Origin: Terricaulis silvestris
GTDB lineage: Bacteria > Pseudomonadota > Alphaproteobacteria > Caulobacterales > Aquidulcibacteraceae
Assembly: GCF_009792355.1 (NCBI RefSeq)
Contig: NZ_CP047045.1
Span: 3,188,501 to 3,252,500, forward strand
Length of the DNA stretch: 64,000 nt
Direction of reading: 5' to 3'
Of the stretch, positions 1 to 64,000 are shown piece after piece. The notes beneath the pieces are model-generated. The model was not told the DNA's origin, made no database searches, and worked only from the letters and a program-made list of their open reading frames with translations. How positions within the stretch are numbered: the first letter of the stretch is position 1; each line of letters begins with the position of its first letter. The translations under genes were made by a program, and so were the position numbers.

Positions 1-217
1 CGATGCCGTACTGCGGATTGTCGAACAGCGGCGTCCACGTGGTCGAGGTCAGGAACTCGATCGCCGAAACCTGAGCGAAAAATTTCGTCGATTCCGACAC
101 CACGACATAGACGATGCCCAGCACGATCGCGATGGCCACCGCGGCGGCGGCGAAGAGCAGGCCTTCCATGATGCGCTCAGACACGCGCACCTTCTTCTTT
201 GTGAAATCCCGTTCCAC
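1..217 (-). CDS. pstC: Phosphate ABC transporter permease PstC, N-terminal part (cut by window edge)
   Basis: Only about the first 72 codons are inside the window, and the gene runs off the left edge. The start is taken as GTG at 217, preceded by a GGGG-containing purine stretch; no other in-frame start lies upstream. The product begins with a basic cytoplasmic segment (MERDFTKKKVRVSERIMEG) followed by one hydrophobic helix rich in Ala, Val and Ile. That fits the N-terminus of an inner-membrane permease. It lies directly downstream of pstS on the same strand, the usual pst order, so it should be the first permease subunit of the high-affinity phosphate importer. The identification rests mainly on context plus this short segment. 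Confidence 0.75.
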   Translation of the reverse strand, partial: MERDFTKKKVRVSERIMEGLLFAAAAVAIAIVLGIVYVVVSESTKFFAQVSAIEFLTSTTWTPLFDNPQYGI

Positions 218-272
218 GCCCTGCCCCTTCGACTCACGCGTTTTGCGCGGTTTCGAACCGTATAGCGGAGTT

Positions 273-300
273 GGGGCGGGGGGTTAACGCCCCCCGCCCC
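273..300 (-). other. Intercistronic hairpin between pstS and pstC
   Basis: An 11-bp perfect GC stem (273-283 with 290-300) has a six-base loop (TTAACG). No T-run follows on the minus strand, so it is not a standard terminator. It lies just after the pstS stop and before pstC. A 3'-end stabiliser or partial attenuator is plausible, since binding proteins are usually needed in excess over permeases; that role is inferred. Confidence 0.6.
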
Positions 301-318
301 ATCCGTTTTGCAGTGCTG

Positions 319-1338
319 TTAGTCGTTGACTGGCGTCTGAACCAGACGGCGAGCCACAACGTCCTCGATGCTGGCGCCGATCGCCGCGCGGCCACCGAAG
401 GCGGTGCCGATGCGGCGCTGCTGCGCGCGCTGCAGGTAGGCGGTGTAGGCGGCGGCCGGCAGGGCCACATAGCCAACGCGCTCGGAAACCGTGGCGGCGT
501 TGTTGATGTAGTACTGCACGAACTGCTGCACTTGCGGACGGCGCAGAGCGGCGGCGTTCACGTAGATGAAGATCGGCCGCGACAGCGGCGCGTATGAGCC
601 GTTGCGAACCGTGGCTTGGCTCGGCGTGACCGGGCCGTTGCCGTTGTCGATGGCGACAGCGTGCAGACGGCTTTGGTTCTCTTCGTAGTAAGCGAGGCCG
701 AAGTAGGCCATGCCGCCCGGGTTGTTGGCGACGCCTTGGACCAGCACGTTATCGTCTTCCGACGGCGTGTAGTCGGTGCGCGACGAACGCGCCGTGCCAT
801 TCACGGCTTCCGTGAAGTACTCGAACGTGCCTGAAGCCGAGCCCGGACCGTAGAGTTGCATGGCCAGATTCGGGCCGCCGACAGCGCTGAAGTTATTCAC
901 ACGCGAACCGGTCGACCAGATTTCGCGGAGCTGAGCGACCGTGAGCGAGCGAAGCGGGTTGGACGGGTTCACAACGACGGTGACGCCATCGAACGCAACC
1001 GGGATTTCCACGTATTGGATGCCGGCGGCTGCGCAGGTCGCCATTTCGCTCGAACGGATCGGGCGTGAAGAGTCGGCGATGTGAATTTCGCCGCGGCAGA
1101 ACTTGCGCAGACCAGCCGACGAACCCGACTCGCCAACCGCGACTCGGATGCGGCCTTGGGTTTGTTGCTGAAAGCCTTCGGCAACCGCTTCCGAGATCGG
1201 AAACACCGTCGATGAGCCGTCGATTTGGATGGTGAAAGGCGCGCCGGCCTGTTGGGCCTGCGCCGGTGCGGCGACGAGCGCGACCATCGCGGCGGATGCC
1301 GCGATCTTGCTCAGCGCCTTGAAGAATTGCGTTTGCAT
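319..1338 (-). CDS. pstS: Periplasmic phosphate-binding protein PstS
   Basis: This 339-residue protein binds phosphate in the periplasm and delivers it to the Pst ABC importer. Residues 1-29 form a signal peptide (basic start, hydrophobic core, cleavage near AQAQ). The mature protein opens with a phosphate-loop motif, GSSTVFPISEAVAEGF, and later has GESGSSAGLRKFCRGE, in which Ser, Arg and Gly/Ser residues would contact phosphate as in the PstS family. The start at 1338 was chosen over a much longer open frame because GGAG lies just upstream and the signal peptide begins there. It sits between an O/P-type porin and pstC on the same strand, so phosphate-starvation control through the Pho box upstream of the porin is expected. 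Confidence 0.93.
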   Translation of the reverse strand: MQTQFFKALSKIAASAAMVALVAAPAQAQQAGAPFTIQIDGSSTVFPISEAVAEGFQQQTQGRIRVAVGESGSSAGLRKFCRGEIHIADSSRPIRSSEMATCAAAGIQYVEIPVAFDGVTVVVNPSNPLRSLTVAQLREIWSTGSRVNNFSAVGGPNLAMQLYGPGSASGTFEYFTEAVNGTARSSRTDYTPSEDDNVLVQGVANNPGGMAYFGLAYYEENQSRLHAVAIDNGNGPVTPSQATVRNGSYAPLSRPIFIYVNAAALRRPQVQQFVQYYINNAATVSERVGYVALPAAAYTAYLQRAQQRRIGTAFGGRAAIGASIEDVVARRLVQTPVND

Positions 1339-1376
1339 GTGAAGTGCTCCGATTGAACCTGGTCCCTCAGGTGGGT

Positions 1377-1406
1377 GGAGGCGCGGCTCTTGGGGACCGC
1401 GCCTCC
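1377..1406 (-). other. Intercistronic hairpin between porin and pstS
   Basis: A perfect 10-bp stem (1377-1386 with 1397-1406) has a ten-base loop in the 85-base gap between the porin stop and the pstS start. There is no T-run on the minus strand. It is the second hairpin in this operon, which suggests that relative expression of porin, binding protein and permease is set by partial termination or mRNA processing. The function is inferred. Confidence 0.6.
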
Positions 1407-1423
1407 GTTGCTTCGGGGGTGTG

Positions 1424-2743
1424 TTAGAAATCGAACTGCGTGCGCAGGCTGATGACGTCAGCTTCGGCGTCGGGGGCCGAAATGCCCGGCGCAACCGGGA
1501 ACGTGTTCACAACCCGATCCATCTCCGTGCTGGCGTAGTTCAGCATGAAGCGCACGTGATCGATCGGCACCCAGTTCACGCCGAAGGCGTAAGCCGTTTG
1601 CTCGCCGCGGGCAGTGCCGGCGTCGATGTCGCTCAGGTCGATGAAATCGTAGCGTGCGATCAGGCCCCAATGACCCCAGCCGCCTTCCGTGACCGGATTA
1701 TGCGGAACGACCGGGCCGAACGAACCTTGGTTGCCGCGATAAGAACGCGCTTCGCCCGTGAGCGACCAGGTCAGATCGACATAGTAGCCGTCGGACTCGA
1801 CTTGCACGCCGGCGGGGGTTTCGCCTTCAAGTGTGATGTATTCGCCCGTGAAGCCGAACGCATTCCATTGGCCGGCGACTTCAAAGCCGTAGCTCAAGTC
1901 GTCTTGCGTGGCGCTGCCCGAAGAGCTTTCAACCCAGCGCGAGCCGCGGCCATTGAGCGGGCGCGGACGATAGCGAAACAGCGCGTCGTCACCGTTGTAG
2001 CGTTGGCGCGCGGAAACCCCGAGGTGGAGCAGAGTGACGCCGTCCGGCGACGTTTCGAAGATCGGCGCCCAGGTGAAGCGGCCGCTTATCGAGGTCTGCT
2101 CACTGTTGGCGAAGTTGCTGTCGGAGTTGTTGAGCGAGTCGCCATAGACGCCGATCGCAGCCATCCAGTTTGCGCCCGTGACCAGGCCAGCAACGCCCGC
2201 CGCGCGACCGTAGCCGTACGCGTTGATAATGCTGGAGCGCTCAAGGAACGGAATATCGAGGGACGACGTGCGATCTTCCAGCGGCGCGGTGACGTTGTTT
2301 TCGCCGATCACGACCGAGAAGAAATCGCCCGCGTATTCGAGATAGGCGTCGTCAACCGCGACAGCGGCGTCGCCGGTGGTGGCGTCGTCACCGCTCGCGC
2401 CCGGGTTCAGAACAAAATCGACCTTGTAACGCCAGTTGTCGCTGAAGCGGCCCTGGACGCCGAGAAACGCGCGACGCACATATGAGCGTGAGCCGTCCTC
2501 AGCGTCTACGCTTGGCGAAACAAGCGGAGAATCGACGCCGGCGTCCCACTCGTTCGAGTATACGTCGTACTGCAAACGGCCGCGCACCTTGAACCGCTGC
2601 TCGCCATCGCGAATTTCCGGCGCGCCGTTCATCGGCTGGATCGTCGGCGGCGGTGGCGTTTGCGCGTGCGCGGCACTGTTTACACCGGTGACGCCGCCCA
2701 CCGCGAGGGCCGCGAGCGCGACCTTCGAAAGTACATTCTTCAT
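1424..2743 (-). CDS. Outer-membrane porin of the OprO/OprP (phosphate-selective) type
   Basis: This 439-residue beta-barrel protein has a signal peptide (MKNVLSKVALAALAVGGV...AHAQ). The mature sequence has alternating amphipathic strands rich in Tyr, Asp and Gly and ends in Phe (RTQFDF), the usual C-terminal signal for the BAM complex. Strand motifs such as RRAFLGVQGRFSDNWRYKVDF are typical of the porin O/P family, which carries phosphate or polyphosphate anions across the outer membrane. The start at 2743 follows a GGGGGTC purine tract and gives a proper signal peptide; an upstream in-frame start 10 codons earlier would spoil it. It leads an operon with pstS and pstC and has a Pho box upstream, which supports phosphate as its substrate. 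Confidence 0.88.
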   Translation of the reverse strand: MKNVLSKVALAALAVGGVTGVNSAAHAQTPPPPTIQPMNGAPEIRDGEQRFKVRGRLQYDVYSNEWDAGVDSPLVSPSVDAEDGSRSYVRRAFLGVQGRFSDNWRYKVDFVLNPGASGDDATTGDAAVAVDDAYLEYAGDFFSVVIGENNVTAPLEDRTSSLDIPFLERSSIINAYGYGRAAGVAGLVTGANWMAAIGVYGDSLNNSDSNFANSEQTSISGRFTWAPIFETSPDGVTLLHLGVSARQRYNGDDALFRYRPRPLNGRGSRWVESSSGSATQDDLSYGFEVAGQWNAFGFTGEYITLEGETPAGVQVESDGYYVDLTWSLTGEARSYRGNQGSFGPVVPHNPVTEGGWGHWGLIARYDFIDLSDIDAGTARGEQTAYAFGVNWVPIDHVRFMLNYASTEMDRVVNTFPVAPGISAPDAEADVISLRTQFDF

Positions 2744-2864
2744 AGAGACCCCCTGGTCAAAACCGAGCCCCAACGTGACGGTTGAGAATCTCTCACCGCT
2801 CCTCGGGCGAGGCGGGGGTTAGAACCGCGCGATGACGGCTGCGCGAACGTTCCGCTAAGCAGCG

Positions 2865-2893
2865 GTGACAGTTCGGTCTCAGTTTTGTGACGT
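2865..2893 (-). promoter_or_regulatory. Pho box (three 7-bp units at 11-bp spacing) upstream of the porin-pst operon
   Basis: Read on the minus strand, three 7-bp units repeat at exactly 11-bp intervals: ACGTCAC (2893-2887), CTGAGAC (2882-2876) and CTGTCAC (2871-2865). They are separated by AAAA and CGAA. The PhoB consensus is two CTGTCAT-like heptamers separated by four AT-rich bases, so the last two units match in both sequence and spacing. The box points toward the porin gene, 122 bases before its start. The rest of the 498-base gap, out to the decarboxylase start at 3242, holds no convincing gene; it contains this box and the leader RNA described next. Confidence 0.8.
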
Positions 2894-3087
2894 GGCCGGA
2901 ACACCTCATTTGCGCTTTTGCATGGGCGCGACGGGGGCGCGGTGTGGGTTCAGCGCATCATTCTGACCGCGCAAGGGAAATTAACCATCAATGGCTCTTT
3001 ACATTGGGGAACGACGCACATACTTCGCACCGTTACCGGCGGACCTGGAAACAGCGTCCACTAACGCCCCCTCGGCCCAGGCCACCT

Positions 3088-3221
3088 GGTCGATCGCAAG
3101 CAACGGGAAGCAGGAAGCTTCTTGGCGATCGTCCGGCGCAAGCTCCCAAGGGCGGACCTGACATTAAAGCATGTCCGACTAACGCCGGCCTGGGAATGAA
3201 CTGAACCGCCCGAAAGCGGTT
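3088..3221 (+). ncRNA. Structured 5' leader of the ornithine decarboxylase gene, candidate speF-type RNA motif
   Basis: Several complementary segments precede the decarboxylase start. Stem 1 pairs 3088-3097 with 3125-3134 (one mismatch) around an inner hairpin, 3107-3111 with 3117-3121. GTCCG at 3131-3135 can instead pair with CGGAC at 3153-3157, which overlaps stem 1. CGGAC can also pair with a second GTCCG at 3173-3177. GACAT/ATGTC (3160-3164, 3171-3175) and AACCGC/GCGGTT (3204-3209, 3216-3221) form further hairpins, the last just before the ribosome-binding site. Alphaproteobacterial ornithine decarboxylase genes are known to carry the conserved speF RNA motif upstream. Assignment to that motif is from position and structure only, not from a covariance search. 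Confidence 0.6.
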
Positions 3222-3241
3222 ACAAGTTTGGGAGCTGCCGG

Positions 3242-4453
3242 ATGGACTCTGTCCTCTCGCCTCTTGATCTGACGGCGCGCGAAGCGCCCGACGGTCCCGT
3301 GGCTATTGCCCGCCCGCACCGCGTCCGCGCGGCTGCGACCTGGTTTCGCGAGAACTTTCCGGGCGAGGTGTTTTACGCCGTTAAGGCGAACCCGTCTGAA
3401 TGGGTGCTCGACGCGCTCTGGGAAGCCGGCATTCGCGGCTTTGACGTTGCTTCCGATGTTGAAGCAGCGCTGATCGCTAACAAGTTCAAGGACGCGCAGA
3501 TCGCGTTCATGCACCCGGTGAAGAGCCGCCGCGCCATCGGCCGCGCCTTCCACGATTACGGCGTGAAGACCTTCGCGCTCGATAGCGAAGACGAGCTCGA
3601 CAAAATCCTGGCCGAAACCGGCTTCGCAAAAGATCTGACGCTGGTCGTCCGCTTCGCCGTGCCCGGCGACGGCGCGGCGTACCCGCTTACCCGCAAGTTC
3701 GGCGTCAGCCCGGAAGAAGCGCCGGCGCTGCTGCGCAAGACACGCCAAGCGTCGGAAGAGATGCTCGGCGTCTCGTTCCACGTCGGCAGCCAGTGCATGA
3801 AGCCGGACGCCTACCGCACCGCGATGGACGGCGTGAACCGCGCCATCGTGAACGCGGGCGTTGTAGTCGACATCGTCGACGTCGGCGGCGGCTTTCCGGC
3901 GATCTATCCGGGCATGAGCCCGCGGCCAATGATCGAATATGTAAACGCGATCAAGAACGGCTTCGAAGAAATGTTCGTCGCCCAGAACGCCAAGCTCTGG
4001 GCCGAGCCCGGCCGCGCGCTCGTGGCGGAAGCTGGCTCGACGGTCACGCGCGTCGAACTCCGCAAGGGCGACGCGCTTTACCTGAACGACGGCGCCTTCG
4101 GCACGCTGTTCGACGCCACGCACCTGAACTGGGCTTTCCCGGCGAAGCTGCTGCGTCAAACGCCAAGCCGCGCCAAGCTCGCGCCGTTCCGTCTCTACGG
4201 TCCGACCTGTGACAGCATGGATGCCGCCGCTGGCCCGTTCATGCTGCCGACCGACATCCAGGAAGGCGATTTGATCGAGATCGGCTCGCTCGGCGCCTAC
4301 GGCACCGCCATGGGCACGCGCTTCAACGGCTTCGGCGAGACGGTGACGATGGAGTCAAACGACTCGCCGTGGCCCAGCATGTACGGCGAAGCGTCCTCGG
4401 TGGTCGCTCTGCCCAAGCGCAAGCGCGCGCCGCGCAAGCCGAAGCAGGCTTAA
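3242..4453 (+). CDS. Ornithine (or lysine/ornithine) decarboxylase, fold-type III PLP enzyme
   Basis: This 403-residue cytoplasmic enzyme should decarboxylate ornithine to putrescine, the first step of polyamine synthesis. It has the eukaryotic-like alanine-racemase fold. FYAVKANP carries the PLP-binding lysine (K48), HVGSQC lies in the barrel, and GPTCDSMD near residue 320 holds the active-site Cys (C323) contributed across the dimer. VGGGFP fits the phosphate-binding glycine loop. The basic C-terminal tail (KRKRAPRKPK) is an extra. The start has GGGAG eight bases upstream. The structured leader immediately before it suggests control at the RNA level. Lysine activity cannot be excluded from sequence, since the family includes dual-specificity enzymes. 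Confidence 0.9.
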   Translation: MDSVLSPLDLTAREAPDGPVAIARPHRVRAAATWFRENFPGEVFYAVKANPSEWVLDALWEAGIRGFDVASDVEAALIANKFKDAQIAFMHPVKSRRAIGRAFHDYGVKTFALDSEDELDKILAETGFAKDLTLVVRFAVPGDGAAYPLTRKFGVSPEEAPALLRKTRQASEEMLGVSFHVGSQCMKPDAYRTAMDGVNRAIVNAGVVVDIVDVGGGFPAIYPGMSPRPMIEYVNAIKNGFEEMFVAQNAKLWAEPGRALVAEAGSTVTRVELRKGDALYLNDGAFGTLFDATHLNWAFPAKLLRQTPSRAKLAPFRLYGPTCDSMDAAAGPFMLPTDIQEGDLIEIGSLGAYGTAMGTRFNGFGETVTMESNDSPWPSMYGEASSVVALPKRKRAPRKPKQA

Positions 4454-4465
4454 GCAGAGCGTCTC

Positions 4466-4497
4466 AGAGGCCCGCGCAAGCGGGCCTCTTTCGTTTC
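4466..4497 (+). terminator. Rho-independent terminator after the decarboxylase gene
   Basis: A nine-base-pair GC stem, GAGGCCCGC (4467-4475) with GCGGGCCTC (4480-4488), has a GCAA tetraloop and is followed by TTTCGTTT. It lies 13 bases after the decarboxylase stop and separates it from the convergent minus-strand gene ending at 4496. Confidence 0.9.
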
Positions 4498-5323
4498 AGC
4501 CGCCCGTGATCCGCGGCAGCCACATCACGATCACCGCGCCCGCGACGCCCACCGCCGTCGCACCCGCCGCGAACGTCACCACGCCCGCCGTCGCAAGCTT
4601 CGCTGCCGCGCCACCGCGCTTGGCCCAGAAGTAAAGCTCCAGCACCGCCAGCGGGATCAGGTAGCTGCCGAAGCCAACGAACAAGTCCGTCGGCCCATTC
4701 ATCTCATCCGTCGTCCCCGGCGGCCGGCCTTGCGCCGCCAAGATCAAAAAGCCGTACATTACGCGCATGAACCAGACGGCGCTCACCGCAAGAAACAACC
4801 GCATCGCCCAGCGCTGGTGAACATCGAATCGCCGCGCCATCGCCGCGCGCCACGCCATCGCTGCGAACACCATGATCAGCACCCCGTCGATTGAAATGCC
4901 GACCGCGCTCACTACGCCGCCAAGCTGATCGCGCGCCCATGTCATGTAGATGCCGGCCGCCGCGGCCACGAATGCGATCAGAATGTAGAAGCGACCATTC
5001 CAGCGGTGAAACGCGCGCGCATTATTGCGCACGAACGGCATCAGCTGCAGCGTGCCGGCGACCGTGATCCAGAACGCGACGGCAATGTGCGCCACCATCG
5101 CGACATTGCCCCAGAGATCGCCGGCGATGAGGCCGTTGACCATAATGTCGTTCCAGCTCGCCCAATTTCCGGCAAACGCGCTCGCGCCGTACTGGACGGC
5201 GATGTAGTACGCAAACACCCACTGCCCAATCGCGGCGGGGATAAACCACAGCACGCCAGACGCGCGCAGAATCGCATCCGCCGACACATTTGGCGCCGGG
5301 CGCACCGCAACAGCTTCGCTCAT
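4496..5323 (-). CDS. DUF2306-type multispanning membrane protein
   Basis: This 275-residue integral membrane protein has about seven hydrophobic helices (for example IPAAIGQWVFAYYIAVQYG and FYILIAFVAAAAGIYMTW). The segment FVRNNARAFHRWNGRFYI, with its His-Arg-Trp-x-Gly core, is the hallmark of the DUF2306 family, whose members are polytopic proteins of unknown function with conserved histidines that could bind haem or metal. It is transcribed divergently from the AraC-type regulator at 5447. The two share a 123-base gap containing a long palindrome, so the regulator may control this gene. The biochemical function is unknown. Confidence 0.75.
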   Translation of the reverse strand: MSEAVAVRPAPNVSADAILRASGVLWFIPAAIGQWVFAYYIAVQYGASAFAGNWASWNDIMVNGLIAGDLWGNVAMVAHIAVAFWITVAGTLQLMPFVRNNARAFHRWNGRFYILIAFVAAAAGIYMTWARDQLGGVVSAVGISIDGVLIMVFAAMAWRAAMARRFDVHQRWAMRLFLAVSAVWFMRVMYGFLILAAQGRPPGTTDEMNGPTDLFVGFGSYLIPLAVLELYFWAKRGGAAAKLATAGVVTFAAGATAVGVAGAVIVMWLPRITGG

Positions 5324-5360
5324 TCGGTTCTCCGTCGCGCCGCAGCAGAAAAGCGGCGAC

Positions 5361-5396
5361 TATCGAATGGCGATACGATATCGTTGGCATTCGATA
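5361..5396. promoter_or_regulatory. Long imperfect palindrome in the divergent DUF2306/AraC promoter region
   Basis: The outer arms TATCGAATG (5361-5369) and CATTCGATA (5388-5396) are perfect inverted repeats. Between them lies a smaller palindrome, ACGATATCGT (5375-5384), slightly off centre. The site sits in the 123-base divergent gap and is a good candidate operator for the AraC-family regulator encoded at 5447. The sequence symmetry is directly seen; the assignment is inferred. Confidence 0.6.
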
Positions 5397-5446
5397 TGAC
5401 GCCATGACGCCACGCATCAAAAGCATGATCGCACGTAGCACCGCCA

Positions 5447-6454
5447 ATGCGTGAAGAGACCGTCTCCTCAGGCTTCGTTCTCGGTCTGCTCGGCTACGCC
5501 GTGTCACGCGGCGCCGATCGCGATGCGCTGCTTGCAAGCGCCGGCGTCGACGCATCCGCACTGCAAGATCGCGACACGCGCCTGCCCTACACGCAATACG
5601 TTGCACTGATGCACGCGGCCAAAGACGCCACCGGCGATCCCGCGCTCGCGCTGCACTTCGGCGAAGCGGTCGACGTCTCGGACATCTCCATTGTCGGATT
5701 GATCGGCAAAGCCTCGGAAACGATGCTCGACGCGTTCGAACAGCTCAACCGCTACGTCCGCCTCATCGTCGATGTCGCGCTGGACGGCGAAAACCGCTTC
5801 GCGATGATCCGGGACGCCTCCGGTCTTTGGTTCACCGATATGCGCGCCGCTCCGAACACCTTTCCCGAGCTCACCGAAAGCGCGTTCGCCCACATCATCT
5901 CCGGCCCCCGCCGGTCCGGCTTCCCGGAATGGATCAAGGAAGTGCGCGTGACACATCCGCGCCCTGCCTACGGCGACGAGTACGCGCGCGTCTTCGGGAC
6001 ACCAGTCGTGTTCTTCAGCGATCGCAACGCCATGCGGATGGAAGAAAGCATCGTAACCATCAAGGTCGGCATCCTGCCGCGCTACGTGTTCGGCGTGCTA
6101 ACGGAGCACGCCGACGCGCTGCTGCGCGACCCGGAAAACGCAGGCACCTCACGCGGCCGGGTCGAAAGCCTGCTCATGCCGGTGCTGCACAAGGGCGAAG
6201 CGAACATGGACGCCATTGCCGAGAAACTCGGAATCAGCCGGCAGACGCTCTATAGATCGCTCAAAGAAGAGAACGTTACCTTCGAACAGGTTCTGGACGA
6301 TCTCCGCCACAAGCTCGCGCTCGAATATCTGCGCGCGCAGAAGACCACCGTGAACGAAACCGCCTATCTCGTTGGCTTCTCCGACCCCGCCGCCTTCTCC
6401 CGCGCCTTCAAACGCTGGACCGGCAAAAGCCCAAGCGAAATGCGCGGCAGTTAA
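5447..6454 (+). CDS. AraC-family transcriptional regulator with arabinose-binding-like N-terminal domain
   Basis: A 335-residue activator or repressor. Residues ~10-205 match the layout of the family that pairs an arabinose-binding-like sensor domain with a C-terminal double helix-turn-helix (as in OruR/VirF-type regulators). The DNA-binding part is clear: MDAIAEKLGISRQTLYRSL is the first helix-turn-helix, and the second, ending VGFSDPAAFSRAFKRWTG, carries the usual AraC signature. It is divergent from the DUF2306 protein and 36 bases ahead of a cyclase-family hydrolase. Either may be a target; the palindrome in the divergent gap points to the former. The ligand is unknown. Confidence 0.88.
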   Translation: MREETVSSGFVLGLLGYAVSRGADRDALLASAGVDASALQDRDTRLPYTQYVALMHAAKDATGDPALALHFGEAVDVSDISIVGLIGKASETMLDAFEQLNRYVRLIVDVALDGENRFAMIRDASGLWFTDMRAAPNTFPELTESAFAHIISGPRRSGFPEWIKEVRVTHPRPAYGDEYARVFGTPVVFFSDRNAMRMEESIVTIKVGILPRYVFGVLTEHADALLRDPENAGTSRGRVESLLMPVLHKGEANMDAIAEKLGISRQTLYRSLKEENVTFEQVLDDLRHKLALEYLRAQKTTVNETAYLVGFSDPAAFSRAFKRWTGKSPSEMRGS

Positions 6455-6490
6455 TTTGGCATCGTCTGCGCGCGAGCCTAAGCTCGTCGC

Positions 6491-7150
6491 ATGTCACACT
6501 TTGTCGATCTCAGCCACCACATCGAACACGGCATGGAGACGTTCAAAGGTCTGCCGGGGCCGGTGATCTGCGATTACTGGACACGCGAAGCGTCAGAGGC
6601 AAACTACGAGGACGGCTCCAGCTTTTCCATCGGTCGCATCGACATGGTCGCCAACACCGGCACCTACGTCGATGCGCCCTTCCACCGCTACGCCGACGGC
6701 CGCGACCTCGCGCATCTGCCGCTCGCTTCGATCGCCGAACTCGATGGCCTCATGGTGCGCAACCCGCACGAGAACGGCCTCGCTACAACACCCGAGCATT
6801 TCGCCGGCCTCGATGTGCGCGGCAAGGCCGTGCTGATCGCCACCGGCTGGGACGCGCACTGGCGCACGCCTCCCTATTTCAGCGACCACTCATTCCTCAC
6901 CGAAGAGGCAGCGCGCTATCTCGCCGACAACGGCGCGGCCTTCGTCGGCATCGACTCCCACAATATCGACGACACCCGCACCAAGCGCCGTCCCGTCCAC
7001 ACCATCCTACTGGCCGCCGACATTCCCATCGGCGAACACCTGACGCGCCTCAACGATCTACCGCCGCAAGGCTTCACCTTCCACGCCGCGCCGCCGCCGG
7101 TCGTCGGCATGGGCACGTTTCCCGTGCGCGCGTACGCTGTGCTCCGCTGA
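6491..7150 (+). CDS. Cyclase-family metal-dependent hydrolase (kynurenine-formamidase-like fold)
   Basis: A 219-residue cytoplasmic protein of the cyclase family (PF04199 type), which includes arylformamidases and other metal-dependent hydrolases. DLSHHIEHGM at the start and the central NTGTYVDAPFHRYADG match the family's metal-site region. The classic HxGTHxDxPxH motif is altered: the first and second histidines are Asn and Tyr, while Asp, Pro and the last His remain. This variant is a distinct branch and may bind a different metal set, so kynurenine formamidase activity should not be assumed. No other tryptophan-catabolic gene lies nearby. Confidence 0.75.
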   Translation: MSHFVDLSHHIEHGMETFKGLPGPVICDYWTREASEANYEDGSSFSIGRIDMVANTGTYVDAPFHRYADGRDLAHLPLASIAELDGLMVRNPHENGLATTPEHFAGLDVRGKAVLIATGWDAHWRTPPYFSDHSFLTEEAARYLADNGAAFVGIDSHNIDDTRTKRRPVHTILLAADIPIGEHLTRLNDLPPQGFTFHAAPPPVVGMGTFPVRAYAVLR

Positions 7151-7223
7151 CGCACGCGGCGGCTAGACGCATCCGTTACGGCAGAGGCTGGCGCGCTCGC
7201 GCAAACTGGCAGAGCGTTAGCGT

Positions 7224-7610
7224 ATGAACCTGTTGCTCATCGTCTCCGCGATCGCAGGCTTCGGCTGCGCGATTGGCCATTCATATCTGAGCGAGCGCTA
7301 TATCCTGCGCCCGCTCTACGCCGCGACGAACGGCAGCCGTATTCTGGAAAACCCCGTCAACCGCCGCCTCATGTACGCGATGTGGCATCTGCCATCGATC
7401 GCGTGGTCGTTGGTCGCCGCAGCGACTCTCTGGATGTTCTTCGCGCCGCAATGGTTCGACGCCACGGCGAGCACGCTGCTACTCTATTTCGGCATCGGCA
7501 TCTACATGCCCGCCGCGCTCTGGAACGCGATTGCATTTCGCGGCCCACACGTCGGCAACATTCTGCTGACGATTGCCTCGTTGGCGCTCTGGTTCGGCGT
7601 GAACGTGTAG
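7224..7610 (+). CDS. Small polytopic membrane protein, function unknown
   Basis: A 128-residue protein with four predicted membrane helices (residues ~1-20, ~53-73, ~80-100, ~107-125). A short soluble loop contains SERYILRPLYAATNGSRIL. No catalytic motif was recognised. It is followed four bases later by the stop of a convergent SDR gene. It stands alone on the plus strand, 73 bases after the cyclase-family gene, and could be co-transcribed with it. Coding potential is supported by the hydrophobic periodicity and a sensible start. Confidence 0.6.
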   Translation: MNLLLIVSAIAGFGCAIGHSYLSERYILRPLYAATNGSRILENPVNRRLMYAMWHLPSIAWSLVAAATLWMFFAPQWFDATASTLLLYFGIGIYMPAALWNAIAFRGPHVGNILLTIASLALWFGVNV

Positions 7611-7613
7611 CAC

Positions 7614-8387
7614 TCACATCGCCGTCATGCCGCCATCGACGACCAGCTCGCTGCCCGTCATAAACGCCGCTTTGTCCGACGCCAGAAACGCCACCGCGTT
7701 TGCAACATCGATGTCGCGCCCCAATCGCCCCATCGGGTGAAACGCGGCAAAGCGTTCCATCATGTCATTGACGCCGCTCGCGCCCGCCATCTGCTCGGCC
7801 GCGTCGGTCATCATCTGCGTGTTGATGATGCCGGGGTGCACCGAGTTCACGCGCACCTTCTGCCCAGCCCGCGCACACTCCAGCGCCGCCGCCTTCGTCA
7901 TCAGCCGCACCGCGCCCTTTGAGGCATTGTAGGCCAGCGTCATCGGCGCGCCGACAAGCCCCGCCACCGACGACAGGTTCACGATAGACCCGCCGCCATC
8001 CCATTTCTCAGCTCGCTCGGCGATGACCGGAATGGCGTGCTTCAGCCCGAGAAACACGCCCTCGACGTTCACCTGCTGCATCTTGCGGAAGCTTTCCAGC
8101 GTCTCCATCGCCAGCGGCTTGGCCCAAAAGATGCCGGCGTTGTTGACGAGGATATCGAGCCCGCCGAACGTCTCCTTCGCGAACGTTATGGCCGCGATCC
8201 ATTCATCTTCGCTAGTGACGTCATGCTTCACGAACGCGCCGTCGATGGCGTTCGCCGTCTCGCGGCCATCGCTTACGTCGCTCACGACAACCTTCGCGCC
8301 CTTCTCCGCCAACGCCTTCGCCGCCGCGGCGCCCAGCCCTCGCGCGCCGCCTGTCACCAACGCCACGCGCCCTGCAAGTTCGCTCAT
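7614..8387 (-). CDS. Short-chain dehydrogenase/reductase (classical SDR)
   Basis: This 257-residue NAD(P)-dependent oxidoreductase has the full classical SDR signature. TGGARGLG near residue 12 is the Rossmann glycine motif, DILVNNAG the structural motif, and a catalytic Ser (NLSSVAGLVG) precedes YNASK with its Tyr-x-x-x-Lys pair. The C-terminus VVDGGMTAM is typical. An acidic residue after the second strand (VVVSDVSDG) suggests NAD preference. The start at 8387 is preceded by a strong GGGAGGA site; the longer open frame upstream is not needed. Overall it resembles hydroxysteroid or cyclohexanol dehydrogenase-like SDRs, but the substrate cannot be read from sequence. Confidence 0.88.
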   Translation of the reverse strand: MSELAGRVALVTGGARGLGAAAAKALAEKGAKVVVSDVSDGRETANAIDGAFVKHDVTSEDEWIAAITFAKETFGGLDILVNNAGIFWAKPLAMETLESFRKMQQVNVEGVFLGLKHAIPVIAERAEKWDGGGSIVNLSSVAGLVGAPMTLAYNASKGAVRLMTKAAALECARAGQKVRVNSVHPGIINTQMMTDAAEQMAGASGVNDMMERFAAFHPMGRLGRDIDVANAVAFLASDKAAFMTGSELVVDGGMTAM

Positions 8388-8433
8388 GTGTTCCTCCCTG
8401 CGCGGGAGATTGCACGCTCGACGCGGCGTAGCG

Positions 8434-9912
8434 CTAGGCCTTTTGCGGTTCGTCGTCGATTGCGACCGCGTTGGCCGCCATCGCGTCAATCGCCGGCGCG
8501 CCCGCGCCGGTGTCGGGCGCTTCTTCGACATGCGCCGGCCCCATCCGCGATTTACGCCATCCGCCCCAGCGATAATACGCAACGGAGAGCAGCATCGACG
8601 TCATCATGCTGACCGCGAAGCTCCACCAGATCGCATCTGCGCCCCAGTAGGGCTGCAGCAACACCGCAAAACTTATGCGCACAACGAAAAGCGAGAACGC
8701 CATGATCAGTAATGGCGGCGTCACGGCGCCCGTCGCGCGCACGACGCCGAACAGCACGAACATCACGCCGAACCCGACATAGGCCCAGGCCCCGATATTG
8801 TTGATGTGCTCAGCCAGCGCGATGGCTTCCGGATTGCCCGGCAGGAACAGCTGCACCAAGTAAGGATCGACAATGTAGAGCACCACGATCAGCGCCCCCG
8901 TCAGCGCAACATTGACGCCGACTCCGGAGCGCGCCGTCGCGTCCACTCGGTCCCAGCGCTTGGCGCCCACGTTCTGCGCAGCGAACGACGACACCCCCAT
9001 CCCGATCGCCATCGCCGGCATCTGCAGATAAGTCCACAACTGCATCGCGACGGCGTAAGCGGCCGCCGTTTGCGCGCCATAGCTATTGATCATCGCCATC
9101 ATCACGACGGCCGAAATCGAAACGACGAGCATCTGCGCACCCATCGGCAAACCCTTGACCACCAGCGTCTTCATGATCGCCGGATCGGGCTTCAGAAAGT
9201 GCCACTCGCCGCGGTAAAGCACGATCTCCGACTTGCGCCAGTAGAGATACGCCACCATCACCACCATCGAGATCGCTTGCGACAGCAAAGTCGCCATCGC
9301 GGCGCCGGCAATGCCCATCTCCGGCAGCGGCCCGACGCCAAGGATCAGCAGCGGGTTGAACGCAATGTCGAGCCCGACAGCCAGGATCGAAAACCGGAAC
9401 GGCGTCTTCGCATCGCCCGCGCCGCGCTGGATCATGATCAGCAGCGCCGAGACGAACATGAACGGCAGCGACAAGAAGATCACCCGCAGATACGTCACCG
9501 CCAGCGGCGTCACTTCCGGCGGCGTTTGCATCAGCCGCAGGATCGGCTCGCTCAAAGTGTAGCCGGCGATCGCCGTGACCGCGGAGAGGATGATGAAAAA
9601 CGTCATCGCCGTGCCGACGATGCGCTTCACCTCGTCCGGTTTCTTCGCGCCCACCGCCTGGCCAACCAGGATCGTCGCCGCCATGCCGACGCCGAACACC
9701 GCGCCCAGCATGAAGATCAGAATGAGCGTCGCGTTGGCCGTCGCCGTCAGCGCCTGCTCGCCCAACAGCCGCCCGACCCAGATCGCATTCACCGACCCGT
9801 TCAGCGACTGCAACACACTGGTGCCAAGCACCGGCAGCGAGAACATAACGAGCGTGCGGGTAATCGGTCCCTGTGTGAGATCGACGTGGCGAAGTTTCGG
9901 AGTGCTGGCCAT
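8434..9912 (-). CDS. MATE-family multidrug/Na+ (H+) antiporter
   Basis: A 492-residue inner-membrane exporter with about twelve helices in two homologous halves. The N-terminal segment TQGPITRTLVMFSLPVLGTS and the loop GQAVGAKKPDEVKRIV are typical of MATE proteins, which expel cationic drugs or metabolites using a Na+ or H+ gradient. The second half repeats the pattern (AAQNVGAKRWDRVDATARSG). The C-terminal ~45 residues are a hydrophilic tail with acidic and Ala-rich sequence. It lies 46 bases upstream of the SDR on the same strand and may share its transcript. No clear Shine-Dalgarno precedes the ATG at 9912. Confidence 0.9.
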   Translation of the reverse strand: MASTPKLRHVDLTQGPITRTLVMFSLPVLGTSVLQSLNGSVNAIWVGRLLGEQALTATANATLILIFMLGAVFGVGMAATILVGQAVGAKKPDEVKRIVGTAMTFFIILSAVTAIAGYTLSEPILRLMQTPPEVTPLAVTYLRVIFLSLPFMFVSALLIMIQRGAGDAKTPFRFSILAVGLDIAFNPLLILGVGPLPEMGIAGAAMATLLSQAISMVVMVAYLYWRKSEIVLYRGEWHFLKPDPAIMKTLVVKGLPMGAQMLVVSISAVVMMAMINSYGAQTAAAYAVAMQLWTYLQMPAMAIGMGVSSFAAQNVGAKRWDRVDATARSGVGVNVALTGALIVVLYIVDPYLVQLFLPGNPEAIALAEHINNIGAWAYVGFGVMFVLFGVVRATGAVTPPLLIMAFSLFVVRISFAVLLQPYWGADAIWWSFAVSMMTSMLLSVAYYRWGGWRKSRMGPAHVEEAPDTGAGAPAIDAMAANAVAIDDEPQKA

Positions 9913-9976
9913 GGCGCGCTAGCTAGTCCGAACCGCGCGCCGCGCCAATTCTGGTAATTCGGCCAAGGCGCCCTAT

Positions 9977-10561
9977 CTATTCTATGAGGCAGGGACGGCG
10001 CGGCCTCACTTCCCCACAGCTCAACCACCTTAAGCTGGCGCGTAGCGCTGCAGCACGGCTCTCAAGCAGACGCAGCGGTCTTCGCCTACTGTCCTCGGCG
10101 AAGAGCGGCGTGCCCGCCCCAAGCAAAATGGGATACTGGATCAACCGTATCTCATCGAGTTGATCCATCAGTGCTTGAGCCGCACCAGCGCCGGCATAGA
10201 GCGCGATCGGCCGCTTCGCGTCGCGTTTTAGCCGCGGCACGTCTTCGGCGCGAATTGCGTGCGAATTGTTCCAGCCGGTCTCCTCGCCGCCATGAGTCAG
10301 CACATACTTCGGCATCCGGTTCATCAGCTCCGCTTGCGCCTTCAACTCGTCCGACGCGCCTTTCTGCTCGCCCGCCGTCGGCCAGAATTCCGCGAGCAGC
10401 TTGTGCGCCGTCTTGCCGAAGATCATCCCGTCCACGCCGCGTAACACGTCAGTCATGAACGGATCGATCGAGGGGTCTTCAATCATCCAGCCAATGTCGT
10501 GATTGGCGTCTTCGATGTAGCCATCGAGCGAGGTTGCGATTTGCAGGAAGAGCTGCGCCAT
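9977..10561 (-). CDS. DHFR/RibD-C-like reductase with apparent C-terminal frameshift
   Basis: The protein opens MAQLFLQIATSLDGYIED, the N-terminus of the dihydrofolate-reductase-like RibD C-terminal family of NADPH-dependent reductases. The body is normal through DEIRLIQYPILLGAGTPLF and PLRLLESR. The usual family ending, roughly 'gVVLQRYAPA', is missing in this frame. It appears in the neighbouring frame as VLQRYAPA with a TAA stop at 10030-10032. The annotated frame instead runs on with an Arg-rich tail to 9977. This indicates a small deletion or sequencing error near 10048-10060. The start at 10561 was chosen for its GGAAG site. The substrate is unknown; activity may be lost. Confidence 0.7.
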   Translation of the reverse strand: MAQLFLQIATSLDGYIEDANHDIGWMIEDPSIDPFMTDVLRGVDGMIFGKTAHKLLAEFWPTAGEQKGASDELKAQAELMNRMPKYVLTHGGEETGWNNSHAIRAEDVPRLKRDAKRPIALYAGAGAAQALMDQLDEIRLIQYPILLGAGTPLFAEDSRRRPLRLLESRAAALRASLRWLSCGEVRPRRPCLIE

Positions 10562-10702
10562 AGCTTCCGAACCCAGCGCCGGCGCGCCGGTTCCGGAAAC
10601 TTCTTGCATTCCCGCTGGATTACCCTATTTGCAGCCGCGTCTCGTGTCGGCGGAGCGTCCGCGAGACGGTTTAGCTCGACGCCGCCCATAGGAGCACCTC
10701 CC

Positions 10703-11758
10703 ATGGCTGACGCCAAAATCGACTCGAACCGCAAAGCGGAACTTCTCTCCAGCCCCGTTGAGCACATCGACATCGCGTCGTTCGACGCGCGCCCGATCAT
10801 CGACGCGTGGGGCAAGATGAGCTTCACTTCACGCGATGCTGCACGAGCGGCCGCGATTCTCAACATGGCGCTCGAAGATCAGAAGTGCTCGACCTGGCTG
10901 ATCATGGCCGGCTCCACCGGCGCGGGTGGGTGTCTCCACGTCTGGCGCGACATGGTCGAGTACAACATGGCCGACGCCATCGTCGCCACCGGCGCCTGCA
11001 TCATCGACATGGATTTCCTCGAAGCGCTCGGCTTCAAGCACTACCAAGCCAAGGAAATCCCGAACGACAACACGCTGCGCTCGCTCTACATCGACCGCAT
11101 CTACGACACCTACATCGACGAAGAAGAGCTGCAGAACGTCGACGGCACGATCTACGAGATCTGCGAGATGCTCGAGCCGCGCCCGTACACGTCGCGCGAG
11201 TTCATCTATGAGCTCGGCAAGTGGCTCGCCAACGGGAACGCCAAGAAAAAAGATTCGCTGATCCAGCGCGCTTACGAAAAGGGCGTGCCGATCTTCGTGC
11301 CGGCGTTCTCCGATTGCTCGGCCGGCTTCGGCATCGTCAAGCACCAGGTCGAGCGCCGAAAAGCCGGCAAACCCTATCTCACCATCGATAGCGGCGGCGA
11401 CTTCCGCGAGCTGACCGAGATCAAACTCGCCGCCGGCACCACCGCCCTCTTCATGGTCGGCGGCGGCGTGCCGAAGAACTTCGCGCAAGACACCGTCGTC
11501 TGCGCCGAAATCCTCGGCCACCACGACGTCGAAGTGCACAAATACGCCGTGCAGATCACGGTGGCGGATGTGCGCGACGGCGCCTGCTCCTCCTCAACGC
11601 TGCAAGAAGCCGCCAGCTGGGGCAAAGTCAGCACCGTGCACGAGCAAATGGTGTTCGCGGAAGCGACATCGGTTGCGCCGATTATCGTCAGCGACGCGTA
11701 TCACCGTGGCGGCTGGAAAAAACGCGAAGCGCGGAATTGGGCGAAGCTGTTCGCGTAA
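10703..11758 (+). CDS. Deoxyhypusine-synthase-like protein (bacterial polyamine enzyme)
   Basis: A 351-residue protein of the deoxyhypusine synthase family. The NAD-binding features GSTGAGG and the late SWGKV, with the catalytic lysine at K308 (the position of the lysine that forms the butyl-imine intermediate), are both present. Bacteria lack eIF5A, so the true substrate is expected to be a small amine. Family members in bacteria are proposed to make homospermidine- or guanidino-polyamine-type products. The start at 10703 has GGAG upstream; the longer frame back to 10499 overlaps the divergent reductase gene and is rejected. It adds a second polyamine-type enzyme to a window that already holds ornithine decarboxylase. 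Confidence 0.85.
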   Translation: MADAKIDSNRKAELLSSPVEHIDIASFDARPIIDAWGKMSFTSRDAARAAAILNMALEDQKCSTWLIMAGSTGAGGCLHVWRDMVEYNMADAIVATGACIIDMDFLEALGFKHYQAKEIPNDNTLRSLYIDRIYDTYIDEEELQNVDGTIYEICEMLEPRPYTSREFIYELGKWLANGNAKKKDSLIQRAYEKGVPIFVPAFSDCSAGFGIVKHQVERRKAGKPYLTIDSGGDFRELTEIKLAAGTTALFMVGGGVPKNFAQDTVVCAEILGHHDVEVHKYAVQITVADVRDGACSSSTLQEAASWGKVSTVHEQMVFAEATSVAPIIVSDAYHRGGWKKREARNWAKLFA

Positions 11759-11767
11759 CTACGTCGC

Positions 11768-11897
11768 CCCCTCTCGCTCCCTTGGGAGGGAGAGGGTTGG
11801 GATGAGGGTGGAGCGCCGAGTCCGAACGATTAGCGCTCGTACATTTGCCGACGGAGCCGCCCCCTCACCCTGCCCTCTCCCCTCTCGGGGAAGAGGG
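11768..11897. repeat. Intergenic inverted-repeat element, CCCTCTC family (copy 1)
   Basis: Two hairpins built from CCCTCTC/GAGAGGG-like arms (11768-11796 and 11873-11897) enclose a short spacer between the deoxyhypusine-synthase-like gene and its downstream terminator. The same arm sequence recurs at 13467-13614, 38255-38376, 40979-41100 and 45959-45981, always between genes. This resembles REP/BIME-type repeats. No gene is seen inside it. Confidence 0.7.
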
Positions 11898-11912
11898 TTC
11901 TAACGAGAAACG

Positions 11913-11944
11913 AAGGCCGCTCCGAAAGGAGCGGCCTTTTTTTT
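11913..11944 (+). terminator. Strong rho-independent terminator
   Basis: An 11-bp stem, AAGGCCGCTCC (11913-11923) with GGAGCGGCCTT (11928-11938), has a GAAA loop and runs into an eight-T tract on the plus strand. It ends the plus-strand transcript from 10703. Its minus-strand reading also ends in TTCGTTTC, so it may also serve the convergent gene stopping at 11953. A near-identical stem recurs at 15288-15313. Confidence 0.9.
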
Positions 11945-11952
11945 CGAAACTC

Positions 11953-12756
11953 TCACTGCGGCAATTGCTGCGAGGCCGCCCCATTGCTGGGCGAAATGAA
12001 GATCGGTGCTGTCTCAGGTGCGGCAACTGGTTGCGGAAGCTCTTCTTCCCGCGGGAGCGTCGGTTCGAAGACTTCAATCGCCCTGCTCGCAGCGTTGGCC
12101 GCCCGCAAGTCACCAATGTCAAGGCTCCGTGCAGCCTTCCTCGCCTTGTCGGAAAGCGTTCTGAAGTCATCGTGATGCTTGCCGAGAACGTCGTAGAACT
12201 TGATTCTTTCCCACCATTCCGGCGATCGACGAGTGTGGTTGCCGATCGAGCGCTGAGCGTTGCCGTCTCGCAAAGAGAGCGCGAGGCGGAGCTTGATGTA
12301 AGCCTTGTCCCACCGCGTATCGACAAAATCATTCTTGTCTTCGGGCGTTTCCAGAAGCACAAGCTGATCATCGAGAAGATGACCTGCAGACATCATCTGC
12401 AAGCGCACTATTTTCTTCAGCTCGCGCTCTGACTCCATCGCGGCCGCTTGCATGCGCGTTTCAATTCTGACGCATGTATCTTCAGCGCGCTTAGCCGCGT
12501 CTTGAACATTTTGAAGCTGCTCACCGAACAATAGCGGCACAAGCACCGCCGCCCACGCAGCGCCAAACAGGAAAACCACCTGCGCGAGCACCGCAGCGTG
12601 AGCGTCGCTTAAATTTTCCCAGTAAGGGGTAAGCCAGCCTGTATAGAGGCCATAGGCAATGCCCCCAACGGCCGCTGATGTCAGCAGCGTGAGGACCACA
12701 AATAGTGCGATTAGAAATACTGGCTTCTTCGGCGCGACCGATACCTGCTCGCTCAC
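11953..12756 (-). CDS. Membrane-anchored coiled-coil protein, function unknown
   Basis: This 267-residue protein has two N-terminal membrane helices (residues ~13-38 and ~53-77), then a charged, helical cytoplasmic or periplasmic region with coiled-coil character (LQNVQDAAKRAEDTCVRIET). It ends in a Pro/Glu/Ala-rich tail. It begins with GTG at 12756 behind a clear GGGAGG site. No known domain was recognised. It stands alone between two terminator- or repeat-bearing gaps. Two helices plus a coiled coil could fit a scaffold or sensor, but no function can be assigned. Confidence 0.65.
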   Translation of the reverse strand: MSEQVSVAPKKPVFLIALFVVLTLLTSAAVGGIAYGLYTGWLTPYWENLSDAHAAVLAQVVFLFGAAWAAVLVPLLFGEQLQNVQDAAKRAEDTCVRIETRMQAAAMESERELKKIVRLQMMSAGHLLDDQLVLLETPEDKNDFVDTRWDKAYIKLRLALSLRDGNAQRSIGNHTRRSPEWWERIKFYDVLGKHHDDFRTLSDKARKAARSLDIGDLRAANAASRAIEVFEPTLPREEELPQPVAAPETAPIFISPSNGAASQQLPQ

Positions 12757-12880
12757 GGTTGCCTCCCAATTTGGCTCGTCCGCAGACGAGAGACCACACC
12801 CGCCACGATTGCAGTCCCAATTCGGGTCAGTTGCAACAGAAAGTTGCCGGAACGGTAAGTGGGCTGGGCGAGTAGCGCCC

Positions 12881-13423
12881 CTAAGCCGGCGCGTACGTCA
12901 GCTTCAGCGCCTGCTCCCCAATCGGCTCACTCCGCACCAGCCGCAGCTTCGGCGTCACGCCAGCGAAGAACGGTTCGCCGTGCCCGAGCACGACGGGATG
13001 CAGAAAGACGTGATACGCGTCGATCAGGCCAAGCTTCGCCAGGCTCGCCGCGAGTTTCGGCCCGCCCACTTCGATCTCACCGTCGCGCTCGGTCTTCAGC
13101 TTGCGGATCGCTGTTTCGAAATCTTCGCTGATGAGCGTCGCGTTCGGGCCAACGTCCTTCAGCGATTTCGACACGACCCATTTCGGCATCGCGCGCCACG
13201 CCTCCGCGAACGCGCGCAGATCGTCTTGCGCCCGACCATCCTGGTTCCAACCGTCGCCATCCCAGTAGCGCATGAGCTCGTACAGGCGCGGCCCGTATAT
13301 GCTGCCGGCTGTCTTGCGCGTTTGCTCTATGAAATAGCGGAACAGCGCCGGATCAGGCGCGAACCTGTCGTAGTCGACGTACCCGTCTAGCGACATGTTC
13401 ATTCCAAAGACCAGCTTCGCCAT
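12881..13423 (-). CDS. Dihydrofolate-reductase-family protein (RibD C-terminal-like)
   Basis: An intact 180-residue member of the same reductase family as the damaged gene at 9977. It opens MAKLVFGMNMSLDGYVDYD, has GEIEVGGPKLAASLAKLGLID in the NADPH-binding half, and closes with HPVVLGHGEPFF and ALKLTYAPA, the complete C-terminal strand missing from the other copy. The start at 13423 has GGAG nine bases upstream; an in-frame ATG four codons earlier overlaps that site. These stand-alone proteins probably reduce small heterocyclic or carbonyl substrates rather than acting in riboflavin synthesis. The substrate is unknown. Confidence 0.82.
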   Translation of the reverse strand: MAKLVFGMNMSLDGYVDYDRFAPDPALFRYFIEQTRKTAGSIYGPRLYELMRYWDGDGWNQDGRAQDDLRAFAEAWRAMPKWVVSKSLKDVGPNATLISEDFETAIRKLKTERDGEIEVGGPKLAASLAKLGLIDAYHVFLHPVVLGHGEPFFAGVTPKLRLVRSEPIGEQALKLTYAPA

Positions 13424-13466
13424 GCAAATCTCCACGTTCCGTATAACTCGAAACCGCGACGCGTTG

Positions 13467-13614
13467 GTCCTCTCCCCTTGTGGGAGAGGACAGCGTTTGC
13501 GTCAGCAAGCGCAGGTGAGGGGTACCGGCGCTGAACGCTCAGAATGCAGCACCAGCACCCCGCCTCTGACCTCCGCTTCGCTCCGGTCTGTCTCCGCCCA
13601 CAAGGGGCGGAGAC
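13467..13614. repeat. Intergenic inverted-repeat element, CCCTCTC family (copy 2)
   Basis: Two perfect 10-bp hairpins flank a ~100-base spacer: GTCCTCTCCC/GGGAGAGGAC (13467-13476, 13482-13491) and GTCTCCGCCC/GGGCGGAGAC (13590-13599, 13605-13614). Each loop is five bases, CTTGT and ACAAG, which are themselves complementary. The element fills the gap between the reductase gene and the convergent GST stop at 13618. Confidence 0.75.
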
Positions 13615-13617
13615 CAA

Positions 13618-14262
13618 TTACCGCGTGTTTTCCCACGCCGCCAACTGCGCCGCGAATGCGCGCTTGTAAGCTGGCCGCTCCTTGGCGCGGGCGACATAGG
13701 CCGCGAGATTCGGATACTCTTGCAGGATATCCGTTCCTTCCAACCGCCGTAGCACGTGCACCATGATAATATCGGCCGCGCTGAAGGCGCCATCGAGCCA
13801 TTCGCCGTCGCCAAAGCGCGCAGAGAGCTGGTTCAGCCGCCCGCGAATGCGCTCGTCGACCATGGCATAACGTTCACCCTGCCAACTCTTGCCATCCTCC
13901 GCATACTCGACGATTTCGCGATCGACGATCGGCGGCTCCACCGTGCTCAGCGCCGCGAACATCCACATCAACGCACGCGCCCGCGCATCAGCGTCTTTCG
14001 GCAGCAAACCAGGAAAGCGTTCAGCGATGTGCCACACGATCGCACCTGACTCGAATAGCGTGAGGTCGCGTTCTTCATAGGTCGGAATCTGCCCGAACGG
14101 ATTGCGCGCGATGTGCGCCTCTTCCTTGAACTTTTCCCACGGAACCAACCGCGCCTCATACGGCTGACCCACCTCCTCCAGCGCCCACCGCACGCGCATG
14201 TCTCGCGCCATGCCGGCGCCCTGATCGAGCGCGGCTGCAAAGGCGGTAATGGTGATGGTCAT
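13618..14262 (-). CDS. Glutathione S-transferase family protein
   Basis: A 214-residue two-domain GST-like protein. The thioredoxin-like N-terminal domain includes WALEEVGQPYEARLVPW, the cis-Pro region NPFGQIPTYEE, and DLTLFESGAIVWHIAE, whose Glu-Ser pair binds the gamma-glutamyl group of glutathione. An all-helical C-terminal domain follows, ending with the ADIIMVHVLRRLE and YPNLAAYVARAKERPAYKRA segments typical of the family. The start at 14262 is directly behind AAGGAGGAA; the open frame upstream to 14700 is not coding and overlaps the divergent VOC gene. The substrate is unknown; detoxification or thiol chemistry is likely. Confidence 0.9.
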   Translation of the reverse strand: MTITITAFAAALDQGAGMARDMRVRWALEEVGQPYEARLVPWEKFKEEAHIARNPFGQIPTYEERDLTLFESGAIVWHIAERFPGLLPKDADARARALMWMFAALSTVEPPIVDREIVEYAEDGKSWQGERYAMVDERIRGRLNQLSARFGDGEWLDGAFSAADIIMVHVLRRLEGTDILQEYPNLAAYVARAKERPAYKRAFAAQLAAWENTR

Positions 14263-14352
14263 GGGTTCCTCCTTGATCAGCCCAAGGACGGTCCAGAGGT
14301 ACCATTCCCGACACGGAGCGCTAGTTTTTCGAGGGAGCGAAAGGAGCCTCCC

Positions 14353-14826
14353 ATGAACAAGAACACCATCTGCCTCTGGTACAACGGCGACGCGGAAGAC
14401 GCCGCGCGTTTCTACGCCGAGATTTTCCCCAACACCCGCGTCGGAGCCGTGCAACGCGCGCCCAGCGACTACCCGGCCGGCAAACAGGGCGATGTGATCG
14501 TCGTTGAGTTCACAGTCGTCGGCATTCCTTGCATCGGCCTCAATGGCGGACCGACGTTTCCGCAGACGGAAGCCTTCTCCTTCCAGATCGAAACCGAGGA
14601 TCAAGCCGAAACCGACCGCTACTGGAACGCAATCGTCGGCCATGGCGGCAAGGAAAGCGAGTGCGGCTGGTGCAAGGACAAATGGGGCGTGAGCTGGCAA
14701 ATCACGCCGCGCACGTTGAACGAAGCCATGTCAGCCGGCGGCGCCGAAGCCAAGCGCGCGTTCGACGCGATGATGAAGATGAAAAAGATCGACGTCGCCA
14801 AGATCGACGCCGCGCGGAGGGGCTGA
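14353..14826 (+). CDS. VOC-superfamily (PhnB/3-demethylubiquinone-methyltransferase-like) protein
   Basis: This 157-residue protein has the paired beta-alpha-beta-beta-beta modules of the vicinal oxygen chelate fold. AEDAARFYAEIFPNTRVG is the characteristic PhnB-like opening, and DKWGVSWQITPRTLNEAM is the conserved ending of this subfamily. Despite the '3-demethylubiquinone methyltransferase' label often applied, such proteins lack a SAM site and their activity is unproven. The start at 14353 follows AAGGAG. It is divergent from the GST and precedes a GFA-domain gene by 49 bases, so the two plus-strand genes probably form a small operon. Confidence 0.85.
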   Translation: MNKNTICLWYNGDAEDAARFYAEIFPNTRVGAVQRAPSDYPAGKQGDVIVVEFTVVGIPCIGLNGGPTFPQTEAFSFQIETEDQAETDRYWNAIVGHGGKESECGWCKDKWGVSWQITPRTLNEAMSAGGAEAKRAFDAMMKMKKIDVAKIDAARRG

Positions 14827-14875
14827 CGCGTCGCGCTCCTGCGGCTATGACGTAGACTGGTTGCAGGAGAAAGCC

Positions 14876-15283
14876 ATGGCGCTCAAGACCTACCACGGCA
14901 GCTGTCATTGCGGCGCGATCCGCTACGAGGCCGACATCGATCTCACCCAAGGCGCGGGCAAGTGCAATTGCACTTATTGTCTGAAGGCGCGTGCGTGGAC
15001 GACATTCATGAAGCCCGAGGCGTTTCGCGTGATTGCGGGGGAAGATCACGCGGTGAGCTACCACAAGCACGATCAGGCGCCGGTCAAATTCCATTGCCCC
15101 ACCTGCGGCGTGCACGTCTATGGCCGCGGTGACGCCGATTATATGGGTGGGCCTTTCGTTAGCGTGTTCGTTGCCACGCTGGACGACGCAACGCCGGAGG
15201 AACTCGCCGCCACGCCGGTGCGCTTCTCCGACGGACTGCACAACAATTGGCAAAACCCGCCCGCCATCACGGGCTATCTCTAA
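14876..15283 (+). CDS. GFA/CENP-V-domain zinc protein
   Basis: A 135-residue protein of the glutathione-dependent formaldehyde-activating (GFA) family. Zinc ligands are visible as GSCHCGAIRY near residue 10, CNCTYC near residue 35 and HCPTCGVHVYG near residue 75, the usual arrangement of two zinc sites. The start was placed at ATG 14876, seven bases after AGGAG, rather than the TTG fifteen bases upstream. Most family members are not proven to act on formaldehyde; a thiol-adduct or carbon-sulfur lyase role is possible. Neighbours include a VOC and a GST protein, a plausible thiol-detoxification group. Confidence 0.85.
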   Translation: MALKTYHGSCHCGAIRYEADIDLTQGAGKCNCTYCLKARAWTTFMKPEAFRVIAGEDHAVSYHKHDQAPVKFHCPTCGVHVYGRGDADYMGGPFVSVFVATLDDATPEELAATPVRFSDGLHNNWQNPPAITGYL

Positions 15284-15287
15284 AGTC

Positions 15288-15313
15288 GAGGCCGCTCCGA
15301 ATGGAGCGGCCTC
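15288..15313. terminator. Convergent-gene hairpin, probable bidirectional terminator
   Basis: GAGGCCGCTCC (15288-15298) pairs perfectly with GGAGCGGCCTC (15303-15313) across a GAAT loop, between the GFA stop and the convergent stop at 15335. The T-tract is poor on both strands. The arms match the strong terminator at 11913-11938 almost base for base. Confidence 0.65.
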
Positions 15314-15334
15314 AATCATCTCACGACGCTTTCG

Positions 15335-15730
15335 TTACGCGCTCTTGCCGTCCTGCAGAAACGCCTCGCTGTGCGCGTGACATTCCCAGCCATTGGCGCC
15401 GCGCACCCACGTTGAGCTATCCGCCGCGTGGAGTTCCTGCTTTTTGCCGTCCATCGTGACCTTCTGCTTCACCGTGTACGCAATGATCGCGACGTCAGGC
15501 GCCGGCGTGACGACTTCGACGTCGTCGAACTCGTACGATTCCAGCGTCCAATGACCGTCCTCGGTCATCTTGCCCATCTTGTCCTTGGAGATCGTGGTAA
15601 CGCCGCGCATGCCCGTGGTGAGCGATGTCTTGCCTGAAAGCTGCGACGTGCGCTGGCCGTCCTTGCGCTTCATCGCTTCCCAGTACGACGTTTCCAGCGC
15701 GATGATTTCTTCCTTGGTCGCATTTGTCAT
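15335..15730 (-). CDS. SnoaL/DUF4440-like NTF2-fold protein
   Basis: A 131-residue single-domain protein with the cone-shaped NTF2-like pattern. An N-terminal helix (EEIIALETSYWEAMKRKDGQ) is followed by alternating strands (HWTLESYEFDDVEVVTP, VAIIAYTVKQKVTMDG) and STWVRGANGWECHAHSEA, a common ending in DUF4440/SnoaL-like families. No secretion signal is present in the chosen frame. The start at 15730 has GGAGCAA upstream. Such proteins serve as small enzymes or ligand-binding modules; nothing here decides which. Confidence 0.75.
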   Translation of the reverse strand: MTNATKEEIIALETSYWEAMKRKDGQRTSQLSGKTSLTTGMRGVTTISKDKMGKMTEDGHWTLESYEFDDVEVVTPAPDVAIIAYTVKQKVTMDGKKQELHAADSSTWVRGANGWECHAHSEAFLQDGKSA

Positions 15731-15806
15731 GTGTTGCTCCTGGATGCCTCCATGGAGAACCGCGCTTGATCCGGCCAGTTCCGCCAATCGCCGAGGTTCC
15801 GTGCGC

Positions 15807-16847
15807 CTACAGCGCCGCGAACCTCTGCCGCGCGAAAATCATCGCGCCAACAACGCACGCCGCGAATAGCCCGCCTTCAACCCCGCCGGTGACGCTCTGC
15901 GTGATCGACCCAAAACCGCTCTCGCCAAACAGCGCTCCAATCTGATCGACCTGCAAACGCGAGTTCGGAAACTGCCGCGACAACAAATCGAGACTGCCGC
16001 CCAGCATCCGTCCGCCCAGCACAGGAATGATCGCGCCAGCCGCGCCGCCCGCCAAAGCCGCCGGCGCAATGCGGCGCACGAACGAACCGGAGACACGGGC
16101 GCCGAGCCAAGCGCCAAGCCCAACCGCGCCGCCAACAATCGCGCCTTCAGCCGCGCCCGTGATCTCGCCCGGTGTTTGCCCGAGCAGCAGGTTGAACGCA
16201 TCGAGCCCGAGCAATTTTCCGAAGGCGCCGACAATCAATCCGCCAAACCCGCCGCCAATCACGCTCCACTGCAACAGCTGTCGCGGTGAGAAGGCGGCCG
16301 CCGCAATGCCAAACCCCACACCAGCCGCCGCAATCAAGCCAAGCAGAATGCAGAGCACGACGAGCACCAGCAGCGCGGACAGCCCGCCCGCGCCCGCTTG
16401 CGCGCCGGCGAAGCCGTAGAACAGTCCCACGAAAACCCCGGCGACGCCGCCACCGAGCGCGCCCGCGCCGCCACGCACAAAGAACTGCCTCCAAGAAAAC
16501 GCCGTCGCGGTGCCCACGCCCGCTCTGTCCGCGGACGTCACCGGCGCAATGAACCGGTACCCGTGCTTCGGCACCGTCTCGATAAAGCGTGGGCTAGCCG
16601 CATCGTCGCCGAGCTGCCGGCGCAGCGTTTTAATGCACTGCGTCAGCGCCTCGTCCGTCACCGGCACGCCGCGCCAGACTTCCTCCAGGAAGCGCTCCTT
16701 GGAAACCAGCTTGCCCTGCTCGCGCACCAACAGCGCCAGCGCGTCGAGATAGCGGCTGTTCAGCTCCACGGGCGCATCGTCCAGCGTCAGCTGACGGTCC
16801 TGCAGATCGAGGCGGAAACGATCGAAGCGAAATGCGCCGGATGCCAC
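15807..16847 (-). CDS. Winged-helix DNA-binding domain fused to a Gly/Ala-rich polytopic membrane domain
   Basis: Residues ~5-100 form an OmpR/CadC-type winged helix: LLVREQGKLVSKERFLEEVW, then TLRRQLGDDA and FIETVPKHGYRFIAPV. No receiver domain precedes it. Residues ~120-346 contain about six to eight hydrophobic, Gly/Ala-rich segments instead of the single helix and periplasmic sensor of CadC or ToxR. The protein would tether a transcription factor to the inner membrane through a channel- or glycine-zipper-like body. The 346-residue length and clean frame show one fused gene. Its neighbours give no clue to the regulon; the sensed signal is unknown. Confidence 0.75.
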   Translation of the reverse strand: MASGAFRFDRFRLDLQDRQLTLDDAPVELNSRYLDALALLVREQGKLVSKERFLEEVWRGVPVTDEALTQCIKTLRRQLGDDAASPRFIETVPKHGYRFIAPVTSADRAGVGTATAFSWRQFFVRGGAGALGGGVAGVFVGLFYGFAGAQAGAGGLSALLVLVVLCILLGLIAAAGVGFGIAAAAFSPRQLLQWSVIGGGFGGLIVGAFGKLLGLDAFNLLLGQTPGEITGAAEGAIVGGAVGLGAWLGARVSGSFVRRIAPAALAGGAAGAIIPVLGGRMLGGSLDLLSRQFPNSRLQVDQIGALFGESGFGSITQSVTGGVEGGLFAACVVGAMIFARQRFAAL

Positions 16848-16935
16848 TGCTCAGTAAATCCTCACGACTTGCTCATGCCGCTCACGCGACGCGGCAGGCA
16901 GGTTGAAACCTCAACGTTCAACGGAGGCAAGGCAA

Positions 16936-17235
16936 ATGGCGGCAAGTTCACACAATGGCGGCGGCGGGCGGTTTTTTCTGACGACGGCCTGGGTTGCCGC
17001 CACCGCGCTGATCCTGCTCGCGCCGCTCGTGGCGATGCGCATGAACGTCGAGGGGGTGAACTGGACTGTGACCGACTTCGCCTTCATGGGCGGTCTGCTG
17101 GTCGGCGCTGGCCTCCTCTATGAACTGGCGACCTGGAAAGTCACCACGCTGCGCACCCGCCTCTTGATCGCCGCGGCGATTGGGGCCGTCGTCATGATGA
17201 TCTGGGTCGAGGCCGCCGTCGGCATCTTTCACTGA
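16936..17235 (+). CDS. Small three-helix membrane protein, function unknown
   Basis: A 99-residue protein with three hydrophobic helices (TTAWVAATALILLAPLVAM, FAFMGGLLVGAGLLYELA and LIAAAIGAVVMMIWVEAAVG). The start at 16936 was chosen because CGGAGG lies ten bases upstream; an in-frame ATG 11 codons earlier lacks such a site. It is divergent from the winged-helix membrane protein, 88 bases away, and could be its target. No known family was assigned, though the layout resembles small transporter-accessory proteins. Confidence 0.65.
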   Translation: MAASSHNGGGGRFFLTTAWVAATALILLAPLVAMRMNVEGVNWTVTDFAFMGGLLVGAGLLYELATWKVTTLRTRLLIAAAIGAVVMMIWVEAAVGIFH

Positions 17236-17305
17236 GCCTCGTGACGACGGTCTAGCTGGAACCGGCGCGCATGCTTTAGACTCGCTCGCGAGTGAGGAGG
17301 TGCGC

Positions 17306-18145
17306 GTGCCCGACAAGCCCACACAACGTGACTATTGGAGCGGCAAAGCGGGCGAAGAGTGGGCGGCTTACGCGCAACGCATCGACGTCATGCTCGCGCC
17401 GATCGCAGACGCCGCACTCGCCGCCGCCGACCTTCAGCCGGGCCAGCGCGTGCTCGACATCGGCTGCGGGTCCGGTGCGACCAGCCTTGAGATCGCACGC
17501 CGCGTCGGCGCGTCCGGCAACGTGGTGGGCGTCGACCTATCGCCGCAGCTATTGCAAGTCGCGCGCGAGCGCGCAAGCGAAGCAGGCATCGCCGCCGATT
17601 TCGTCGAAGGCGACGCTGCAACCGCAACATTCGCCGAGCGCTTCGACCGCGCCTTCTCACGTTTCGGCGTCATGTTCTTCGAAGCACCGAGCGCGGCCTT
17701 TACGCACATCCGCGGCGTGATGCAGCCCGGCGGCAAGCTGGCTTTCGTTTGCTGGGCGCCGATGCCGGAGAATTTGTTCGCCACCGTGCCGATCGCCGCG
17801 ATCGAGCCGATGCTGAAAGCGCCGCTACCAGCGCCCGATCCCGATGCGCCCGGACCTTACGCTTTCGCCGACTCCGACAAGGTCAAGCGCATCCTCAACG
17901 AAGCGGCGTGGCGCGACATCGAAGTCTCGCGCTGGGACGGTGAGATCAATGTCGGCGGCGGCGGCGCACTCGAAGACATCGCCGCGTTCCTGTTGCGCAT
18001 CGGCCCCTGCTCACGCGCCATCGCCGACCAGCGCCTCGATGCCGAAGAAGCAAAGCGCCGGCTGACGGATGCGCTCACGCCGCACTATCGCGATAGCGCC
18101 GTGCTGTTTCCCGCCGCCTGCTGGATCGTCACCGCAAACGCGTGA
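17306..18145 (+). CDS. Class I SAM-dependent methyltransferase
   Basis: A 279-residue cytoplasmic methyltransferase of the UbiE/COQ5-like Rossmann type. VLDIGCGSGATSLEIA near residue 45 is motif I for SAM binding, VVGVDLSPQLLQVARERA is the motif II acidic strand, and MQPGGKLAFVCW is the post-core motif. Start codons GTG 17300 and GTG 17306 compete. The second is preferred because AGGAGG ends at 17300 with five-base spacing. The acceptor is unknown. A hairpin follows the stop. Confidence 0.85.
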   Translation: MPDKPTQRDYWSGKAGEEWAAYAQRIDVMLAPIADAALAAADLQPGQRVLDIGCGSGATSLEIARRVGASGNVVGVDLSPQLLQVARERASEAGIAADFVEGDAATATFAERFDRAFSRFGVMFFEAPSAAFTHIRGVMQPGGKLAFVCWAPMPENLFATVPIAAIEPMLKAPLPAPDPDAPGPYAFADSDKVKRILNEAAWRDIEVSRWDGEINVGGGGALEDIAAFLLRIGPCSRAIADQRLDAEEAKRRLTDALTPHYRDSAVLFPAACWIVTANA

Positions 18146-18153
18146 AAAGCAAA

Positions 18154-18177
18154 GGGCGGCGCCTTTCTGCGCCGCCC
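18154..18177. terminator. Hairpin between convergent methyltransferase and katG
   Basis: GGGCGGCG (18154-18161) pairs with CGCCGCCC (18170-18177) across an eight-base loop. There is no clear T-run on either strand. It lies between two convergent stops and probably ends both transcripts. Confidence 0.55.
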
Positions 18178-18199
18178 AGTCCCCGTTCTCGCCTAGTCC

Positions 18200-20449
<2,250 letters not shown>

Positions 20450-20537
20450 TTACCCACGCCATCCATAGAGCGAACCACTACTGGTTCCGGCGGCGCCGAC
20501 GCTCTAGTCTGCGTGCAACTTAGAGCCTGGGGATAAC

Positions 20538-21266
20538 ATGCTCAGAACACTCACAATCGCCGTCGCCTTCGCGCTCGCCGCCTGCGCCACGCCTGCTCCG
20601 GCACCCGTCGCCGCGCCGACGCCAAGCACCGAACCGACACATCCCGCCACTCCCGAACGCAATCCCGCCGTTCAAATCGACCCCAGTGTCTTCATCCCGC
20701 CGCCGCCCGTTGCCGACGGCCCACTCGAACTGGCCGAACGCGCGATCGTGCACGGGCCGTGGACCGCCGAACGGCGCCAGCAAGCCGTCGAAGACAACCA
20801 GATCGATCCCTTCGCCGCGTTCGACTCCGTCCTCGGCGCCAACTTCACCGGCGCGAATTTCCCCGCCACCGCCGCCGTGCTCGACCGCGCCGGCCGCGCC
20901 GCGGGCTTCGCCGGCGATCCGATCAAGTTCGTCCATCGCCGCGACCGCCCATTCGTGCACGACGACAGCATCGTCACCTGCATCCCGCGCCCAACGAGCT
21001 ATTCCTATCCCTCCGGCCACGCCGCACTCGGCTTCGGCTGGTCGCTCGTCCTCGCCGAACTCGTCCCCTCGCGCGCCGACGCCATCATCAACCGCGGCCG
21101 CGACTTCACCTGGAGCCGCGTCGTCTGCGGCGTACACTACCCCAGCGACGTAGAAGCCGGCCGCACCGTGGCGTCCGCCGCCATCGCGCGCCTGCATGCC
21201 GATCCGGATTTTCAGCGCGAGCTTACGGCAGCGCGCGCGGAGTTGGCTGCAGCAGGTTTGGACTGA
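20538..21266 (+). CDS. PAP2-family acid phosphatase lipoprotein (class A, PhoN-like)
   Basis: A 242-residue lipoprotein with a signal peptide ending in the lipobox LAAC (Cys16), followed by a Pro/Ala-rich linker. The catalytic triad of motifs is complete: KFVHRRDRPF (K-x6-RP), SYPSGH, and SRVVCGVHYPSDVEAG (SR-x5-H-x3-D). This vanadium-chloroperoxidase-like fold hydrolyses phosphomonoesters in the periplasm, releasing phosphate. It is transcribed divergently from katG. The next gene starts two bases after its stop and also encodes a lipoprotein, so the two form an operon. Confidence 0.92.
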   Translation: MLRTLTIAVAFALAACATPAPAPVAAPTPSTEPTHPATPERNPAVQIDPSVFIPPPPVADGPLELAERAIVHGPWTAERRQQAVEDNQIDPFAAFDSVLGANFTGANFPATAAVLDRAGRAAGFAGDPIKFVHRRDRPFVHDDSIVTCIPRPTSYSYPSGHAALGFGWSLVLAELVPSRADAIINRGRDFTWSRVVCGVHYPSDVEAGRTVASAAIARLHADPDFQRELTAARAELAAAGLD

Positions 21267-21268
21267 GC

Positions 21269-22090
21269 GTGTGCGCACCTCTCCGCGCGTTCCTAGCTGC
21301 CCTTCTATCGATCACGCTCGCGAGCTGCGCCAAGGCGCCGAAGCCAATCGAGGTAGGTTTCCCAGTCGGAGATCAGTGTTTCTTCGAGGTACTGGAGCGC
21401 CCTGAGGACTGCGTATTGCGGCCACCCTGCATATACGCTGACGCGATCGTGCGCCTCACGCCGAGCGATCAAGATGGATTCTCTGTGACGGCGTCGCGCG
21501 GCGGAGGACCAATCGTCCGGTGGCCACACGAATTCCTGCCTCAAAGACAGGCGCCAACGTCGCAGAACGCTGCGGAGCAATTGCCGGCATTATTCGAGGC
21601 TCTCAATATTGCGCCGAGGCCGATTGCTGAGACTTGTATCATCATGCGCGTCGATCAGGACGCGACGGTCGGCGACTTCGTGAGCTTCTATCGAGCGCTA
21701 GAGCAGATGGGCTTCCGCGCCATCCGAGTGTTCAGCGAACTCGCCGAGGAGCCGAGACGCTTCGGACGAATCGACCTCAGCGATGAGCCCAAGAGAATCG
21801 CGTTCGTCGCGCACATGCGCGCCTTCGCCAGTGCGCATGGCCTCGAATTTCACCAAGAGCCGTGGGACGAAGACGATGGGTTCTACATGACAGGCGACGG
21901 GATGACGATCACGTGCATGCGTTTGCGCTCCGCGGAAGACTACCAGATAATGCTCGAGCTGCGGCCCAGGTCGAACGGTCAGACGCCAACGGAACCGATG
22001 ATGGACGAGCTGGTCGCGCAATTCTCAACCGCTCTTTCCGCCATCGACGGCGCGGCCTTTGTGGTGGAGCGAAGTTCGCGCGACACTTAG
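21269..22090 (+). CDS. Lipoprotein of unknown function, linked to the phosphatase
   Basis: This 273-residue protein starts at GTG 21269, two bases after the phosphatase stop, giving a short signal peptide with lipobox LASC (FLAALLSITLASC). The longer frame upstream lies inside the phosphatase gene in another phase and is not coding. The mature part is rich in acidic residues and has two regular alpha/beta-looking stretches (DATVGDFVSFYRALEQMGF and IDLSDEPKRIAFVAHM). No family was recognised. It ends seven bases before the convergent sigma-factor stop. Confidence 0.65.
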   Translation: MCAPLRAFLAALLSITLASCAKAPKPIEVGFPVGDQCFFEVLERPEDCVLRPPCIYADAIVRLTPSDQDGFSVTASRGGGPIVRWPHEFLPQRQAPTSQNAAEQLPALFEALNIAPRPIAETCIIMRVDQDATVGDFVSFYRALEQMGFRAIRVFSELAEEPRRFGRIDLSDEPKRIAFVAHMRAFASAHGLEFHQEPWDEDDGFYMTGDGMTITCMRLRSAEDYQIMLELRPRSNGQTPTEPMMDELVAQFSTALSAIDGAAFVVERSSRDT

Positions 22091-22097
22091 CACGCTG

Positions 22098-23327
22098 TCA
22101 CGCCAAACTTTTCCGCTGCTCCGACAAAAACCTAATCACCGCCGCATCGCGCTCACGCGCGATCGCTTCGTCGTACGCCGCGCGCGCATCGTCCACGCGC
22201 CCAAGCTTCGCGCACAGATCCGCGCGCAGCGCCCAATACGGCTGATAGCTCTGCAACGCCGGAAAACGCTCCACCAGCGCGCCGAGCGCGGTCAGCGCCT
22301 GCGCCGCGCCATCGCGCCGCGCCGTCGCCGCCGCGACGTTTAGATGCGCAACCGGCGAGCCCGTCAGCTGCGCCAGCGCTTCGTACAAAGTGACAACCGC
22401 ATCCCAGTCCGTCTCACGTTCAAACGCCCGCGCTGCATGCGCCGACTGAATCGCGCCCTCAAGCTGATAGCGCCCAATCCGCCCCATCCGCGCCGCTGCG
22501 TGCAGCAAGCGCTCCGCCTCCACTATCTCGTCATGCCGCCACAACGCCACGTCCTGCTCCGTCAGCGGCACATAGCGCCCATCGGCGCCACGCCGCGCCA
22601 CGCGTCGCGCTTCGAGATGATGCATCAGCGCCAGCAATCCCAGCACCTCCGGCTCATCCGGCAATTGCGCCGCCAACACGCGTCCCAACCAAATCGCCTC
22701 TTCCGCCAAGCCGCGCCGCTCCGGATCAGCGCCCAGCGGATCGCTCCAACCCACGCCATACGCCGCATAAATCGCATCGAGCACCGCATCGAAGCGCTCG
22801 GCCCACTCCTCCGCCGGCGGCACATCAAAGCCCACGCCGGCATCGCGGATTTTCTTCTTCGCCCGCACCAGCCGCTGACCCATCGCCGCCGGTTCAACCA
22901 GGAACGCCGCCGCGATCCGCTCCGCCGAAAACCCCAGCACCGCCTGCAGCATCAATGGCGTGCGCACGTTCTCGTCGATCGCGGGATGCGCGCACGCGAA
23001 CATCAGTCCCAAACGATGATCCGGCGCCTTCTCCGCGCTCATCTCCGCTTCCAGCTCCTCGATGCCGCGCACAATCTCCGCTTCACCGAGCGCCGCCGTT
23101 TTTGCGCGCCGCGCGCTATCGATCAGCTTGCGCTTCGCCGCCGCGAACAGCCACGCTTCGGGATTGTCCGGCGCGCCGGTGTGCGGCCACGCCTTCAGCG
23201 CCGCCGCGAACGCTTCGGCCAGCGCGTCTTCAGCGGCGGCGACATCGCGCGTGCGCGCCGCGAGCAGAGCGAGCAGTCGCCCATAACTTTCGCGCGCGAC
23301 GCGTTCGGCAATCCGCGCTTCGCTCAC
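22098..23327 (-). CDS. ECF42-type RNA polymerase sigma factor with C-terminal TPR-like extension
   Basis: A 409-residue ECF sigma factor of the SigJ-like DUF6596 (ECF42) group. Region 2 is seen in AEDALAEAFAAALKAWP and PEAWLFAAAKRKLIDSARR. A degenerate region 4 includes GFSAERIAAAFLVEPAAMGQRLVRAKKKI. The long C-terminal helical region (~200-409) ends with TPR-like repeats such as YWALRADLCAKLGRVDDARA. The GTG start overlaps the stop of the YCII gene by four bases (GTGA), so translation is coupled. ECF42 factors lack classical anti-sigmas and are typically encoded next to YCII/DGPF-domain proteins, exactly as here. They are thought to control stress or secondary-metabolism genes. Confidence 0.92.
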   Translation of the reverse strand: MSEARIAERVARESYGRLLALLAARTRDVAAAEDALAEAFAAALKAWPHTGAPDNPEAWLFAAAKRKLIDSARRAKTAALGEAEIVRGIEELEAEMSAEKAPDHRLGLMFACAHPAIDENVRTPLMLQAVLGFSAERIAAAFLVEPAAMGQRLVRAKKKIRDAGVGFDVPPAEEWAERFDAVLDAIYAAYGVGWSDPLGADPERRGLAEEAIWLGRVLAAQLPDEPEVLGLLALMHHLEARRVARRGADGRYVPLTEQDVALWRHDEIVEAERLLHAAARMGRIGRYQLEGAIQSAHAARAFERETDWDAVVTLYEALAQLTGSPVAHLNVAAATARRDGAAQALTALGALVERFPALQSYQPYWALRADLCAKLGRVDDARAAYDEAIARERDAAVIRFLSEQRKSLA

Positions 23328-23671
23328 CGCACCATGACTGGGCGCAGCTCCACGCCCCCGCCATGCAACATCGTCGGCGCCTGCTTGGCCCAATTCAGCG
23401 CATCCGCATCGCTCGCGCACTCGATCAGATAGTAGCCGCCGAGCGCTTCCTTGGTGTCCACGAACGGACCGTCGACGATGCTTGTGCCGCCAACACCGCG
23501 CACGCTCTTTGCTGTGGCCACCACATTGAGCTCATCGCCCGAGATATGGACGCCGGCCTTTTTCAGCGCTTCGGTGTAGGCGCCATACGCGCCCATGATT
23601 TCACCCGCGCGCTCAGGCGTAACATCTGCCCAGTCGGATTCTTTGCCGTAGACCAAAATCAGATACCGCAT
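23324..23671 (-). CDS. YCII-related (DGPF-domain) protein
   Basis: A 115-residue ferredoxin-like-fold protein. The DGPF motif is present as VDGPFVDTKEALGGYYLIE, and the N-terminal MRYLILVYGKESDW is typical. YCII proteins are small, probably dimeric, and are the regular partners of ECF42 sigma factors, where they may act as sensors or targets. The start at 23671 has GGAG eight bases upstream; an earlier in-frame ATG has none. The four-base overlap with the sigma factor start supports joint regulation. Confidence 0.9.
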   Translation of the reverse strand: MRYLILVYGKESDWADVTPERAGEIMGAYGAYTEALKKAGVHISGDELNVVATAKSVRGVGGTSIVDGPFVDTKEALGGYYLIECASDADALNWAKQAPTMLHGGGVELRPVMVR

Positions 23672-23744
23672 CGGACTTCTCCGGAATTTCAGCGGGCCAA
23701 TCGCCCGCACTCCCGTGACGCGCGGCGCCAGCGCATTTCGACGC

Positions 23745-24797
23745 TCACGCCGCTTTTTTCTGCGAATCCTTCAAGAGCCCAAGCTCCACCAAGCTCTGCG
23801 CCGTCGCCGTGATGCATTCTTCGTTGGAGCGGAACGTCCAGCCCAGCACCCGCCGCGCCTTCTCGTTCGAGCCATTCTTGCGCTTGCCCAACTCCGGCAA
23901 AATCTGCTGCACCGCCGGATCGCGCATCGCCGCGAGCCGCACCATGAAATCCGGCAGCTCCATCGTCGGCACGCGTTTCGCCGCCGGCCCCATCGTCCGC
24001 TTCAGCATGCGCGCTATCTGCGCGACCGAGAGAAACTCACCCGCCAAAGCCAGGAACCGCTCACCCTTCGCGGCGGGATTGGTCATGCACGCAATGTGCA
24101 TCCCCGCCACGTCGCGCACATCCACACAGCCGAAATAGAGCCGCGGACAGCCCGGCAGCGCGCCGTCCATCAAACGCTGCACCAGCAGGATCGAGGTCGA
24201 ATAGTCCGGCCCCAGCACCGGTCCGAACACGCCGACCGGATTCACCACCGAAAGCTCCAGCGCCCCGCCCTCGCGCGCAATGAAATCCCACGCGGCCTTC
24301 TCGGCAAGCGTCTTCGACTTCACATACGCGCGCACATCGTCGCCATTCGGATCGGTCCAATCCTCTTCGGTGTTGGGACGGTTCTTTGGCTTCTGTCCGT
24401 ATCCGATCGCCGCATAGGACGACGTCAACACAACACGCTTCACGCCGGCATCCCGCGCCGCGCGCAGCACACGCAACGCGCCCTCGCGCGCCGGAATGAT
24501 CAGCTCGTCTTCATGCTGCGGAATCGCCGGCGGAAACGGCGACGCCACGTGCAGCACGTACGCGCAACCCGCGACCGCCTCCGGCCAACCCGCATCGCTC
24601 GTCAGATCCGCCGCGACAAACTCCAGCCGCTCACCCGGCTCGACGCCGCCTTGTCGGATCATGGTGCGGACGTCTTCCTCGCGCGCCAGATTGCGCACCG
24701 TCGTGCGCACCATGTAGCCGGCATTCAGCAATTGGATGATGCAATGCGCGCCAATGAAGCCGGTGCCGCCGGTGACGAGAACCAATTCTCCGGCCAT
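23745..24797 (-). CDS. Extended SDR: dihydroflavonol-reductase-like NAD(P)-dependent oxidoreductase
   Basis: A 350-residue extended short-chain dehydrogenase. VLVTGGTGFIGAHCI at residue 6 is the Rossmann TGxxGxxG motif, TTVRNLAREEDV follows the second strand and favours NADPH, and YVLHVASPFP plus the SSYAAIG region are typical of the dihydroflavonol-4-reductase/cinnamoyl-CoA-reductase-like branch. The start at 24797 has GGAGG upstream. It follows an alpha/beta hydrolase and an SCP2 protein on the same strand with short gaps, suggesting an operon for lipophilic substrates. Confidence 0.85.
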   Translation of the reverse strand: MAGELVLVTGGTGFIGAHCIIQLLNAGYMVRTTVRNLAREEDVRTMIRQGGVEPGERLEFVAADLTSDAGWPEAVAGCAYVLHVASPFPPAIPQHEDELIIPAREGALRVLRAARDAGVKRVVLTSSYAAIGYGQKPKNRPNTEEDWTDPNGDDVRAYVKSKTLAEKAAWDFIAREGGALELSVVNPVGVFGPVLGPDYSTSILLVQRLMDGALPGCPRLYFGCVDVRDVAGMHIACMTNPAAKGERFLALAGEFLSVAQIARMLKRTMGPAAKRVPTMELPDFMVRLAAMRDPAVQQILPELGKRKNGSNEKARRVLGWTFRSNEECITATAQSLVELGLLKDSQKKAA

Positions 24798-24809
24798 GTC
24801 GGCCTCCGT

Positions 24810-25748
24810 TTAAGCGTGAGCGGGGACGACGCGTTCAGTCAGTGAATCGAACGCGGCCCAGAATTCAGCGCGCTTGTCGTCGCGCTCCATCAGGATTTCG
24901 TGCTTGGCGCCGGCGATGGTGATGTGCGTCGCGTCGGGCAGATTGTGAATCACGTCATCGTGGCTCGCGTTGTCGATGAGCTGCTCGTCCGCCGCCGTCG
25001 CCACCAGGATCGGGATGCGCAGATGCGCCAGCGCACCGGGAACCTGGAAGCCCTCGATCGCATCAGCCGCCGCCGCCACCCAGCCAATTGTCGGCCCCGC
25101 CAACGCCAGCCGCGGCTCTTCCGCGATCAGACCTTGGCAGCGCGAATGCCGCTCCTTGTCGTTGGTGACAGGGTTGCGCTTGAAGTTCTCACGCTTCCAT
25201 TTCTTTTCAACGCTGGGCGCGAACGTGCCGCCCAAGCCGAGCGACACCATGAAGCGCGCATACTTCTTCTGAAAATCCTTCAGCCCCGGCAAGCCCCACA
25301 TCGGCGCCGTGAACGCCGCCGCATCAAGCTCGATCCGCCGCGTCTGCAGTGCGCGCAACAAGATCGCCCCGCCCATCGAATGCGCCAGCCCGATGTGCGG
25401 ACGCGGCAAGCGATCGGCGAGCAGCTTCAGCGCCGTGGAAAGATCGTTCACCGGGTCGTCGAACGTAACGAAGTGGCCCTTCAGCCCATTGTCGACTTCG
25501 CGGCCCGACAAGCCTTGCCCGCGCCAGTCGATGCAGAACACGGCGAAGCCACGAGCTTGCAGCTCGCGGATCACTTCGAAATATTTTTCGATGAACTCGG
25601 TCCGCCCCGGCGCGACAATCACCGAGCCGCGTGGCGCCCCACGTGCAGGCGCGGTCAGCACGCGCACCTTCACGCCGCCGCGCCCCTCGAGCCAGTGCTC
25701 TTCGGCGCCCTCGGGAATGTCATTGCCTGGGACGCGGACGAACGCCAT
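24810..25748 (-). CDS. Alpha/beta hydrolase, lysophospholipase/monoacylglycerol-lipase-like
   Basis: A 312-residue serine hydrolase of the PldB-like family (Hydrolase_4 type). CIDWRGQGLSGR is the oxyanion-region motif, and AHSMGGAIL is the nucleophile elbow with the catalytic Ser. The acidic residue is probably in LVATAADEQLIDNA, and the His in TIAGAKHEIL near the C-terminus. It should cleave acylglycerols or lysophospholipids at the cytoplasmic side. It sits between the extended SDR and the SCP2-like gene, with 12- and 14-base gaps, so the three are probably one transcript. Confidence 0.88.
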   Translation of the reverse strand: MAFVRVPGNDIPEGAEEHWLEGRGGVKVRVLTAPARGAPRGSVIVAPGRTEFIEKYFEVIRELQARGFAVFCIDWRGQGLSGREVDNGLKGHFVTFDDPVNDLSTALKLLADRLPRPHIGLAHSMGGAILLRALQTRRIELDAAAFTAPMWGLPGLKDFQKKYARFMVSLGLGGTFAPSVEKKWKRENFKRNPVTNDKERHSRCQGLIAEEPRLALAGPTIGWVAAAADAIEGFQVPGALAHLRIPILVATAADEQLIDNASHDDVIHNLPDATHITIAGAKHEILMERDDKRAEFWAAFDSLTERVVPAHA

Positions 25749-25762
25749 GCGTCGTGTGTTCC

Positions 25763-26062
25763 TTAGCCCCGCAGCTTGGCCATCACGCCTTGCAGCTGCA
25801 TCGCAACGCCCATGTCGCCTTCGACGCGGAGCTTGCCCTGCATGAACGCAGCGGTCGGGTCGAGCTGGCCTTGCGCCATCGCGACGAAATCTTCGAGCTT
25901 CACTTTGATAGTCGTGTCGGCAACGGCGTCTTCATTCGAAACGGCGTTCGCGCCGCCATCGAGGAAAATCTTGCCGGCGTCGCCGAAGTCGAACTTCACT
26001 TTTTTGCCGGGAACGACAACCGTGCCTTCTTTGAAGCGGTTCAGGATTTCATCGTACGTCAT
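25763..26062 (-). CDS. SCP2 sterol-carrier-like lipid-binding protein
   Basis: This 99-residue single-domain protein has the SCP2 pattern. A strand-rich core ends with DFVAMAQGQLDPTAAFMQGK, the family's signature (aspartate, then a Met/Gln-Gly-Lys loop), and VEGDMGVAMQL follows. SCP2 proteins hold acyl-CoAs, lipids or sterol-like molecules in a hydrophobic tunnel. The start at 26062 has GGAGG upstream, preferred over an earlier frame position with no site. As first gene of the SCP2-hydrolase-SDR set, it may carry the substrate for the other two enzymes; that link is inferred from context. Confidence 0.88.
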   Translation of the reverse strand: MTYDEILNRFKEGTVVVPGKKVKFDFGDAGKIFLDGGANAVSNEDAVADTTIKVKLEDFVAMAQGQLDPTAAFMQGKLRVEGDMGVAMQLQGVMAKLRG

Positions 26063-26138
26063 CGCGCATCCTCCGGCGTGCTCTAGCCTCGGCCCCTTAC
26101 ACACCAGCAGCGGCGCCGCCGCAAGGGTGACGGCAGCG

Positions 26139-27035
26139 TCAAGGTTGCGATTCAGCCGGCGGAATGGGCGCCGTGACGGCAGCGCCGGTCGGTTTTCTGA
26201 ACTTCAGCGTCATGCGGTCGCTTTCACCGATCGCTTCGTAGGGCGACGTATCAAAGCCCGGATCCTCCGGTTGCCCGAGCGGCGCCGATTGGAACGTCGG
26301 CGGCAGCGTCCAGACGCCGAACGGATGATCGCGGGTGTCGCGCGGATTGGCGTTCACATCGCTCGCCGCGACGAACTCGAACCCCGCCTCCTGCGCCAGC
26401 GCCTTCACGTAAGCTTCTTGCACGTAACCTGTTCCCGCCAACGGATCCTGCAGACCCGTCGACGCCGCGCGATGCTGCTCCACGCCAAACGCGCCGCCCG
26501 GCTTCAGCGCGGCAAGCACATCGCGGAACACGCGCTCGGCGATGCCCTCCGCCATCAGCGTGTGCACGTTGTTAGGAAGGATCGCGAGATCGACGCTGTT
26601 CGCCGGCGCAAGCGCCGCGCCGCCAGCAGTGACAGCCGTGCGCGTAATCTCGCCATAGACGTCTTCGTCGCGCGTGAAGCGCTGCTCCCACGTCGCCAGC
26701 GTTTCGCGCTGCGCCAGCGTGCCGCCGCGCGGATCGAAACCGGCCGCGATCAGATGCCCGCCGTTCGCATTCAGATACGGCGCGAGGATCGACGTGTACC
26801 AGCCAAGCCCCGGCAAAATTTCCAGCACTGTCATGTCGCCCTGCAGACCCCAGAACAACAACGTCTGCAGCGGGTGGCGATACTGATCGCGCTCGGCATC
26901 GATGCGCCATGGCCCCGCGATCGCCCAGCCCAGCGAGCCCGCCGGCGGCGCATCGGCGGCGCTACGGTTGTCGCCGCAAGCGGCGACGCCTGCTGCAAGC
27001 GCGAACACGGCGTGGCGGCGGGTCAGGAGCGTCAT
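26139..27035 (-). CDS. Exported methyltransferase-like lipoprotein (COG4798-type)
   Basis: A 298-residue protein with a twin-arginine-like start (MTLLTRRHAVFALAAG) and lipobox VAAC. The mature sequence looks like a class I methyltransferase: VLEILPGLGWYTSILAPYL replaces the usual motif I, and LKPGGAFGVEQHRAA is the post-core motif. Such exported 'predicted methyltransferases' are widespread in alphaproteobacteria. Because SAM is not known in the periplasm, they may bind something else or have lost catalysis. The C-terminal segment includes TLPPTFQSAPLGQPEDPGFD. Confidence 0.8.
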   Translation of the reverse strand: MTLLTRRHAVFALAAGVAACGDNRSAADAPPAGSLGWAIAGPWRIDAERDQYRHPLQTLLFWGLQGDMTVLEILPGLGWYTSILAPYLNANGGHLIAAGFDPRGGTLAQRETLATWEQRFTRDEDVYGEITRTAVTAGGAALAPANSVDLAILPNNVHTLMAEGIAERVFRDVLAALKPGGAFGVEQHRAASTGLQDPLAGTGYVQEAYVKALAQEAGFEFVAASDVNANPRDTRDHPFGVWTLPPTFQSAPLGQPEDPGFDTSPYEAIGESDRMTLKFRKPTGAAVTAPIPPAESQP

Positions 27036-27095
27036 GGCCGATGCGCTACGCCGGAAGCGCTAACATTGTCAAAACGCCGCGCCCGCAGCGCCCCC

Positions 27096-27124
27096 CTTGA
27101 ACCCGTTTTTCGGCTTCCCACGTA
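27096..27124 (+). promoter_or_regulatory. Candidate heat-shock (sigma32) promoter for hsp20
   Basis: CTTGAA at 27096-27101 is followed after 15 bases by CCCACGTA (27117-27124). The sigma32 consensus is CTTGAAA, about 11-16 bases, then CCCCATNT; the alphaproteobacterial form is CTTG, 17-18 bases, CYTATNT. The -35 element is an exact match and the -10 partial. It lies about 125 bases before the hsp20 start, giving a long leader. Confidence 0.6.
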
Positions 27125-27202
27125 GTTTGCACGCGGCGCTCTTCTTCGAGGCCGCGTGGCGGGACGGTCAGTCGCCTTCGGGGACAAACCCAGCGCATAT
27201 CC

Positions 27203-27247
27203 GGCTCCCTCTCGGGAGCGCCTGTTGTCGCTTTGAAAGGACAAACA
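27203..27247 (+). promoter_or_regulatory. ROSE-like RNA thermometer covering the hsp20 ribosome-binding site
   Basis: Two hairpins end the leader. The first pairs GGCTCCC-side bases 27204-27209 with GGGAGC at 27214-27219 (TCTC loop). The second pairs 27223-27229 with 27240-27247 (one bulged A at 27244), leaves G27230 bulged, then pairs CTT 27231-27233 with AAG 27237-27239. This buries the whole Shine-Dalgarno AAAGGA. The strand opposite it reads TCGCT, matching the TYGCT element, with its unusual G, that defines ROSE thermometers of alpha- and gammaproteobacterial small heat-shock genes. Structure is read by eye, not folded. Confidence 0.75.
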
Positions 27248-27248
27248 C

Positions 27249-27731
27249 ATGGCTTCTAACGAACTCAATCCGCTCTATCGCACCCTCGTCGGTTTCGACC
27301 GTATTGCGTCGCTGATGGACACGGCCGCGCGTTTGGACGCTGCGCCGGGCTATCCGCCCTTCAACGTCGAACAAGTTGACGAAGACTCTTTTCGCATTGA
27401 ACTCGCCGTCGCCGGCTTCGGAGAAGACGATCTCAATATCGAGTTCAAACAAAATTCGCTGCTCGTCACCGGCACACGCAAAGCCGCTGAAGCGCAGCGC
27501 AGCTATCTCCATCGCGGCATCGCCGAACGCAGTTTCGAACGCCGCTTTGGTCTGGCTGATCACGTCCGCGTCGCCGGCGCCAAGCTGGAGAACGGGCTTC
27601 TGACCATCGAGCTCGTGCGCGAGCTGCCTGAGATCATGAAGCCGCGGAAGATCGCGATCGGCAACGTAACCAAGGCCAAGTCCCAACCGAAAGTGGTGGA
27701 CGCGGCCAACGACGAGACAGAAGCGGCTTAA
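27249..27731 (+). CDS. Small heat-shock protein Hsp20 (IbpA-like)
   Basis: A 160-residue alpha-crystallin-domain chaperone that holds unfolding proteins in oligomers. The domain runs from about PPFNVEQVDEDSFRIEL to LENGLLTIELVRELPE. It includes AVAGFGEDDLNIEF, the LLVTGTRKAAE strand and GLADHVRVAGAKLENGLL, all standard in class A bacterial Hsp20. LNPLYRTLVGFDRIASLMD is the IbpA-like N-terminal arm. It has a sigma32-like promoter and a thermometer-like leader, so control at both transcription and translation is expected. Confidence 0.95.
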   Translation: MASNELNPLYRTLVGFDRIASLMDTAARLDAAPGYPPFNVEQVDEDSFRIELAVAGFGEDDLNIEFKQNSLLVTGTRKAAEAQRSYLHRGIAERSFERRFGLADHVRVAGAKLENGLLTIELVRELPEIMKPRKIAIGNVTKAKSQPKVVDAANDETEAA

Positions 27732-27963
27732 TCCCCGCTTCGCCTGCCGCGCGGCTCTCCCCTCCCCCCATGCCGCGCGGCGGGCCCCTCAATCCCTCAA
27801 GCCTACGGCGTGCTCTTCCTCCCCAGGGCGCGCCGTTTTTCTTTGCGCGTCGTTTTTGTCTGCGCTAGCTGGCGATAATTCCTTTTCATTCACGCGCGTT
27901 TGAGTGGCGTTTGCTGCAGGCCGATGCGCTTCATCGGCGTCCATGCTAGACCTCCCCACCGCG

Positions 27964-29982
27964 ATGCCTGACGCCCCCCAAACCCGCAGGCTCGCCGCGA
28001 TCCTCTCCGCCGACATCGCCGGATACTCGGCCCTCTCGGAGCGGGACGCGGCGCTAGCCATTGCGCATGTCGCGCGCTTGCGCGAACGCGCACGCGCCGC
28101 GTGCGAGCGGCACGGCGGCCGCATCTTCAACACCGCCGGCGACGGCGTGATGCTCGAATTCGCAAGCGCCACCGATGCACTCGGCGCCGCCTTCCAGCTT
28201 TGCGACGCCAGCCAAGACGCCAAGCTCCGCATCGGCGTGCACTTGGGCGAAGTGACGCCGGCGGAGAACAACGATCTACTCGGACACGGCGTCAACGTCG
28301 CCGCGCGGTTGCAAGCCGAGGCGATCGCTGGCGGCGTTATCGTTTCGCAGATCGTCTACGAAAGTGTAGCGCCTGAACTCGCCTCCAAGCTCACCGCGCG
28401 CGGCCGCGTGCGTCTGCTCAAGATGCGCGAGACCATGCGCGTCTACGGCTTCGACCCCACCGGCGCCACGCGCGCGCCGGTTTCCGCGACACCCGTCATC
28501 GCCGTGCTCGCCTTCGACACGCCATCGCGCGAACATTCCACCCGCGCCTTCTCCGATGGCCTCTCCGAGGAAATCCTCTACGCCGTCTCGCGCCTGCAAG
28601 GTCTCCGCGTGCTCGGCGCCACATCGAGTTTCGCCTTCCGTGGCCGCGACAAAACCAAAGCGGCCAAAGCCCTGAACGCCACCCACGTGCTCGACGGCTC
28701 CGTGCGACGCACCGAAGATCGCGTCCGCGTCTCCGCGCACCTCGCCGAAGCCGAAACCGGCATCGTGCTCTGGTCTGACCGTTACGACCGCCCGCTCGAC
28801 GACGCGTTCCAGCTGCAAGAGGACATCGCGACTGAAGTCGCCAAAGCGCTCACTGTCGCCCTCGGCGAAGCCCGCCGCGCGCGCGCGCCCAAGCTTACTG
28901 CGGCGCTCTCCGACGCCTACTTCGAAGCTCGCGAAAAAATGCGCACCGGCGCAGTCGCACAGATGCAGTCCGCCGCTACCGCGCTAGAACGCATCGTCCG
29001 CGAAGCGCCTGACTTCGCCCGCGCCTGGGCTGGCCTCGCCACCGCCAAGCTCGAAATCCTGCGCCTCTCCCGCGCCGACCGCGCGCGTCTGGTCGAAGAC
29101 GCACGCGAAGCGGCCGAGCGCGCCCTCGGCGCCGATCCCAGCATCGGCGAAGCCTACGCCGTGCTCGCGGCACTCGAAGGCGAGTTCTTCGGCCGCTGGC
29201 GCGAACGCGAAGCGCTGATTGAAAAAGCGCTCGCGGTCGATCCCAACAATCCGCTGCTGCTCTTCCGCCACGGTCAATTCCTGGTCTCCACCGGCCGCGT
29301 CGGCGCGGGCTACGCCCAGCAAGCCGCCGCGTTCGAACTCGATCCGCTCGATCCGATGTTCGGGGCGTTTCACGGTTACAATGTCTGGTCCAGACGAGAC
29401 AAAGCCGAAGGCCGCCGCATCCTCGACGAAGCCGCGCAGCGTTACCCGGACTCGCCCTTCGTGTGGTTCATGCGGCTGAACACCGCGGCCCTCGACGGCG
29501 ATTTCGCCACCGCTGAAACACTCCGGCCCGAAGGCGCGCGGCTCGTGCCCGGTCTGAAAGATTCCGCCGCCTACAAAGCCGGCGAGCGCATGCAGCAGCT
29601 GATGATGGCGCCCTCGCCTGACGCCTTCATGCAGCTCGGCGTCGATTTTGCCGCCATGGCTGAAGCCGAACCCGCCGCAGCCCTTGATCTTGGCGTTGCA
29701 CTCTCCGTGCTCGGCTTCACCGGCCCCGCGCTGCAACTCTTCGGTGACGCGCTCGACAATGTCGACGCCTGGCGCGCCGGCGCACTCGAAACCGCGCGCC
29801 CGCACATCGGCTACGAAACCGCGCTGCTGTTCATTGGCGAAACCATTCAGCTCCGCATGAACCCAGACTTCGCCGCGCTGTGCGTGCGTTTGGGACTAGC
29901 GCGCTACTGGCGCGAGACGGATCAGTGGCCCGATTGCGCGAGCGAACTGCCCTACGATTTCAAAGCGGCGTGTTCGGGCTAG
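27964..29982 (+). CDS. Class III nucleotide-cyclase domain protein with TolB-like domain and TPR repeats
   Basis: A 672-residue cytoplasmic protein. Residues ~10-170 are a class III cyclase domain: SADIAGYSAL (metal Asp17), FNTAGDGVMLEF (metal Asp60) and GHGVNVAARLQAEA with the transition-state Asn/Arg. The purine-specifying Lys before AGD is Asn56, so activity or base choice may be altered. Residues ~175-300 form a TolB/FlgO-like domain (VIAVLAFDTPS, FSDGLSEEILYAVSRLQGL), and ~310-672 are TPR repeats. This architecture is common in alphaproteobacteria. Starts at GTG 27904 and ATG 27943 are also possible; 27964 fits family N-termini best, though no strong ribosome site is seen. The 232-base gap upstream shows no other gene. 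Confidence 0.82.
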   Translation: MPDAPQTRRLAAILSADIAGYSALSERDAALAIAHVARLRERARAACERHGGRIFNTAGDGVMLEFASATDALGAAFQLCDASQDAKLRIGVHLGEVTPAENNDLLGHGVNVAARLQAEAIAGGVIVSQIVYESVAPELASKLTARGRVRLLKMRETMRVYGFDPTGATRAPVSATPVIAVLAFDTPSREHSTRAFSDGLSEEILYAVSRLQGLRVLGATSSFAFRGRDKTKAAKALNATHVLDGSVRRTEDRVRVSAHLAEAETGIVLWSDRYDRPLDDAFQLQEDIATEVAKALTVALGEARRARAPKLTAALSDAYFEAREKMRTGAVAQMQSAATALERIVREAPDFARAWAGLATAKLEILRLSRADRARLVEDAREAAERALGADPSIGEAYAVLAALEGEFFGRWREREALIEKALAVDPNNPLLLFRHGQFLVSTGRVGAGYAQQAAAFELDPLDPMFGAFHGYNVWSRRDKAEGRRILDEAAQRYPDSPFVWFMRLNTAALDGDFATAETLRPEGARLVPGLKDSAAYKAGERMQQLMMAPSPDAFMQLGVDFAAMAEAEPAAALDLGVALSVLGFTGPALQLFGDALDNVDAWRAGALETARPHIGYETALLFIGETIQLRMNPDFAALCVRLGLARYWRETDQWPDCASELPYDFKAACSG

Positions 29983-29985
29983 TCA

Positions 29986-30139
29986 CCCACCCATCCCCGG
30001 ATTGGCGCGAAGCGACAAGTCCGGGGCCCATAACCACAACTGCAAAAGGAAAAGAGCGCCCCAGTGGAGCGCTCTTCAAACCAACATCCGTGTTTATGGG
30101 TCCCGGACTCGCGGCTGCGCCGCGCTCCGGGAATGGGTG
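29986..30139. repeat. Intergenic inverted repeat, CCCATcCCCGGA family
   Basis: The outer arms CACCCATCCCCGGA-like (from 29986) and TCCGGGAATGGGTG (to 30139) are inverted repeats. Inner arms GGCCCATAA and TTATGGGTCC also pair. The element fills the space between the cyclase-TPR stop and the GST stop at 30145. Its arms differ from the CCCTCTC family and resemble genome-project-typical 'rejected-look' palindromes found between alphaproteobacterial genes. Confidence 0.65.
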
Positions 30140-30144
30140 TGAGT

Positions 30145-31203
30145 TCAATCCTCTGAATCTTCACCATCATCGCCGTCGTCGCCTTCCGGCTCTTCGAGCG
30201 CTGCATCATCCGTCACGCCCAGCAAGAACGCATCGCACCCAGTTTCACCCAGCAGCGCCGTCAGCGCCGCGTCATTCACTGCGCCACGCTTGCGCTTCAG
30301 CTCCGCGAACGCCTTCGCCGCATAACGCTGCGGCTTCTGCGTAAAGGTATGCCCGGCAGCCTCAACACTCACGCCCGACGCATCGTTCGCCACCGCGTTC
30401 GCATTCGCCGCCATCCATTGCAGATAAGCGCCCGCGATCTCCTCGCGCAGCAACGCCGCAACCGCATCGCGCACGCTATCCAGCGACACGAAACCGCCGC
30501 CCGCTTTCGGATTGTCCATGCGCTCGATCCAGCGCACCAAATTCGGCGCTTGCGCGCGGATCATCGCGCCCGGCGTCGGGTCCGACAGCAGTTGCGCCAG
30601 CTGGCCGGCCAAACCGAAATCCGCCAACGTCGGCTTGCCGCCGAACAGATAATCCTTGCCGCCCAGCAGCGCATCCAACAGCCCGATCACGCGCGTGAAC
30701 GAGCCTTCGATGATCGGCGCCGCTTCCGGTGACGAGCCGACATGATGCAGCCGCCCGATCATGCGCGTGCGCACGCTTTCCTCGATGCCCTCCGGCGCCT
30801 CGGCGCCTTCGAAGATCATCGCCACGATCCGCTTCGCGGCACTGTCCTGATCGTCCGGATAGCTCCAGCGATAATGGAACATCGCCTTGTTGAGCCATTC
30901 GTCCGCATAGTCCTCCAACAGCGCCGCAACATACGCCAACGCCGGCTCATCCGGCGTGATCGACGGCGCATCAAACTGGCCTTCCAGCGCCTCGATCATC
31001 GGCGTGGAATCCTGCATCGCGTCGTCGTCGGCATCGACCAGCACCGGCACCAGCGGCAGCTTGGCGTATTTCTGAAACTCTTCCTGCTTCGCGGCGGTGC
31101 GCTGCAGCCACTCGAACGGCACGCCCTTGTAGCGGAGGTACGAGCGCACCTTCACCGAGTACGGCGAAAGCTCAGCGCCATAGAGACGGAACGGTGCGGT
31201 CAT
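30145..31203 (-). CDS. Glutathione S-transferase-like protein with long C-terminal extension
   Basis: A 352-residue protein, longer than a usual ~210-residue GST. The N-terminal thioredoxin-like domain shows YGAELSPYSVKVRSYLRYKG and KYAKLPLVPVLVDADDDAMQDSTPMIEALE with the cis-Pro and Glu/Asp-Ser glutathione loop. A helical domain follows with YLFGGKPTLADFGLAGQLAQL, the GST N-capping-box region. The last ~100 residues (from about SLDSVRDAVAALL) are an added helical module that ends in a very acidic tail of Glu and Asp. It matches a family of long GST-like proteins in alphaproteobacteria; the substrate is unknown. Confidence 0.85.
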   Translation of the reverse strand: MTAPFRLYGAELSPYSVKVRSYLRYKGVPFEWLQRTAAKQEEFQKYAKLPLVPVLVDADDDAMQDSTPMIEALEGQFDAPSITPDEPALAYVAALLEDYADEWLNKAMFHYRWSYPDDQDSAAKRIVAMIFEGAEAPEGIEESVRTRMIGRLHHVGSSPEAAPIIEGSFTRVIGLLDALLGGKDYLFGGKPTLADFGLAGQLAQLLSDPTPGAMIRAQAPNLVRWIERMDNPKAGGGFVSLDSVRDAVAALLREEIAGAYLQWMAANANAVANDASGVSVEAAGHTFTQKPQRYAAKAFAELKRKRGAVNDAALTALLGETGCDAFLLGVTDDAALEEPEGDDGDDGEDSED

Positions 31204-31238
31204 TGTGCTTCTCAACTCTCTTAACGTGTTTCGATCGT

Positions 31239-31351
31239 CGTCATTCCGGGGCAATGCGCAGCATTGAGCCCGGAACCCAGGGGCCGCAAGCTCAGCACTC
31301 TGTCACCCCCTGGGTTCCGGGCTCTCGCGTGCCGCGAGCCCCGGAATGACG
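31239..31351. repeat. Intergenic long inverted repeat, CGTCATTCCGGGG family
   Basis: Perfect arms CGTCATTCCGGGG (31239-31251) and CCCCGGAATGACG (31339-31351) flank a second pair, AGCCCGGAACCCAGGGG and CCCCTGGGTTCCGGGCT. The whole element can fold into one long cruciform. It lies between the GST start and the cold-shock gene terminator, so it sits in the GST promoter region. No gene is inside. This arm sequence is widespread as an intergenic repeat in alphaproteobacterial genomes. Confidence 0.8.
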
Positions 31352-31375
31352 AGAGAGTGGTGTCGCCCTTAAAGC

Positions 31376-31407
31376 AAAAGATCGCCGCGTTACTACGCAC
31401 GGCGATC
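31376..31407 (-). terminator. Rho-independent terminator of the cold-shock gene
   Basis: On the minus strand GATCGCCG (31407-31400) pairs with CGGCGATC (31387-31380) across a 12-base loop and runs into TTTTGCTTT. It begins 25 bases after the cold-shock stop. Confidence 0.8.
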
Positions 31408-31431
31408 CCCTAAGTTCAGTCACCAACGCCG

Positions 31432-31641
31432 TTAGACCGGCTTGATGTTCACCGCGGACGGCTTGTTCTTACGCGGATCGTTCTCCACGTCGAAGCTCAC
31501 CGCTTGGCCTTCACGAAGGCCAGTCAGGCCCGAACGTTCGACAGCACTCACGTGTACGAACACGTCCTGGCCGCCTTCATCCGGCGCGATAAAGCCGAAG
31601 CCCTTCGCCATGTTGAACCACTTCACCACACCCGTAGCCAT
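31432..31641 (-). CDS. Cold-shock-domain protein (CspA family)
   Basis: This 69-residue single OB-fold protein binds single-stranded nucleic acid. RNP1 is present as KGFGFI and RNP2 as VFVHV, and GVVKWFN is the classic opening. Length equals the family norm. GAGGAG lies 12 bases before the start. It acts as an RNA chaperone, in cold adaptation or in stationary phase, and is monocistronic with its own terminator. The 179-base gap upstream holds its leader and promoter and no other gene. Confidence 0.96.
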
Positions 31642-31820
31642 TGGGTAGCACTCCTCGAAAACGCACCGGGGTCACGAGCGACACTCGGCTGGACCTGCTT
31701 GGTAGAACGAAAGCCGGCGCAATGAGGCGGGGATGGCTCGACCGTTAGTCCGGGCCGCATAGGGCGGCAGAGGCACCCCCAAGTCAAGAAAAAGCGGCGA
31801 CGCGAGACTATTTCCGGAAG

Positions 31821-32249
31821 CTAATACGCCACAGCTTCCCACTTGGCGACGCGCCAAATCACAAGGCCCACCAACGCGCCCACGCCGGCAAAGATTGACG
31901 TCATCCGAAGCGTTTCGTCCTGGCCGGCGCCTCCCGGCGACGCGCCGAAGATGAGCAAGCCAATTGCGAGGGGCATTGCAATCATGCTGATCGCGCCAGC
32001 GAGGACGGCGCCGAGCGGACCACGCAGTCCGACCCTTTCCATCACCCACCACGCGGGCATGTGAAACACCGGGATCAAGATCAGCAATGTCAGCGTAGTC
32101 GCGAACCAAAAGAGACCGAGGATCGCGATATTGCCAAGGCTCATCTCGCCGAACAGGTGGAACGCCAATGGCAGCGCCAAACCGCCAACCACTGCGCCCG
32201 CCACGACTCCAAGGATCAGGCGATCCATCGTAGGCGCGTTTTCCGTCAC
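31821..32249 (-). CDS. Four-helix membrane protein translationally coupled to kdsD
   Basis: A 142-residue inner-membrane protein with about four helices (LILGVVAGAVVGGLALPLAF, IAILGLFWFATTLTLLILIPVF, AVLAGAISMIAMPLAIGLL, and the C-terminal FAGVGALVGLVIWRVA). It starts with GTG at 32249, whose bases overlap the kdsD stop (GTGA), so the two are translationally coupled. No known family was recognised. The link to kdsD hints at an envelope role, but that is only context. Confidence 0.6.
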   Translation of the reverse strand: MTENAPTMDRLILGVVAGAVVGGLALPLAFHLFGEMSLGNIAILGLFWFATTLTLLILIPVFHMPAWWVMERVGLRGPLGAVLAGAISMIAMPLAIGLLIFGASPGGAGQDETLRMTSIFAGVGALVGLVIWRVAKWEAVAY

Positions 32250-33226
32250 CGCACCCCAGCCGCCAACAGATCGTGCATGTGCACCACGCCCACCGGCCGC
32301 CCGTCCTCAACCGCGAACAGCAGCGTGATCCGCTTCGCGTTCATGATAGCAATCGCATCCGCAATCGGCGCATCCGGCGCGATGGTTTTCGGCGCGGCTG
32401 TCATGATGTCCTTCGCGGTCTTCGCGAACATTTCCGGCGTCAGCTTCCGGCGCAGATCGCCGTCCGTGATAATCCCGATCAGCTTGCCGTTCTCGACCAC
32501 GCCGGCGGCGCCAATGCCGCCAACGCTCATCGCCTTCATCGCATCCGGCACGGAGATGTCCGGCGATACCAGCGGATCCTCGCCGCCGACGCGCATGATG
32601 TCGCGCACGCGTTTCAGCGCCGCACCTAGTTTGCCGCCCGGATGGATGGCGCCGAAATCGTCCTTGCTGAAGCCACGCGCCTTGATCAGCGCCACCGCCA
32701 GCGCGTCACCCAACGCCAAGCACATCGTCGTCGACGTCGTCGGCGCCGGCGCATCCTCGCTGGCTTCGCCGCACTCCGGCAACACCAACGCCGCGGTCGA
32801 CGCCTTCGCCAGCGACGAGCCCGGCTTGAACGTCATCCCGATCACCGGGATCGACATCCTCCGGCAGTGATACAGCAAATCCGAAAGCTCAGCCGTCTCG
32901 CCCGAGCGCGAGATCGCCAGCACGCAATCGTCCTCCAGGATCATGCCGAGATCGCCGTGGCTGGCTTCCGCTGGATGCACGAACTGCGCGGGCGTGCCGG
33001 TCGACGCCAACGTCGCCGCGATCTTGCGCGCGATGTGCCCGGACTTGCCCATGCCCGAGACGATGACGCGCCCCTCCGCGCCGATCAGCAGCCGCGCCGC
33101 TTCCACGAACGGCTCTTTCAGCTCGCCCGCCAACGCAACCGCCAGCGTCTCCAGCGCCTTCGCCTCGGCCCGAATAGTTTCCTGCCCCGCAGCCACCGCC
33201 GCGTCGGGATCAATCCTGTCGCTCAT
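32246..33226 (-). CDS. kdsD: Arabinose-5-phosphate isomerase KdsD/KpsF
   Basis: A 326-residue enzyme that converts ribulose-5-phosphate to arabinose-5-phosphate, the first committed step to Kdo. Residues ~40-180 are a SIS domain with GMGKSGHIARKIAATLASTG and SRSGETAELSDLL, the sugar-phosphate-binding loops. Two CBS domains follow (~205-325), the first starting VRDIMRVGG and the second DIMTAAPKT. The bridge FGAIHPGGKLGAAL is characteristic of the KdsD/KpsF/GutQ family. Its product feeds KdsA, encoded at 36467. Confidence 0.95.
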   Translation of the reverse strand: MSDRIDPDAAVAAGQETIRAEAKALETLAVALAGELKEPFVEAARLLIGAEGRVIVSGMGKSGHIARKIAATLASTGTPAQFVHPAEASHGDLGMILEDDCVLAISRSGETAELSDLLYHCRRMSIPVIGMTFKPGSSLAKASTAALVLPECGEASEDAPAPTTSTTMCLALGDALAVALIKARGFSKDDFGAIHPGGKLGAALKRVRDIMRVGGEDPLVSPDISVPDAMKAMSVGGIGAAGVVENGKLIGIITDGDLRRKLTPEMFAKTAKDIMTAAPKTIAPDAPIADAIAIMNAKRITLLFAVEDGRPVGVVHMHDLLAAGVR

Positions 33227-33304
33227 GGCGGCGTGTTCGCATGGGGCGGGGCCGTTGTCATGGGGGCAAATCGCTGGGCGCCCTTCGCTTACCTGGGACA
33301 GCCG

Positions 33305-33742
33305 CTATCGTCCTTTGCACTCTTCACCAGGCTCATCGGTGATTACGTAGTCAAAGGGGAGCGCCGGTGATTGCGGTTCTGCGTGAAGACGAATTGCGTT
33401 ATCAAACATGCGCTCGACGCGACGGCAGAACGACCCACCCGAAGCAGGCGCAACGCAGAGCAAGTCGCCGTTGAAAGCGTAGGTTCCAGACCTATCGGAG
33501 TGGCCAGCGCCGGTCGTGAACCACCTTCCGTCACACATGAACATTTCAGTTGAAGGAAATTCCGGATGCACGGGGCCAGCGGTTACGTGGATGCTTCGGC
33601 CGCGAAGAATTTCATTCCACCCTCCCCGTGGGACCGACTCGACGCGCGCTAAATGCGTTTCTTTAGAGATGAAATCGCCGCATGCCGCGCAAGATAGCGC
33701 CAACATCAATGACGTTATTTGGAGCACCACCGAACGCTTCAA
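33305..33742 (-). CDS. Small lipoprotein of unknown function, overlapping the glycosyltransferase
   Basis: A 145-residue protein reading from TTG 33742, which overlaps the stop of the upstream glycosyltransferase by four bases (TTGA). GGTGG lies six bases upstream. The product has a basic start, a hydrophobic core and lipobox CAAC (LMLALSCAACGDF). The mature part includes FMCDGRWFTTGAGHSDRSG and four Cys residues. No family was recognised. The overlapping start favours this TTG; a longer frame to 33814 would run into the glycosyltransferase. Confidence 0.6.
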   Translation of the reverse strand: MKRSVVLQITSLMLALSCAACGDFISKETHLARVESVPRGGWNEILRGRSIHVTAGPVHPEFPSTEMFMCDGRWFTTGAGHSDRSGTYAFNGDLLCVAPASGGSFCRRVERMFDNAIRLHAEPQSPALPFDYVITDEPGEECKGR

Positions 33743-34998
33743 GTTTCCACCGGCTCCAGTGCCCTCTTGCCAGCGCCCAACAAATTCAGCCGCTGCAACA
33801 GCCGGTCGTTCCACACTTTGAGATCAAACTCCGCGCGCACCCGTGCTGAGCCTGCTTCGCCCATCGCCGCCCAACGCTCCGGCGCGCGCGCGAGCACCGC
33901 CATGTTGGCCGAGAGCGTGCGCCAATCGCCTTCCTTGCAGAGCAAGCCCGAAACATCGTGCTCCACCAGCTCCGGCGTGCCGCTATGGCGCGTCGCCAAC
34001 ACCGGCATGCCCTGCGCCATCGCTTCCATCAGCGCGACCGGAATGCCTTCCATGTCGCCATTCGCCGCCGTCTTGCTCGGCAGCACGAACATGTGCGCCT
34101 CCGAAAGCTCGCGCCGCACCTCCGCATGCGGCAACAGCCCCGCGAACCGCACCAACCCGCCGAGGTTCAAGCTGGTTGCAAAGTTCTCCAAGTAATCCCG
34201 CATCTCGCCATCGCCGATCAACGTCAGCGTCGCATTCTCGAAGCCATGCTCGCGCCGCAGCGACGCAAACGCGCGCACCGCATCGTCAAAGCCTTTCTTC
34301 TCCACCATGCGGCCAACGCCGATGAACTTCACCGGCTCGCCCTCGCGCAACACGCGCGGCGCCAGCTTAAAGCGCGACGTATCCACGCCCATCCTGTGCA
34401 CCAAAGTTCGATCCGCCGGCGCGCCCAGCTTCAATAGCTTCTCACGCCACAGCTCACTGATCGGCAAAAACAAATCGCCGCGCTGAAACAGCGACGCATA
34501 CGCGTCCGGATTCTTCTTCAGATACGAAGACATATCCCGGCCATGAAACACCGTCGCGATCGGCCCACGGATCAGCCCCAGATCTCGCAGCGCGCAAGCG
34601 AACCGCCCCCAGCGACCATAATGCGCCAGCCACACGCGCGGCTTCGGCGGCTCCTTCGGCCAGCGCGACGCCGCGATCAGCAGCCGCAGCGAAGACGCGT
34701 CATCGCCAAAGCGCCCGCCATCGAAGACGGCGGGAAATGCGCGCTTGTCCATGAACGCTTGCGGCGCAGCCACTAGCCGCGCGCCCAAGGTCTTGGGCAA
34801 CGGCACATAGTGAACGTTGAATCTGTTTTCCCATTTCAAGCGAAGCGCGCCGAGCCGTTCGGGATCGCCCGCAGCGAACGCCGTGATCTCAACCGAAGCG
34901 CCGCGCTCCAGCAGACCCTCGGCCTGTGCCTGGATGAAGGTCTCAGACGGATTGGGAAACCGTGAGACCAAAAACGAGATGGGCGCCGCTGTCGCCAT
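33739..34998 (-). CDS. Glycosyltransferase family 4 (colanic-acid WcaL-like)
   Basis: A 419-residue GT-B-fold glycosyltransferase. The N-terminal domain begins with FLVSRFPNPSETFIQAQAEGL, the acceptor-side signature of WcaL-like GT4 enzymes. The C-terminal domain has the nucleotide-sugar-binding EX7E motif (MEGIPVALMEAMAQGMPV) after VGRMVEKKGFDDAVRAF. It should add a hexose from a nucleotide sugar to a growing lipid-linked or surface polysaccharide at the inner face of the membrane. Its location between kdsD and kdsA fits an envelope-sugar region. Donor and acceptor are unknown. Confidence 0.88.
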   Translation of the reverse strand: MATAAPISFLVSRFPNPSETFIQAQAEGLLERGASVEITAFAAGDPERLGALRLKWENRFNVHYVPLPKTLGARLVAAPQAFMDKRAFPAVFDGGRFGDDASSLRLLIAASRWPKEPPKPRVWLAHYGRWGRFACALRDLGLIRGPIATVFHGRDMSSYLKKNPDAYASLFQRGDLFLPISELWREKLLKLGAPADRTLVHRMGVDTSRFKLAPRVLREGEPVKFIGVGRMVEKKGFDDAVRAFASLRREHGFENATLTLIGDGEMRDYLENFATSLNLGGLVRFAGLLPHAEVRRELSEAHMFVLPSKTAANGDMEGIPVALMEAMAQGMPVLATRHSGTPELVEHDVSGLLCKEGDWRTLSANMAVLARAPERWAAMGEAGSARVRAEFDLKVWNDRLLQRLNLLGAGKRALEPVET

Positions 34999-35059
34999 GA
35001 CGAGAAAGCAATTCGCACGGGGCTGGGGCGCCTGTCAGGCGAAAACTCCCGTGAACAAG

Positions 35060-35096
35060 AAACGGGACCGCGTTATGGGCGAACGCGGCCCCGTTT
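35060..35096 (-). terminator. Terminator after the small membrane protein gene
   Basis: On the minus strand AAACGGGGCCGCGTT (35096-35082) pairs with AACGCGGTCCCGTTT (35074-35060), with one mismatch, across a seven-base loop. CTTGTT follows. The stem is strong; the T-tract is short. It lies 35 bases after the stop of the 42-residue gene at 35131. Confidence 0.75.
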
Positions 35097-35130
35097 AGGC
35101 GAGCTATGGTGAGGCGGGAGGGAGCTAAGC

Positions 35131-35259
35131 TCACGCCACCACAGCAGCGCCGAGGGCCAGAATGGGCAGGGCGATGATGAGGAAAAGCACCGCGGCTACC
35201 GCAACCGAGGCCGCTTTGATCGAGGCTTTGGAGCCTTCTTCGAGGAAATGCAGATACAT
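35131..35259 (-). CDS. 42-residue single-helix membrane protein
   Basis: This small gene starts with ATG 35259 behind CAGGAG and ends at TGA 35131. The product is MYLHFLEEGSKAS, then a lysine/serine linker and one hydrophobic helix of about 24 residues (AVAAVLFLIIALPILALGAA). The clear ribosome site, a proper membrane helix and the terminator just downstream make it a real gene despite its size. Single-helix proteins of this kind usually modulate a larger membrane complex; the partner is not evident. It is divergent from the LysR regulator. Confidence 0.7.
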   Translation of the reverse strand: MYLHFLEEGSKASIKAASVAVAAVLFLIIALPILALGAAVVA

Positions 35260-35399
35260 GGCTCAACTCCTGAATTTGCCGGCTGGGGAGGGATTGGCGC
35301 GCCGGCTACAGGGTGAATTTGATCGCTCTGCCCCTTGAATACGAACCACACTTGGACGACCTGGATGTGAGCGGAATTCACAAGCCGCGAGGGTCCGCC

Positions 35400-36320
35400 A
35401 TGAGCTATTTGCCGTCCCTACAAACGCTCCGCGCCTTCGAGGCGGCGGGCCGTCTGAAGTCCTATTCCAAGGCCGCCGAAGAGCTTGGCCTGACCCACGG
35501 CGCAGTCAGCCACCGCATCCGCGAGTTGGAGGAGCGCCTCGGCGTCACCCTCTTCCGCCGCGTCGCCAACACCATGGTGCTCACCGCCGACGGCCAGCTC
35601 TTGGAGGTGCAAGTGCGCCAAGGCCTCTCGCTGCTCGAGCAAGCCTTCGCCCCGCGCTCACCGCGCCCCTCCGCCAAGGCCAACCGCCACATCGTCATGA
35701 CATCGGTGCCGAGCCTCGCATCGACCTGGCTCTTCACCCGCCTCGGCCAATACCGCGCCGCCAATCCCGACATCGATATCGATCTCCGCGTCTCCGAGAA
35801 GCTGAGCGACTACAAGAAGGAAGGCATCGATCTCGGCGTCCGCCTTGGCGCCGGCGGTTGGTCCGGCCTGAACGCGATCAAGCTGTTCGACGAAGCGCTC
35901 ACGCCCGTCTGCACGCCGGAATATCGCGATCGCTTGAATTTGCGCGAACCCGCCGACCTCGCGCGCGCCACGCTACTGCGCAATCCGTTCACGCCGTGGG
36001 CGCAGTGGTTCCGCGCCGTTGGCCTCGATTGGCCCGAGCCCAGCACCGGTCCCAAGTTCGACGACGCACCGCTGTTGCTCCGCTCCGCGCTCGACGGCCA
36101 AGGCGTCGCCCTCGGCCGCCAATGGCTCGCGGTCGACGAACTCCGCTCCGGCCGCCTCGTCACGCCATTCGACCTCACCATCCAGGACGACTTCGCCTAC
36201 TGGCTGGTATGGCCCACCGGCCGCAGCGCCAACCCCGAAGCCACCCGCTTCCGCGAATGGCTCGAAGCCCAAGCCGCGCTGGAAGAGCCACCCTGCCCAA
36301 TCGGCGCGCGGATGAGCTGA
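35400..36320 (+). CDS. LysR-family regulator, GcvA-like
   Basis: A 306-residue transcription regulator. LPSLQTLRAFEAAGRLKSYS, with AAEELGLTHGAVSHRIRELE, is a GcvA-type winged helix-turn-helix at residues ~5-65. The C-terminal effector domain of ~200 residues includes SVPSLASTWLFTRLGQY and VRLGAGGWSGLNAIKLFDE. The start at 35400 follows GAGGGTCC; the open frame to 35313 adds a poorly supported extension. It is divergent from the 42-residue membrane protein and not close to a recognisable GcvA target. Confidence 0.88.
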   Translation: MSYLPSLQTLRAFEAAGRLKSYSKAAEELGLTHGAVSHRIRELEERLGVTLFRRVANTMVLTADGQLLEVQVRQGLSLLEQAFAPRSPRPSAKANRHIVMTSVPSLASTWLFTRLGQYRAANPDIDIDLRVSEKLSDYKKEGIDLGVRLGAGGWSGLNAIKLFDEALTPVCTPEYRDRLNLREPADLARATLLRNPFTPWAQWFRAVGLDWPEPSTGPKFDDAPLLLRSALDGQGVALGRQWLAVDELRSGRLVTPFDLTIQDDFAYWLVWPTGRSANPEATRFREWLEAQAALEEPPCPIGARMS

Positions 36321-36466
36321 CGATCGGCAGCGTCAATCGCGAGATAGAGCGGTCCAATTTTCGTCGCAGCGCCAAGAAGGCTACTGAAAGGAGAGGCTCC
36401 CCTGCACGGCGCGTGGTTGAGCCGAAACCGCGTCCGGCCTATGTCTGAGCCTCGCAAAGGATTTCC

Positions 36467-37327
36467 ATGAACCCCGCCTCCGTCATCCGCATTCCGCGCG
36501 TTGAATCGACGCCGCTCGAGATCGGCAACAATCTGCCGCTGACCTTCATCTGCGGCCCCTGCCAACTCGAGAGCCGCGCCCACGCGCTCGAAACGGCGGA
36601 ATTCCTGCGCGACGTGTTCAAGCGCGCCGGCGCCGGCTTCATCTACAAAACCAGCTTCGACAAAGCCAACCGCTCCAGCCTCTCCACCAAGCGCGGCGCG
36701 GGCTTTGAAACCGCAGCGCCCATCTTCGAAGAGATCCGCAAGAAGATCGGCGTGCCTGTGATCACCGACGTGCATCTGCCCGAGCAGTGCGCCGAAGTCG
36801 CTGAAGTCGTCGACGTCCTGCAAATTCCGGCCTTCCTCTGCCGCCAGACCGATCTGCTGATCGCCGCCGCCGAAACCGGCAAGCCGATCAACGTCAAGAA
36901 AGGTCAGTTCCTGGCGCCGTGGGACATGAAGAACGTGATCGCCAAGATCACCGGTTCGGGAAATCCAAACGTGATGGCATGCGAACGCGGCGCCTCGTTC
37001 GGCTACAACACGCTCGTCTCCGACATGCGCGCAATCCCGATCATGAAAAGCTTCGGCGCGCCCGTCGTGTTCGACGCCACGCACAGCGTCCAACAACCCG
37101 GCGGCCGCGGCGACACGTCGGGCGGCGAACGCCAGTTCGTCCCGATCCTCGCCCGCGCTGCCGTCGCGATTGGCGTTGCAGCCGTCTTCCTTGAAGCTCA
37201 CCCTGATCCAGACAACGCGCCAAGCGACGGCCCCAACATGGTGCCGTTCGATCAGCTCGAAGACCTGGTCCGCGACCTCGTCGCCTTTGATAAGCTCGCC
37301 AAGCAAACCGCGGTCGCCGCGGAATGA
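36467..37327 (+). CDS. kdsA: 3-deoxy-8-phosphooctulonate synthase KdsA
   Basis: A 286-residue TIM-barrel enzyme that condenses phosphoenolpyruvate with arabinose-5-phosphate to make Kdo-8-phosphate, the inner-core LPS precursor. FICGPCQLESRAHALETAE is the PEP-binding opening, TSFDKANRSS the phosphate loop, and VFDATHSVQQPGG the conserved C-terminal motif. The Cys in ICGPCQ fits the metal-dependent class. AAAGGA precedes the start. Together with KdsD at 32246 it gives two consecutive steps to Kdo. Its stop overlaps the next ORF by four bases. Confidence 0.96.
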   Translation: MNPASVIRIPRVESTPLEIGNNLPLTFICGPCQLESRAHALETAEFLRDVFKRAGAGFIYKTSFDKANRSSLSTKRGAGFETAAPIFEEIRKKIGVPVITDVHLPEQCAEVAEVVDVLQIPAFLCRQTDLLIAAAETGKPINVKKGQFLAPWDMKNVIAKITGSGNPNVMACERGASFGYNTLVSDMRAIPIMKSFGAPVVFDATHSVQQPGGRGDTSGGERQFVPILARAAVAIGVAAVFLEAHPDPDNAPSDGPNMVPFDQLEDLVRDLVAFDKLAKQTAVAAE

Positions 37328-37503
37328 CCGAACGCTTCGAGCGCCATCGTCAGCCCTGGCGGCAAGACGAGATCCAGAAGCTGCATCAGTTCGCCGGCAA
37401 AGGCATGTCGCTGAAAGCGATCGCCAAAGCGCTGACGCGCAGCGAGGAATCCGTGAAAGACCGCGCCAAGGCCGATGGCCTAACGATCGCCAAGCTGCGC
37501 TAG
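37324..37503 (+). CDS. 59-residue helical ORF coupled to kdsA
   Basis: ATG 37324 overlaps the kdsA stop (ATGA), and the frame runs to TAG 37501-37503. The product (59 residues, basic) has a SANT/Myb- or HTH-like pattern: PWRQDEIQKLHQFAGKG, then MSLKAIAKALTRSEESVKDR, with Trp spacing and a second helix resembling a DNA- or RNA-contact helix. Base composition matches coding sequence. Translational coupling makes it likely real, and its role is unknown. It is too short for the usual 60-residue cut-off and would be missed by routine calling. Confidence 0.65.
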   Translation: MTERFERHRQPWRQDEIQKLHQFAGKGMSLKAIAKALTRSEESVKDRAKADGLTIAKLR

Positions 37504-37772
37504 CCAACGCGCAAGTGACAGCGGTCACGCTGTTTGCGGTGCGCCCTTCCCACCTCCGTTTAGGCAGCGGAGTCGGGCCGCGAGATGTGGCGTTCCGCCT
37601 CGCAAGCGACCAGGCATCTTCTCCCGAATCCGCTGCCGCCCTTCACGCAGCCCACTCGTGAATAGGAGGATAGACCAAGCGACTATCCACGCCCCGCGAC
37701 CTAAAAACCCAACGCCATCAACGCACGCCGCAAAATCAATCCGACCGACTTCACACCGCCTCATACTGCACT

Positions 37773-38055
37773 CTCTCCTGCAGGGAGGTTGTTTGAAGTC
37801 GACCAACACCGAACAGCGCAGGAGAGCGGTTTGAACGTGATGCGATGGAAGCCCGTGAGGATGAAAGTCGCTGCTCCGTGAAGAAAGTAAGCGGAGGTCC
37901 GTTGCGAAGAGTTGGTCTTCGCACGCACGTCAGCCGGGAACGTGAAGTCAGGCGCTAAACGTCTGTCGGTTTGCTAGCGTCGTGGGTGCTCGGTCTGTGA
38001 AGAGCAGCAGCGGGAGAAGGTCCGCGCCGAGCCTTGTTTCGTGACCTTCACGAAA
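37773..38055 (+). ncRNA. Run of hairpins in a 900-base gap: candidate structured RNA
   Basis: Between 37503 and 38411 there is no convincing protein gene. The stretch holds, in order: CTCTCCTGC (37773-37781) pairing perfectly with GCAGGAGAG (37818-37826) around GGTTG/CAACaCC; CTCCG/CGGAG (37874-37878, 37892-37896); TGCGAAGA/TCTTCGCA (37903-37910, 37916-37923); GCTCGG/CCGAGC (37988-37993, 38027-38032); and TTTCGTGA/TCACGAAA (38037-38044, 38048-38055). The chain of stems, some perfect, suggests a transcribed structured RNA. It matches none of tmRNA, RNase P, 6S or SRP RNA by inspection. Strand is uncertain. Decayed sequence with chance pairing is the alternative. Confidence 0.35.
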
Positions 38056-38254
38056 ACCCATCTGTCCGAAAACGCGCGGTAACATCGAGACGGCTCGAAC
38101 GCCTTAAACTTCCGCCGGCTGCAAAACAAACCGCGCAGGGCGCGCCTCGGCAAACCCCACACTTGAATCTTTTGAGCTCACGCCAAAGCGCGCCCTGCTC
38201 TCCCGCCCTTTCTCCGCAGCGCAGACGCGCGTGCGGCGCCAACTCACGCAACTA

Positions 38255-38376
38255 GCCTTCCCCCTTGTGGGGAAGGCGCCCGCGAAGCGGGCGGATGGGG
38301 GTAACGGCGGTGATCCGTCCGGACACGACACCGCCCGCACCCCCACCCCCGCCCCTCCCCACAAGGGAGAGGGGTG
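38255..38376. repeat. Intergenic inverted-repeat element, CCCTCTC family (copy 3)
   Basis: GCCTTCCCC/GGGGAAGGC (38255-38277, CTTGT loop) opens the element and CCCCTCCC/GGGAGAGGGG-type arms close it at 38354-38376 (ACAA loop). CCCGC/GCGGG lies between. The element is just upstream of the UDP-xylose synthase gene. Its layout is the same as at 13467-13614 and 40979-41100. Confidence 0.75.
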
Positions 38377-38410
38377 ATTTGATCGCGAAACCCCACTAAG
38401 CATCGCGTCC

Positions 38411-39379
38411 ATGTTTGAACGGCGCGTCCTCGTCACTGGCGGCTCAGGCTTCCTCGGCTCTCACCTTTGCGATCGCCTGGTCGCGCGCGGCGACGACGTC
38501 GTCTCCGCCGACAATCTGTTCACCGGCCGAAAGCGCAACGTCGCCCATCTGATCGGCAAACCGAACTTCGAGTTCCTGCGCCACGACGTGACCTTCCCGC
38601 TCTATGTCGAGGTCGACCAGATCTACAATCTGGCCTGCCCGGCGAGCCCCGTGCACTACCAGCACGACCCGGTGCAAACGACGAAGACGAGCGTCCACGG
38701 CGCCATCAACATGCTCGGCCTTGCCAAGCGCCTGCGCGCGCGCATCTTCCAGGCGTCAACGTCCGAGGTGTACGGCGATCCCGACGTGCATCCGCAGCCC
38801 GAAGAATATTGGGGCCGCGTCAATCCGATCGGCATTCGCTCCTGCTACGACGAAGGCAAACGCTGCGCCGAGACGCTGTTCTTCGATTACTACCGCCAGC
38901 ACAAACTCGACATCCGCGTCGCCCGCATCTTCAACACCTACGGCCCCCGCATGCATCCGAACGACGGCCGCGTCGTCTCCAACTTCATCGTGCAAGCGCT
39001 GAAAGGCCAAGACATCACGCTCTACGGCGACGGCCTGCAAACGCGCAGCTTCTGCTACGTCGACGATCTAATCGACGCCTTCATCGCCTTCATGGACAAA
39101 GACGGCGACCTCCCCGGCCCGATCAATCTCGGCAATCCGGTCGAATTCACCATGGTGCAGCTGGCGGAAACCGTAATCGAACTCACCGGCGCGAAATCAA
39201 AACTCGTCTATCGCCCACTCCCGAGCGACGATCCCAAACAACGCCAACCCAATATCGAAAAGGCCAAAGAGCTGCTCGGCTGGCAACCCAAAGTCCCGCT
39301 CCGCGACGGCCTCACCAAGACGATCGCTTACTTCGACGGCCTCCTGAAAGAAGGCGATCCGCTGATCGTTGGGCGGTGA
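38411..39379 (+). CDS. UDP-glucuronate decarboxylase / UDP-xylose synthase (UXS)
   Basis: A 322-residue extended SDR that converts UDP-glucuronate to UDP-xylose with bound [17 protein letters not shown] is the Rossmann motif; [10 protein letters not shown] and SCYDEGKR give the catalytic Ser/Thr-Tyr-x-x-x-Lys set; [10 protein letters not shown] and [15 protein letters not shown] are the signature of the UXS-like branch. UDP-glucuronate would come from the UDP-glucose dehydrogenase encoded at 44101. Products feed xylose-containing surface glycans. Confidence 0.9.
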
Positions 39380-39395
39380 GGCGAAAGTTGCGGGC

Positions 39396-39935
39396 ATGAC
39401 GCGCCTCGCCTTGCTTCCGATTTTGCTCGTGTTCGCCTGCATCGTGGCGGGCGCATATGGGGCGATACACGATCAGATCTCGTACACCGTTGCGCCAAGC
39501 TACTATCACGACTTCAAGTTCACGCAGTTCGCGATTGACCCCACCCTGCACAACAGGCTCGGCGCAAGCATTGTTGGATGGAACGCCACCTGGTGGATGG
39601 GCCTGCTGATTGGGCTACCCCTCTACATCGCGGGGCTCTTCATCCGCGAGAACGACGAATTCTGCCGTCAGTACATCCGGGCCGCCATTCTAGTCGTTTC
39701 GACGGCTCTGCTGATTGGCCTAGCCGCGCTAGCTTTCGCGTTCGTGTCGATCGACGAGCATCACTTGCCGACTTGGATGGCGGGTCGCCCCGTCAGCGAC
39801 CCAGTCGCCTTCGCGCGCGCGGGAACGATGCACAACTATTCCTACATCGGCGGCTTTGTCGGTCTTCTGTTGGCGCTCGGCTCAATGATCATGGCCGCTC
39901 GTAAATCGCAGGATCCAGCGAAGGCGATCCGCTGA
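39396..39935 (+). CDS. Membrane protein of unknown function, downstream of UXS
   Basis: A 179-residue protein with an N-terminal signal-anchor (LALLPILLVFACIVAGAYGA) and three further helices (WWMGLLIGLPLYIAGLFI, AILVVSTALLIGLAALAFAF and IGGFVGLLLALGSMIMA). Two extramembrane segments hold acidic and His residues (SIDEHHLPTWM). The start at 39396 is 17 bases after the UXS stop, so it is likely co-transcribed. No family was recognised. Confidence 0.65.
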   Translation: MTRLALLPILLVFACIVAGAYGAIHDQISYTVAPSYYHDFKFTQFAIDPTLHNRLGASIVGWNATWWMGLLIGLPLYIAGLFIRENDEFCRQYIRAAILVVSTALLIGLAALAFAFVSIDEHHLPTWMAGRPVSDPVAFARAGTMHNYSYIGGFVGLLLALGSMIMAARKSQDPAKAIR

Positions 39936-39995
39936 TCGTCGGCCACTTGCCCAGCGCGCGTCGTGTTTGCTAGCGTCGCCGCAGGGGAGACAATC

Positions 39996-40529
39996 ATGAT
40001 ACAATGGCTATGGCAGCTCAAATGGGCGCTTGTAATCGCGATCTTCGCGGGACCCGCGTTCGCGTATTACAGTTATAAGAACGAACAACGCATCGACCAC
40101 GTGATGCGCGAAGGCGCGCCGTTCACCGCCGTTGTTACGGGCGGCAGGGTAGAGCGTCACCGCCGCGGCGCCGACGAATACAAACTTGAATTGGCTTGGC
40201 CCGATGCGAACGGCCAACAGCACGCGGAGACGCTGAACATCAGTTCAGACTACGCCAGCGAAATCTTCCAAGGCGATTATGTCATGCTCGACACCGCCGA
40301 AATCCGCTACCTTGCCTCGGAAACCGACGGGCCGCTGGTCGTCGCCGCCGACGCGCCGCGGCAGATCGCCAATCAACACACCAACATGTTGCTCGGCATC
40401 GCCGCTGGCATCGCCGGCTTGATCCTATCGCCGGTCTGGTTCTGGGTCGAAGCCCGCCGCAAGAAGAAGGACGAAGAGGAAATCGAAGAAGAACTCGCCC
40501 GCATCCGCTCAAGCCAGGCGCAACCTTAA
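39996..40529 (+). CDS. DUF3592-like membrane protein
   Basis: A 177-residue protein with an N-terminal anchor (LKWALVIAIFAGPAFAYY), a soluble beta-rich middle that begins GAPFTAVVTGGRVERHRRGAD and continues YKLELAWPDANGQQHAETL, and a second helix near residue 140. A charged C-terminal coil (RRKKKDEEEIEEELARI) follows. The beta-rich part resembles DUF3592-type domains, which flank membrane helices. GGGGAG precedes the start at 39996. The last four bases overlap the convergent deaminase stop. Function unknown. Confidence 0.65.
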   Translation: MIQWLWQLKWALVIAIFAGPAFAYYSYKNEQRIDHVMREGAPFTAVVTGGRVERHRRGADEYKLELAWPDANGQQHAETLNISSDYASEIFQGDYVMLDTAEIRYLASETDGPLVVAADAPRQIANQHTNMLLGIAAGIAGLILSPVWFWVEARRKKKDEEEIEEELARIRSSQAQP

Positions 40530-40966
40530 GGGCGATCCCAGCGCGAAAAGAACGCGGCGTTGAGCGCGCGAGCTTCGGCATCCATCACGCCGCTCGTCAC
40601 TGCGATGCCAGCAGCTCGTAGCCGCGCCACGCCAACGCCCGCCGCGAACGGATGCGGATCGCCCGTGGCGATCACCACGCGCGCAACGCCCGCGCCAATC
40701 AGCAAATCCGCGCACGACATCCCGCCCGTACTCCGCCGCGCGCACGGCTCCAGCGTCACGTAAACATCGCCGCCGCGAGCGCGCTCGCCCGCTTGCGCCA
40801 GCGCAAACTCCTCCGCATGCGGCCGGCCTCCAGCGGCCGTAGCACCCTCGCCGATAACAACATCGCCCGCCACGATCACGCAGCCAACGGAAGGATTATC
40901 GCCAGTCTGTCCCACACCTGGCGCCGCAAGCGATAATGCACGCCGCATGAAATCGACATCGGTCAT
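40526..40966 (-). CDS. Stand-alone RibD-type cytidine/pyrimidine deaminase domain
   Basis: This 146-residue protein matches only the deaminase half of RibD, without the NADPH reductase half. HAEEFAL provides the zinc His and catalytic Glu, and EPCARRSTGGMSC provides the two zinc Cys residues. NPSVGCVIV is the RibD-type opening. RibD deaminates the 2,5-diaminopyrimidine of riboflavin synthesis, so this could do that step or be a related deaminase. The start at 40966 was chosen over GTG 40975; neither has a strong ribosome site. Confidence 0.8.
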   Translation of the reverse strand: MTDVDFMRRALSLAAPGVGQTGDNPSVGCVIVAGDVVIGEGATAAGGRPHAEEFALAQAGERARGGDVYVTLEPCARRSTGGMSCADLLIGAGVARVVIATGDPHPFAAGVGVARLRAAGIAVTSGVMDAEARALNAAFFSRWDRP

Positions 40967-40978
40967 CGCAGGCACATT

Positions 40979-41100
40979 CCCCCTCTCCCTTGCGGAGAGG
41001 GGGTCAGGGGGTGAGGGGCGTTCAATTGATCCGGCGCCTGCATGTCGGAACGCCCCTCACCCCGCCGCTTCGCGGCGACCCTCTCCGCAAGGGAGAGGGT
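40979..41100. repeat. Intergenic inverted-repeat element, CCCTCTC family (copy 4)
   Basis: CCCCTCTCC/GGAGAGGGG (from 40979, TTGC in the loop region) and CCCTCTCC/GGGAGAGGG (to 41100, GCAA loop) are linked by GAGGGGCG/CGCCCCTC, which also pair. All three stems could stack into one large fold. It fills the 151-base gap between the deaminase and gpmA. Confidence 0.8.
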
Positions 41101-41117
41101 TGAAGAGCGGCGCTTCA

Positions 41118-41831
41118 TCACGCGGGACTCGCAGGCAACGTCTCGGCTCGGCTCGCGTCCAAATACCGCGCGCTCTTGGGCTTCAAGCTCGCATCCAGCT
41201 CAATCAGCAACGGATTGCCCGTCGGCATCTCGACGTGAACGATCTGATCGTCTGCCACACCGAACAGATGCTTCATGATCGCGCGCAGCGAATTGCCGTG
41301 CGCGGCGATGATCAGATTCTTGCCGGCGCTCAGATCCGGCGCGATGCGCTCATCCCAATACGGCAGCACGCGCTCCAGCGTCAGCTTCAGCGATTCCGTC
41401 TTCGGCACATCGACGCCAGCGTAACGGCGATCGTTCGACAAATCGAACTCCCCGCCGTCCAGCGGCGGCGGCGGCACATCGTACGACCGCCGCCACACCG
41501 TAACTTGCGCGTCGCCATGCTTCGCCGCTGTCTCGGCCTTGTTGAGCCCGGTCAGCGCGCCATAGTGGCGCTCGTTCAGCCGCCAGCTCCGCTCCACCGG
41601 CAGCCACGCCAGCTTCGCGGCGTCCAACGCCAAATTCCCCGTCCGGATCGCCCGGGTCTGGACCGAGGTGTAGAGCTTGTCGAACGGCACGCCGCTGTCG
41701 GCCAGCAGCACCCCGCTCCGCCTGGCCTGCGCCTCGCCTTCGGGCGTCAGATCCACGTCCACCCAGCCGGTGAAGCGGTTCTCGAGATTCCACTGGCTCT
41801 GGCCGTGGCGCAGAAGGGCGATGAAAGTCAT
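41118..41831 (-). CDS. gpmA: 2,3-bisphosphoglycerate-dependent phosphoglycerate mutase
   Basis: This 237-residue glycolytic enzyme interconverts 3- and 2-phosphoglycerate. LLRHGQSQWN holds the phosphohistidine, and SVQTRAIRT, RSWRLNERHYGALTGLNKAE and AAHGNSLRA supply the substrate Arg, Glu and second His. The DNA directly after the stop is a large repeat, and the 75-base gap upstream is shared with the divergent gene at 41907. The length and motifs are the GpmA norm. Confidence 0.95.
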   Translation of the reverse strand: MTFIALLRHGQSQWNLENRFTGWVDVDLTPEGEAQARRSGVLLADSGVPFDKLYTSVQTRAIRTGNLALDAAKLAWLPVERSWRLNERHYGALTGLNKAETAAKHGDAQVTVWRRSYDVPPPPLDGGEFDLSNDRRYAGVDVPKTESLKLTLERVLPYWDERIAPDLSAGKNLIIAAHGNSLRAIMKHLFGVADDQIVHVEMPTGNPLLIELDASLKPKSARYLDASRAETLPASPA

Positions 41832-41906
41832 GGGCTTCCAGTTCCAGGCGCCGCCTATGCCGTCAAGACCTATGCCGTCGCGCCCCTAGCCGCTAAACCG
41901 GCGCGC

Positions 41907-42494
41907 ATGCGTTCCTGGGTGTTCCATCCGCTCATCTTTTACCCGCTGGCGTTGATCCTGGCCGTGCTGGCCGTGACCGTCAGCCTGAAGCCGCAAGCCT
42001 GGCCGCGCGACCCCGCGCCGGTGGCGGCCGCCAGCACGCAAGGCGCGCTGGTGTTCAGCGGTGAAGCCTTCGATTCACCACAGCCGAGCCCCGATCAGAA
42101 CCTCACCGTGATCCGTGATTACTTGGGCAAGGCGCAGACGCTGCGCATCGCCGTACATGAAGACCAACAATTGCCGCCGACGCCGAACGACCGCGGCGTC
42201 CGCTTGCTGCTCACGCCGCAAGACGCTGCCGCGCTAAACGGCCGGCTGCTCACGGTCGAAGTCAGCTTCGACGCGCTGCCGGTGAACGCCGCGCAGGCGC
42301 TGGCTGTCAGCGTGCAAGGCGACGGCCCGGTCGCCTGGGCGAGCCAGCCGCTGCCCAACGAGAACGCCACTCTGCGCTTTGAACTGCCGGCGCAAACTAA
42401 CCCTAACGCCATCGGCCTCCGGGCCATCAATGCTGGCGGCGACGCCGCCTTCGGTGTTGAAATCACGCGTATTCGCATCATTCCGCACGCCTGA
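41907..42494 (+). CDS. Membrane-anchored protein of unknown function
   Basis: A 195-residue protein with one N-terminal helix (LIFYPLALILAVLAVTVSL) and a periplasmic beta-rich body. Alternating segments such as TLRIAVHEDQQLPPTP, LLTVEVSFDALPVNA and PLPNENATLRFELPA look like a jelly-roll or carbohydrate-binding-like fold. The frame continues far upstream (to 40947), but that part overlaps gpmA in antisense and the repeat and is not coding. The start at 41907 is the first sensible ATG before the helix. It precedes the phosphomannomutase by 79 bases and may be linked to surface polysaccharide. Confidence 0.65.
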   Translation: MRSWVFHPLIFYPLALILAVLAVTVSLKPQAWPRDPAPVAAASTQGALVFSGEAFDSPQPSPDQNLTVIRDYLGKAQTLRIAVHEDQQLPPTPNDRGVRLLLTPQDAAALNGRLLTVEVSFDALPVNAAQALAVSVQGDGPVAWASQPLPNENATLRFELPAQTNPNAIGLRAINAGGDAAFGVEITRIRIIPHA

Positions 42495-42573
42495 GACACG
42501 GCGGCCAATTGCATCTTTCCGCCATTTCGATCACTAGAGCCGCCACCCCCGGCCCCGTCCACGGAACAGACCC

Positions 42574-44097
42574 ATGCTGCCTGCGCCCCGCGCAAGCCTG
42601 AGCGCTAATTCATTGGAATTTGAGTCGCTTCCGTTGGTGAAGCCGACGGGATTCCGCGAGTACGACGCGCGCTGGTGGTTTGGCATTCCAGGCGCTGAAA
42701 AGCCGCCGGAGCTGAACCTGCTCGGCGTGCAAGCGCTGGGCCTTGGTCTTGGCACGCTGATCCACGACTACGGCGTCGCGCCACGCATCGTGGTTGGCCA
42801 CGATTATCGCTTCTACTCGACCTCGATCAAACAGGCGCTGACGCTCGGCTTGATGCAGGCGGGCATCGAGGTGAACGACATCGGCCTCGCGCTTTCGCCG
42901 ACCGCGTACTTCGCGCAGTTCGCGCTCGACATTCCGTGCGTCGCGATGGTGACGGCCTCGCACAACGAGAACGGCTGGACCGGCGTGAAGATGGGCGCGA
43001 ACAAGCCGCTCACCTTCGGCCCTGAAGAAATGGGCGCGCTCCGGGACATCGTGCTCGGCGGAAGGTTCAAGGAACGCGCGGGCGGCGTATACAAGCGCGT
43101 CGAAGACATGCGCGAGTGCTACATCGCCGACGTGTCGAGCCGCGTGAAGCTCAGCCGTCCGCTGAAAGTCATCGCCGCCTGCGGCAACGGCACGGCTGGC
43201 GCATTCGCACCGGAAGCGCTCCGCCGCATGGGCGCGGAGGTGATCGACCTCCACACCGCGCTCGACTGGACCTTCCCGCACTACAACGCCAACCCCGAAG
43301 ACAGCGAAATGCTGCACGACATGGCCGCCGCCGTCCGCAAGCACGGCGCCGACGTAGCACTCGGCTTCGACGGCGACGGCGATCGCTGCGGCGTGGTCGA
43401 TGACGAAGGCGAGGAAATCTTCGCAGATAAGGTCGGCCTGATGCTGGCGCGCGATCTCAGCACCACACACTCCAACGCCACCTTCGTCGTCGATGTGAAA
43501 TCGACCGGGCTTTACGCCATCGATCCAGTGCTGAAAGGCAACGGCGCCAAAGTCGATTACTGGAAGACCGGTCACTCCTACATCAAGCGCCGCACCAATG
43601 AACTCGGCGCGCTCGCCGGCTTCGAAAAGTCCGGCCACTTCTTCTTCCGCCCGCCGCTGGGCCTTGGCTATGACGACGGCATCGTCGCCGCCTCCGCCGT
43701 GCTGGCGATGCTGGACCGCAATCAAGGCAAGAAGCTCAGCGACCTGCGCAAGGCGCTGCCGAAGAGCTTCACCTCGCTCACCATGAGCCCGCACTGCGAC
43801 GACGAAACGAAGTACGGTATCGTCGATCGCGTCGTCGCCGACTACCAAACGCTCGCGGCCGAAGGCGGCAAGATCCTGGGCCGCAGCATCCGCGACGTGA
43901 ACACCGTGAACGGCGCCCGCGTTACGCTGGAAGACGGCGCCTGGGTGCTGGTGCGCGCTTCATCGAACAAGCCGGAGCTCGTCGTCGTCGTCGAAAGCAT
44001 GACCAGCGACGACGACATGCGCGCGCTGTTCCGCGACGAAATCAAACCACGCCTCGCCCGCTTCGAAGAAGTCGGCGCTTACAATCAGGAGATCTGA
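42574..44097 (+). CDS. Phosphomannomutase/phosphoglucomutase
   Basis: A 507-residue alpha-D-phosphohexomutase that moves phosphate between C1 and C6 of hexose phosphates. TASHNENGWTGVKMG has the phosphoserine, GFDGDGDRCGVVD is the metal-binding loop, and KSGHFFF is the sugar-binding loop. VRASSNKPELVVVVES is the C-terminal phosphate loop. The subfamily is the dual PMM/PGM kind (AlgC/ManB-like). It lies just upstream of ugd, so glucose-1-phosphate production and UDP-glucose oxidation are genetically linked. Confidence 0.92.
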   Translation: MLPAPRASLSANSLEFESLPLVKPTGFREYDARWWFGIPGAEKPPELNLLGVQALGLGLGTLIHDYGVAPRIVVGHDYRFYSTSIKQALTLGLMQAGIEVNDIGLALSPTAYFAQFALDIPCVAMVTASHNENGWTGVKMGANKPLTFGPEEMGALRDIVLGGRFKERAGGVYKRVEDMRECYIADVSSRVKLSRPLKVIAACGNGTAGAFAPEALRRMGAEVIDLHTALDWTFPHYNANPEDSEMLHDMAAAVRKHGADVALGFDGDGDRCGVVDDEGEEIFADKVGLMLARDLSTTHSNATFVVDVKSTGLYAIDPVLKGNGAKVDYWKTGHSYIKRRTNELGALAGFEKSGHFFFRPPLGLGYDDGIVAASAVLAMLDRNQGKKLSDLRKALPKSFTSLTMSPHCDDETKYGIVDRVVADYQTLAAEGGKILGRSIRDVNTVNGARVTLEDGAWVLVRASSNKPELVVVVESMTSDDDMRALFRDEIKPRLARFEEVGAYNQEI

Positions 44098-44100
44098 TCC

Positions 44101-45405
44101 ATGCGCGTTACCATGATCGGGACAGGCTATGTCGGCCTCGTCTCCGGCGCATGCTTCGCCGACTTCGGCCACACCGTCACTTGCGTCGACAAGGACGAAG
44201 GCAAGATCGCGCGCCTCCAAAAGGGTGAAATCCCGATCTTTGAACCGGGTCTCGATGAGCTGGTGAAAGACAATGTCGAGCAAGGCCGGCTCTTCTTCAC
44301 CACAGACTCGACGCAAGCCATCCGCGAAGCCGACGCCGTGTTCATCGCCGTCGGCACACCGTCGCGCCGCGGTGACGGATACGCCGACCTCTCCTACGTC
44401 TACGCCGCCGCTGAAGAGATCGGTGGGCTGATCGAGGGCTATACCGTCATCGTCAACAAATCGACTGTGCCGGTCGGCACCGGCGATGAAGTGGAAGCGA
44501 TCATCAAGAAGGTCCGCCCCGACGCCGATTTCGCCGTCGTCTCCAATCCGGAATTCCTGCGTGAAGGCGCGGCGATCAACGACTTCAAGCGTCCGGACCG
44601 CGTTGTTGTCGGCACCGATGACGAGCGCGCCCGCGAGCGCATGAAAGAGCTCTATCGGCCGCTCTTCCTCAACGAAACGCCGATCCAGTTCACATCGCGC
44701 CGCACGTCTGAGCTGATCAAGTATGCCGGCAACGGCTTCCTGGCGATGAAGATCACCTTTATCAACGAAATCGCCGATCTCTGCGAAGCAGTGGGCGCCA
44801 ACGTGCAGGAGGTGGCGCGCGGCATTGGCCTGGATAACCGCATCGGCCGCAAATTCCTCAACGCAGGCCCTGGCTATGGCGGCTCGTGCTTCCCGAAAGA
44901 CACGTTGGCGCTGATGAAAACCGCACGCGACAACAAGGCGCCAATCGAGCTGATCGAAACCACGGTGCGCGTGAACACGGCGCGCAAGCAGAAGATGGCG
45001 CAGAAGATCGTCGACGCGCTCGGTGGAAACGTGAACGGCAAAACCATCGCTATCCTCGGGCTAACGTTCAAGCCGAACACCGACGACATGCGCGACGCGC
45101 CGGCGCTCGACATCGTGCCGACGCTGCAAGCTGAAGGCGCCAAGGTCCGCGCGTTCGATCCCGAAGGCATGACCGAAGCCAAGCACATGCTGAAGGACGT
45201 CGCCTTCGCCACCGGCCCCTACGATTGCGTTCAGAACGCCGACGCGGTGGTGATCATCACCGAGTGGGATCAATTCCGCGCCCTCGACCTCGACCGCATG
45301 AAGGACGCGCTGAAAACGCCGGTCGTCGTCGACCTGCGCAACATCTACAGCCCGGCGGAGATGCGCGCGAAGGGCTTCAACTATGTGAGCGTCGGGCGAG
45401 CGTGA
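44101..45405 (+). CDS. ugd: UDP-glucose 6-dehydrogenase
   Basis: A 434-residue NAD-dependent enzyme that oxidises UDP-glucose to UDP-glucuronate in two steps. GTGYVGLVSGACFADFG is the N-terminal Rossmann motif, and GPGYGGSCFPKD carries the catalytic Cys. VSNPEFLREG is the family's central signature, and GLTFKPNTDDMRDAP that of the C-terminal domain. It begins three bases after the phosphohexomutase stop, so the two are one operon. UDP-glucuronate supplies UDP-xylose (UXS at 38411) and possibly galacturonate-containing lipid A. Confidence 0.96.
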   Translation: MRVTMIGTGYVGLVSGACFADFGHTVTCVDKDEGKIARLQKGEIPIFEPGLDELVKDNVEQGRLFFTTDSTQAIREADAVFIAVGTPSRRGDGYADLSYVYAAAEEIGGLIEGYTVIVNKSTVPVGTGDEVEAIIKKVRPDADFAVVSNPEFLREGAAINDFKRPDRVVVGTDDERARERMKELYRPLFLNETPIQFTSRRTSELIKYAGNGFLAMKITFINEIADLCEAVGANVQEVARGIGLDNRIGRKFLNAGPGYGGSCFPKDTLALMKTARDNKAPIELIETTVRVNTARKQKMAQKIVDALGGNVNGKTIAILGLTFKPNTDDMRDAPALDIVPTLQAEGAKVRAFDPEGMTEAKHMLKDVAFATGPYDCVQNADAVVIITEWDQFRALDLDRMKDALKTPVVVDLRNIYSPAEMRAKGFNYVSVGRA

Positions 45406-45851
45406 TGGGTGAAGCGATGCGCCCGCTGACACGTCGCGCATTGCTTCTGGTTCCTTGTGTCCTGGCGATGGTCGGCTGCCAACCCGAACCGCTTGAGGTC
45501 TGGGTTACGAACGATGCAGGCGGCGTTGTCATTACCTCTTCAGGCGACCTGCCCTGGAGACAAGCCGGCGCTTCAATCGCCACTGTCGCCATATGGCCGA
45601 AAGATTCTGGCTACGAAGATCGGCTGTGGGAGATTCGCTCCAACCGGTGTCCGACAAACATTCACGAAGTGCATTACGGAGTCAGCCCGCCCGATTTCCA
45701 TCAAGAGCCCGCAGCGCAGCCACTCGTTGAAGGCGCAGATTATGTGGTGTGGGTAGATCGCTGCGACGGCCGCCAAGGTGGCGGCACCTACTTCAGAATG
45801 ATCGAAGGCCGCGCATCAATGATCTTGCGCTCAGTTGCGCGAGTTGAGTGA
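45405..45851 (+). CDS. Small lipoprotein of unknown function downstream of ugd
   Basis: A 148-residue protein starting at ATG 45405, whose A is the last base of the ugd stop (TGATG), so translational coupling is likely. The signal peptide (RRALLLVPCVLAMVGC) ends in lipobox MVGC. The mature part includes VWVTNDAGGVVITSS, a beta-rich body and two Cys (SNRCPT, VDRCDG) that could pair. A start at 45417 is also possible. No known family was recognised. Confidence 0.65.
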   Translation: MGEAMRPLTRRALLLVPCVLAMVGCQPEPLEVWVTNDAGGVVITSSGDLPWRQAGASIATVAIWPKDSGYEDRLWEIRSNRCPTNIHEVHYGVSPPDFHQEPAAQPLVEGADYVVWVDRCDGRQGGGTYFRMIEGRASMILRSVARVE

Positions 45852-45958
45852 TCACATTCGCAAGTTTTTTTTCGGAACCGTGAAAACTCGCCGAAAAGCC
45901 TATTGGCGGAGCTGGTTTAAAGAAGCGGCCGACGTAGTACCGACGGGATATCCCCTTG

Positions 45959-45981
45959 CCCCCTCTCCGCAAGGGAGAGGG
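45959..45981. repeat. Intergenic inverted-repeat hairpin, CCCTCTC family (copy 5, single hairpin)
   Basis: CCCTCTCC and GGGAGAGG form one perfect hairpin with a GCAA loop, identical to the right-hand hairpin of the element ending at 41100. Only one half of the two-hairpin element is present here, upstream of the ketoacyl-synthase gene. Confidence 0.7.
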
Positions 45982-46039
45982 CTGACGAATTGCTGCACTG
46001 CCGCGTGCGCTCGCTCCCACTCCGCGCTACAACGCCGCC

Positions 46040-47170
46040 ATGACATATGCCGCCATTACGGGCTGGGGCGCGGCCATGCCGCCGTCCGTGCTCACCAACG
46101 CCGACCTCTCTACCTTCCTCGACACCAACGACGAATGGATCATTTCGCGCACAGGCATGAAGGAGCGCCGCGTCTCCCATATCAGCGGCATCGAGATGGC
46201 GATCATCGCGTCGAAGCGTGCGCTGGCGTGCGCGGGCCTCGAAGGCAAGGACATCGACCTCATCGTCTATGGCTCGTGTAGCAGCGATGAGCAGGTGCCG
46301 AATTCGTCCTCCGGCGTGCAGGCCGCGATCGGCGCGAAACACGCGGCGTCGATGGATGTGAACACGGCGTGCACCAGCTTCCTCTATTCGCTCTCCACCG
46401 CCACCGCGATGATCCGCACCGGCGTGGTGAAGAAAGCGCTGGTGATCGGCGTTGAGATCATCTCGCCGTTCATGGATTGGGAAAACCGCAACGTCGCCGT
46501 GCTGTTCGGCGATGGCTGCGCCGCTGTTGTGGTGGAAGCGAGCGACAAGCAGGAAGGCGTGCTGGGCGAACAGCTCGGCTGCCTCGCCGACGTACGGCAC
46601 ACACTGCGCGTGCGCGGCATGGGCACGGCCTACTGCAATCTCGACGTCACCGCCGGCATCACATCGTGGGATTTCGACGGCCAGGAAATCTTCCGCCACG
46701 CGGTGCAAGGCATGGTCGCGGCCAGCGCCGCGGTGATGAAGAAATGCGGCGTGACCGCCGAGGACATCGATCTGGTCGTGCCGCACCAAGCCAATCTGCG
46801 CATCATCGACGCCGTCGTCAGCCGCGCCGGGATTCCGGCGGAGAAGGTGATGCTCACTGTCCAGCGCTACGGCAATATGAGCGCCGCGACCGTGCCGGTG
46901 GCGCTGACGGAAGCGCTCGACGAAGGCCGCGTGAAGCCCGGCAGCTTGATCCTGATGCCGGCGTTCGGCGCCGGCCTCACCGTCTGCGCGCACCTAGTGC
47001 GCTGGGGCGATCGCGTCACGCCGCTGGGCGTCAGCGACGCCGACTTCCCGCCGGCGAAGAAGACGGCGCTGGAGCAAGTGAACGCGATCCGCGGGAAGAA
47101 GGCGGAAACGGCGGTGCGCTCAGCTGAAGGCATGAAGCACGCGCGGTTGGTGGAGACGGGGGTAAAGTGA
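46040..47170 (+). CDS. 3-oxoacyl-ACP synthase III family protein (FabH-like)
   Basis: A 376-residue thiolase-fold condensing enzyme. The catalytic triad Cys111 (DVNTACTSFLY), His249 (VPHQANLR) and Asn279 (YGNMSAATVP) is complete, as in FabH (Cys-His-Asn). FDGQEIFRHAV is also typical. It is about 55 residues longer than standard FabH, with an extended C-terminus (DADFPPAKKTALEQVNAIRG). No fatty-acid synthesis genes lie nearby, so it may start a special acyl chain rather than housekeeping fatty acids. No ribosome site is clear at the start. Confidence 0.88.
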   Translation: MTYAAITGWGAAMPPSVLTNADLSTFLDTNDEWIISRTGMKERRVSHISGIEMAIIASKRALACAGLEGKDIDLIVYGSCSSDEQVPNSSSGVQAAIGAKHAASMDVNTACTSFLYSLSTATAMIRTGVVKKALVIGVEIISPFMDWENRNVAVLFGDGCAAVVVEASDKQEGVLGEQLGCLADVRHTLRVRGMGTAYCNLDVTAGITSWDFDGQEIFRHAVQGMVAASAAVMKKCGVTAEDIDLVVPHQANLRIIDAVVSRAGIPAEKVMLTVQRYGNMSAATVPVALTEALDEGRVKPGSLILMPAFGAGLTVCAHLVRWGDRVTPLGVSDADFPPAKKTALEQVNAIRGKKAETAVRSAEGMKHARLVETGVK

Positions 47171-47186
47171 GCTTGCGACATCGCAA

Positions 47187-47280
47187 GCAGGTTGGAGCGC
47201 GGGGCTTCAGCCCCGCATGATTGCGGCGCCGCCTCGTTGCGTGGAAAGATGCGCGCCTGAAGGCGCGCGCTCCAACCTGC
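47187..47280. repeat. Intergenic inverted repeat, GCAGGTTGGAGCGC family
   Basis: GCAGGTTGGAGCGC (47187-47200) and GCGCTCCAACCTGC (47267-47280) are perfect 14-bp inverted arms. Inner hairpins GCGGGGCttcaGCCCCGC and GCGCGCCtgaaGGCGCGC add stems. The element lies between the convergent ketoacyl-synthase and galE stops. Confidence 0.8.
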
Positions 47281-47290
47281 AAAGGTCTGC

Positions 47291-48277
47291 TTATCCAAAC
47301 ACGCCCGGCTCCACTTTCGCGTGCCACTTCCACGCGTCCGCGATAATTGCGTCGATCCCGCGGTGCGGCGTCCAGCTGAGTTCGCGCTCTACCAGCGTCG
47401 TATCGGCCACCAAAGCCGGCGCATCGCCGTCGCGGCGCGGGGCGGGTGTGGCGTCCACGCGTTGGCCTGTGACGCGTTCGATGGCGGCGAGCAACTCCAG
47501 CACGGTGACGCCGTCGCCGGTGCCGAGGTTCGCGGCCAGCGAAGCGCCGCCGCCGAGCAGGCGCTCGACGGCGCGGACGTGGGCGTCGGCGAGATCGAGG
47601 GTGTGGACATAGTCGCGGAGGCAGGAGCCGTCGCGCGTGTCCCAGTTCGTGCCGAAAATCTTGAAGCCGTCGCGGCGGCCGAGCAGCGTGAACAGCGCCA
47701 GCGGCAGTGCGTGGCTCTCGGGCGTGTGACGTTCGCCGATGCCTTCATCGGGCGCGGCGCCAGCGGCGTTGAAATAGCGCAGGTGCGCGAAGCGCATGCC
47801 GGTGGCGGCGGCGATGTCGCGGCTGGCGCGCTCCGTCATCAACTTGGTCCAGCCATAGGGGCTGACGGGCGCTTGCGGATGATCCTCGTCCATCGGCAGA
47901 CGTTGCGGCGCGCCGTAGATGGCGCAGGTGGAGGAGAACACGAACACGTTGCACGCCGCTTCGCGCATCACGTCCATTAACGTCAGCGCGCCGGTGACGT
48001 TGACGTCGTAGAAGCGATCCGGGTGCTTCACGGATTCGCCGACTTCGATCAAAGCCGCGCAATGGATGACGGCGTCGGGCTTGTGCCTAGCGAATACCTC
48101 GGCGAGCCGCGCCTTATCGCGGATATCGCCGCGCTCGAAGGCGCCCCATTTCACCAGCTGTTCGTGGCCGTTGTAGAGATTGTCGTAGACGACGGGGTCA
48201 TGACCCGCGCGCTTCAGCGCCAGGCAACAATGCGAACCGACATAGCCCGCCCCGCCAGTGACCAGAATTGTCGCCAT
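47291..48277 (-). CDS. galE: UDP-glucose 4-epimerase
   Basis: A 328-residue extended SDR that interconverts UDP-glucose and UDP-galactose through a 4-keto intermediate with tightly bound NAD. ILVTGGAGYVGSHC is the Rossmann motif; SSTCAIYG and SPYGWTKLMTE give the catalytic Ser and Tyr-x-x-x-Lys. HLRYFNAAGA and DTRDGSCLRDYVHTLDLADA are GalE signatures. It is divergent from pgi, with only 28 bases between the starts, so regulation may be shared. Confidence 0.95.
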   Translation of the reverse strand: MATILVTGGAGYVGSHCCLALKRAGHDPVVYDNLYNGHEQLVKWGAFERGDIRDKARLAEVFARHKPDAVIHCAALIEVGESVKHPDRFYDVNVTGALTLMDVMREAACNVFVFSSTCAIYGAPQRLPMDEDHPQAPVSPYGWTKLMTERASRDIAAATGMRFAHLRYFNAAGAAPDEGIGERHTPESHALPLALFTLLGRRDGFKIFGTNWDTRDGSCLRDYVHTLDLADAHVRAVERLLGGGASLAANLGTGDGVTVLELLAAIERVTGQRVDATPAPRRDGDAPALVADTTLVERELSWTPHRGIDAIIADAWKWHAKVEPGVFG

Positions 48278-48305
48278 GCCCGCGTCCTGTTAGAGCCTTG
48301 CCCCC

Positions 48306-49793
48306 ATGAACGCCACCCCCTTCGCCGCCGTCGCCGCACACGCCCAGCGCTTGAAGCAGAAGACGCTGCTGGAGCTGTTCGCGGCGGACGCGAACCGCGC
48401 CGAAGCGCTCACCTTCGAGGCGCCGCACCTGATTGCGGATTTTTCCAAGCAGCGCATCGATGCGGAGGCGCTGGCGAGCATTGGTGCGCTAGCGGAGGCG
48501 ATGCAGTTCGACGATTGGCGCGCGAGGATGTTCGCGGGCGAGATCGTCAACACCACCGAAGGCCGCGCGGCCAAGCATTGGGCGTTGCGCATTCAGGATC
48601 CGCCGGGCGGCGACAACGAGATCACCGCCGTGCTCGATCGCATGCACAATTTCGGACACGAGATCGCTGAGAGCGGAGACTTCGACGCTATCATTCATCT
48701 TGGCATCGGTGGTTCCGACTTGGGGCCGCGCGTAGTGCTCGACGCGCTGAAGGCGCACCGGCGCCCGAACCTACAAGTCCGCTTCGCAGCGAACGTGGAT
48801 GGCGCCGATGTGGCGGACGCGATCGAAGGGCTCGATCCGAAACGCACGCTGCTGATCGTCGTCTCCAAGACTTTCACCACACAGGAAACGCTGGCCAACG
48901 CCGCGTTCGTCCGCGCCTGGGGTCCAGCGCGCATCGCCGCCGCGACCGCCACGCCGGATAAGGCCGTGGAATGGGGCATGGCGGAAGAGGACGTGTTCCC
49001 GTTCTGGGATTGGGTCGGCGGCCGTTATTCGCTGTGGTCGAGCGTGTCGCTGGTCTGCGAGATCGCGCTGGCGCACGGGGCGTTCTTCAAGATGCTCGAA
49101 GGCGCCGAGGCGATGGATGAGCATTTCCGCGATACGCCGTTCGCGCAGAACCTGCCGGCAATCTCAGCCGCGGTGCAGATGTGGAATCGCGAAGCACTGG
49201 GCCACGGCTCCTACGCGGTGATCCCCTATTCCGAACGCCTGCGCTTGCTGCCCGCTTACCTGCAGCAGCTCGAGATGGAGTCGAACGGCAAGCGCGTGAC
49301 ACGTGATGGCCAAGCCATCGAGCGCTCAGCTTGCGCGGTCACCTGGGGTGCCGCCGGCACCAACGCCCAGCACTCGTTCTTCCAATTGCTGCACCAGGGC
49401 GTGGAGGAAATTCCGGTCGAGTTCATCATCAACGCCGGGGCGCACGAAGGCCCGCAATCCCACCGCGCCAAGGTGTTCGCAAACGCACTGGCGCAAGCGC
49501 GCGCGCTGATGGTGGGCAAGCAAGGCGTCGAACCGCACCGCACGTTCCCCGGCAACCGGGCATCCACGCTGATGGCGATCGATGCGCTCTCACCCGAAGC
49601 TTTGGGCGCGCTGTTGGCGTTCTACGAACACCGCACCTTCGCGCAGGCTGTGCTCGCGGGCGTCAATCCGTTCGACCAGTTCGGCGTGGAACTGGGCAAG
49701 GAAATGGCCAATCAGCTCTTGCCCGCGCTCGAAGGCGGACAAAAGCTGGATACGGACCCCAGCACCGCTGCGTGGCTGAAACGTCTAGGCTAG
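48306..49793 (+). CDS. pgi: Glucose-6-phosphate isomerase
   Basis: A 495-residue enzyme that interconverts glucose-6-phosphate and fructose-6-phosphate. HLGIGGSDLGPRV and VVSKTFTTQETLANA are the phosphate-binding signatures. The C-terminal PROSITE-like motif is seen as NPFDQFGVELGKEMA. Catalytic Glu and His are in the PGI-typical regions (GGRYSLWSSVS and GAHEGPQSHR). It feeds fructose-6-phosphate to GlmS. Its last four bases overlap the convergent small gene at 49790. Confidence 0.96.
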   Translation: MNATPFAAVAAHAQRLKQKTLLELFAADANRAEALTFEAPHLIADFSKQRIDAEALASIGALAEAMQFDDWRARMFAGEIVNTTEGRAAKHWALRIQDPPGGDNEITAVLDRMHNFGHEIAESGDFDAIIHLGIGGSDLGPRVVLDALKAHRRPNLQVRFAANVDGADVADAIEGLDPKRTLLIVVSKTFTTQETLANAAFVRAWGPARIAAATATPDKAVEWGMAEEDVFPFWDWVGGRYSLWSSVSLVCEIALAHGAFFKMLEGAEAMDEHFRDTPFAQNLPAISAAVQMWNREALGHGSYAVIPYSERLRLLPAYLQQLEMESNGKRVTRDGQAIERSACAVTWGAAGTNAQHSFFQLLHQGVEEIPVEFIINAGAHEGPQSHRAKVFANALAQARALMVGKQGVEPHRTFPGNRASTLMAIDALSPEALGALLAFYEHRTFAQAVLAGVNPFDQFGVELGKEMANQLLPALEGGQKLDTDPSTAAWLKRLG

Positions 49794-49972
49794 GTCTCGG
49801 CCGCGGGCGCTTCGCCCCGGCCGCGTCCCGCCAGACGCTGCAGCACCCGCTCGGCGACGACCAGATCCTGGTCTTCCGCTTCCATCTCGGCGCGCATCTT
49901 CTCGAGCGCCGACAGTTCATTCTGAACCGCCATGCGCCGAGCGATCACTGCTTCAAGGTCAGGTTTGCTCAT
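49790..49972 (-). CDS. 60-residue helical protein, paralogue of the next gene
   Basis: A short, mainly helical protein starting MSKPDLEAVIARRMAVQNE. It shares a pattern with the gene at 50087: the opening SxDLxAVxARR, a middle LxALxxxxAExE, and VVxERVLxRL at the end (here DLVVAERVLQRL). The start at 49972 follows the family alignment with that neighbour; a longer frame reaches 50065 without support. Coiled-coil character suggests self-association. The stop overlaps pgi by four bases. Function is unknown. Confidence 0.7.
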   Translation of the reverse strand: MSKPDLEAVIARRMAVQNELSALEKMRAEMEAEDQDLVVAERVLQRLAGRGRGEAPAAET

Positions 49973-50086
49973 GGCGGCAAAGATATCCACAGCGGGCGCG
50001 CGGCCAATCGCACGCGCGTGCGAGGTGAACGGCGCGTACGAAAACACGCCCACCAGCGTATGCAACGCGGCGGCGCCGGACTGTGA

Positions 50087-50341
50087 TTAGCTGTTTCGTC
50101 TCGCCAGGAGCGTTTTAATGGCGCTGACCGTACGCTGCCCGAGCGGCTCGTTGGCGTACTCCTCCGCGTATTCCGCCGGCTCTTCCGGCATCAGCCGCTC
50201 CAGCCGGTGCAGCACGCGCTCGGTGACGGCGAGCTCTTCCAGCTCGGCCCGCAGCGCCGCCACCTTGGCGTCGTAGCCATCGACGAAGCTTACAATCTCG
50301 GCCCGGCGGGCCGCCACGGCGCTCAGATCAGACGTGCTCAT
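50087..50341 (-). CDS. 84-residue coiled-coil protein, tandem paralogue of 49790-49972
   Basis: Begins MSTSDLSAVAARRAEIVSF and has LRAELEELAVTERVLHRL, the same motif order as the neighbour. It has an extra ~25-residue tail (YAEEYANEPLGQRTVSAIKTL) that resembles a small helix-turn-helix or binding helix. The two arose by duplication and then diverged. It is upstream of the shorter copy on the same strand with a 114-base gap. No function is known. Confidence 0.7.
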   Translation of the reverse strand: MSTSDLSAVAARRAEIVSFVDGYDAKVAALRAELEELAVTERVLHRLERLMPEEPAEYAEEYANEPLGQRTVSAIKTLLARRNS

Positions 50342-50428
50342 GCTCTAGTCATAGCAAGCGCGGACGCGCGACCAACGCGCCGCACCGCACTGGCGAGGCA
50401 TGTTTGCAGTCCGCGCGCGTGGGGCGTG

Positions 50429-50842
50429 CTAGCGCGGGCCGTTAAACAAGCCGACCAGATCGACCAGCACGCCGAAGCCCCAGGTGCGGTCGAACAGGAC
50501 AATCAGCCCCGTCATCGCGGCCGCCCAAAGAATGCTCGCGAGCGAGCCGATCAGGAAGTACTCGGCGTTGTTCTGGTCATCGAGCTTGGCGTAGCGCGCG
50601 ACAGTCTTGAGCGCGATCACGGCGGCGAGGATCTCCCAGCTGCTGGCGATCAGGCCTAAAAACACCAAGAGCCGTTCCAGAATGCCGATGGTCCGGCCCG
50701 CTCGCAGCGAAACCTTTTCGCCCGTTTCCGGCGGAGTCTTGGTCGCGCTCATTTTCAGGACGAGCTTGCAGAACTCATTGCCGCCGACGGTCAGAAAAAC
50801 CAACAGCACGGCGTAGGCCAAAACCAGAAGCGAGGCGATCAT
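50429..50842 (-). CDS. Membrane protein partner of SatD
   Basis: A 137-residue protein with about three hydrophobic helices (LLVLAYAVLLVFLTVGG, LLVFLGLIASSWEILAAVIAL, and SLASILWAAAMTGLIVLF). A basic loop (MSATKTPPETGEKVSLRAGR) separates the first two. It starts with ATG 50842, which overlaps the SatD stop by four bases (ATGA), so the pair is translationally coupled. No known family was recognised. SatD genes are often next to small membrane proteins; this one shows no cyclic-nucleotide-binding domain. Confidence 0.7.
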   Translation of the reverse strand: MIASLLVLAYAVLLVFLTVGGNEFCKLVLKMSATKTPPETGEKVSLRAGRTIGILERLLVFLGLIASSWEILAAVIALKTVARYAKLDDQNNAEYFLIGSLASILWAAAMTGLIVLFDRTWGFGVLVDLVGLFNGPR

Positions 50843-51501
50843 TTGAGCCCGTATTGTTGATCCAATGCAGCAATCGTATCCTCAATGACGGCCGACTGAC
50901 GCGCATGAAAGTCCGCCCGCGCGGCACGGAGCACTTTGTAGAGGCCGCGTTCGGAAATGCCCAGCGAAGCCGCAACTTTGGCGTTGGTGCGCTCACCGCG
51001 GCTGGCGACATAATAATTGAGCTGCGTCTCTGTCCAAGCTGCTTCGTTTTGGGTCAGGCTATCCCCCACAGCATCGAGCAGCGCCCCGATCAGATCGTCG
51101 CCGGGCAGCGAAAAGCGGTAGGCGTTATCAACATCCTTTTGGTTCAGCCGCGCGCGCGCGTCGGCAAGGCCCGGTCCCATCATGTTCCAGGCGCGCGTGG
51201 TGTTCACCGGGGTTTCGACCTTGACCGCGCCAATCACAAAACGGCAGCGCACGCCGCCCTGCAGCAACTTGAGCCGCAGCGCCAAGGCAACTTCCAGGGC
51301 TGCCGACAGCGTGCGGACCAAGCCCTGAAATTCGTCGCCCAGCGTGATCGTAAGCGGCGAGACGATCGCCGCCGCGTGCTTGCGATTTGCGCCAGCGACC
51401 GCGCTATTGAAGACTTGATGCATCCGCCTGACAGACGGCGCGGCTTCGCTGCCGACGATATCGCCCATAAGGACAACTAAAGAAGCGCTTTTTGCGGACA
51501 T
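50839..51501 (-). CDS. SatD family protein with C-terminal helix-turn-helix
   Basis: A 220-residue protein of the SatD family. LMGDIVGSE (Asp14) and LTITLGDEFQGL (Asp56, Glu57) followed by RCRFVIGAVKVET resemble the metal-Asp and core strands of class III cyclase-like palm folds; this is an inference from motif order. Residues ~172-198 (TNAKVAASLGISERGLYKVLR) form a helix-turn-helix. The promoter region carries two matched palindromes, so autoregulation is likely. It heads an operon with the membrane protein at 50429. Role unknown; originally named in Streptococcus. Confidence 0.8.
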   Translation of the reverse strand: MSAKSASLVVLMGDIVGSEAAPSVRRMHQVFNSAVAGANRKHAAAIVSPLTITLGDEFQGLVRTLSAALEVALALRLKLLQGGVRCRFVIGAVKVETPVNTTRAWNMMGPGLADARARLNQKDVDNAYRFSLPGDDLIGALLDAVGDSLTQNEAAWTETQLNYYVASRGERTNAKVAASLGISERGLYKVLRAARADFHARQSAVIEDTIAALDQQYGLK

Positions 51502-51527
51502 GACCCAATTCCGGTACAGGTTTGCCT

Positions 51528-51556
51528 ATATGAACCTAAATTGGTTCATATTTCAA
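51528..51556 (-). promoter_or_regulatory. Predicted satD promoter spanning palindrome 1
   Basis: On the minus strand, TTGAAA (51556-51551) is followed by exactly 17 bases and then TCATAT (51533-51528), a good sigma70-like pair. The spacer is largely filled by the palindrome at 51529-51550. A protein on that site would block RNA polymerase. Confidence 0.65.
51529..51550. promoter_or_regulatory. Operator palindrome 1: TATGAACC-N6-GGTTCATA
   Basis: Perfect 8-bp arms, TATGAACC (51529-51536) and GGTTCATA (51543-51550), with a TAAATT spacer. It is one of two related sites 30 bp apart, centre to centre, in the satD upstream region. Confidence 0.8.
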
Positions 51557-51560
51557 TACC

Positions 51561-51578
51561 TGAACCTTTTTTGGTTCA
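51561..51578. promoter_or_regulatory. Operator palindrome 2: TGAACC-N6-GGTTCA, over the glmM stop
   Basis: Perfect 6-bp arms, TGAACC (51561-51566) and GGTTCA (51573-51578), with a T6 spacer; it is the same motif as operator 1 with shorter arms. It includes the glmM stop codon (51576-51578). The pair is about three helical turns apart, suiting cooperative binding. Confidence 0.75.
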
Positions 51579-52937
51579 TGCCGCCTTTGCGGCCGCCACG
51601 ACTGCGGTCTTCACCGTGGCGATGGCTTCGCGGACGAGCGCCTCGTTGTCGCCCTCGGCCATGATGCGCACCAGCGGCTCGGTGCCGGACTTGCGGACGA
51701 GTAAGCGGCCATTGCCTTTCAGCGAGGCTTCAGCCGCTTTGATGGCGTCCTTTACCGCGACGGCTTCCATCGGGTCGGGCTTGCCCTTCTCGTAGCGCAC
51801 GTTCTCCAGCACTTGCGGCGCCGGATCAAACAGCTTGCAGACTTCGCTGGCCGGCTTGCCGGATTGGACGATCACCGCAAGAACTTGCAGTGCGGCGAGA
51901 AGGCCGTCGCCGGTGGTGGAGAAGTCGCTGAGGATGATATGGCCGGACTGCTCGCCGCCGACATTGTAGCCGGCCGCGCGCATCTGCTCGACGACATAGC
52001 GGTCGCCGACCTGGGTGCGTTCGAGTTTGAGCTTTAGGCCATCGAGGAAGCGTTCGAGGCCGAGATTACTCATCACGGTGGCGACGATGCCGGGCTTGGT
52101 CAGCGTGCCATTCTGCTTCCAGCTCATCGCGATTAGCGCCATGAGTTGATCGCCGTCGATGGAATTGCCCTTCTCATCGACGATGACCACACGGTCGGCG
52201 TCGCCGTCCAACGCAATGCCGAGATCGGCGCGATATTTGAGGACGGCGTCCTTCAGCGCACGAGTGTCGGTGGAGCCCACTTCTTCGTTGATGTTGAAGC
52301 CGTCGGGATCGACGCCGATCTTGATCACCTCGGCGCCGAGTTCGTAGAGCGCCACCGGCGCCACTTTGTAGGCGGCGCCATTGGCGGCATCGATGACGAT
52401 GCGCAGGCCCTTCAGGGTCAGCTTCTTCGGGAACGTCGCTTTGACGATTTCAACGTAGCGCGCCTGGGCGTCGTCGATGCGGCGGGCGCGGCCGAGCTTG
52501 TCAGGTGCGCACAAGTGCTCGTCGAGCTTGGAATCCATCAGTCGCTCGATCTCGATCTCGGCGTTGTCGGAGAGCTTGTAGCCGTCCGGGCCGAACAGCT
52601 TGATGCCGTTGTCGGCGAACTTGTTGTGCGAAGCCGAGAGCATCACGCCGAGGTCAGCCCGGAGCGAACGTGTGAGCATTGCCACCGCGGGCGTCGGCAG
52701 TGGGCCGAAGAGCACGACGTCCATGCCAGCCGCGGTGAAGCCAGCCGTTAACGCCGGTTCGAGCATGTAGCCCGAGAGCCGGGTGTCCTTGCCGATTACG
52801 ACCAAATGGCGCCGGTCGTCAGCGCTCATGAAGCGCTTACCGGCGGCCAAGCCAACACGCATGGCGACTTCCGGCGTCATGGGGTATTTATTCGCGGTGC
52901 CGCGGATGCCGTCTGTGCCGAAATAAGCCCTGGTCAT
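51576..52937 (-). CDS. glmM: Phosphoglucosamine mutase
   Basis: A 453-residue phosphohexomutase that converts glucosamine-6-phosphate to glucosamine-1-phosphate. [18 protein letters not shown] carries the phosphoserine, and [13 protein letters not shown] is the metal-binding loop. [19 protein letters not shown] is the GlmM-specific sugar-binding loop, and [14 protein letters not shown] the phosphate-binding end. [13 protein letters not shown] is the standard N-terminus. Its substrate comes from GlmS, divergently encoded 109 bases away. Confidence 0.97.
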
Positions 52938-53046
52938 AACTGGGCGAGCTCCAAAGTTCGTCGCATGTTGAAAGACTAATTGAGATGCAAATCAATGGCC
53001 GAACAGGCATGAACCGCCGCTCTAACGCAGGGACGCAAGCTTAACC

Positions 53047-54870
53047 ATGTGCGGGATCATTGGAATCCTGGGATCGACGCCAGTCGCGCCCCGGCTCGTT
53101 GAGGCGTTGAAGCGCCTCGAATATCGCGGCTACGACTCCGCTGGCGTCGCCGCGCTGGAAAACGGCGCGATTGGGCGCCGCCGCGCGGCCGGCAAACTTG
53201 CAAACCTGGAAACCGAATTGGCGGCGTCTCCGCTGCCGGGAGTCTCTGGCATCGGCCACACGCGCTGGGCCACCCACGGCGCGCCGACCACTGGCAACGC
53301 CCACCCGCACGCGACCGATAAAGTGGCGATCGTCCACAACGGTATCATCGAGAACTTCCGCCCGCTGCGCGAAGAGTTGATCAAGGCGGGGCACAGCTTC
53401 GCGTCGGAGACCGACAGCGAAGTCATCGCGCACCTGATCACGGAGTATCTGAACAAGGGCCAATCGCCCGAGCAGGCCGCGATCGCGGCGGTACGGCGCC
53501 TGGAAGGCGCGTTCGGCATCGCCGTGCTATTCGCGGGCCAAGACGACATCCTGATCGGCGCGCGCAAGGGCTCGCCGCTAGCGGTCGGGATTGGCGACGG
53601 CGAAATGTATCTGGGCTCGGACGCTATCGCGGTGTCCCCCTTCACCACGCGCGTGATGTTCCTGGAAGAAGGCGACATCGCCGTGCTCTCGCGCGCCAAG
53701 GTGAAGGTGCTGGACGCCAACGGCATGGTGGCGGAACGCCAAGTGCACACCTTCGCCGGCGGTGCGGCCGCCGTGGAGAAAGGCAACTTTCGCCATTTCA
53801 TGCAGAAGGAAATCTACGAACAGTCCGAAACGACCGCCCGCACCATCACGCGGTACGTCAACGCCAATGACGAGAGCGTGCAGATGCCGGACCTCGACGG
53901 CGTCGATCTCGGCGCCGATAGCGCCATCGTCATTGGCTGCGGCACGGCGCACTATGCGGGACGCGTCGCTGAGTACTGGATGGAGCAGTACGCCGGTATC
54001 GCGGTTGAGACTGACATCGCGTCGGAGTTCCGCTACCGGAAGCCGGCGTTCGCCAAGAAGAGCTTCGCGGTGTTTGTCTCGCAATCCGGCGAAACCGCCG
54101 ACACGTTGGCCGCGCTGCGCTACTGCAAAGAGCAAGGGCTGAAGACGCTGGCCGTGGTCAACGTTCCGGAGTCCACAATCTGGCGCGAAGCCGACGCGCG
54201 GCTGCCGACTTTGGCGGGACCGGAGATTGGCGTTGCGTCGACCAAGGCGTTCACGGCGCAGCTTTCGGCGCTGGCGGCGTTGGCGATCGCGGTGGGCCGT
54301 GCGCGCGGGACGTTGTCGAGCCAAGAAGAAGCGCGGCTGGTGCATGCGCTGATGGAAACGCCGCGCTTGATCGCGGATGCGCTGAAGGTCGAGCCGGAGA
54401 TCGAGGTGATTGCGCAGGAATTGGCGCAGGCGCGGGACGTGCTCTATTTGGGCCGCGGCGTGCACTACCCGATCGCGCTCGAAGGCGCGCTGAAGCTCAA
54501 GGAAATCTCGTACATTCACGCTGAGGGCTATGCTGCGGGTGAACTGAAGCACGGACCGATTGCGCTGATTGACGAACACACGCCTGTCGTGGTGGTGGCG
54601 CCGCATGATGCGCTGTTTGAGAAGACGCTCTCGAACATGCAGGAAGTGAACGCGCGCGGCGGCAAGCTGATCGTGATCACGGATGCGGCTGGCGCGGTGG
54701 CCTGCGCGGAGATCGCGCAGCACATCATCATGGTTCCGGCCTGCGATCCGTTCGTGGCGCCGCTGGTGTATTCGATCCCGATTCAGTTGCTGGCGTATCT
54801 GACCGCCGTGCAAAAAGGCACCGACGTCGATCAGCCGCGCAACCTGGCGAAATCGGTGACAGTCGAATGA
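53047..54870 (+). CDS. glmS: Glutamine-fructose-6-phosphate aminotransferase (isomerising)
   Basis: A 607-residue enzyme that makes glucosamine-6-phosphate from fructose-6-phosphate and glutamine. Cys2 (MCGIIGILG) is the glutaminase nucleophile after Met removal, and RWATHGAPT and GNAHPHATDK are glutaminase-site motifs. Two SIS domains follow, with IVIGCGTAHYAGRVAEYW, SQSGETADTLAAL and KEISYIHAEGYAAGELKHGP. The last residues, KSVTVE, are the usual C-terminal tail. It starts the operon with gnnA and gnnB. Confidence 0.97.
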   Translation: MCGIIGILGSTPVAPRLVEALKRLEYRGYDSAGVAALENGAIGRRRAAGKLANLETELAASPLPGVSGIGHTRWATHGAPTTGNAHPHATDKVAIVHNGIIENFRPLREELIKAGHSFASETDSEVIAHLITEYLNKGQSPEQAAIAAVRRLEGAFGIAVLFAGQDDILIGARKGSPLAVGIGDGEMYLGSDAIAVSPFTTRVMFLEEGDIAVLSRAKVKVLDANGMVAERQVHTFAGGAAAVEKGNFRHFMQKEIYEQSETTARTITRYVNANDESVQMPDLDGVDLGADSAIVIGCGTAHYAGRVAEYWMEQYAGIAVETDIASEFRYRKPAFAKKSFAVFVSQSGETADTLAALRYCKEQGLKTLAVVNVPESTIWREADARLPTLAGPEIGVASTKAFTAQLSALAALAIAVGRARGTLSSQEEARLVHALMETPRLIADALKVEPEIEVIAQELAQARDVLYLGRGVHYPIALEGALKLKEISYIHAEGYAAGELKHGPIALIDEHTPVVVVAPHDALFEKTLSNMQEVNARGGKLIVITDAAGAVACAEIAQHIIMVPACDPFVAPLVYSIPIQLLAYLTAVQKGTDVDQPRNLAKSVTVE

Positions 54871-55793
54871 GCAAGCTGCGCGCAGGCGTTCTTGGCGCAG
54901 GCGCCTTCGGGCGCATTCATGCGCGCAAGTATAGCGAAGACGCGCGGGTGCAGTTCGTCGGAGTGTTCGATCCGGATGATGAGCGGGCAACGGAACTTGC
55001 CAACACGCATGGCGCGGAAAGCTTTGCTTCGCTCGATGCCCTGCTCGGCGCCGTCGATACTGTCACCATCGCCTCGCCGCCCTCGTTCCACGGCCAGGCC
55101 GCGCTCGCGGTGCTTCATGCCGGCAAGCATCTGCTGATCGAAAAGCCGATCGCGACCGATATCGAGACCGGCGCCGACATCGTTCGCTTGGCGAAAACGA
55201 AGGAGCTTGTGCTCGGGTGCGGCCACCAGGAGCGTTTGGTGTTCGACGCAATGGGGTTGCTCAACACGCCGGAGACGCCGACGCGGATTGAAAGCGTGCG
55301 CGAGGGCCCGTGGACTGGGCGTAGCGCCGATGTCTCGGTGACGCTCGATCTCATGGTGCACGATTTGGATCTGGCGCTGCGGCTGATGAAGGCGAAGCCG
55401 AACAGCATTCTGGCGACGGCAAAAGCCGAGAAAGGCCACACCGCGGATCGGATCGAAGCGCGACTTGCCTTCGCGCCGCATGGGGAAGCCGTTTTCATCT
55501 CGAGCCGCGTTGCCGCAGAGCGCCGACGATTCATGCGGGCAGTGTACCCGTCGGGCGAAGTGAAAATCGACTTTCTCGCCCGCACGTTCGAGAACACCAC
55601 GAACTTCAAGCTCAATGCGGCGTTTGCCGAGACACGGATCGGGGCCGATCCGCTTGGCGCCAATGTCGCGCAATTTATCGACGCTGTGCTCGGCGTCGCG
55701 GAACGACCTGTTGTGAACGGCGAGGAAGCGCTCGCCGTTTTGGAACTGGCGCTGGATGTCGACAAGGCGTCCGGCCTGCCCTCGCTCAGCTAG
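54867..55793 (+). CDS. gnnA: UDP-GlcNAc 3-oxidase GnnA-like (Gfo/Idh/MocA oxidoreductase)
   Basis: A 308-residue NAD-dependent oxidoreductase. GVLGAGAFGRIHARKY is the Rossmann motif and HLLIEKPIATDIE the family's EKP signature. It overlaps the glmS stop by four bases (ATGA) and is followed ten bases later by a sugar aminotransferase. That pairing is the GnnA/GnnB set, which oxidises UDP-GlcNAc at C3 and then aminates it to UDP-GlcNAc3N. That nucleotide gives lipid A with 2,3-diamino-2,3-dideoxyglucose. The linkage to glmS and glmM strengthens the call, but other UDP-sugar oxidation is possible. Confidence 0.82.
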   Translation: MSKLRAGVLGAGAFGRIHARKYSEDARVQFVGVFDPDDERATELANTHGAESFASLDALLGAVDTVTIASPPSFHGQAALAVLHAGKHLLIEKPIATDIETGADIVRLAKTKELVLGCGHQERLVFDAMGLLNTPETPTRIESVREGPWTGRSADVSVTLDLMVHDLDLALRLMKAKPNSILATAKAEKGHTADRIEARLAFAPHGEAVFISSRVAAERRRFMRAVYPSGEVKIDFLARTFENTTNFKLNAAFAETRIGADPLGANVAQFIDAVLGVAERPVVNGEEALAVLELALDVDKASGLPSLS

Positions 55794-55803
55794 AGAGAAG
55801 ACC

Positions 55804-56934
55804 ATGATCCCGTTTATCGACTTGCAAGCGCAGCGCGCGCGCATTGCCGACAAGATCGACGCCGCCGTGTCCAAGGTGATCCGATCGGGCGCGTACATCT
55901 TTGGCCCCGAGGTGAAGCAGCTCGAAGGCCAACTCGCGGCATTCGCCGAGACCAAGCACTGTATCGGCAACGCCAACGGCACCGACGCGCTTGTTTTGCC
56001 ACTGTGGGCGTGGGGCGTGGGCGAAGGCGACGCTGTGTTCTGTCCGTCGTTCACGTTCGCGGCGACGGCGGAGATCGTGCCGTGGACCAACGCGACGCCG
56101 GTGTTCGTGGACGTGTTGCCGGACACCTACAACATCGATCCCGCTTCGCTGGAGGCGGCGATTGCCGGCGTGAAGAAGGACGGCAAGCTGAAACCGAAGG
56201 CAGTGATCGCTGTCGATCTGTTCGGCCAGCTAGCGGATTATCCTTCGATCGCCGCCATCTGCAAACGCGAAGGGCTGAAGCTCATTGCGGATAGCGCGCA
56301 GGGCTATGGCGCGACGCTGAACCACAAGCATCCGATGACTTGGGCCGACGCGCAGACCACGTCGTTCTTTCCGGCCAAGCCGTTGGGCTGCTACGGCGAC
56401 GGCGGCGCGACACTGACCAACAACGACGATGACAACGTCCTGATGCGCTCCCTCGCCTTCCACGGCGCCAGCGGCGACGACAAGTACAATTGCGCTCGCA
56501 TCGGCATGAACTCGCGGCTCGATACGATTCAGGCCGCGATCCTGATCGAGAAGCTCGCGATCTTCGCCGACGAAATCCGCGCGCGGAACGAGATCGCTGA
56601 TCGCTATGCGCAGATGCTGGAGGGCGTGGTGACGACGCCTAAGGTGATCGAAGGTGGTGTCTCCACCTGGGCGCAGTATGTGATCGAGGCCGACGATCGC
56701 GATGGTCTGGCCGCGAATCTCCGCGAAACCGGCATCCCGACGGCGCAATATTATCCGAAGCCGCTGCACAAGCAGACGGCGTATGAGAACTATCCAGTTG
56801 GCGCCGGTGGCTTGAACGTCAGCGAAACTATTGCGCACCGTGTGCTGGCGCTACCGATGCATCCGTATCTGGACGGGCAGACGCAGTCGAAGATCACCAA
56901 CGCTATTCGTGATTTCGTGAAAGCCGGCAGCTGA
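55804..56934 (+). CDS. gnnB: UDP-3-keto-GlcNAc aminotransferase GnnB-like (DegT/DnrJ/EryC1/StrS)
   Basis: A 376-residue PLP-dependent sugar aminotransferase. MIPFIDLQAQRARI and GNANGTDALVLPLWAWGVG are the family's opening signatures. DSAQGYGATLNHKH contains the PLP-contact region, and SFFPAKPLGCYGDGG carries the Schiff-base Lys. It would transfer an amino group from glutamate to the 3-keto sugar made by GnnA. The start at 55804 is set by GAGA and family length; an upstream frame overlaps gnnA. The operon glmS-gnnA-gnnB has no strong terminator visible after it. Confidence 0.85.
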   Translation: MIPFIDLQAQRARIADKIDAAVSKVIRSGAYIFGPEVKQLEGQLAAFAETKHCIGNANGTDALVLPLWAWGVGEGDAVFCPSFTFAATAEIVPWTNATPVFVDVLPDTYNIDPASLEAAIAGVKKDGKLKPKAVIAVDLFGQLADYPSIAAICKREGLKLIADSAQGYGATLNHKHPMTWADAQTTSFFPAKPLGCYGDGGATLTNNDDDNVLMRSLAFHGASGDDKYNCARIGMNSRLDTIQAAILIEKLAIFADEIRARNEIADRYAQMLEGVVTTPKVIEGGVSTWAQYVIEADDRDGLAANLRETGIPTAQYYPKPLHKQTAYENYPVGAGGLNVSETIAHRVLALPMHPYLDGQTQSKITNAIRDFVKAGS

Positions 56935-57388
56935 GACAAAACGCGCCCCGCGTGGAAGCATCGTGCGTACGCGCATGAGCGCGGACACTACCAACCGACT
57001 GCGTCGTCATCGGCGGCTGGCCCTTGAGCCGGTGGCGTGGGCAGTCACGAGTAAGCCGGTATCTGCCGAATTTCTCTAATTTCGCGCACTTTTACCGTTT
57101 ACACGGGGGCGGTAGCGTCTGTGCGCGCGCCTTTCGCCGGGAAAACTGCCAAGTTTCCGTGGGTTGGCCGATAAGGTCGCCTGAAAAATATCAGGCGCAA
57201 AACAGGCCGGAAACACGCTCCAAACACGCCATTATGAGGCCCCTAGCAGGACGCGAGTACGCCGCCATTAGGCGCCCTTCACGCGTCATCTGGGCGGCGC
57301 ACGGCGGCAATCCCCTTCCCTATGACGCCAACTTGCGCGCGGCGGATATTTTGCTACCCTAAAAAGGGCTGATTAACGGGTTTGGGCA
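56935..57388. other. 454-base gap at the left edge of the ParB-methyltransferase cassette
   Basis: No convincing gene: a 112-codon frame at 57024-57362 has an Arg/Pro-rich product and no ribosome site, and is rejected. The stretch is locally AT-richer than its neighbours (TTTCTCTAATTTCGCG). It holds a 7-bp palindrome, CGCCTGA/TCAGGCG (57178-57184, 57191-57197), and a short CCCT/AGGG hairpin near 57359. It may be a junction of inserted DNA. No integrase or repeats were found at its ends. Confidence 0.5.
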
Positions 57389-58042
57389 GTGGAGCAACGC
57401 AGTTTCGGCCGCGGTCAGGTGGAATGGGCGCTGTGGCGCGCCGTCCATGGCGTTAATTGGCGCAACCAGCCCGTACCAAAGGCTTTTCTGACGCGCATCA
57501 AGCGATTGCTCGAAATCGACCGCGATCCGGCGCTGATCGACGATGTCGAAGTTCCCCCAACGGCGGAATACGCATTCGCACCGCCGCCAGATGAAAGCGC
57601 CGAGTCCAGCTACACCTTGGCCGATGCGGTCTGCCTGGCCGTTGCGCTCGACCTCTTGGACGCTGGCTTCAAGCAGCGCGAGATCGTGGTGCGGATGCGC
57701 TATCTCCGCCCGGACCTTGAAAAGCGTCTGCGCAAGCTGATTTCGCTACCCCCGCCGCTCACCCTAAAGCGCCTGAAGGACGACCACAGAAGCTTCATCG
57801 TGCTGGGCCAAGTTGAGATGACGGAAATGTACCCCGTCGCCACCAGCCGGCGCATCAAGGGTCCAATCCTGCTTGAGCCGGTCTTTTGCGATGGCCTGTC
57901 CGGACTCACACAACATCTTGAGAAATTGATGCCGATGCAGCGCCGCGTCGCTGTGATCGTCGAGATCGCTGGATTGGCCCATGCCGTCTCGGGCGCGCTT
58001 GAGCGGGCTCCCGTCATCCGCCGCGGTCGTCCCAAAAACTGA
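57389..58042 (+). CDS. Uncharacterised protein of the accessory cassette
   Basis: A 217-residue soluble protein starting at GTG 57389. It opens MEQRSFGRGQVEWALWRAVH and has a helical centre (SYTLADAVCLAVALDLLDAG, FKQREIVVRMRYLRPDLEKR) that could be a winged-helix- or MerR-like unit. A beta-rich second half follows, and it ends in the basic RRGRPKN tail, which could bind DNA. No family was recognised. It is 61 bases upstream of the ParB-methyltransferase and probably co-transcribed, though a palindrome sits between them. Confidence 0.6.
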   Translation: MEQRSFGRGQVEWALWRAVHGVNWRNQPVPKAFLTRIKRLLEIDRDPALIDDVEVPPTAEYAFAPPPDESAESSYTLADAVCLAVALDLLDAGFKQREIVVRMRYLRPDLEKRLRKLISLPPPLTLKRLKDDHRSFIVLGQVEMTEMYPVATSRRIKGPILLEPVFCDGLSGLTQHLEKLMPMQRRVAVIVEIAGLAHAVSGALERAPVIRRGRPKN

Positions 58043-58082
58043 AATAGAGGGCTAGGCGCCATTTTCATGCACACCTATATTC

Positions 58083-58098
58083 AACCCTTATTGGGGTT
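58083..58098. promoter_or_regulatory. Palindrome just upstream of the ParB-methyltransferase start
   Basis: AACCC (58083-58087) and GGGTT (58094-58098) flank TTATTG, in a strongly AT-rich surround (TATATTCAACCC...GGGTTATATT). It ends six bases before the start codon and would cover the ribosome-binding site or a promoter. An operator or an RNA hairpin is possible. No clear Shine-Dalgarno is seen. Confidence 0.5.
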
Positions 58099-58103
58099 AT
58101 ATT

Positions 58104-59474
58104 ATGCAAACGTCCTCTCTCCAAATCTTGGAAAGCGCCGTCGAGCTGCGGCCGATCGAATCGCTCAAGCCGTATGGGCGCAATGCGCGCATTCATCCAA
58201 AGCGGCAGACCAAAAAGCTCGCGGCTGCAATCACCGAATTTGGCTTTCTTATCCCAGTACTGATCGACGAGGATGGCTGCGTTCTAGCGGGTCATGCGCG
58301 CATTGCGGCGGTGAAGATGCTGGGCTGGACGGAAGTGCCAACACTTCTAGCGTCCCACCTCACACCCGCGCAAAAGCGCGCCTTTATCCTGGCCGACAAT
58401 CGGCTCGCGGAAGACGCGGTTTGGGACAAAGAAGTCCTGGTGCTTGAGCTCAAGGACCTGCTCGATGAAGCATATGAGCTCGACGCCACAGGCTTTGAAA
58501 TCGCCGAGATGGACTCGCTGTTCGATGAAGCGAACGAAAAGCGAGCGCCAGATCCAGACCGCGCCGACGAAACTCCGCCCCTGCCCGCACCCGGCGCGTG
58601 CGTCAGCCGGCCTGGAGATTTGTGGCTACTCGGTGATCACCGCCTTTATTGCGGCAACGCGCTTGAAGAGGTCTCCTTCAGAGCGCTGATGGCCGACGAA
58701 CTGGCGGCGCTGATTTTCACAGACCCGCCTTTCAACGTGCCCGTTGCCCATGTCAGCGGCCTGGGCAAGCACCAGCATCGTGAATTTCCGATGGCGATCG
58801 GCGAAATGTCGCCGGCTGAGTTCAAAGTCTTTCTCGCGACCGCTTTCGGCCGCATGGCCGTGTATTCCAAAGATGGCGCCATTCATTTCGTCTGCATGGA
58901 CTGGCGCCATATGGGCGAAATTATCGCCGCCGGTGCGGAAGTTTACACCGAACTGAAGAATCTCATCGTTTGGGCCAAATCGAATGGCGGCATGGGCACT
59001 TTTTACCGCTCACGCCACGAATTGATTTTCGCGTTCAAGCACGGCACGGCGCCGCACACCAATAATTTTGAGCTTGGTCAGACCGGGCGTTACCGCACCA
59101 ACATCTGGGAATATGCCGGCGCCAACGCGTTTGGCGCGGCGCGTGACGCCGAAATCGCCATGCACCCAACGGTCAAGCCCGTTGCGCTGATCGTTGACGC
59201 CATCAAGGATTGCTCGAAGCGCGGCGAGATTGTGCTCGATGCGTTTGGCGGCTCTGGCTCAACGCTGATCGCCGCGGAAAAGACCGGCCGCCGTGCGCGG
59301 CTCATAGAACTCGACCCAGCCTATTGTGACACCATTGTCCGTCGCTGGCAGAATTTCACCGGCAAGCGCGCCCTGCATGCCGGCGAAAACCGCGCGTTTG
59401 AAGACATCGAAGAAGCGCGCGCTTCATCAACCCAGGGCAATGAAAGGAACGCAGAATGCGTTCTCGAAAAGTAA
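58104..59474 (+). CDS. ParB-domain DNA methyltransferase
   Basis: A 456-residue two-domain protein. Residues ~12-100 are a ParB/Srx-like nuclease fold with RNARIHPKRQTKKLAAAI and GHARIAAVKMLGW. Residues ~170-440 are an N6-adenine/N4-cytosine methyltransferase: FTDPPFNVP is motif IV (DPPF variant), and DAFGGSGSTLIAAEKTGRR is motif I (SAM). It is the beta-class order (motif IV before I). No restriction nuclease is next to it. Such ParB-methylases occur on phages, plasmids and islands and can protect DNA or regulate genes. Confidence 0.88.
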   Translation: MQTSSLQILESAVELRPIESLKPYGRNARIHPKRQTKKLAAAITEFGFLIPVLIDEDGCVLAGHARIAAVKMLGWTEVPTLLASHLTPAQKRAFILADNRLAEDAVWDKEVLVLELKDLLDEAYELDATGFEIAEMDSLFDEANEKRAPDPDRADETPPLPAPGACVSRPGDLWLLGDHRLYCGNALEEVSFRALMADELAALIFTDPPFNVPVAHVSGLGKHQHREFPMAIGEMSPAEFKVFLATAFGRMAVYSKDGAIHFVCMDWRHMGEIIAAGAEVYTELKNLIVWAKSNGGMGTFYRSRHELIFAFKHGTAPHTNNFELGQTGRYRTNIWEYAGANAFGAARDAEIAMHPTVKPVALIVDAIKDCSKRGEIVLDAFGGSGSTLIAAEKTGRRARLIELDPAYCDTIVRRWQNFTGKRALHAGENRAFEDIEEARASSTQGNERNAECVLEK

Positions 59475-59971
59475 AACGTGACAAGGGCGGCCGCTGGCAG
59501 AAAGGCACGCCTTCCCCCAACTCCAAGGGCAGGCCAAAGCGGAAGAAGCCGGCAAGGCCTTTCGATCTAACCGACCCTCGTGATTTCTTGAATCAGCAAG
59601 TGGTTATGAAAGATGGCACCACGAAATTCCGCGGGGAGCTGCTCCAGCTGAAGATCTTTGAAGACGCGATGAAAGGCAAAGTGACCAATCAGCGTTATCT
59701 GCAAAAACGTTTCGATGAAGCTATGACGGCCAGCGCCTGGCTGAGCTTTGAGTATGGCCAACTTGTGCTGAAGTGGATCATCAATAACGAGAACCTTGCG
59801 GATCCGAACTATAAGGTGCCGCCAGATCTTGTTTCACTAATGAGCCGATGGCACGTGCTTCTGCACCGGGAAAACCCAGAGCAATTTCCCGATCATATGA
59901 CGCCAGAACATATGATCGACGTTTTTCGAGAGCGGCATTGGCGCAAGAAAAAACAGGCCGCGCGCCGATGA
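59456..59971 (+). CDS. DUF5681-domain protein
   Basis: This 171-residue basic protein overlaps the methyltransferase by 19 bases in another frame and is therefore coupled. RWQKGTPSPNSKGRPKRKK is the DUF5681 signature (GxxGNPxGRP-like), followed by DPRDFLNQQVVMKDG and a helical C-terminus ending KKKQAARR. DUF5681 proteins are found in prophages and mobile regions, often beside packaging or methylation genes, which supports a mobile origin for the cassette. Function unknown; DNA binding is likely from the charge. Confidence 0.85.
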   Translation: MRSRKVKRDKGGRWQKGTPSPNSKGRPKRKKPARPFDLTDPRDFLNQQVVMKDGTTKFRGELLQLKIFEDAMKGKVTNQRYLQKRFDEAMTASAWLSFEYGQLVLKWIINNENLADPNYKVPPDLVSLMSRWHVLLHRENPEQFPDHMTPEHMIDVFRERHWRKKKQAARR

Positions 59972-60025
59972 GAGAGTGCTTCAGCTAGATGTTCAATATC
60001 GTCCATGAGCGCAGCCCACTTGCTA

Positions 60026-60062
60026 GCCGGCCTCTCGCGAAAGCGAGGGGCCGGCGCTTTTC
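60026..60062 (+). terminator. Strong terminator closing the ParB-methyltransferase cassette
   Basis: GCCGGCCTCTCGC (60026-60038) pairs with GCGAGGGGCCGGC (60043-60055), a 13-bp stem with one wobble, across a GAAA loop and is followed by GCTTTTCC. It is 54 bases after the DUF5681 stop and marks the right end of the cassette transcript. Confidence 0.9.
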
Positions 60063-60175
60063 CGTGCCAATGGACTAATCCAGCGCGGGCTTATCGCTTC
60101 GGGCGAGCTCGATTGCCCGCTGTTGATCTATTTCTAGCATCTCCGCGCAACACACCGCTGGACCGGGATGTGACG

Positions 60176-60472
60176 ATGAGAGGGTTTACGTTAATCGCCG
60201 CGTGGGCAGCGCTTGTCGGACTTGCCGCATGGAGCGTTACTCTGTGGGACGTTCCAAGCGCACCCACCGCTCAGATTGAGGCCACCGACGTAACAAAGCC
60301 GCTGCACGTGAGTTCGCCCACCGTGACTAGCCGTCGAACCACCCGCGACCGCGATTGCCGCGACTTCTCGACCCATTCTCAGGCGCAAGCATTCTTTGAG
60401 AGCGAAGGCTTAGGAGATCCGCACTTGCTGGACGGTGACGGCGACGGAATTGCCTGTGAACGGTTGCCGTAA
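60176..60472 (+). CDS. Excalibur calcium-binding domain protein
   Basis: A 98-residue protein with one N-terminal helix (LIAAWAALVGLAAWSVTLW) and a C-terminal excalibur domain with DRDCRDFSTHSQAQAFFES and LLDGDGDGIACERL, where Asp residues form an EF-hand-like calcium loop framed by two Cys. The start at 60176 gives a signal anchor; the frame upstream to 60005 spans the terminator and is rejected. Excalibur domains occur on surface or secreted proteins, often with nucleases; here the domain stands alone. Confidence 0.85.
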   Translation: MRGFTLIAAWAALVGLAAWSVTLWDVPSAPTAQIEATDVTKPLHVSSPTVTSRRTTRDRDCRDFSTHSQAQAFFESEGLGDPHLLDGDGDGIACERLP

Positions 60473-60511
60473 GCTGGTCTCTAAAACCCACGTGCAAGAC
60501 GGATCACCCGA

Positions 60512-60955
60512 TCAGGCTTGCAACAAAGCGCGCTTTTGCGCCTCAAACTCATCTCGAGACAAAAATCCCCGATCGACCAGGCCAGCGAGCCGTTCAAGCT
60601 CGCTCGCCACGCCGCCTGTGGGCGCGGGCGCTGCCGACGCAACAAGTCGTCTCTCCATCTCGGCTCGGAGGGTTTCGAATGTATTCTGCTGGCTGCGTTC
60701 AAACAGAACAGCGTTTTCGTCCTTGGTCGCTTCGAGAATTCCACCTGGCCGGTCGAAACCGCCAAGAAGACTGAACTGAATGTAGCCCGCCATGAAACCC
60801 GACGCCGGCCTAAACTGGACCGACGTAACATTTGAGACGGGGATGACCTTTTCCCCCTGGAGGCCCTTTGTCATAGCGCTCGCCCAACCCTTGTGGCGAA
60901 TTCTAAGCTGATCCCCATCCAGGGTGACCGAGCCGTTGGATCCCTCTGCGTGCAT
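60512..60955 (-). CDS. DUF4429 protein with C-terminal SHOCT domain
   Basis: A 147-residue protein. The N-terminal beta-rich DUF4429 part is clear in VTLDGDQLRIRHKG and GFMAGYIQFSLLGGFDRPGG. The C-terminal SHOCT helix pair is LERLAGLVDRGFLSRDEFEA with the family's ending QKRALL. SHOCT is a short oligomerisation module. The start at 60955 has GAGGAAC upstream. The function of DUF4429/SHOCT proteins is unknown; many are membrane-linked or stress-related. Confidence 0.88.
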   Translation of the reverse strand: MHAEGSNGSVTLDGDQLRIRHKGWASAMTKGLQGEKVIPVSNVTSVQFRPASGFMAGYIQFSLLGGFDRPGGILEATKDENAVLFERSQQNTFETLRAEMERRLVASAAPAPTGGVASELERLAGLVDRGFLSRDEFEAQKRALLQA

Positions 60956-61110
60956 GTTCGTTCCTCGGGCCAATGTTGAACGTCTTGTCGTGCAAGGCGC
61001 AAACACGTGCACGCAGATCGCGAGCAGCCATCCAGATTTCGTCCGAGAATCCGCGGGCGATTAGCGCTTGGAGTGCGAAGCGATCGATAAGATGTCCATC
61101 GCCTAGTCTT

Positions 61111-61647
61111 TCAGGCTTCTGGCTTCGAGCCTTTCGCATTCCGCCCCGCCGCGTCAGAGAGCCGAGGGAGTAGCAGCGCCAAAGCGCTCAACACGAAATA
61201 CACGCCAGCACCCCAGGCGGTCCAATTCTGTCTGAAAGCGAGCGCCAAACCTAAGAGCGCCAACGAAGTCCAAAGGTAGCACCACGTCATGCGTTCTTGT
61301 GACTGCTCAACAGCGGCGGCTTCGGCCTGTTGCTCCTCGGGGGTCAAGGCCGCGATACGGTCAGCTTCTTGCTTTGTGGCGAGCCATTGATTGTGGCGTT
61401 TGACAAGCTCAACGCACTCATGTGCGGAGACCGTTTTAAGATCCTGGCGACCGTCGCTGTACGTGACTCGCACAGTCCGTTTCTCGTTGCGTCCGAGTAT
61501 TGAACCCGCGACCATTCCCGGCCCACCAAACAGCACAGCGCCGGCGACTGCGGTCGGGACGCCCGATGTTTTCTCAGTGGCGACAACTTCGATGGCTTCA
61601 ATGCCATCTGGCCATCGACGAATGAGGTCTTGAGGATCGCGAGTCAT
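61111..61647 (-). CDS. Membrane protein of unknown function
   Basis: A 178-residue protein. The N-terminal ~75 residues contain VAGAVLFGGPGMVAGSILGRNEKRTV, a glycine-rich segment like that of small membrane-inserting domains, and then a beta segment. Two C-terminal helices (YLWTSLALLGLALAF and YFVLSALALLLPRL) anchor it. It is 12 bases downstream of the gene at 61660 on the same strand, so the two are probably one transcript. No family was recognised. Confidence 0.65.
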   Translation of the reverse strand: MTRDPQDLIRRWPDGIEAIEVVATEKTSGVPTAVAGAVLFGGPGMVAGSILGRNEKRTVRVTYSDGRQDLKTVSAHECVELVKRHNQWLATKQEADRIAALTPEEQQAEAAAVEQSQERMTWCYLWTSLALLGLALAFRQNWTAWGAGVYFVLSALALLLPRLSDAAGRNAKGSKPEA

Positions 61648-61659
61648 TTGTCCCGCGTC

Positions 61660-62493
61660 CTAAAAGGCAAGATCGATTTCGTGCACAGATCGAGAGCCAT
61701 CGGAGTATTCCTCTGTCACGCGGAGGGCGTCTCTGCGCCTTGCTATCGCTACGCTGATGCGCGAGTCATCCGGTCCGTTTCGCCACCGCCCCAGTCCCGA
61801 TCCAGGTCCGAACGCATCGATCGTTCGCCATACGACAGAGCCGTTCTCCATTTTACAGCGCGTGCGCCAAAGCATGCCGTCGCTAGGGCGGTTGTAACGA
61901 ACATCGGCTTCGTTATCGCGAACCCGTTCGACATGCATGATTTCGATTGGATGGCCCATCAGCGCAGCCACAACCGCTTGGCAGACAAAGCCAACTTGTG
62001 CGCCGCTCGATACGCCAGTTAGCGTAGTCCACTCGTCGTCCTGAACTTGAGTGGCAGAGGTTTCCGGGTTGAATACGCTCCGTTCCATCGGAGTCGCTTC
62101 GACTTCAATTGCCGAAGTGGCAGTTGGCGAGGCGAGATAAGCGATGGCTCCAAGAACGCCGAATAGTAATACGCCAAAGCCAACTATGATCAGCTTGGCT
62201 GTTGGATCGACCGGCGAAGGGCTGCTAACGCCGGTGCTGAGATGACCGGTTGCAAGCATTGGCTGAGCCGCCGGCGCGGACCCGCAAGCCGTGCACTTGC
62301 CCTTCTCCATCGCCTTGCGCACGGGCTCGATTAGCCATCCACCGAGGACGTAGTAGGCAATGAGCGCGAGCACCCAAAGACCTCCGGTAATTAGAAGCAG
62401 GACGATGTGGGTCGCCGCAGACATGTACTGCTGCACATGCAAGGTCTGCCTTGCGCAGTTATTGCAGTGCCGCATGACTTGACGCGTCGCCAC
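61660..62493 (-). CDS. Zinc-ribbon-containing membrane protein, function unknown
   Basis: A 277-residue protein beginning MATRQVMRHCNNCARQTLHV, a probable zinc ribbon whose second Cys pair is CTACGS near residue 67. Hydrophobic helices follow each Cys pair: ~27-50 (LLLITGGLWVLALIAYYVLG) and ~100-122 (LIIVGFGVLLFGVLGAIAYL). The rest is a soluble domain with conserved-looking Asp and Arg (DEWTTLTGVSSGAQVGFVCQ). It starts at GTG 62493 after GGAGG. The first four Cys, in two CxxC pairs, could bind a metal. Confidence 0.7.
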   Translation of the reverse strand: MATRQVMRHCNNCARQTLHVQQYMSAATHIVLLLITGGLWVLALIAYYVLGGWLIEPVRKAMEKGKCTACGSAPAAQPMLATGHLSTGVSSPSPVDPTAKLIIVGFGVLLFGVLGAIAYLASPTATSAIEVEATPMERSVFNPETSATQVQDDEWTTLTGVSSGAQVGFVCQAVVAALMGHPIEIMHVERVRDNEADVRYNRPSDGMLWRTRCKMENGSVVWRTIDAFGPGSGLGRWRNGPDDSRISVAIARRRDALRVTEEYSDGSRSVHEIDLAF

Positions 62494-63008
62494 TTCCGCC
62501 TCCGTGAGAAACTACACAGAGTTGCAGAACGCGCTGCGGCGCGCGAATGCCTTCGCTTATTCGATACGCCTATGCGCCAAGTCTCAATCAGTTCAGGCGA
62601 ACCATTAACCAAACAAACTCGATATCAGGCGCGCGAGAAAAGAGAGGACTGCTCCCGAAGCTGGATGCGCAATTTCTCAAATTGGCCCGAAACAGATGCC
62701 CGGTCGCGATCAGTCCGGGCGCTCACCAAAATCCTGCATACGCACCAGCGAGCGCACTGCGCGGTTGAAATGCCACCGGCGAACTGAGCTGATCGATGGG
62801 CTCTGTCCGTGTTCGGCCTCAGACCGGACACTTCCGCTGATCGTGCTCAACGGCCGCAAGGGCCAGCCTCGCCCCGATCGACAAATTTCGTCAATGGCGC
62901 AGTCGATCTAATACGGTCAGTGGCTTGAACTCTGCGCGACCGGCGCGCTCTCGCCGGAAGCGGACGTTGAACCCGACACCGGCGGGGTGCCCTCGCATCA
63001 CTCAAGAG
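62494..63008. other. 515-base gap without a supported gene
   Basis: Frames at 62407-62787, 62547-62768 and others overlap each other and have no ribosome site or domain, and none is accepted. The stretch holds only short palindromes. Part of it is the promoter region of the gene starting at 62493. Nothing else is seen. Confidence 0.5.
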
Positions 63009-63812
63009 CTAAGCACGCTTCGTCGTGCGCGTCCTCTTGATGGGACCAAGCTCAATCCAAGTCGGCGCGTGATCGCTCGCCTTCTCCCAACCCCGCACAT
63101 GCTTGTCGACGCCGGCCGCTTTGAGCCGCGGCGCGATCAACGGATTGAGCAGGAAGTGATCGATGCGCAGGCCGGCGTTACGCACGTAGGCATTCCGGAA
63201 GTAGTCCCAAAATGTGTAGATGCGCTCGCTTGGGTGAAGGTGGCGGATCGCATCGACCCAACCCTGCTTGACGAGGTTTGCATAAGCCTCCCGCACTTCG
63301 ATCCGGAACAGTGCATCGTCGGTCCAGCGCTCGGGCTTGTAGACGTCGAGCTTGGTCGGCATGACGTTGTAGTCACCGGCGAGAATGACGGGAACGTCCG
63401 CGGCCTGCAGCACGTTCGCGAGTTTGGTCAGACGTTCAAACCATTTGAGTTTGTAGTCGAACTTGGGGCCGGGATAAGGATTGCCATTGGGTAGATAGAG
63501 GCAGCCGACCACGATCTCTTTCACGGCCGCTTCGATGTAGCGCGCATGCAGATCGTTCTTATCTCCGAGCAAACCACGCCGCGTTTCTTCCGGTGCGTCA
63601 CCCATCGCCAAGATAGCGACGCCATTCCAACTCTTCTGCCCGTGCCATATCGCGCCGTAGCCGGCTTTCTCGATCTCTTTGATCGGAAACTTCTCGTCCG
63701 GCGCTTTCAGCTCTTGCAGACAGACGATGTCGGGCCGGCGCTCTTCCAACCAGCGCAGCAACACTGGCAAGCGGCCGTTGACGCCATTGACGTTGAAGGT
63801 GGCGACAAGCAT
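63009..63812 (-). CDS. xthA: Exodeoxyribonuclease III
   Basis: A 267-residue AP endonuclease/3'-exonuclease of the ExoIII family, acting in base-excision repair. VATFNVNGVNG is the N-terminal motif, IVCLQELKA carries the metal Glu, and ILAGDYNVMP is the central Asp-Asn motif. RIDHFLLNP is the SDH-type catalytic region, followed by SDHAPTWIEL. Length and motif order are the family norm. The 188 bases after its start, to the window end, show no feature. Confidence 0.95.
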   Translation of the reverse strand: MLVATFNVNGVNGRLPVLLRWLEERRPDIVCLQELKAPDEKFPIKEIEKAGYGAIWHGQKSWNGVAILAMGDAPEETRRGLLGDKNDLHARYIEAAVKEIVVGCLYLPNGNPYPGPKFDYKLKWFERLTKLANVLQAADVPVILAGDYNVMPTKLDVYKPERWTDDALFRIEVREAYANLVKQGWVDAIRHLHPSERIYTFWDYFRNAYVRNAGLRIDHFLLNPLIAPRLKAAGVDKHVRGWEKASDHAPTWIELGPIKRTRTTKRA

Positions 63813-64000
63813 CGGCGCAGCGTGGCTAGCCTAGGTCACGGCGTCAATTTCACGAGTGGCCAGCGCGCTCCGATCCGGTCAGACGCGCCCTGCCCGCGCG
63901 AACGGCTCACCATCGCCGATTGCTGACGGTCGCCAAAGTGATCAGGCCGCGCGCGCCCCTGTGCTGATTCAGAGTGCTTCAGCCGTATAACCGCGCGTGC

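Follow-up and report, generated by a model that had tools for sequence, protein, structure and literature searches.

A SatD-family protein with a cyclase-like palm domain and a helix-turn-helix, its small membrane partner, and a three-dyad array ahead of the satD gene

The sequence analyzed here (the window) is a stretch of 64,000 nucleotides from the 3.86-Mb single-contig genome of Terricaulis silvestris. On its reverse strand lies a gene of the SatD family, which takes its name from the sat operon of Streptococcus mutans, and the 3' end of this gene overlaps a gene for a small membrane protein (the partner). The features of the locus are as follows.

50839-51501, reverse strand: satD, 220 amino acid residues, with a cyclase-homology domain and a C-terminal helix-turn-helix (HTH)
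50429-50842, reverse strand: partner membrane protein, 137 amino acid residues, all-helical model, ATGA-coupled to satD
51109-51486, reverse strand: class III nucleotidyl-cyclase-like palm domain of SatD, about residues 6-131
51460-51462 and 51334-51336, reverse strand: D14 and D56 of SatD, predicted metal-type aspartates
50854-51030, reverse strand: C-terminal HTH region of SatD, residues 158-216 (AlphaFold)
50923-50952, reverse strand: recognition helix of SatD, residues 184-193
51561-51578: O1, distal operator, exact TGAACC-N6-GGTTCA; its final three bases form the stop codon of glmM
51531-51548: O2, middle operator, exact TGAACC-N6-GGTTCA; its arms reach 9 bp (51528-51551)
51501-51518: O3, proximal operator, TGACCC-N6-GGTACA, each half-site one base off; overlaps the satD start codon
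51528-51556, reverse strand: putative promoter TTGAAA-17-TCATAT, weak; its spacer is filled by O2

The first-pass annotation of this DNA had proposed translational coupling of the two genes, an HTH at the C terminus of SatD, and twin TGAACC-N6-GGTTCA dyads, one of which covers the glmM stop codon. All of these were found: the reading frames overlap by ATGA (50839-50842), the AlphaFold model has helices at residues 158-167, 173-179, 184-193, and 196-216, and the dyads lie at O1 and O2. The third dyad, O3, which follows at the same exact 30-bp pitch, had been missed. When up to two mismatches were allowed, the dyad pattern matched the window seven times against 1.3 expected, and none of 100 shuffles reached seven. 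The promoter proposed at the same time is present as TTGAAA and TCATAT with a 17-bp spacer, but it fell below the threshold of a consensus scan, which found no promoters; the match is weak, and this counts against the explanation that we favor below.

The window SatD matched the SatD family model (PF16264) over residues 9-128 with an E-value of 5.7e-12 (46.2 bits, gathering cut-off 29). Its AlphaFold2 model had a pLDDT of 96.8 and a pTM of 0.92, and residues 1-156 take the class III cyclase fold according to the model and Foldseek. The 50 Foldseek matches listed, of 930 at E<=10, were all adenylyl, guanylyl, or uridylate cyclases, and in the VIA structure comparison Cas10 tied with the class III enzymes. 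The earlier suggestion of a nucleotide cyclase palm in the N-terminal domain, made from motif order, agrees with all three analyses. D14 and D56, 42 residues apart, were invariant in 73 of 73 aligned relatives, and the block TITLGDEFQ did not vary in any of them. When the cyclase motifs were mapped by eye, without a structural alignment, the position of the transition-state Asn fell on a nearly invariant Leu (L112) and that of the AC purine-binding Lys on an Ile (I52); R116 may be the transition-state Arg. Direct sequence links were negative and stand alongside the fold result. A profile-profile comparison of SatD with class III cyclases gave a probability of 1.3, and the best match in a profile search of the PDB had an E-value of 0.18, both of which count against our favored explanation; a phmmer search of the PDB gave a single match at E 1.1.

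A more distant group of proteins offers an indirect sequence link. In a search with the partner profile, three genomes (1 of 150 and 2 of 289) that gave no match to SatD were found to carry the partner domain C-terminal to a DUF3307 domain. Immediately next to each fusion gene, on its upstream side, lies a gene whose product has the motifs GDI[IV]KSS and RGDGWQ and an HTH-like C terminus, with no Pfam family over the cut-off. The three gene pairs are as follows.

L126, 232-1911: divergent HTH-bearing cyclase-like gene and DUF3307-partner fusion
L129, 1498-2941: divergent HTH-bearing cyclase-like gene and DUF3307-partner fusion
L130, 355-1758: divergent HTH-bearing cyclase-like gene and DUF3307-partner fusion

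The alignment of these three divergent cyclase-like sequences (A4) matched SatD over 191 columns with a probability of 98.1 (E 1e-13) and class III cyclases with a probability of 67.8 (E 4.9e-5). In the PDB, its profile matched Ma1120, an adenylyl cyclase, at E 0.0023; the best-scoring chain (E 0.00033) was unrelated and aligned with the HTH part. These relatives thus appear to bridge the sequence gap from SatD to the class III cyclases, and through the two alignments (SatD with A4, and A4 with the cyclases) D14 and D56 fall on the cyclase Asp residues, so that they are predicted to be metal-type aspartates and to bind metal. DUF3307 itself matched in 12 of the 289 genomes of the class, and a motif rule applied to flanks of roughly 1.5 kb found such an HTH-bearing, cyclase-like neighbor beside only two long DUF3307 proteins; at L140-L142 the rule caught neither gene. 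The fusion of the membrane domain to DUF3307 beside another HTH-bearing cyclase-like protein indicates that the association extends beyond SatD.

The AlphaFold2 model of the partner (pLDDT 88.8) is all-helical, with three long helices and a short helix at residues 69-84, and contains no strands and no soluble nucleotide-binding domain. Among 58 aligned rows, G53, E56, R57, K79, G99, and S103 were invariant; E56 and R57 lie within the second long helix, and K79 lies in the short helix between the second and third. Pfam gave no family over the cut-off for the window partner and, for the 58 members, scattered weak matches, each in one or two of the 58; a PDB search with the partner gave no chain at E<=1e-3. 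From the model, the partner may be a membrane effector or a channel-like element.

To describe the distribution of the module, we kept the best 80 of at least 501 relatives from a scan of a genome collection, a sample that leans to close kin. Contigs L006, L007, and L008 are the same as L013, L054, and L063 and were counted once. A partner homolog adjoins satD in 79 of the 79 testable loci among these 80 relatives, as well as in the window. A motif rule detected it in 73 of the 81 loci (window included) and tblastn in seven of the remaining eight; L039 was untestable, as its contig ends inside satD, and the partner of L031 is cut by the contig end. In the testable loci the two genes mostly overlap or lie a few bases apart, and the overlap is 4 bp in 34 of the 73 detected by the motif rule. 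At L038, L044, L045, and L120, the satD frame extends beyond its usual end across the partner start, so that the overlap looks longer. Apart from the partner, we found no recurrent neighbors beyond what looks like clade-level synteny. Loci with both genes span Alpha-, Beta-, and Gammaproteobacteria, Bacteroidota, Acidobacteria, Armatimonadota, and a Desulfocarbo. The family had been called widespread at first reading, a description that has to be qualified. Its occurrence is patchy: satD was found in 4 of 150 genomes (the window genome included) by protein search, and by the Pfam model the window genome itself was the single one with satD among the 289 sampled from the class.

Among 72,556 plasmid records, five carried satD, and among 50,697 phage records, none did. 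In viral contigs, 26 pattern matches were obtained, none of which was a relative. BFVD gave two matches at E<=1e-3; the better one comes from an uncultured phage and has a guanylate cyclase domain, which indicates general kinship of fold. On the Agrobacterium pAt plasmid (L120), the partner is present in an overlapping frame at about 8690-9110, where only a 91-residue hypothetical protein is annotated, and a 28-bp three-dyad array lies ahead of satD. This satD region is near genes for a (p)ppGpp synthetase, HipA, AbiEii, and NTase/HEPN proteins; the satD of a Sphingomonas plasmid has no neighbors of the HipA, AbiEii, or NTase-HEPN type. We also considered known defense systems. With PADLOC, the best SatD match was to the CARF3 model (1 of 73, 1.9e-4), and mad1 matched 3 of 73 (best 0.017); for the partner, two PDC-M18B models matched 3 of 58 (best 0.0015) and 1 of 58 (0.0011). 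Neither set of matches was convincing, and the A4 pairs gave no PADLOC match up to E 0.1.

We then examined the region ahead of satD with a score that does not depend on the letters of the half-sites: three dyads (six half-sites, spacer of 6 or 7) were scored at every period from 20 to 40 bp within 210 bp around the satD start. The best dyad period was 28-30 bp in 78 of 81 loci, compared with 13 of 81 in averaged shuffles; the exceptions were two loci at 20 bp and one at 26 bp. A non-redundant set was drawn from the rows of the SatD alignment A1 only, with SatD identity below 70%, and comprised 60 loci. In this set, the 28-30 bp three-dyad array precedes satD in 57 loci, whereas control windows of real DNA taken from these loci gave 18 of 120; likewise, 57 of the 60 exceed the 95th percentile of the controls for the array score. 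Several satD loci have degenerate arrays. The half-site word is specific to the clade. The window shares TGAACC with Roseibium and Brevundimonas, whereas many sphingomonads and rhodobacters have TGACCC, Phenylobacterium and Bordetella have TATCCC or TAGCCC, and Bacteroidota have ATTTCA, ATTGCA, or ATTGTA. Thus, the expectation that the palindrome would recur upstream of other satD genes held for the array, but TGAACC itself is kept in only part of the set. In 12 of 19 Bacteroidota loci, TAnnTTTG, which we take to be the -7 promoter element of this phylum, lies inside a dyad, whereas 200 mononucleotide shuffles, which do not preserve dyads, averaged 0.6 and never exceeded 4. Close relatives within Flavobacterium make up six of the 12. 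This supports, without proving, an overlap of the Bacteroidota operators with the promoter. Two observations on the array count against the explanation favored below. The array was sought at the three A4 loci and was not found there, and a pitch of 28-30 bp is about 2.7-2.9 helical turns, not a whole number, which would place the sites off one face of the DNA.

Matches elsewhere in the genome were sought in the window genome and four others. In the whole window genome, exact TGAACC-N6-GGTTCA occurs only at O1 and O2, and there are four one-mismatch matches elsewhere, compared with three for a reversed-pattern control. The four other genomes were searched with the single pattern TANCCC-N6-GGGNTA. 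The Phenylobacterium genome has two sites, both at satD (control 1), and the Bordetella genome has four, two of them at satD (control 2); the other two genomes have different operator words, so that their 1 and 0 matches (controls 3 and 1) are no test. Exact operators are thus confined to their own locus in the window genome, and elsewhere in the two informative genomes matches are little above background. As exact operators are essentially restricted to their own locus, SatD probably has no regulon, and its output would pass through the partner or through its own chemistry.

To find a candidate binder of the array, we compared the columns of the SatD alignment with the positions of the half-site in 41 proteobacterial loci with an operator score of at least 42, out of 53 A1 rows; the rest have weak arrays or none. 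Among 179 SatD columns, the top rank went to R185 at half-site positions 2 and 3, to L191 at position 4, where R185 came third, and to K189 at position 5. All three residues belong to the modeled recognition helix (184-193). At positions 1 and 6, the highest-ranking columns (V84 and L73) lie outside the helix. When Bacteroidota were included (52 loci), K189 was still first for position 5 and Y188 was first for positions 1 and 4, but most of the top columns were off the helix (N32, F88, W105, and others). Top columns outside the helix are what a clade signal would give. In 33 non-redundant proteobacterial loci, the combinations of residue 185 and half-site base 4 were R with A in 13, R with C in one, another residue with A in one, and another residue with C in 18 (Fisher p 3e-7, with no correction for kinship). 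On a tree from which the HTH had been left out, the two traits each changed five times and gave two independent pairs on well-supported branches; on average, 1.3 of these pairs differed in the same direction, 0.0 in the opposite direction, and 0.7 showed no difference. With two such pairs, this test did not establish that the covariation is independent of kinship; the covariation is suggestive rather than conclusive, and this limit, like the top columns off the helix, counts against the explanation favored below. Since the half-site varies with R185, K189, and L191, SatD probably binds its own operator in Proteobacteria.

Among the papers listed for SatD, DUF3307, and the sat operon in the literature within reach, which excludes most subscription journals, we found none that links SatD to a cyclase fold or to a defined operator. 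In the accessible portions of these reports, SatD is called a protein of acid tolerance or acid resistance, a DNA-binding protein, or the product of an essential accessory gene (acid-resistance or DNA-binding in PMC10326533 and PMC12005413), and those portions do not describe its fold, operator array, or partner. The part of PMC5786311 available to us gives lower satD expression with lysozyme. According to the available text of PMC11323703, satD of S. pyogenes, a distant homolog, is essential in all strains and conditions of the compared transposon studies, yet is present in only 178 of 249 genomes. A gene both essential and accessory would be expected if SatD restrains a harmful partner.

As observed in sequence and model, SatD carries a ligand-type domain and an HTH in one chain, with a dyad array at its own promoter. 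Together with the partner, it forms a self-contained two-gene module, in which SatD would be a one-component regulator whose cyclase-fold domain senses or converts a nucleotide. We consider it moderately probable that SatD dimers on the three dyads act as a repressor, that their occupancy depends on a ligand or product of nucleotide type at the cyclase-like domain, and that the partner is the output. The dimers would sit 28-30 bp apart over the promoter and start codon of their own operon and most likely repress it. When the nucleotide that the cyclase-like domain binds or makes changes, SatD would come off the DNA and the membrane protein would be turned on. The partner, small and helical with conserved charged residues in its helices, would be the effector. 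The sequence and model analyses show the module, the fold, the invariant aspartates, the operator architecture, and the covariation; DNA binding, dimerization, repression, the nucleotide ligand, and the effector role are inferred.

Several known proteins and systems resemble this module. Mycobacterial cyclase-ATPase-LuxR HTH proteins, such as Rv0386, are large and multidomain; like SatD, they join a cyclase-homology domain and an HTH in a single chain, whereas SatD has about 220 residues, is paired with a membrane protein, and has an operator array at the promoter of its own gene. Class III cyclases (Rv1900c, Ma1120, sGC, and PycC) have a palm fold and two metal-type Asp residues, as SatD does, and its Asp spacing of 42 is close to the 44 residues in two PycC enzymes (D102/D146 and D62/D106), as far as the accessible descriptions of those enzymes go. 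Pycsar (PycC and PycTM) likewise combines a class III-type fold with a membrane protein, but the SatD partner model has no soluble cyclic-nucleotide-binding domain, and SatD has an HTH. We did not assign the partner to the Pycsar effectors: the model of this 137-residue protein is all-helical and lacks that domain, and the window protein has no Pfam family over the cut-off. Panoptes (OptS mCpol and OptE 2TM-beta) is also a two-gene operon, in which a small protein with a palm fold is paired with a small membrane protein, and in the available parts of PMC12657230 and PMC12657218 the product of the palm-fold enzyme keeps the membrane effector silent. OptE has a beta-barrel nucleotide domain (PMC12657218, available part), whereas the SatD partner model has none, and SatD differs further in bearing an HTH. 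Filing the module as Panoptes was rejected, since the all-helical partner model lacks the nucleotide-binding domain of the 2TM-beta effector. Panoptes may be the nearest in logic, an analogy that we leave open.

The same evidence can be read in other ways. SatD might be catalytically active, as a nucleotide cyclase or polymerase of class III type, with a product that activates or inhibits the partner much as in Pycsar or Panoptes; the HTH would then set expression only. The class III fold, the invariance of D14, D56, and TITLGDEFQ in all 73 relatives, the Asp spacing near that of the two PycC enzymes in the text available, and the obligate small membrane partner would all fit; the all-helical partner without a soluble nucleotide-binding domain, unlike OptE as described in the accessible text, and the by-eye placement of L112 and I52 at the Asn and purine-binding Lys positions fit poorly, and we hold this reading to be doubtful. 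We are equally hesitant about a toxin-antitoxin-like arrangement, in which SatD would be an antitoxin-type autorepressor of a membrane toxin and its cyclase-like domain a degenerate binding scaffold. Its patchy occurrence, the five plasmid records, the HipA, AbiEii, and NTase/HEPN genes near the Agrobacterium plasmid copy, the array at its own promoter, and the essential-but-accessory status in S. pyogenes (PMC11323703, available text) point in this direction, but TITLGDEFQ is under more constraint (73 of 73) than a scaffold needs, the Sphingomonas plasmid lacks such neighbors, PADLOC gave no convincing match, and the phage records contained no satD. Both of these readings overlap with the explanation that we favor, so that the weights given here do not sum to one.

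It seems unlikely that the membrane protein is instead a sensor, tethering or releasing SatD according to the state of the membrane while SatD regulates the operon only. The strict pairing and overlap of the two genes, the invariant charged residues E56, R57, and K79 of the partner, and the mostly local exact operators would suit such a sensor, but one that controls just its own synthesis has no output, and the invariant cyclase-like block would be left unexplained.

A further reading is tentative, and we rate it slightly below the cyclase and toxin-antitoxin readings: a nucleotide bound or made by SatD would keep the effector operon silent, and loss of the pool, for example under stress or phage attack, would open the three-site array and unleash the membrane protein. 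If true, this would be a new kind of nucleotide signaling, with a cyclase-fold domain wired to a DNA-binding domain and one dedicated membrane effector, and a transcriptional counterpart of Panoptes-type inhibitory signaling in several bacterial phyla. 

More generally, SatD would show in compact form how a domain of the class III cyclase type can provide the input to a dedicated autoregulator. The family has been little more than a name; with its fold, operator code, and obligate partner described, its function can be tested directly. Across phyla the three dyads keep a near-constant pitch of 28-30 bp while the letters change with the recognition helix, a natural experiment in the coevolution of regulator and operator.

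Some further features of the window were noted. A terminator-like hairpin lies at 50450-50468 (reverse strand), within the 3' end of the partner gene, and may be due to chance; the region has three such hairpins, compared with 2.0 in shuffles. Downstream of the module are two small tandem open reading frames of 91 and 84 amino acid residues (49790-50065 and 50087-50341, reverse strand), which look alike in sequence and have no Pfam match. The same window also contains a class III cyclase domain (PF00211) at 27994-28446 on the forward strand (E 1.1e-7), and the window genome has six PF00211 matches.
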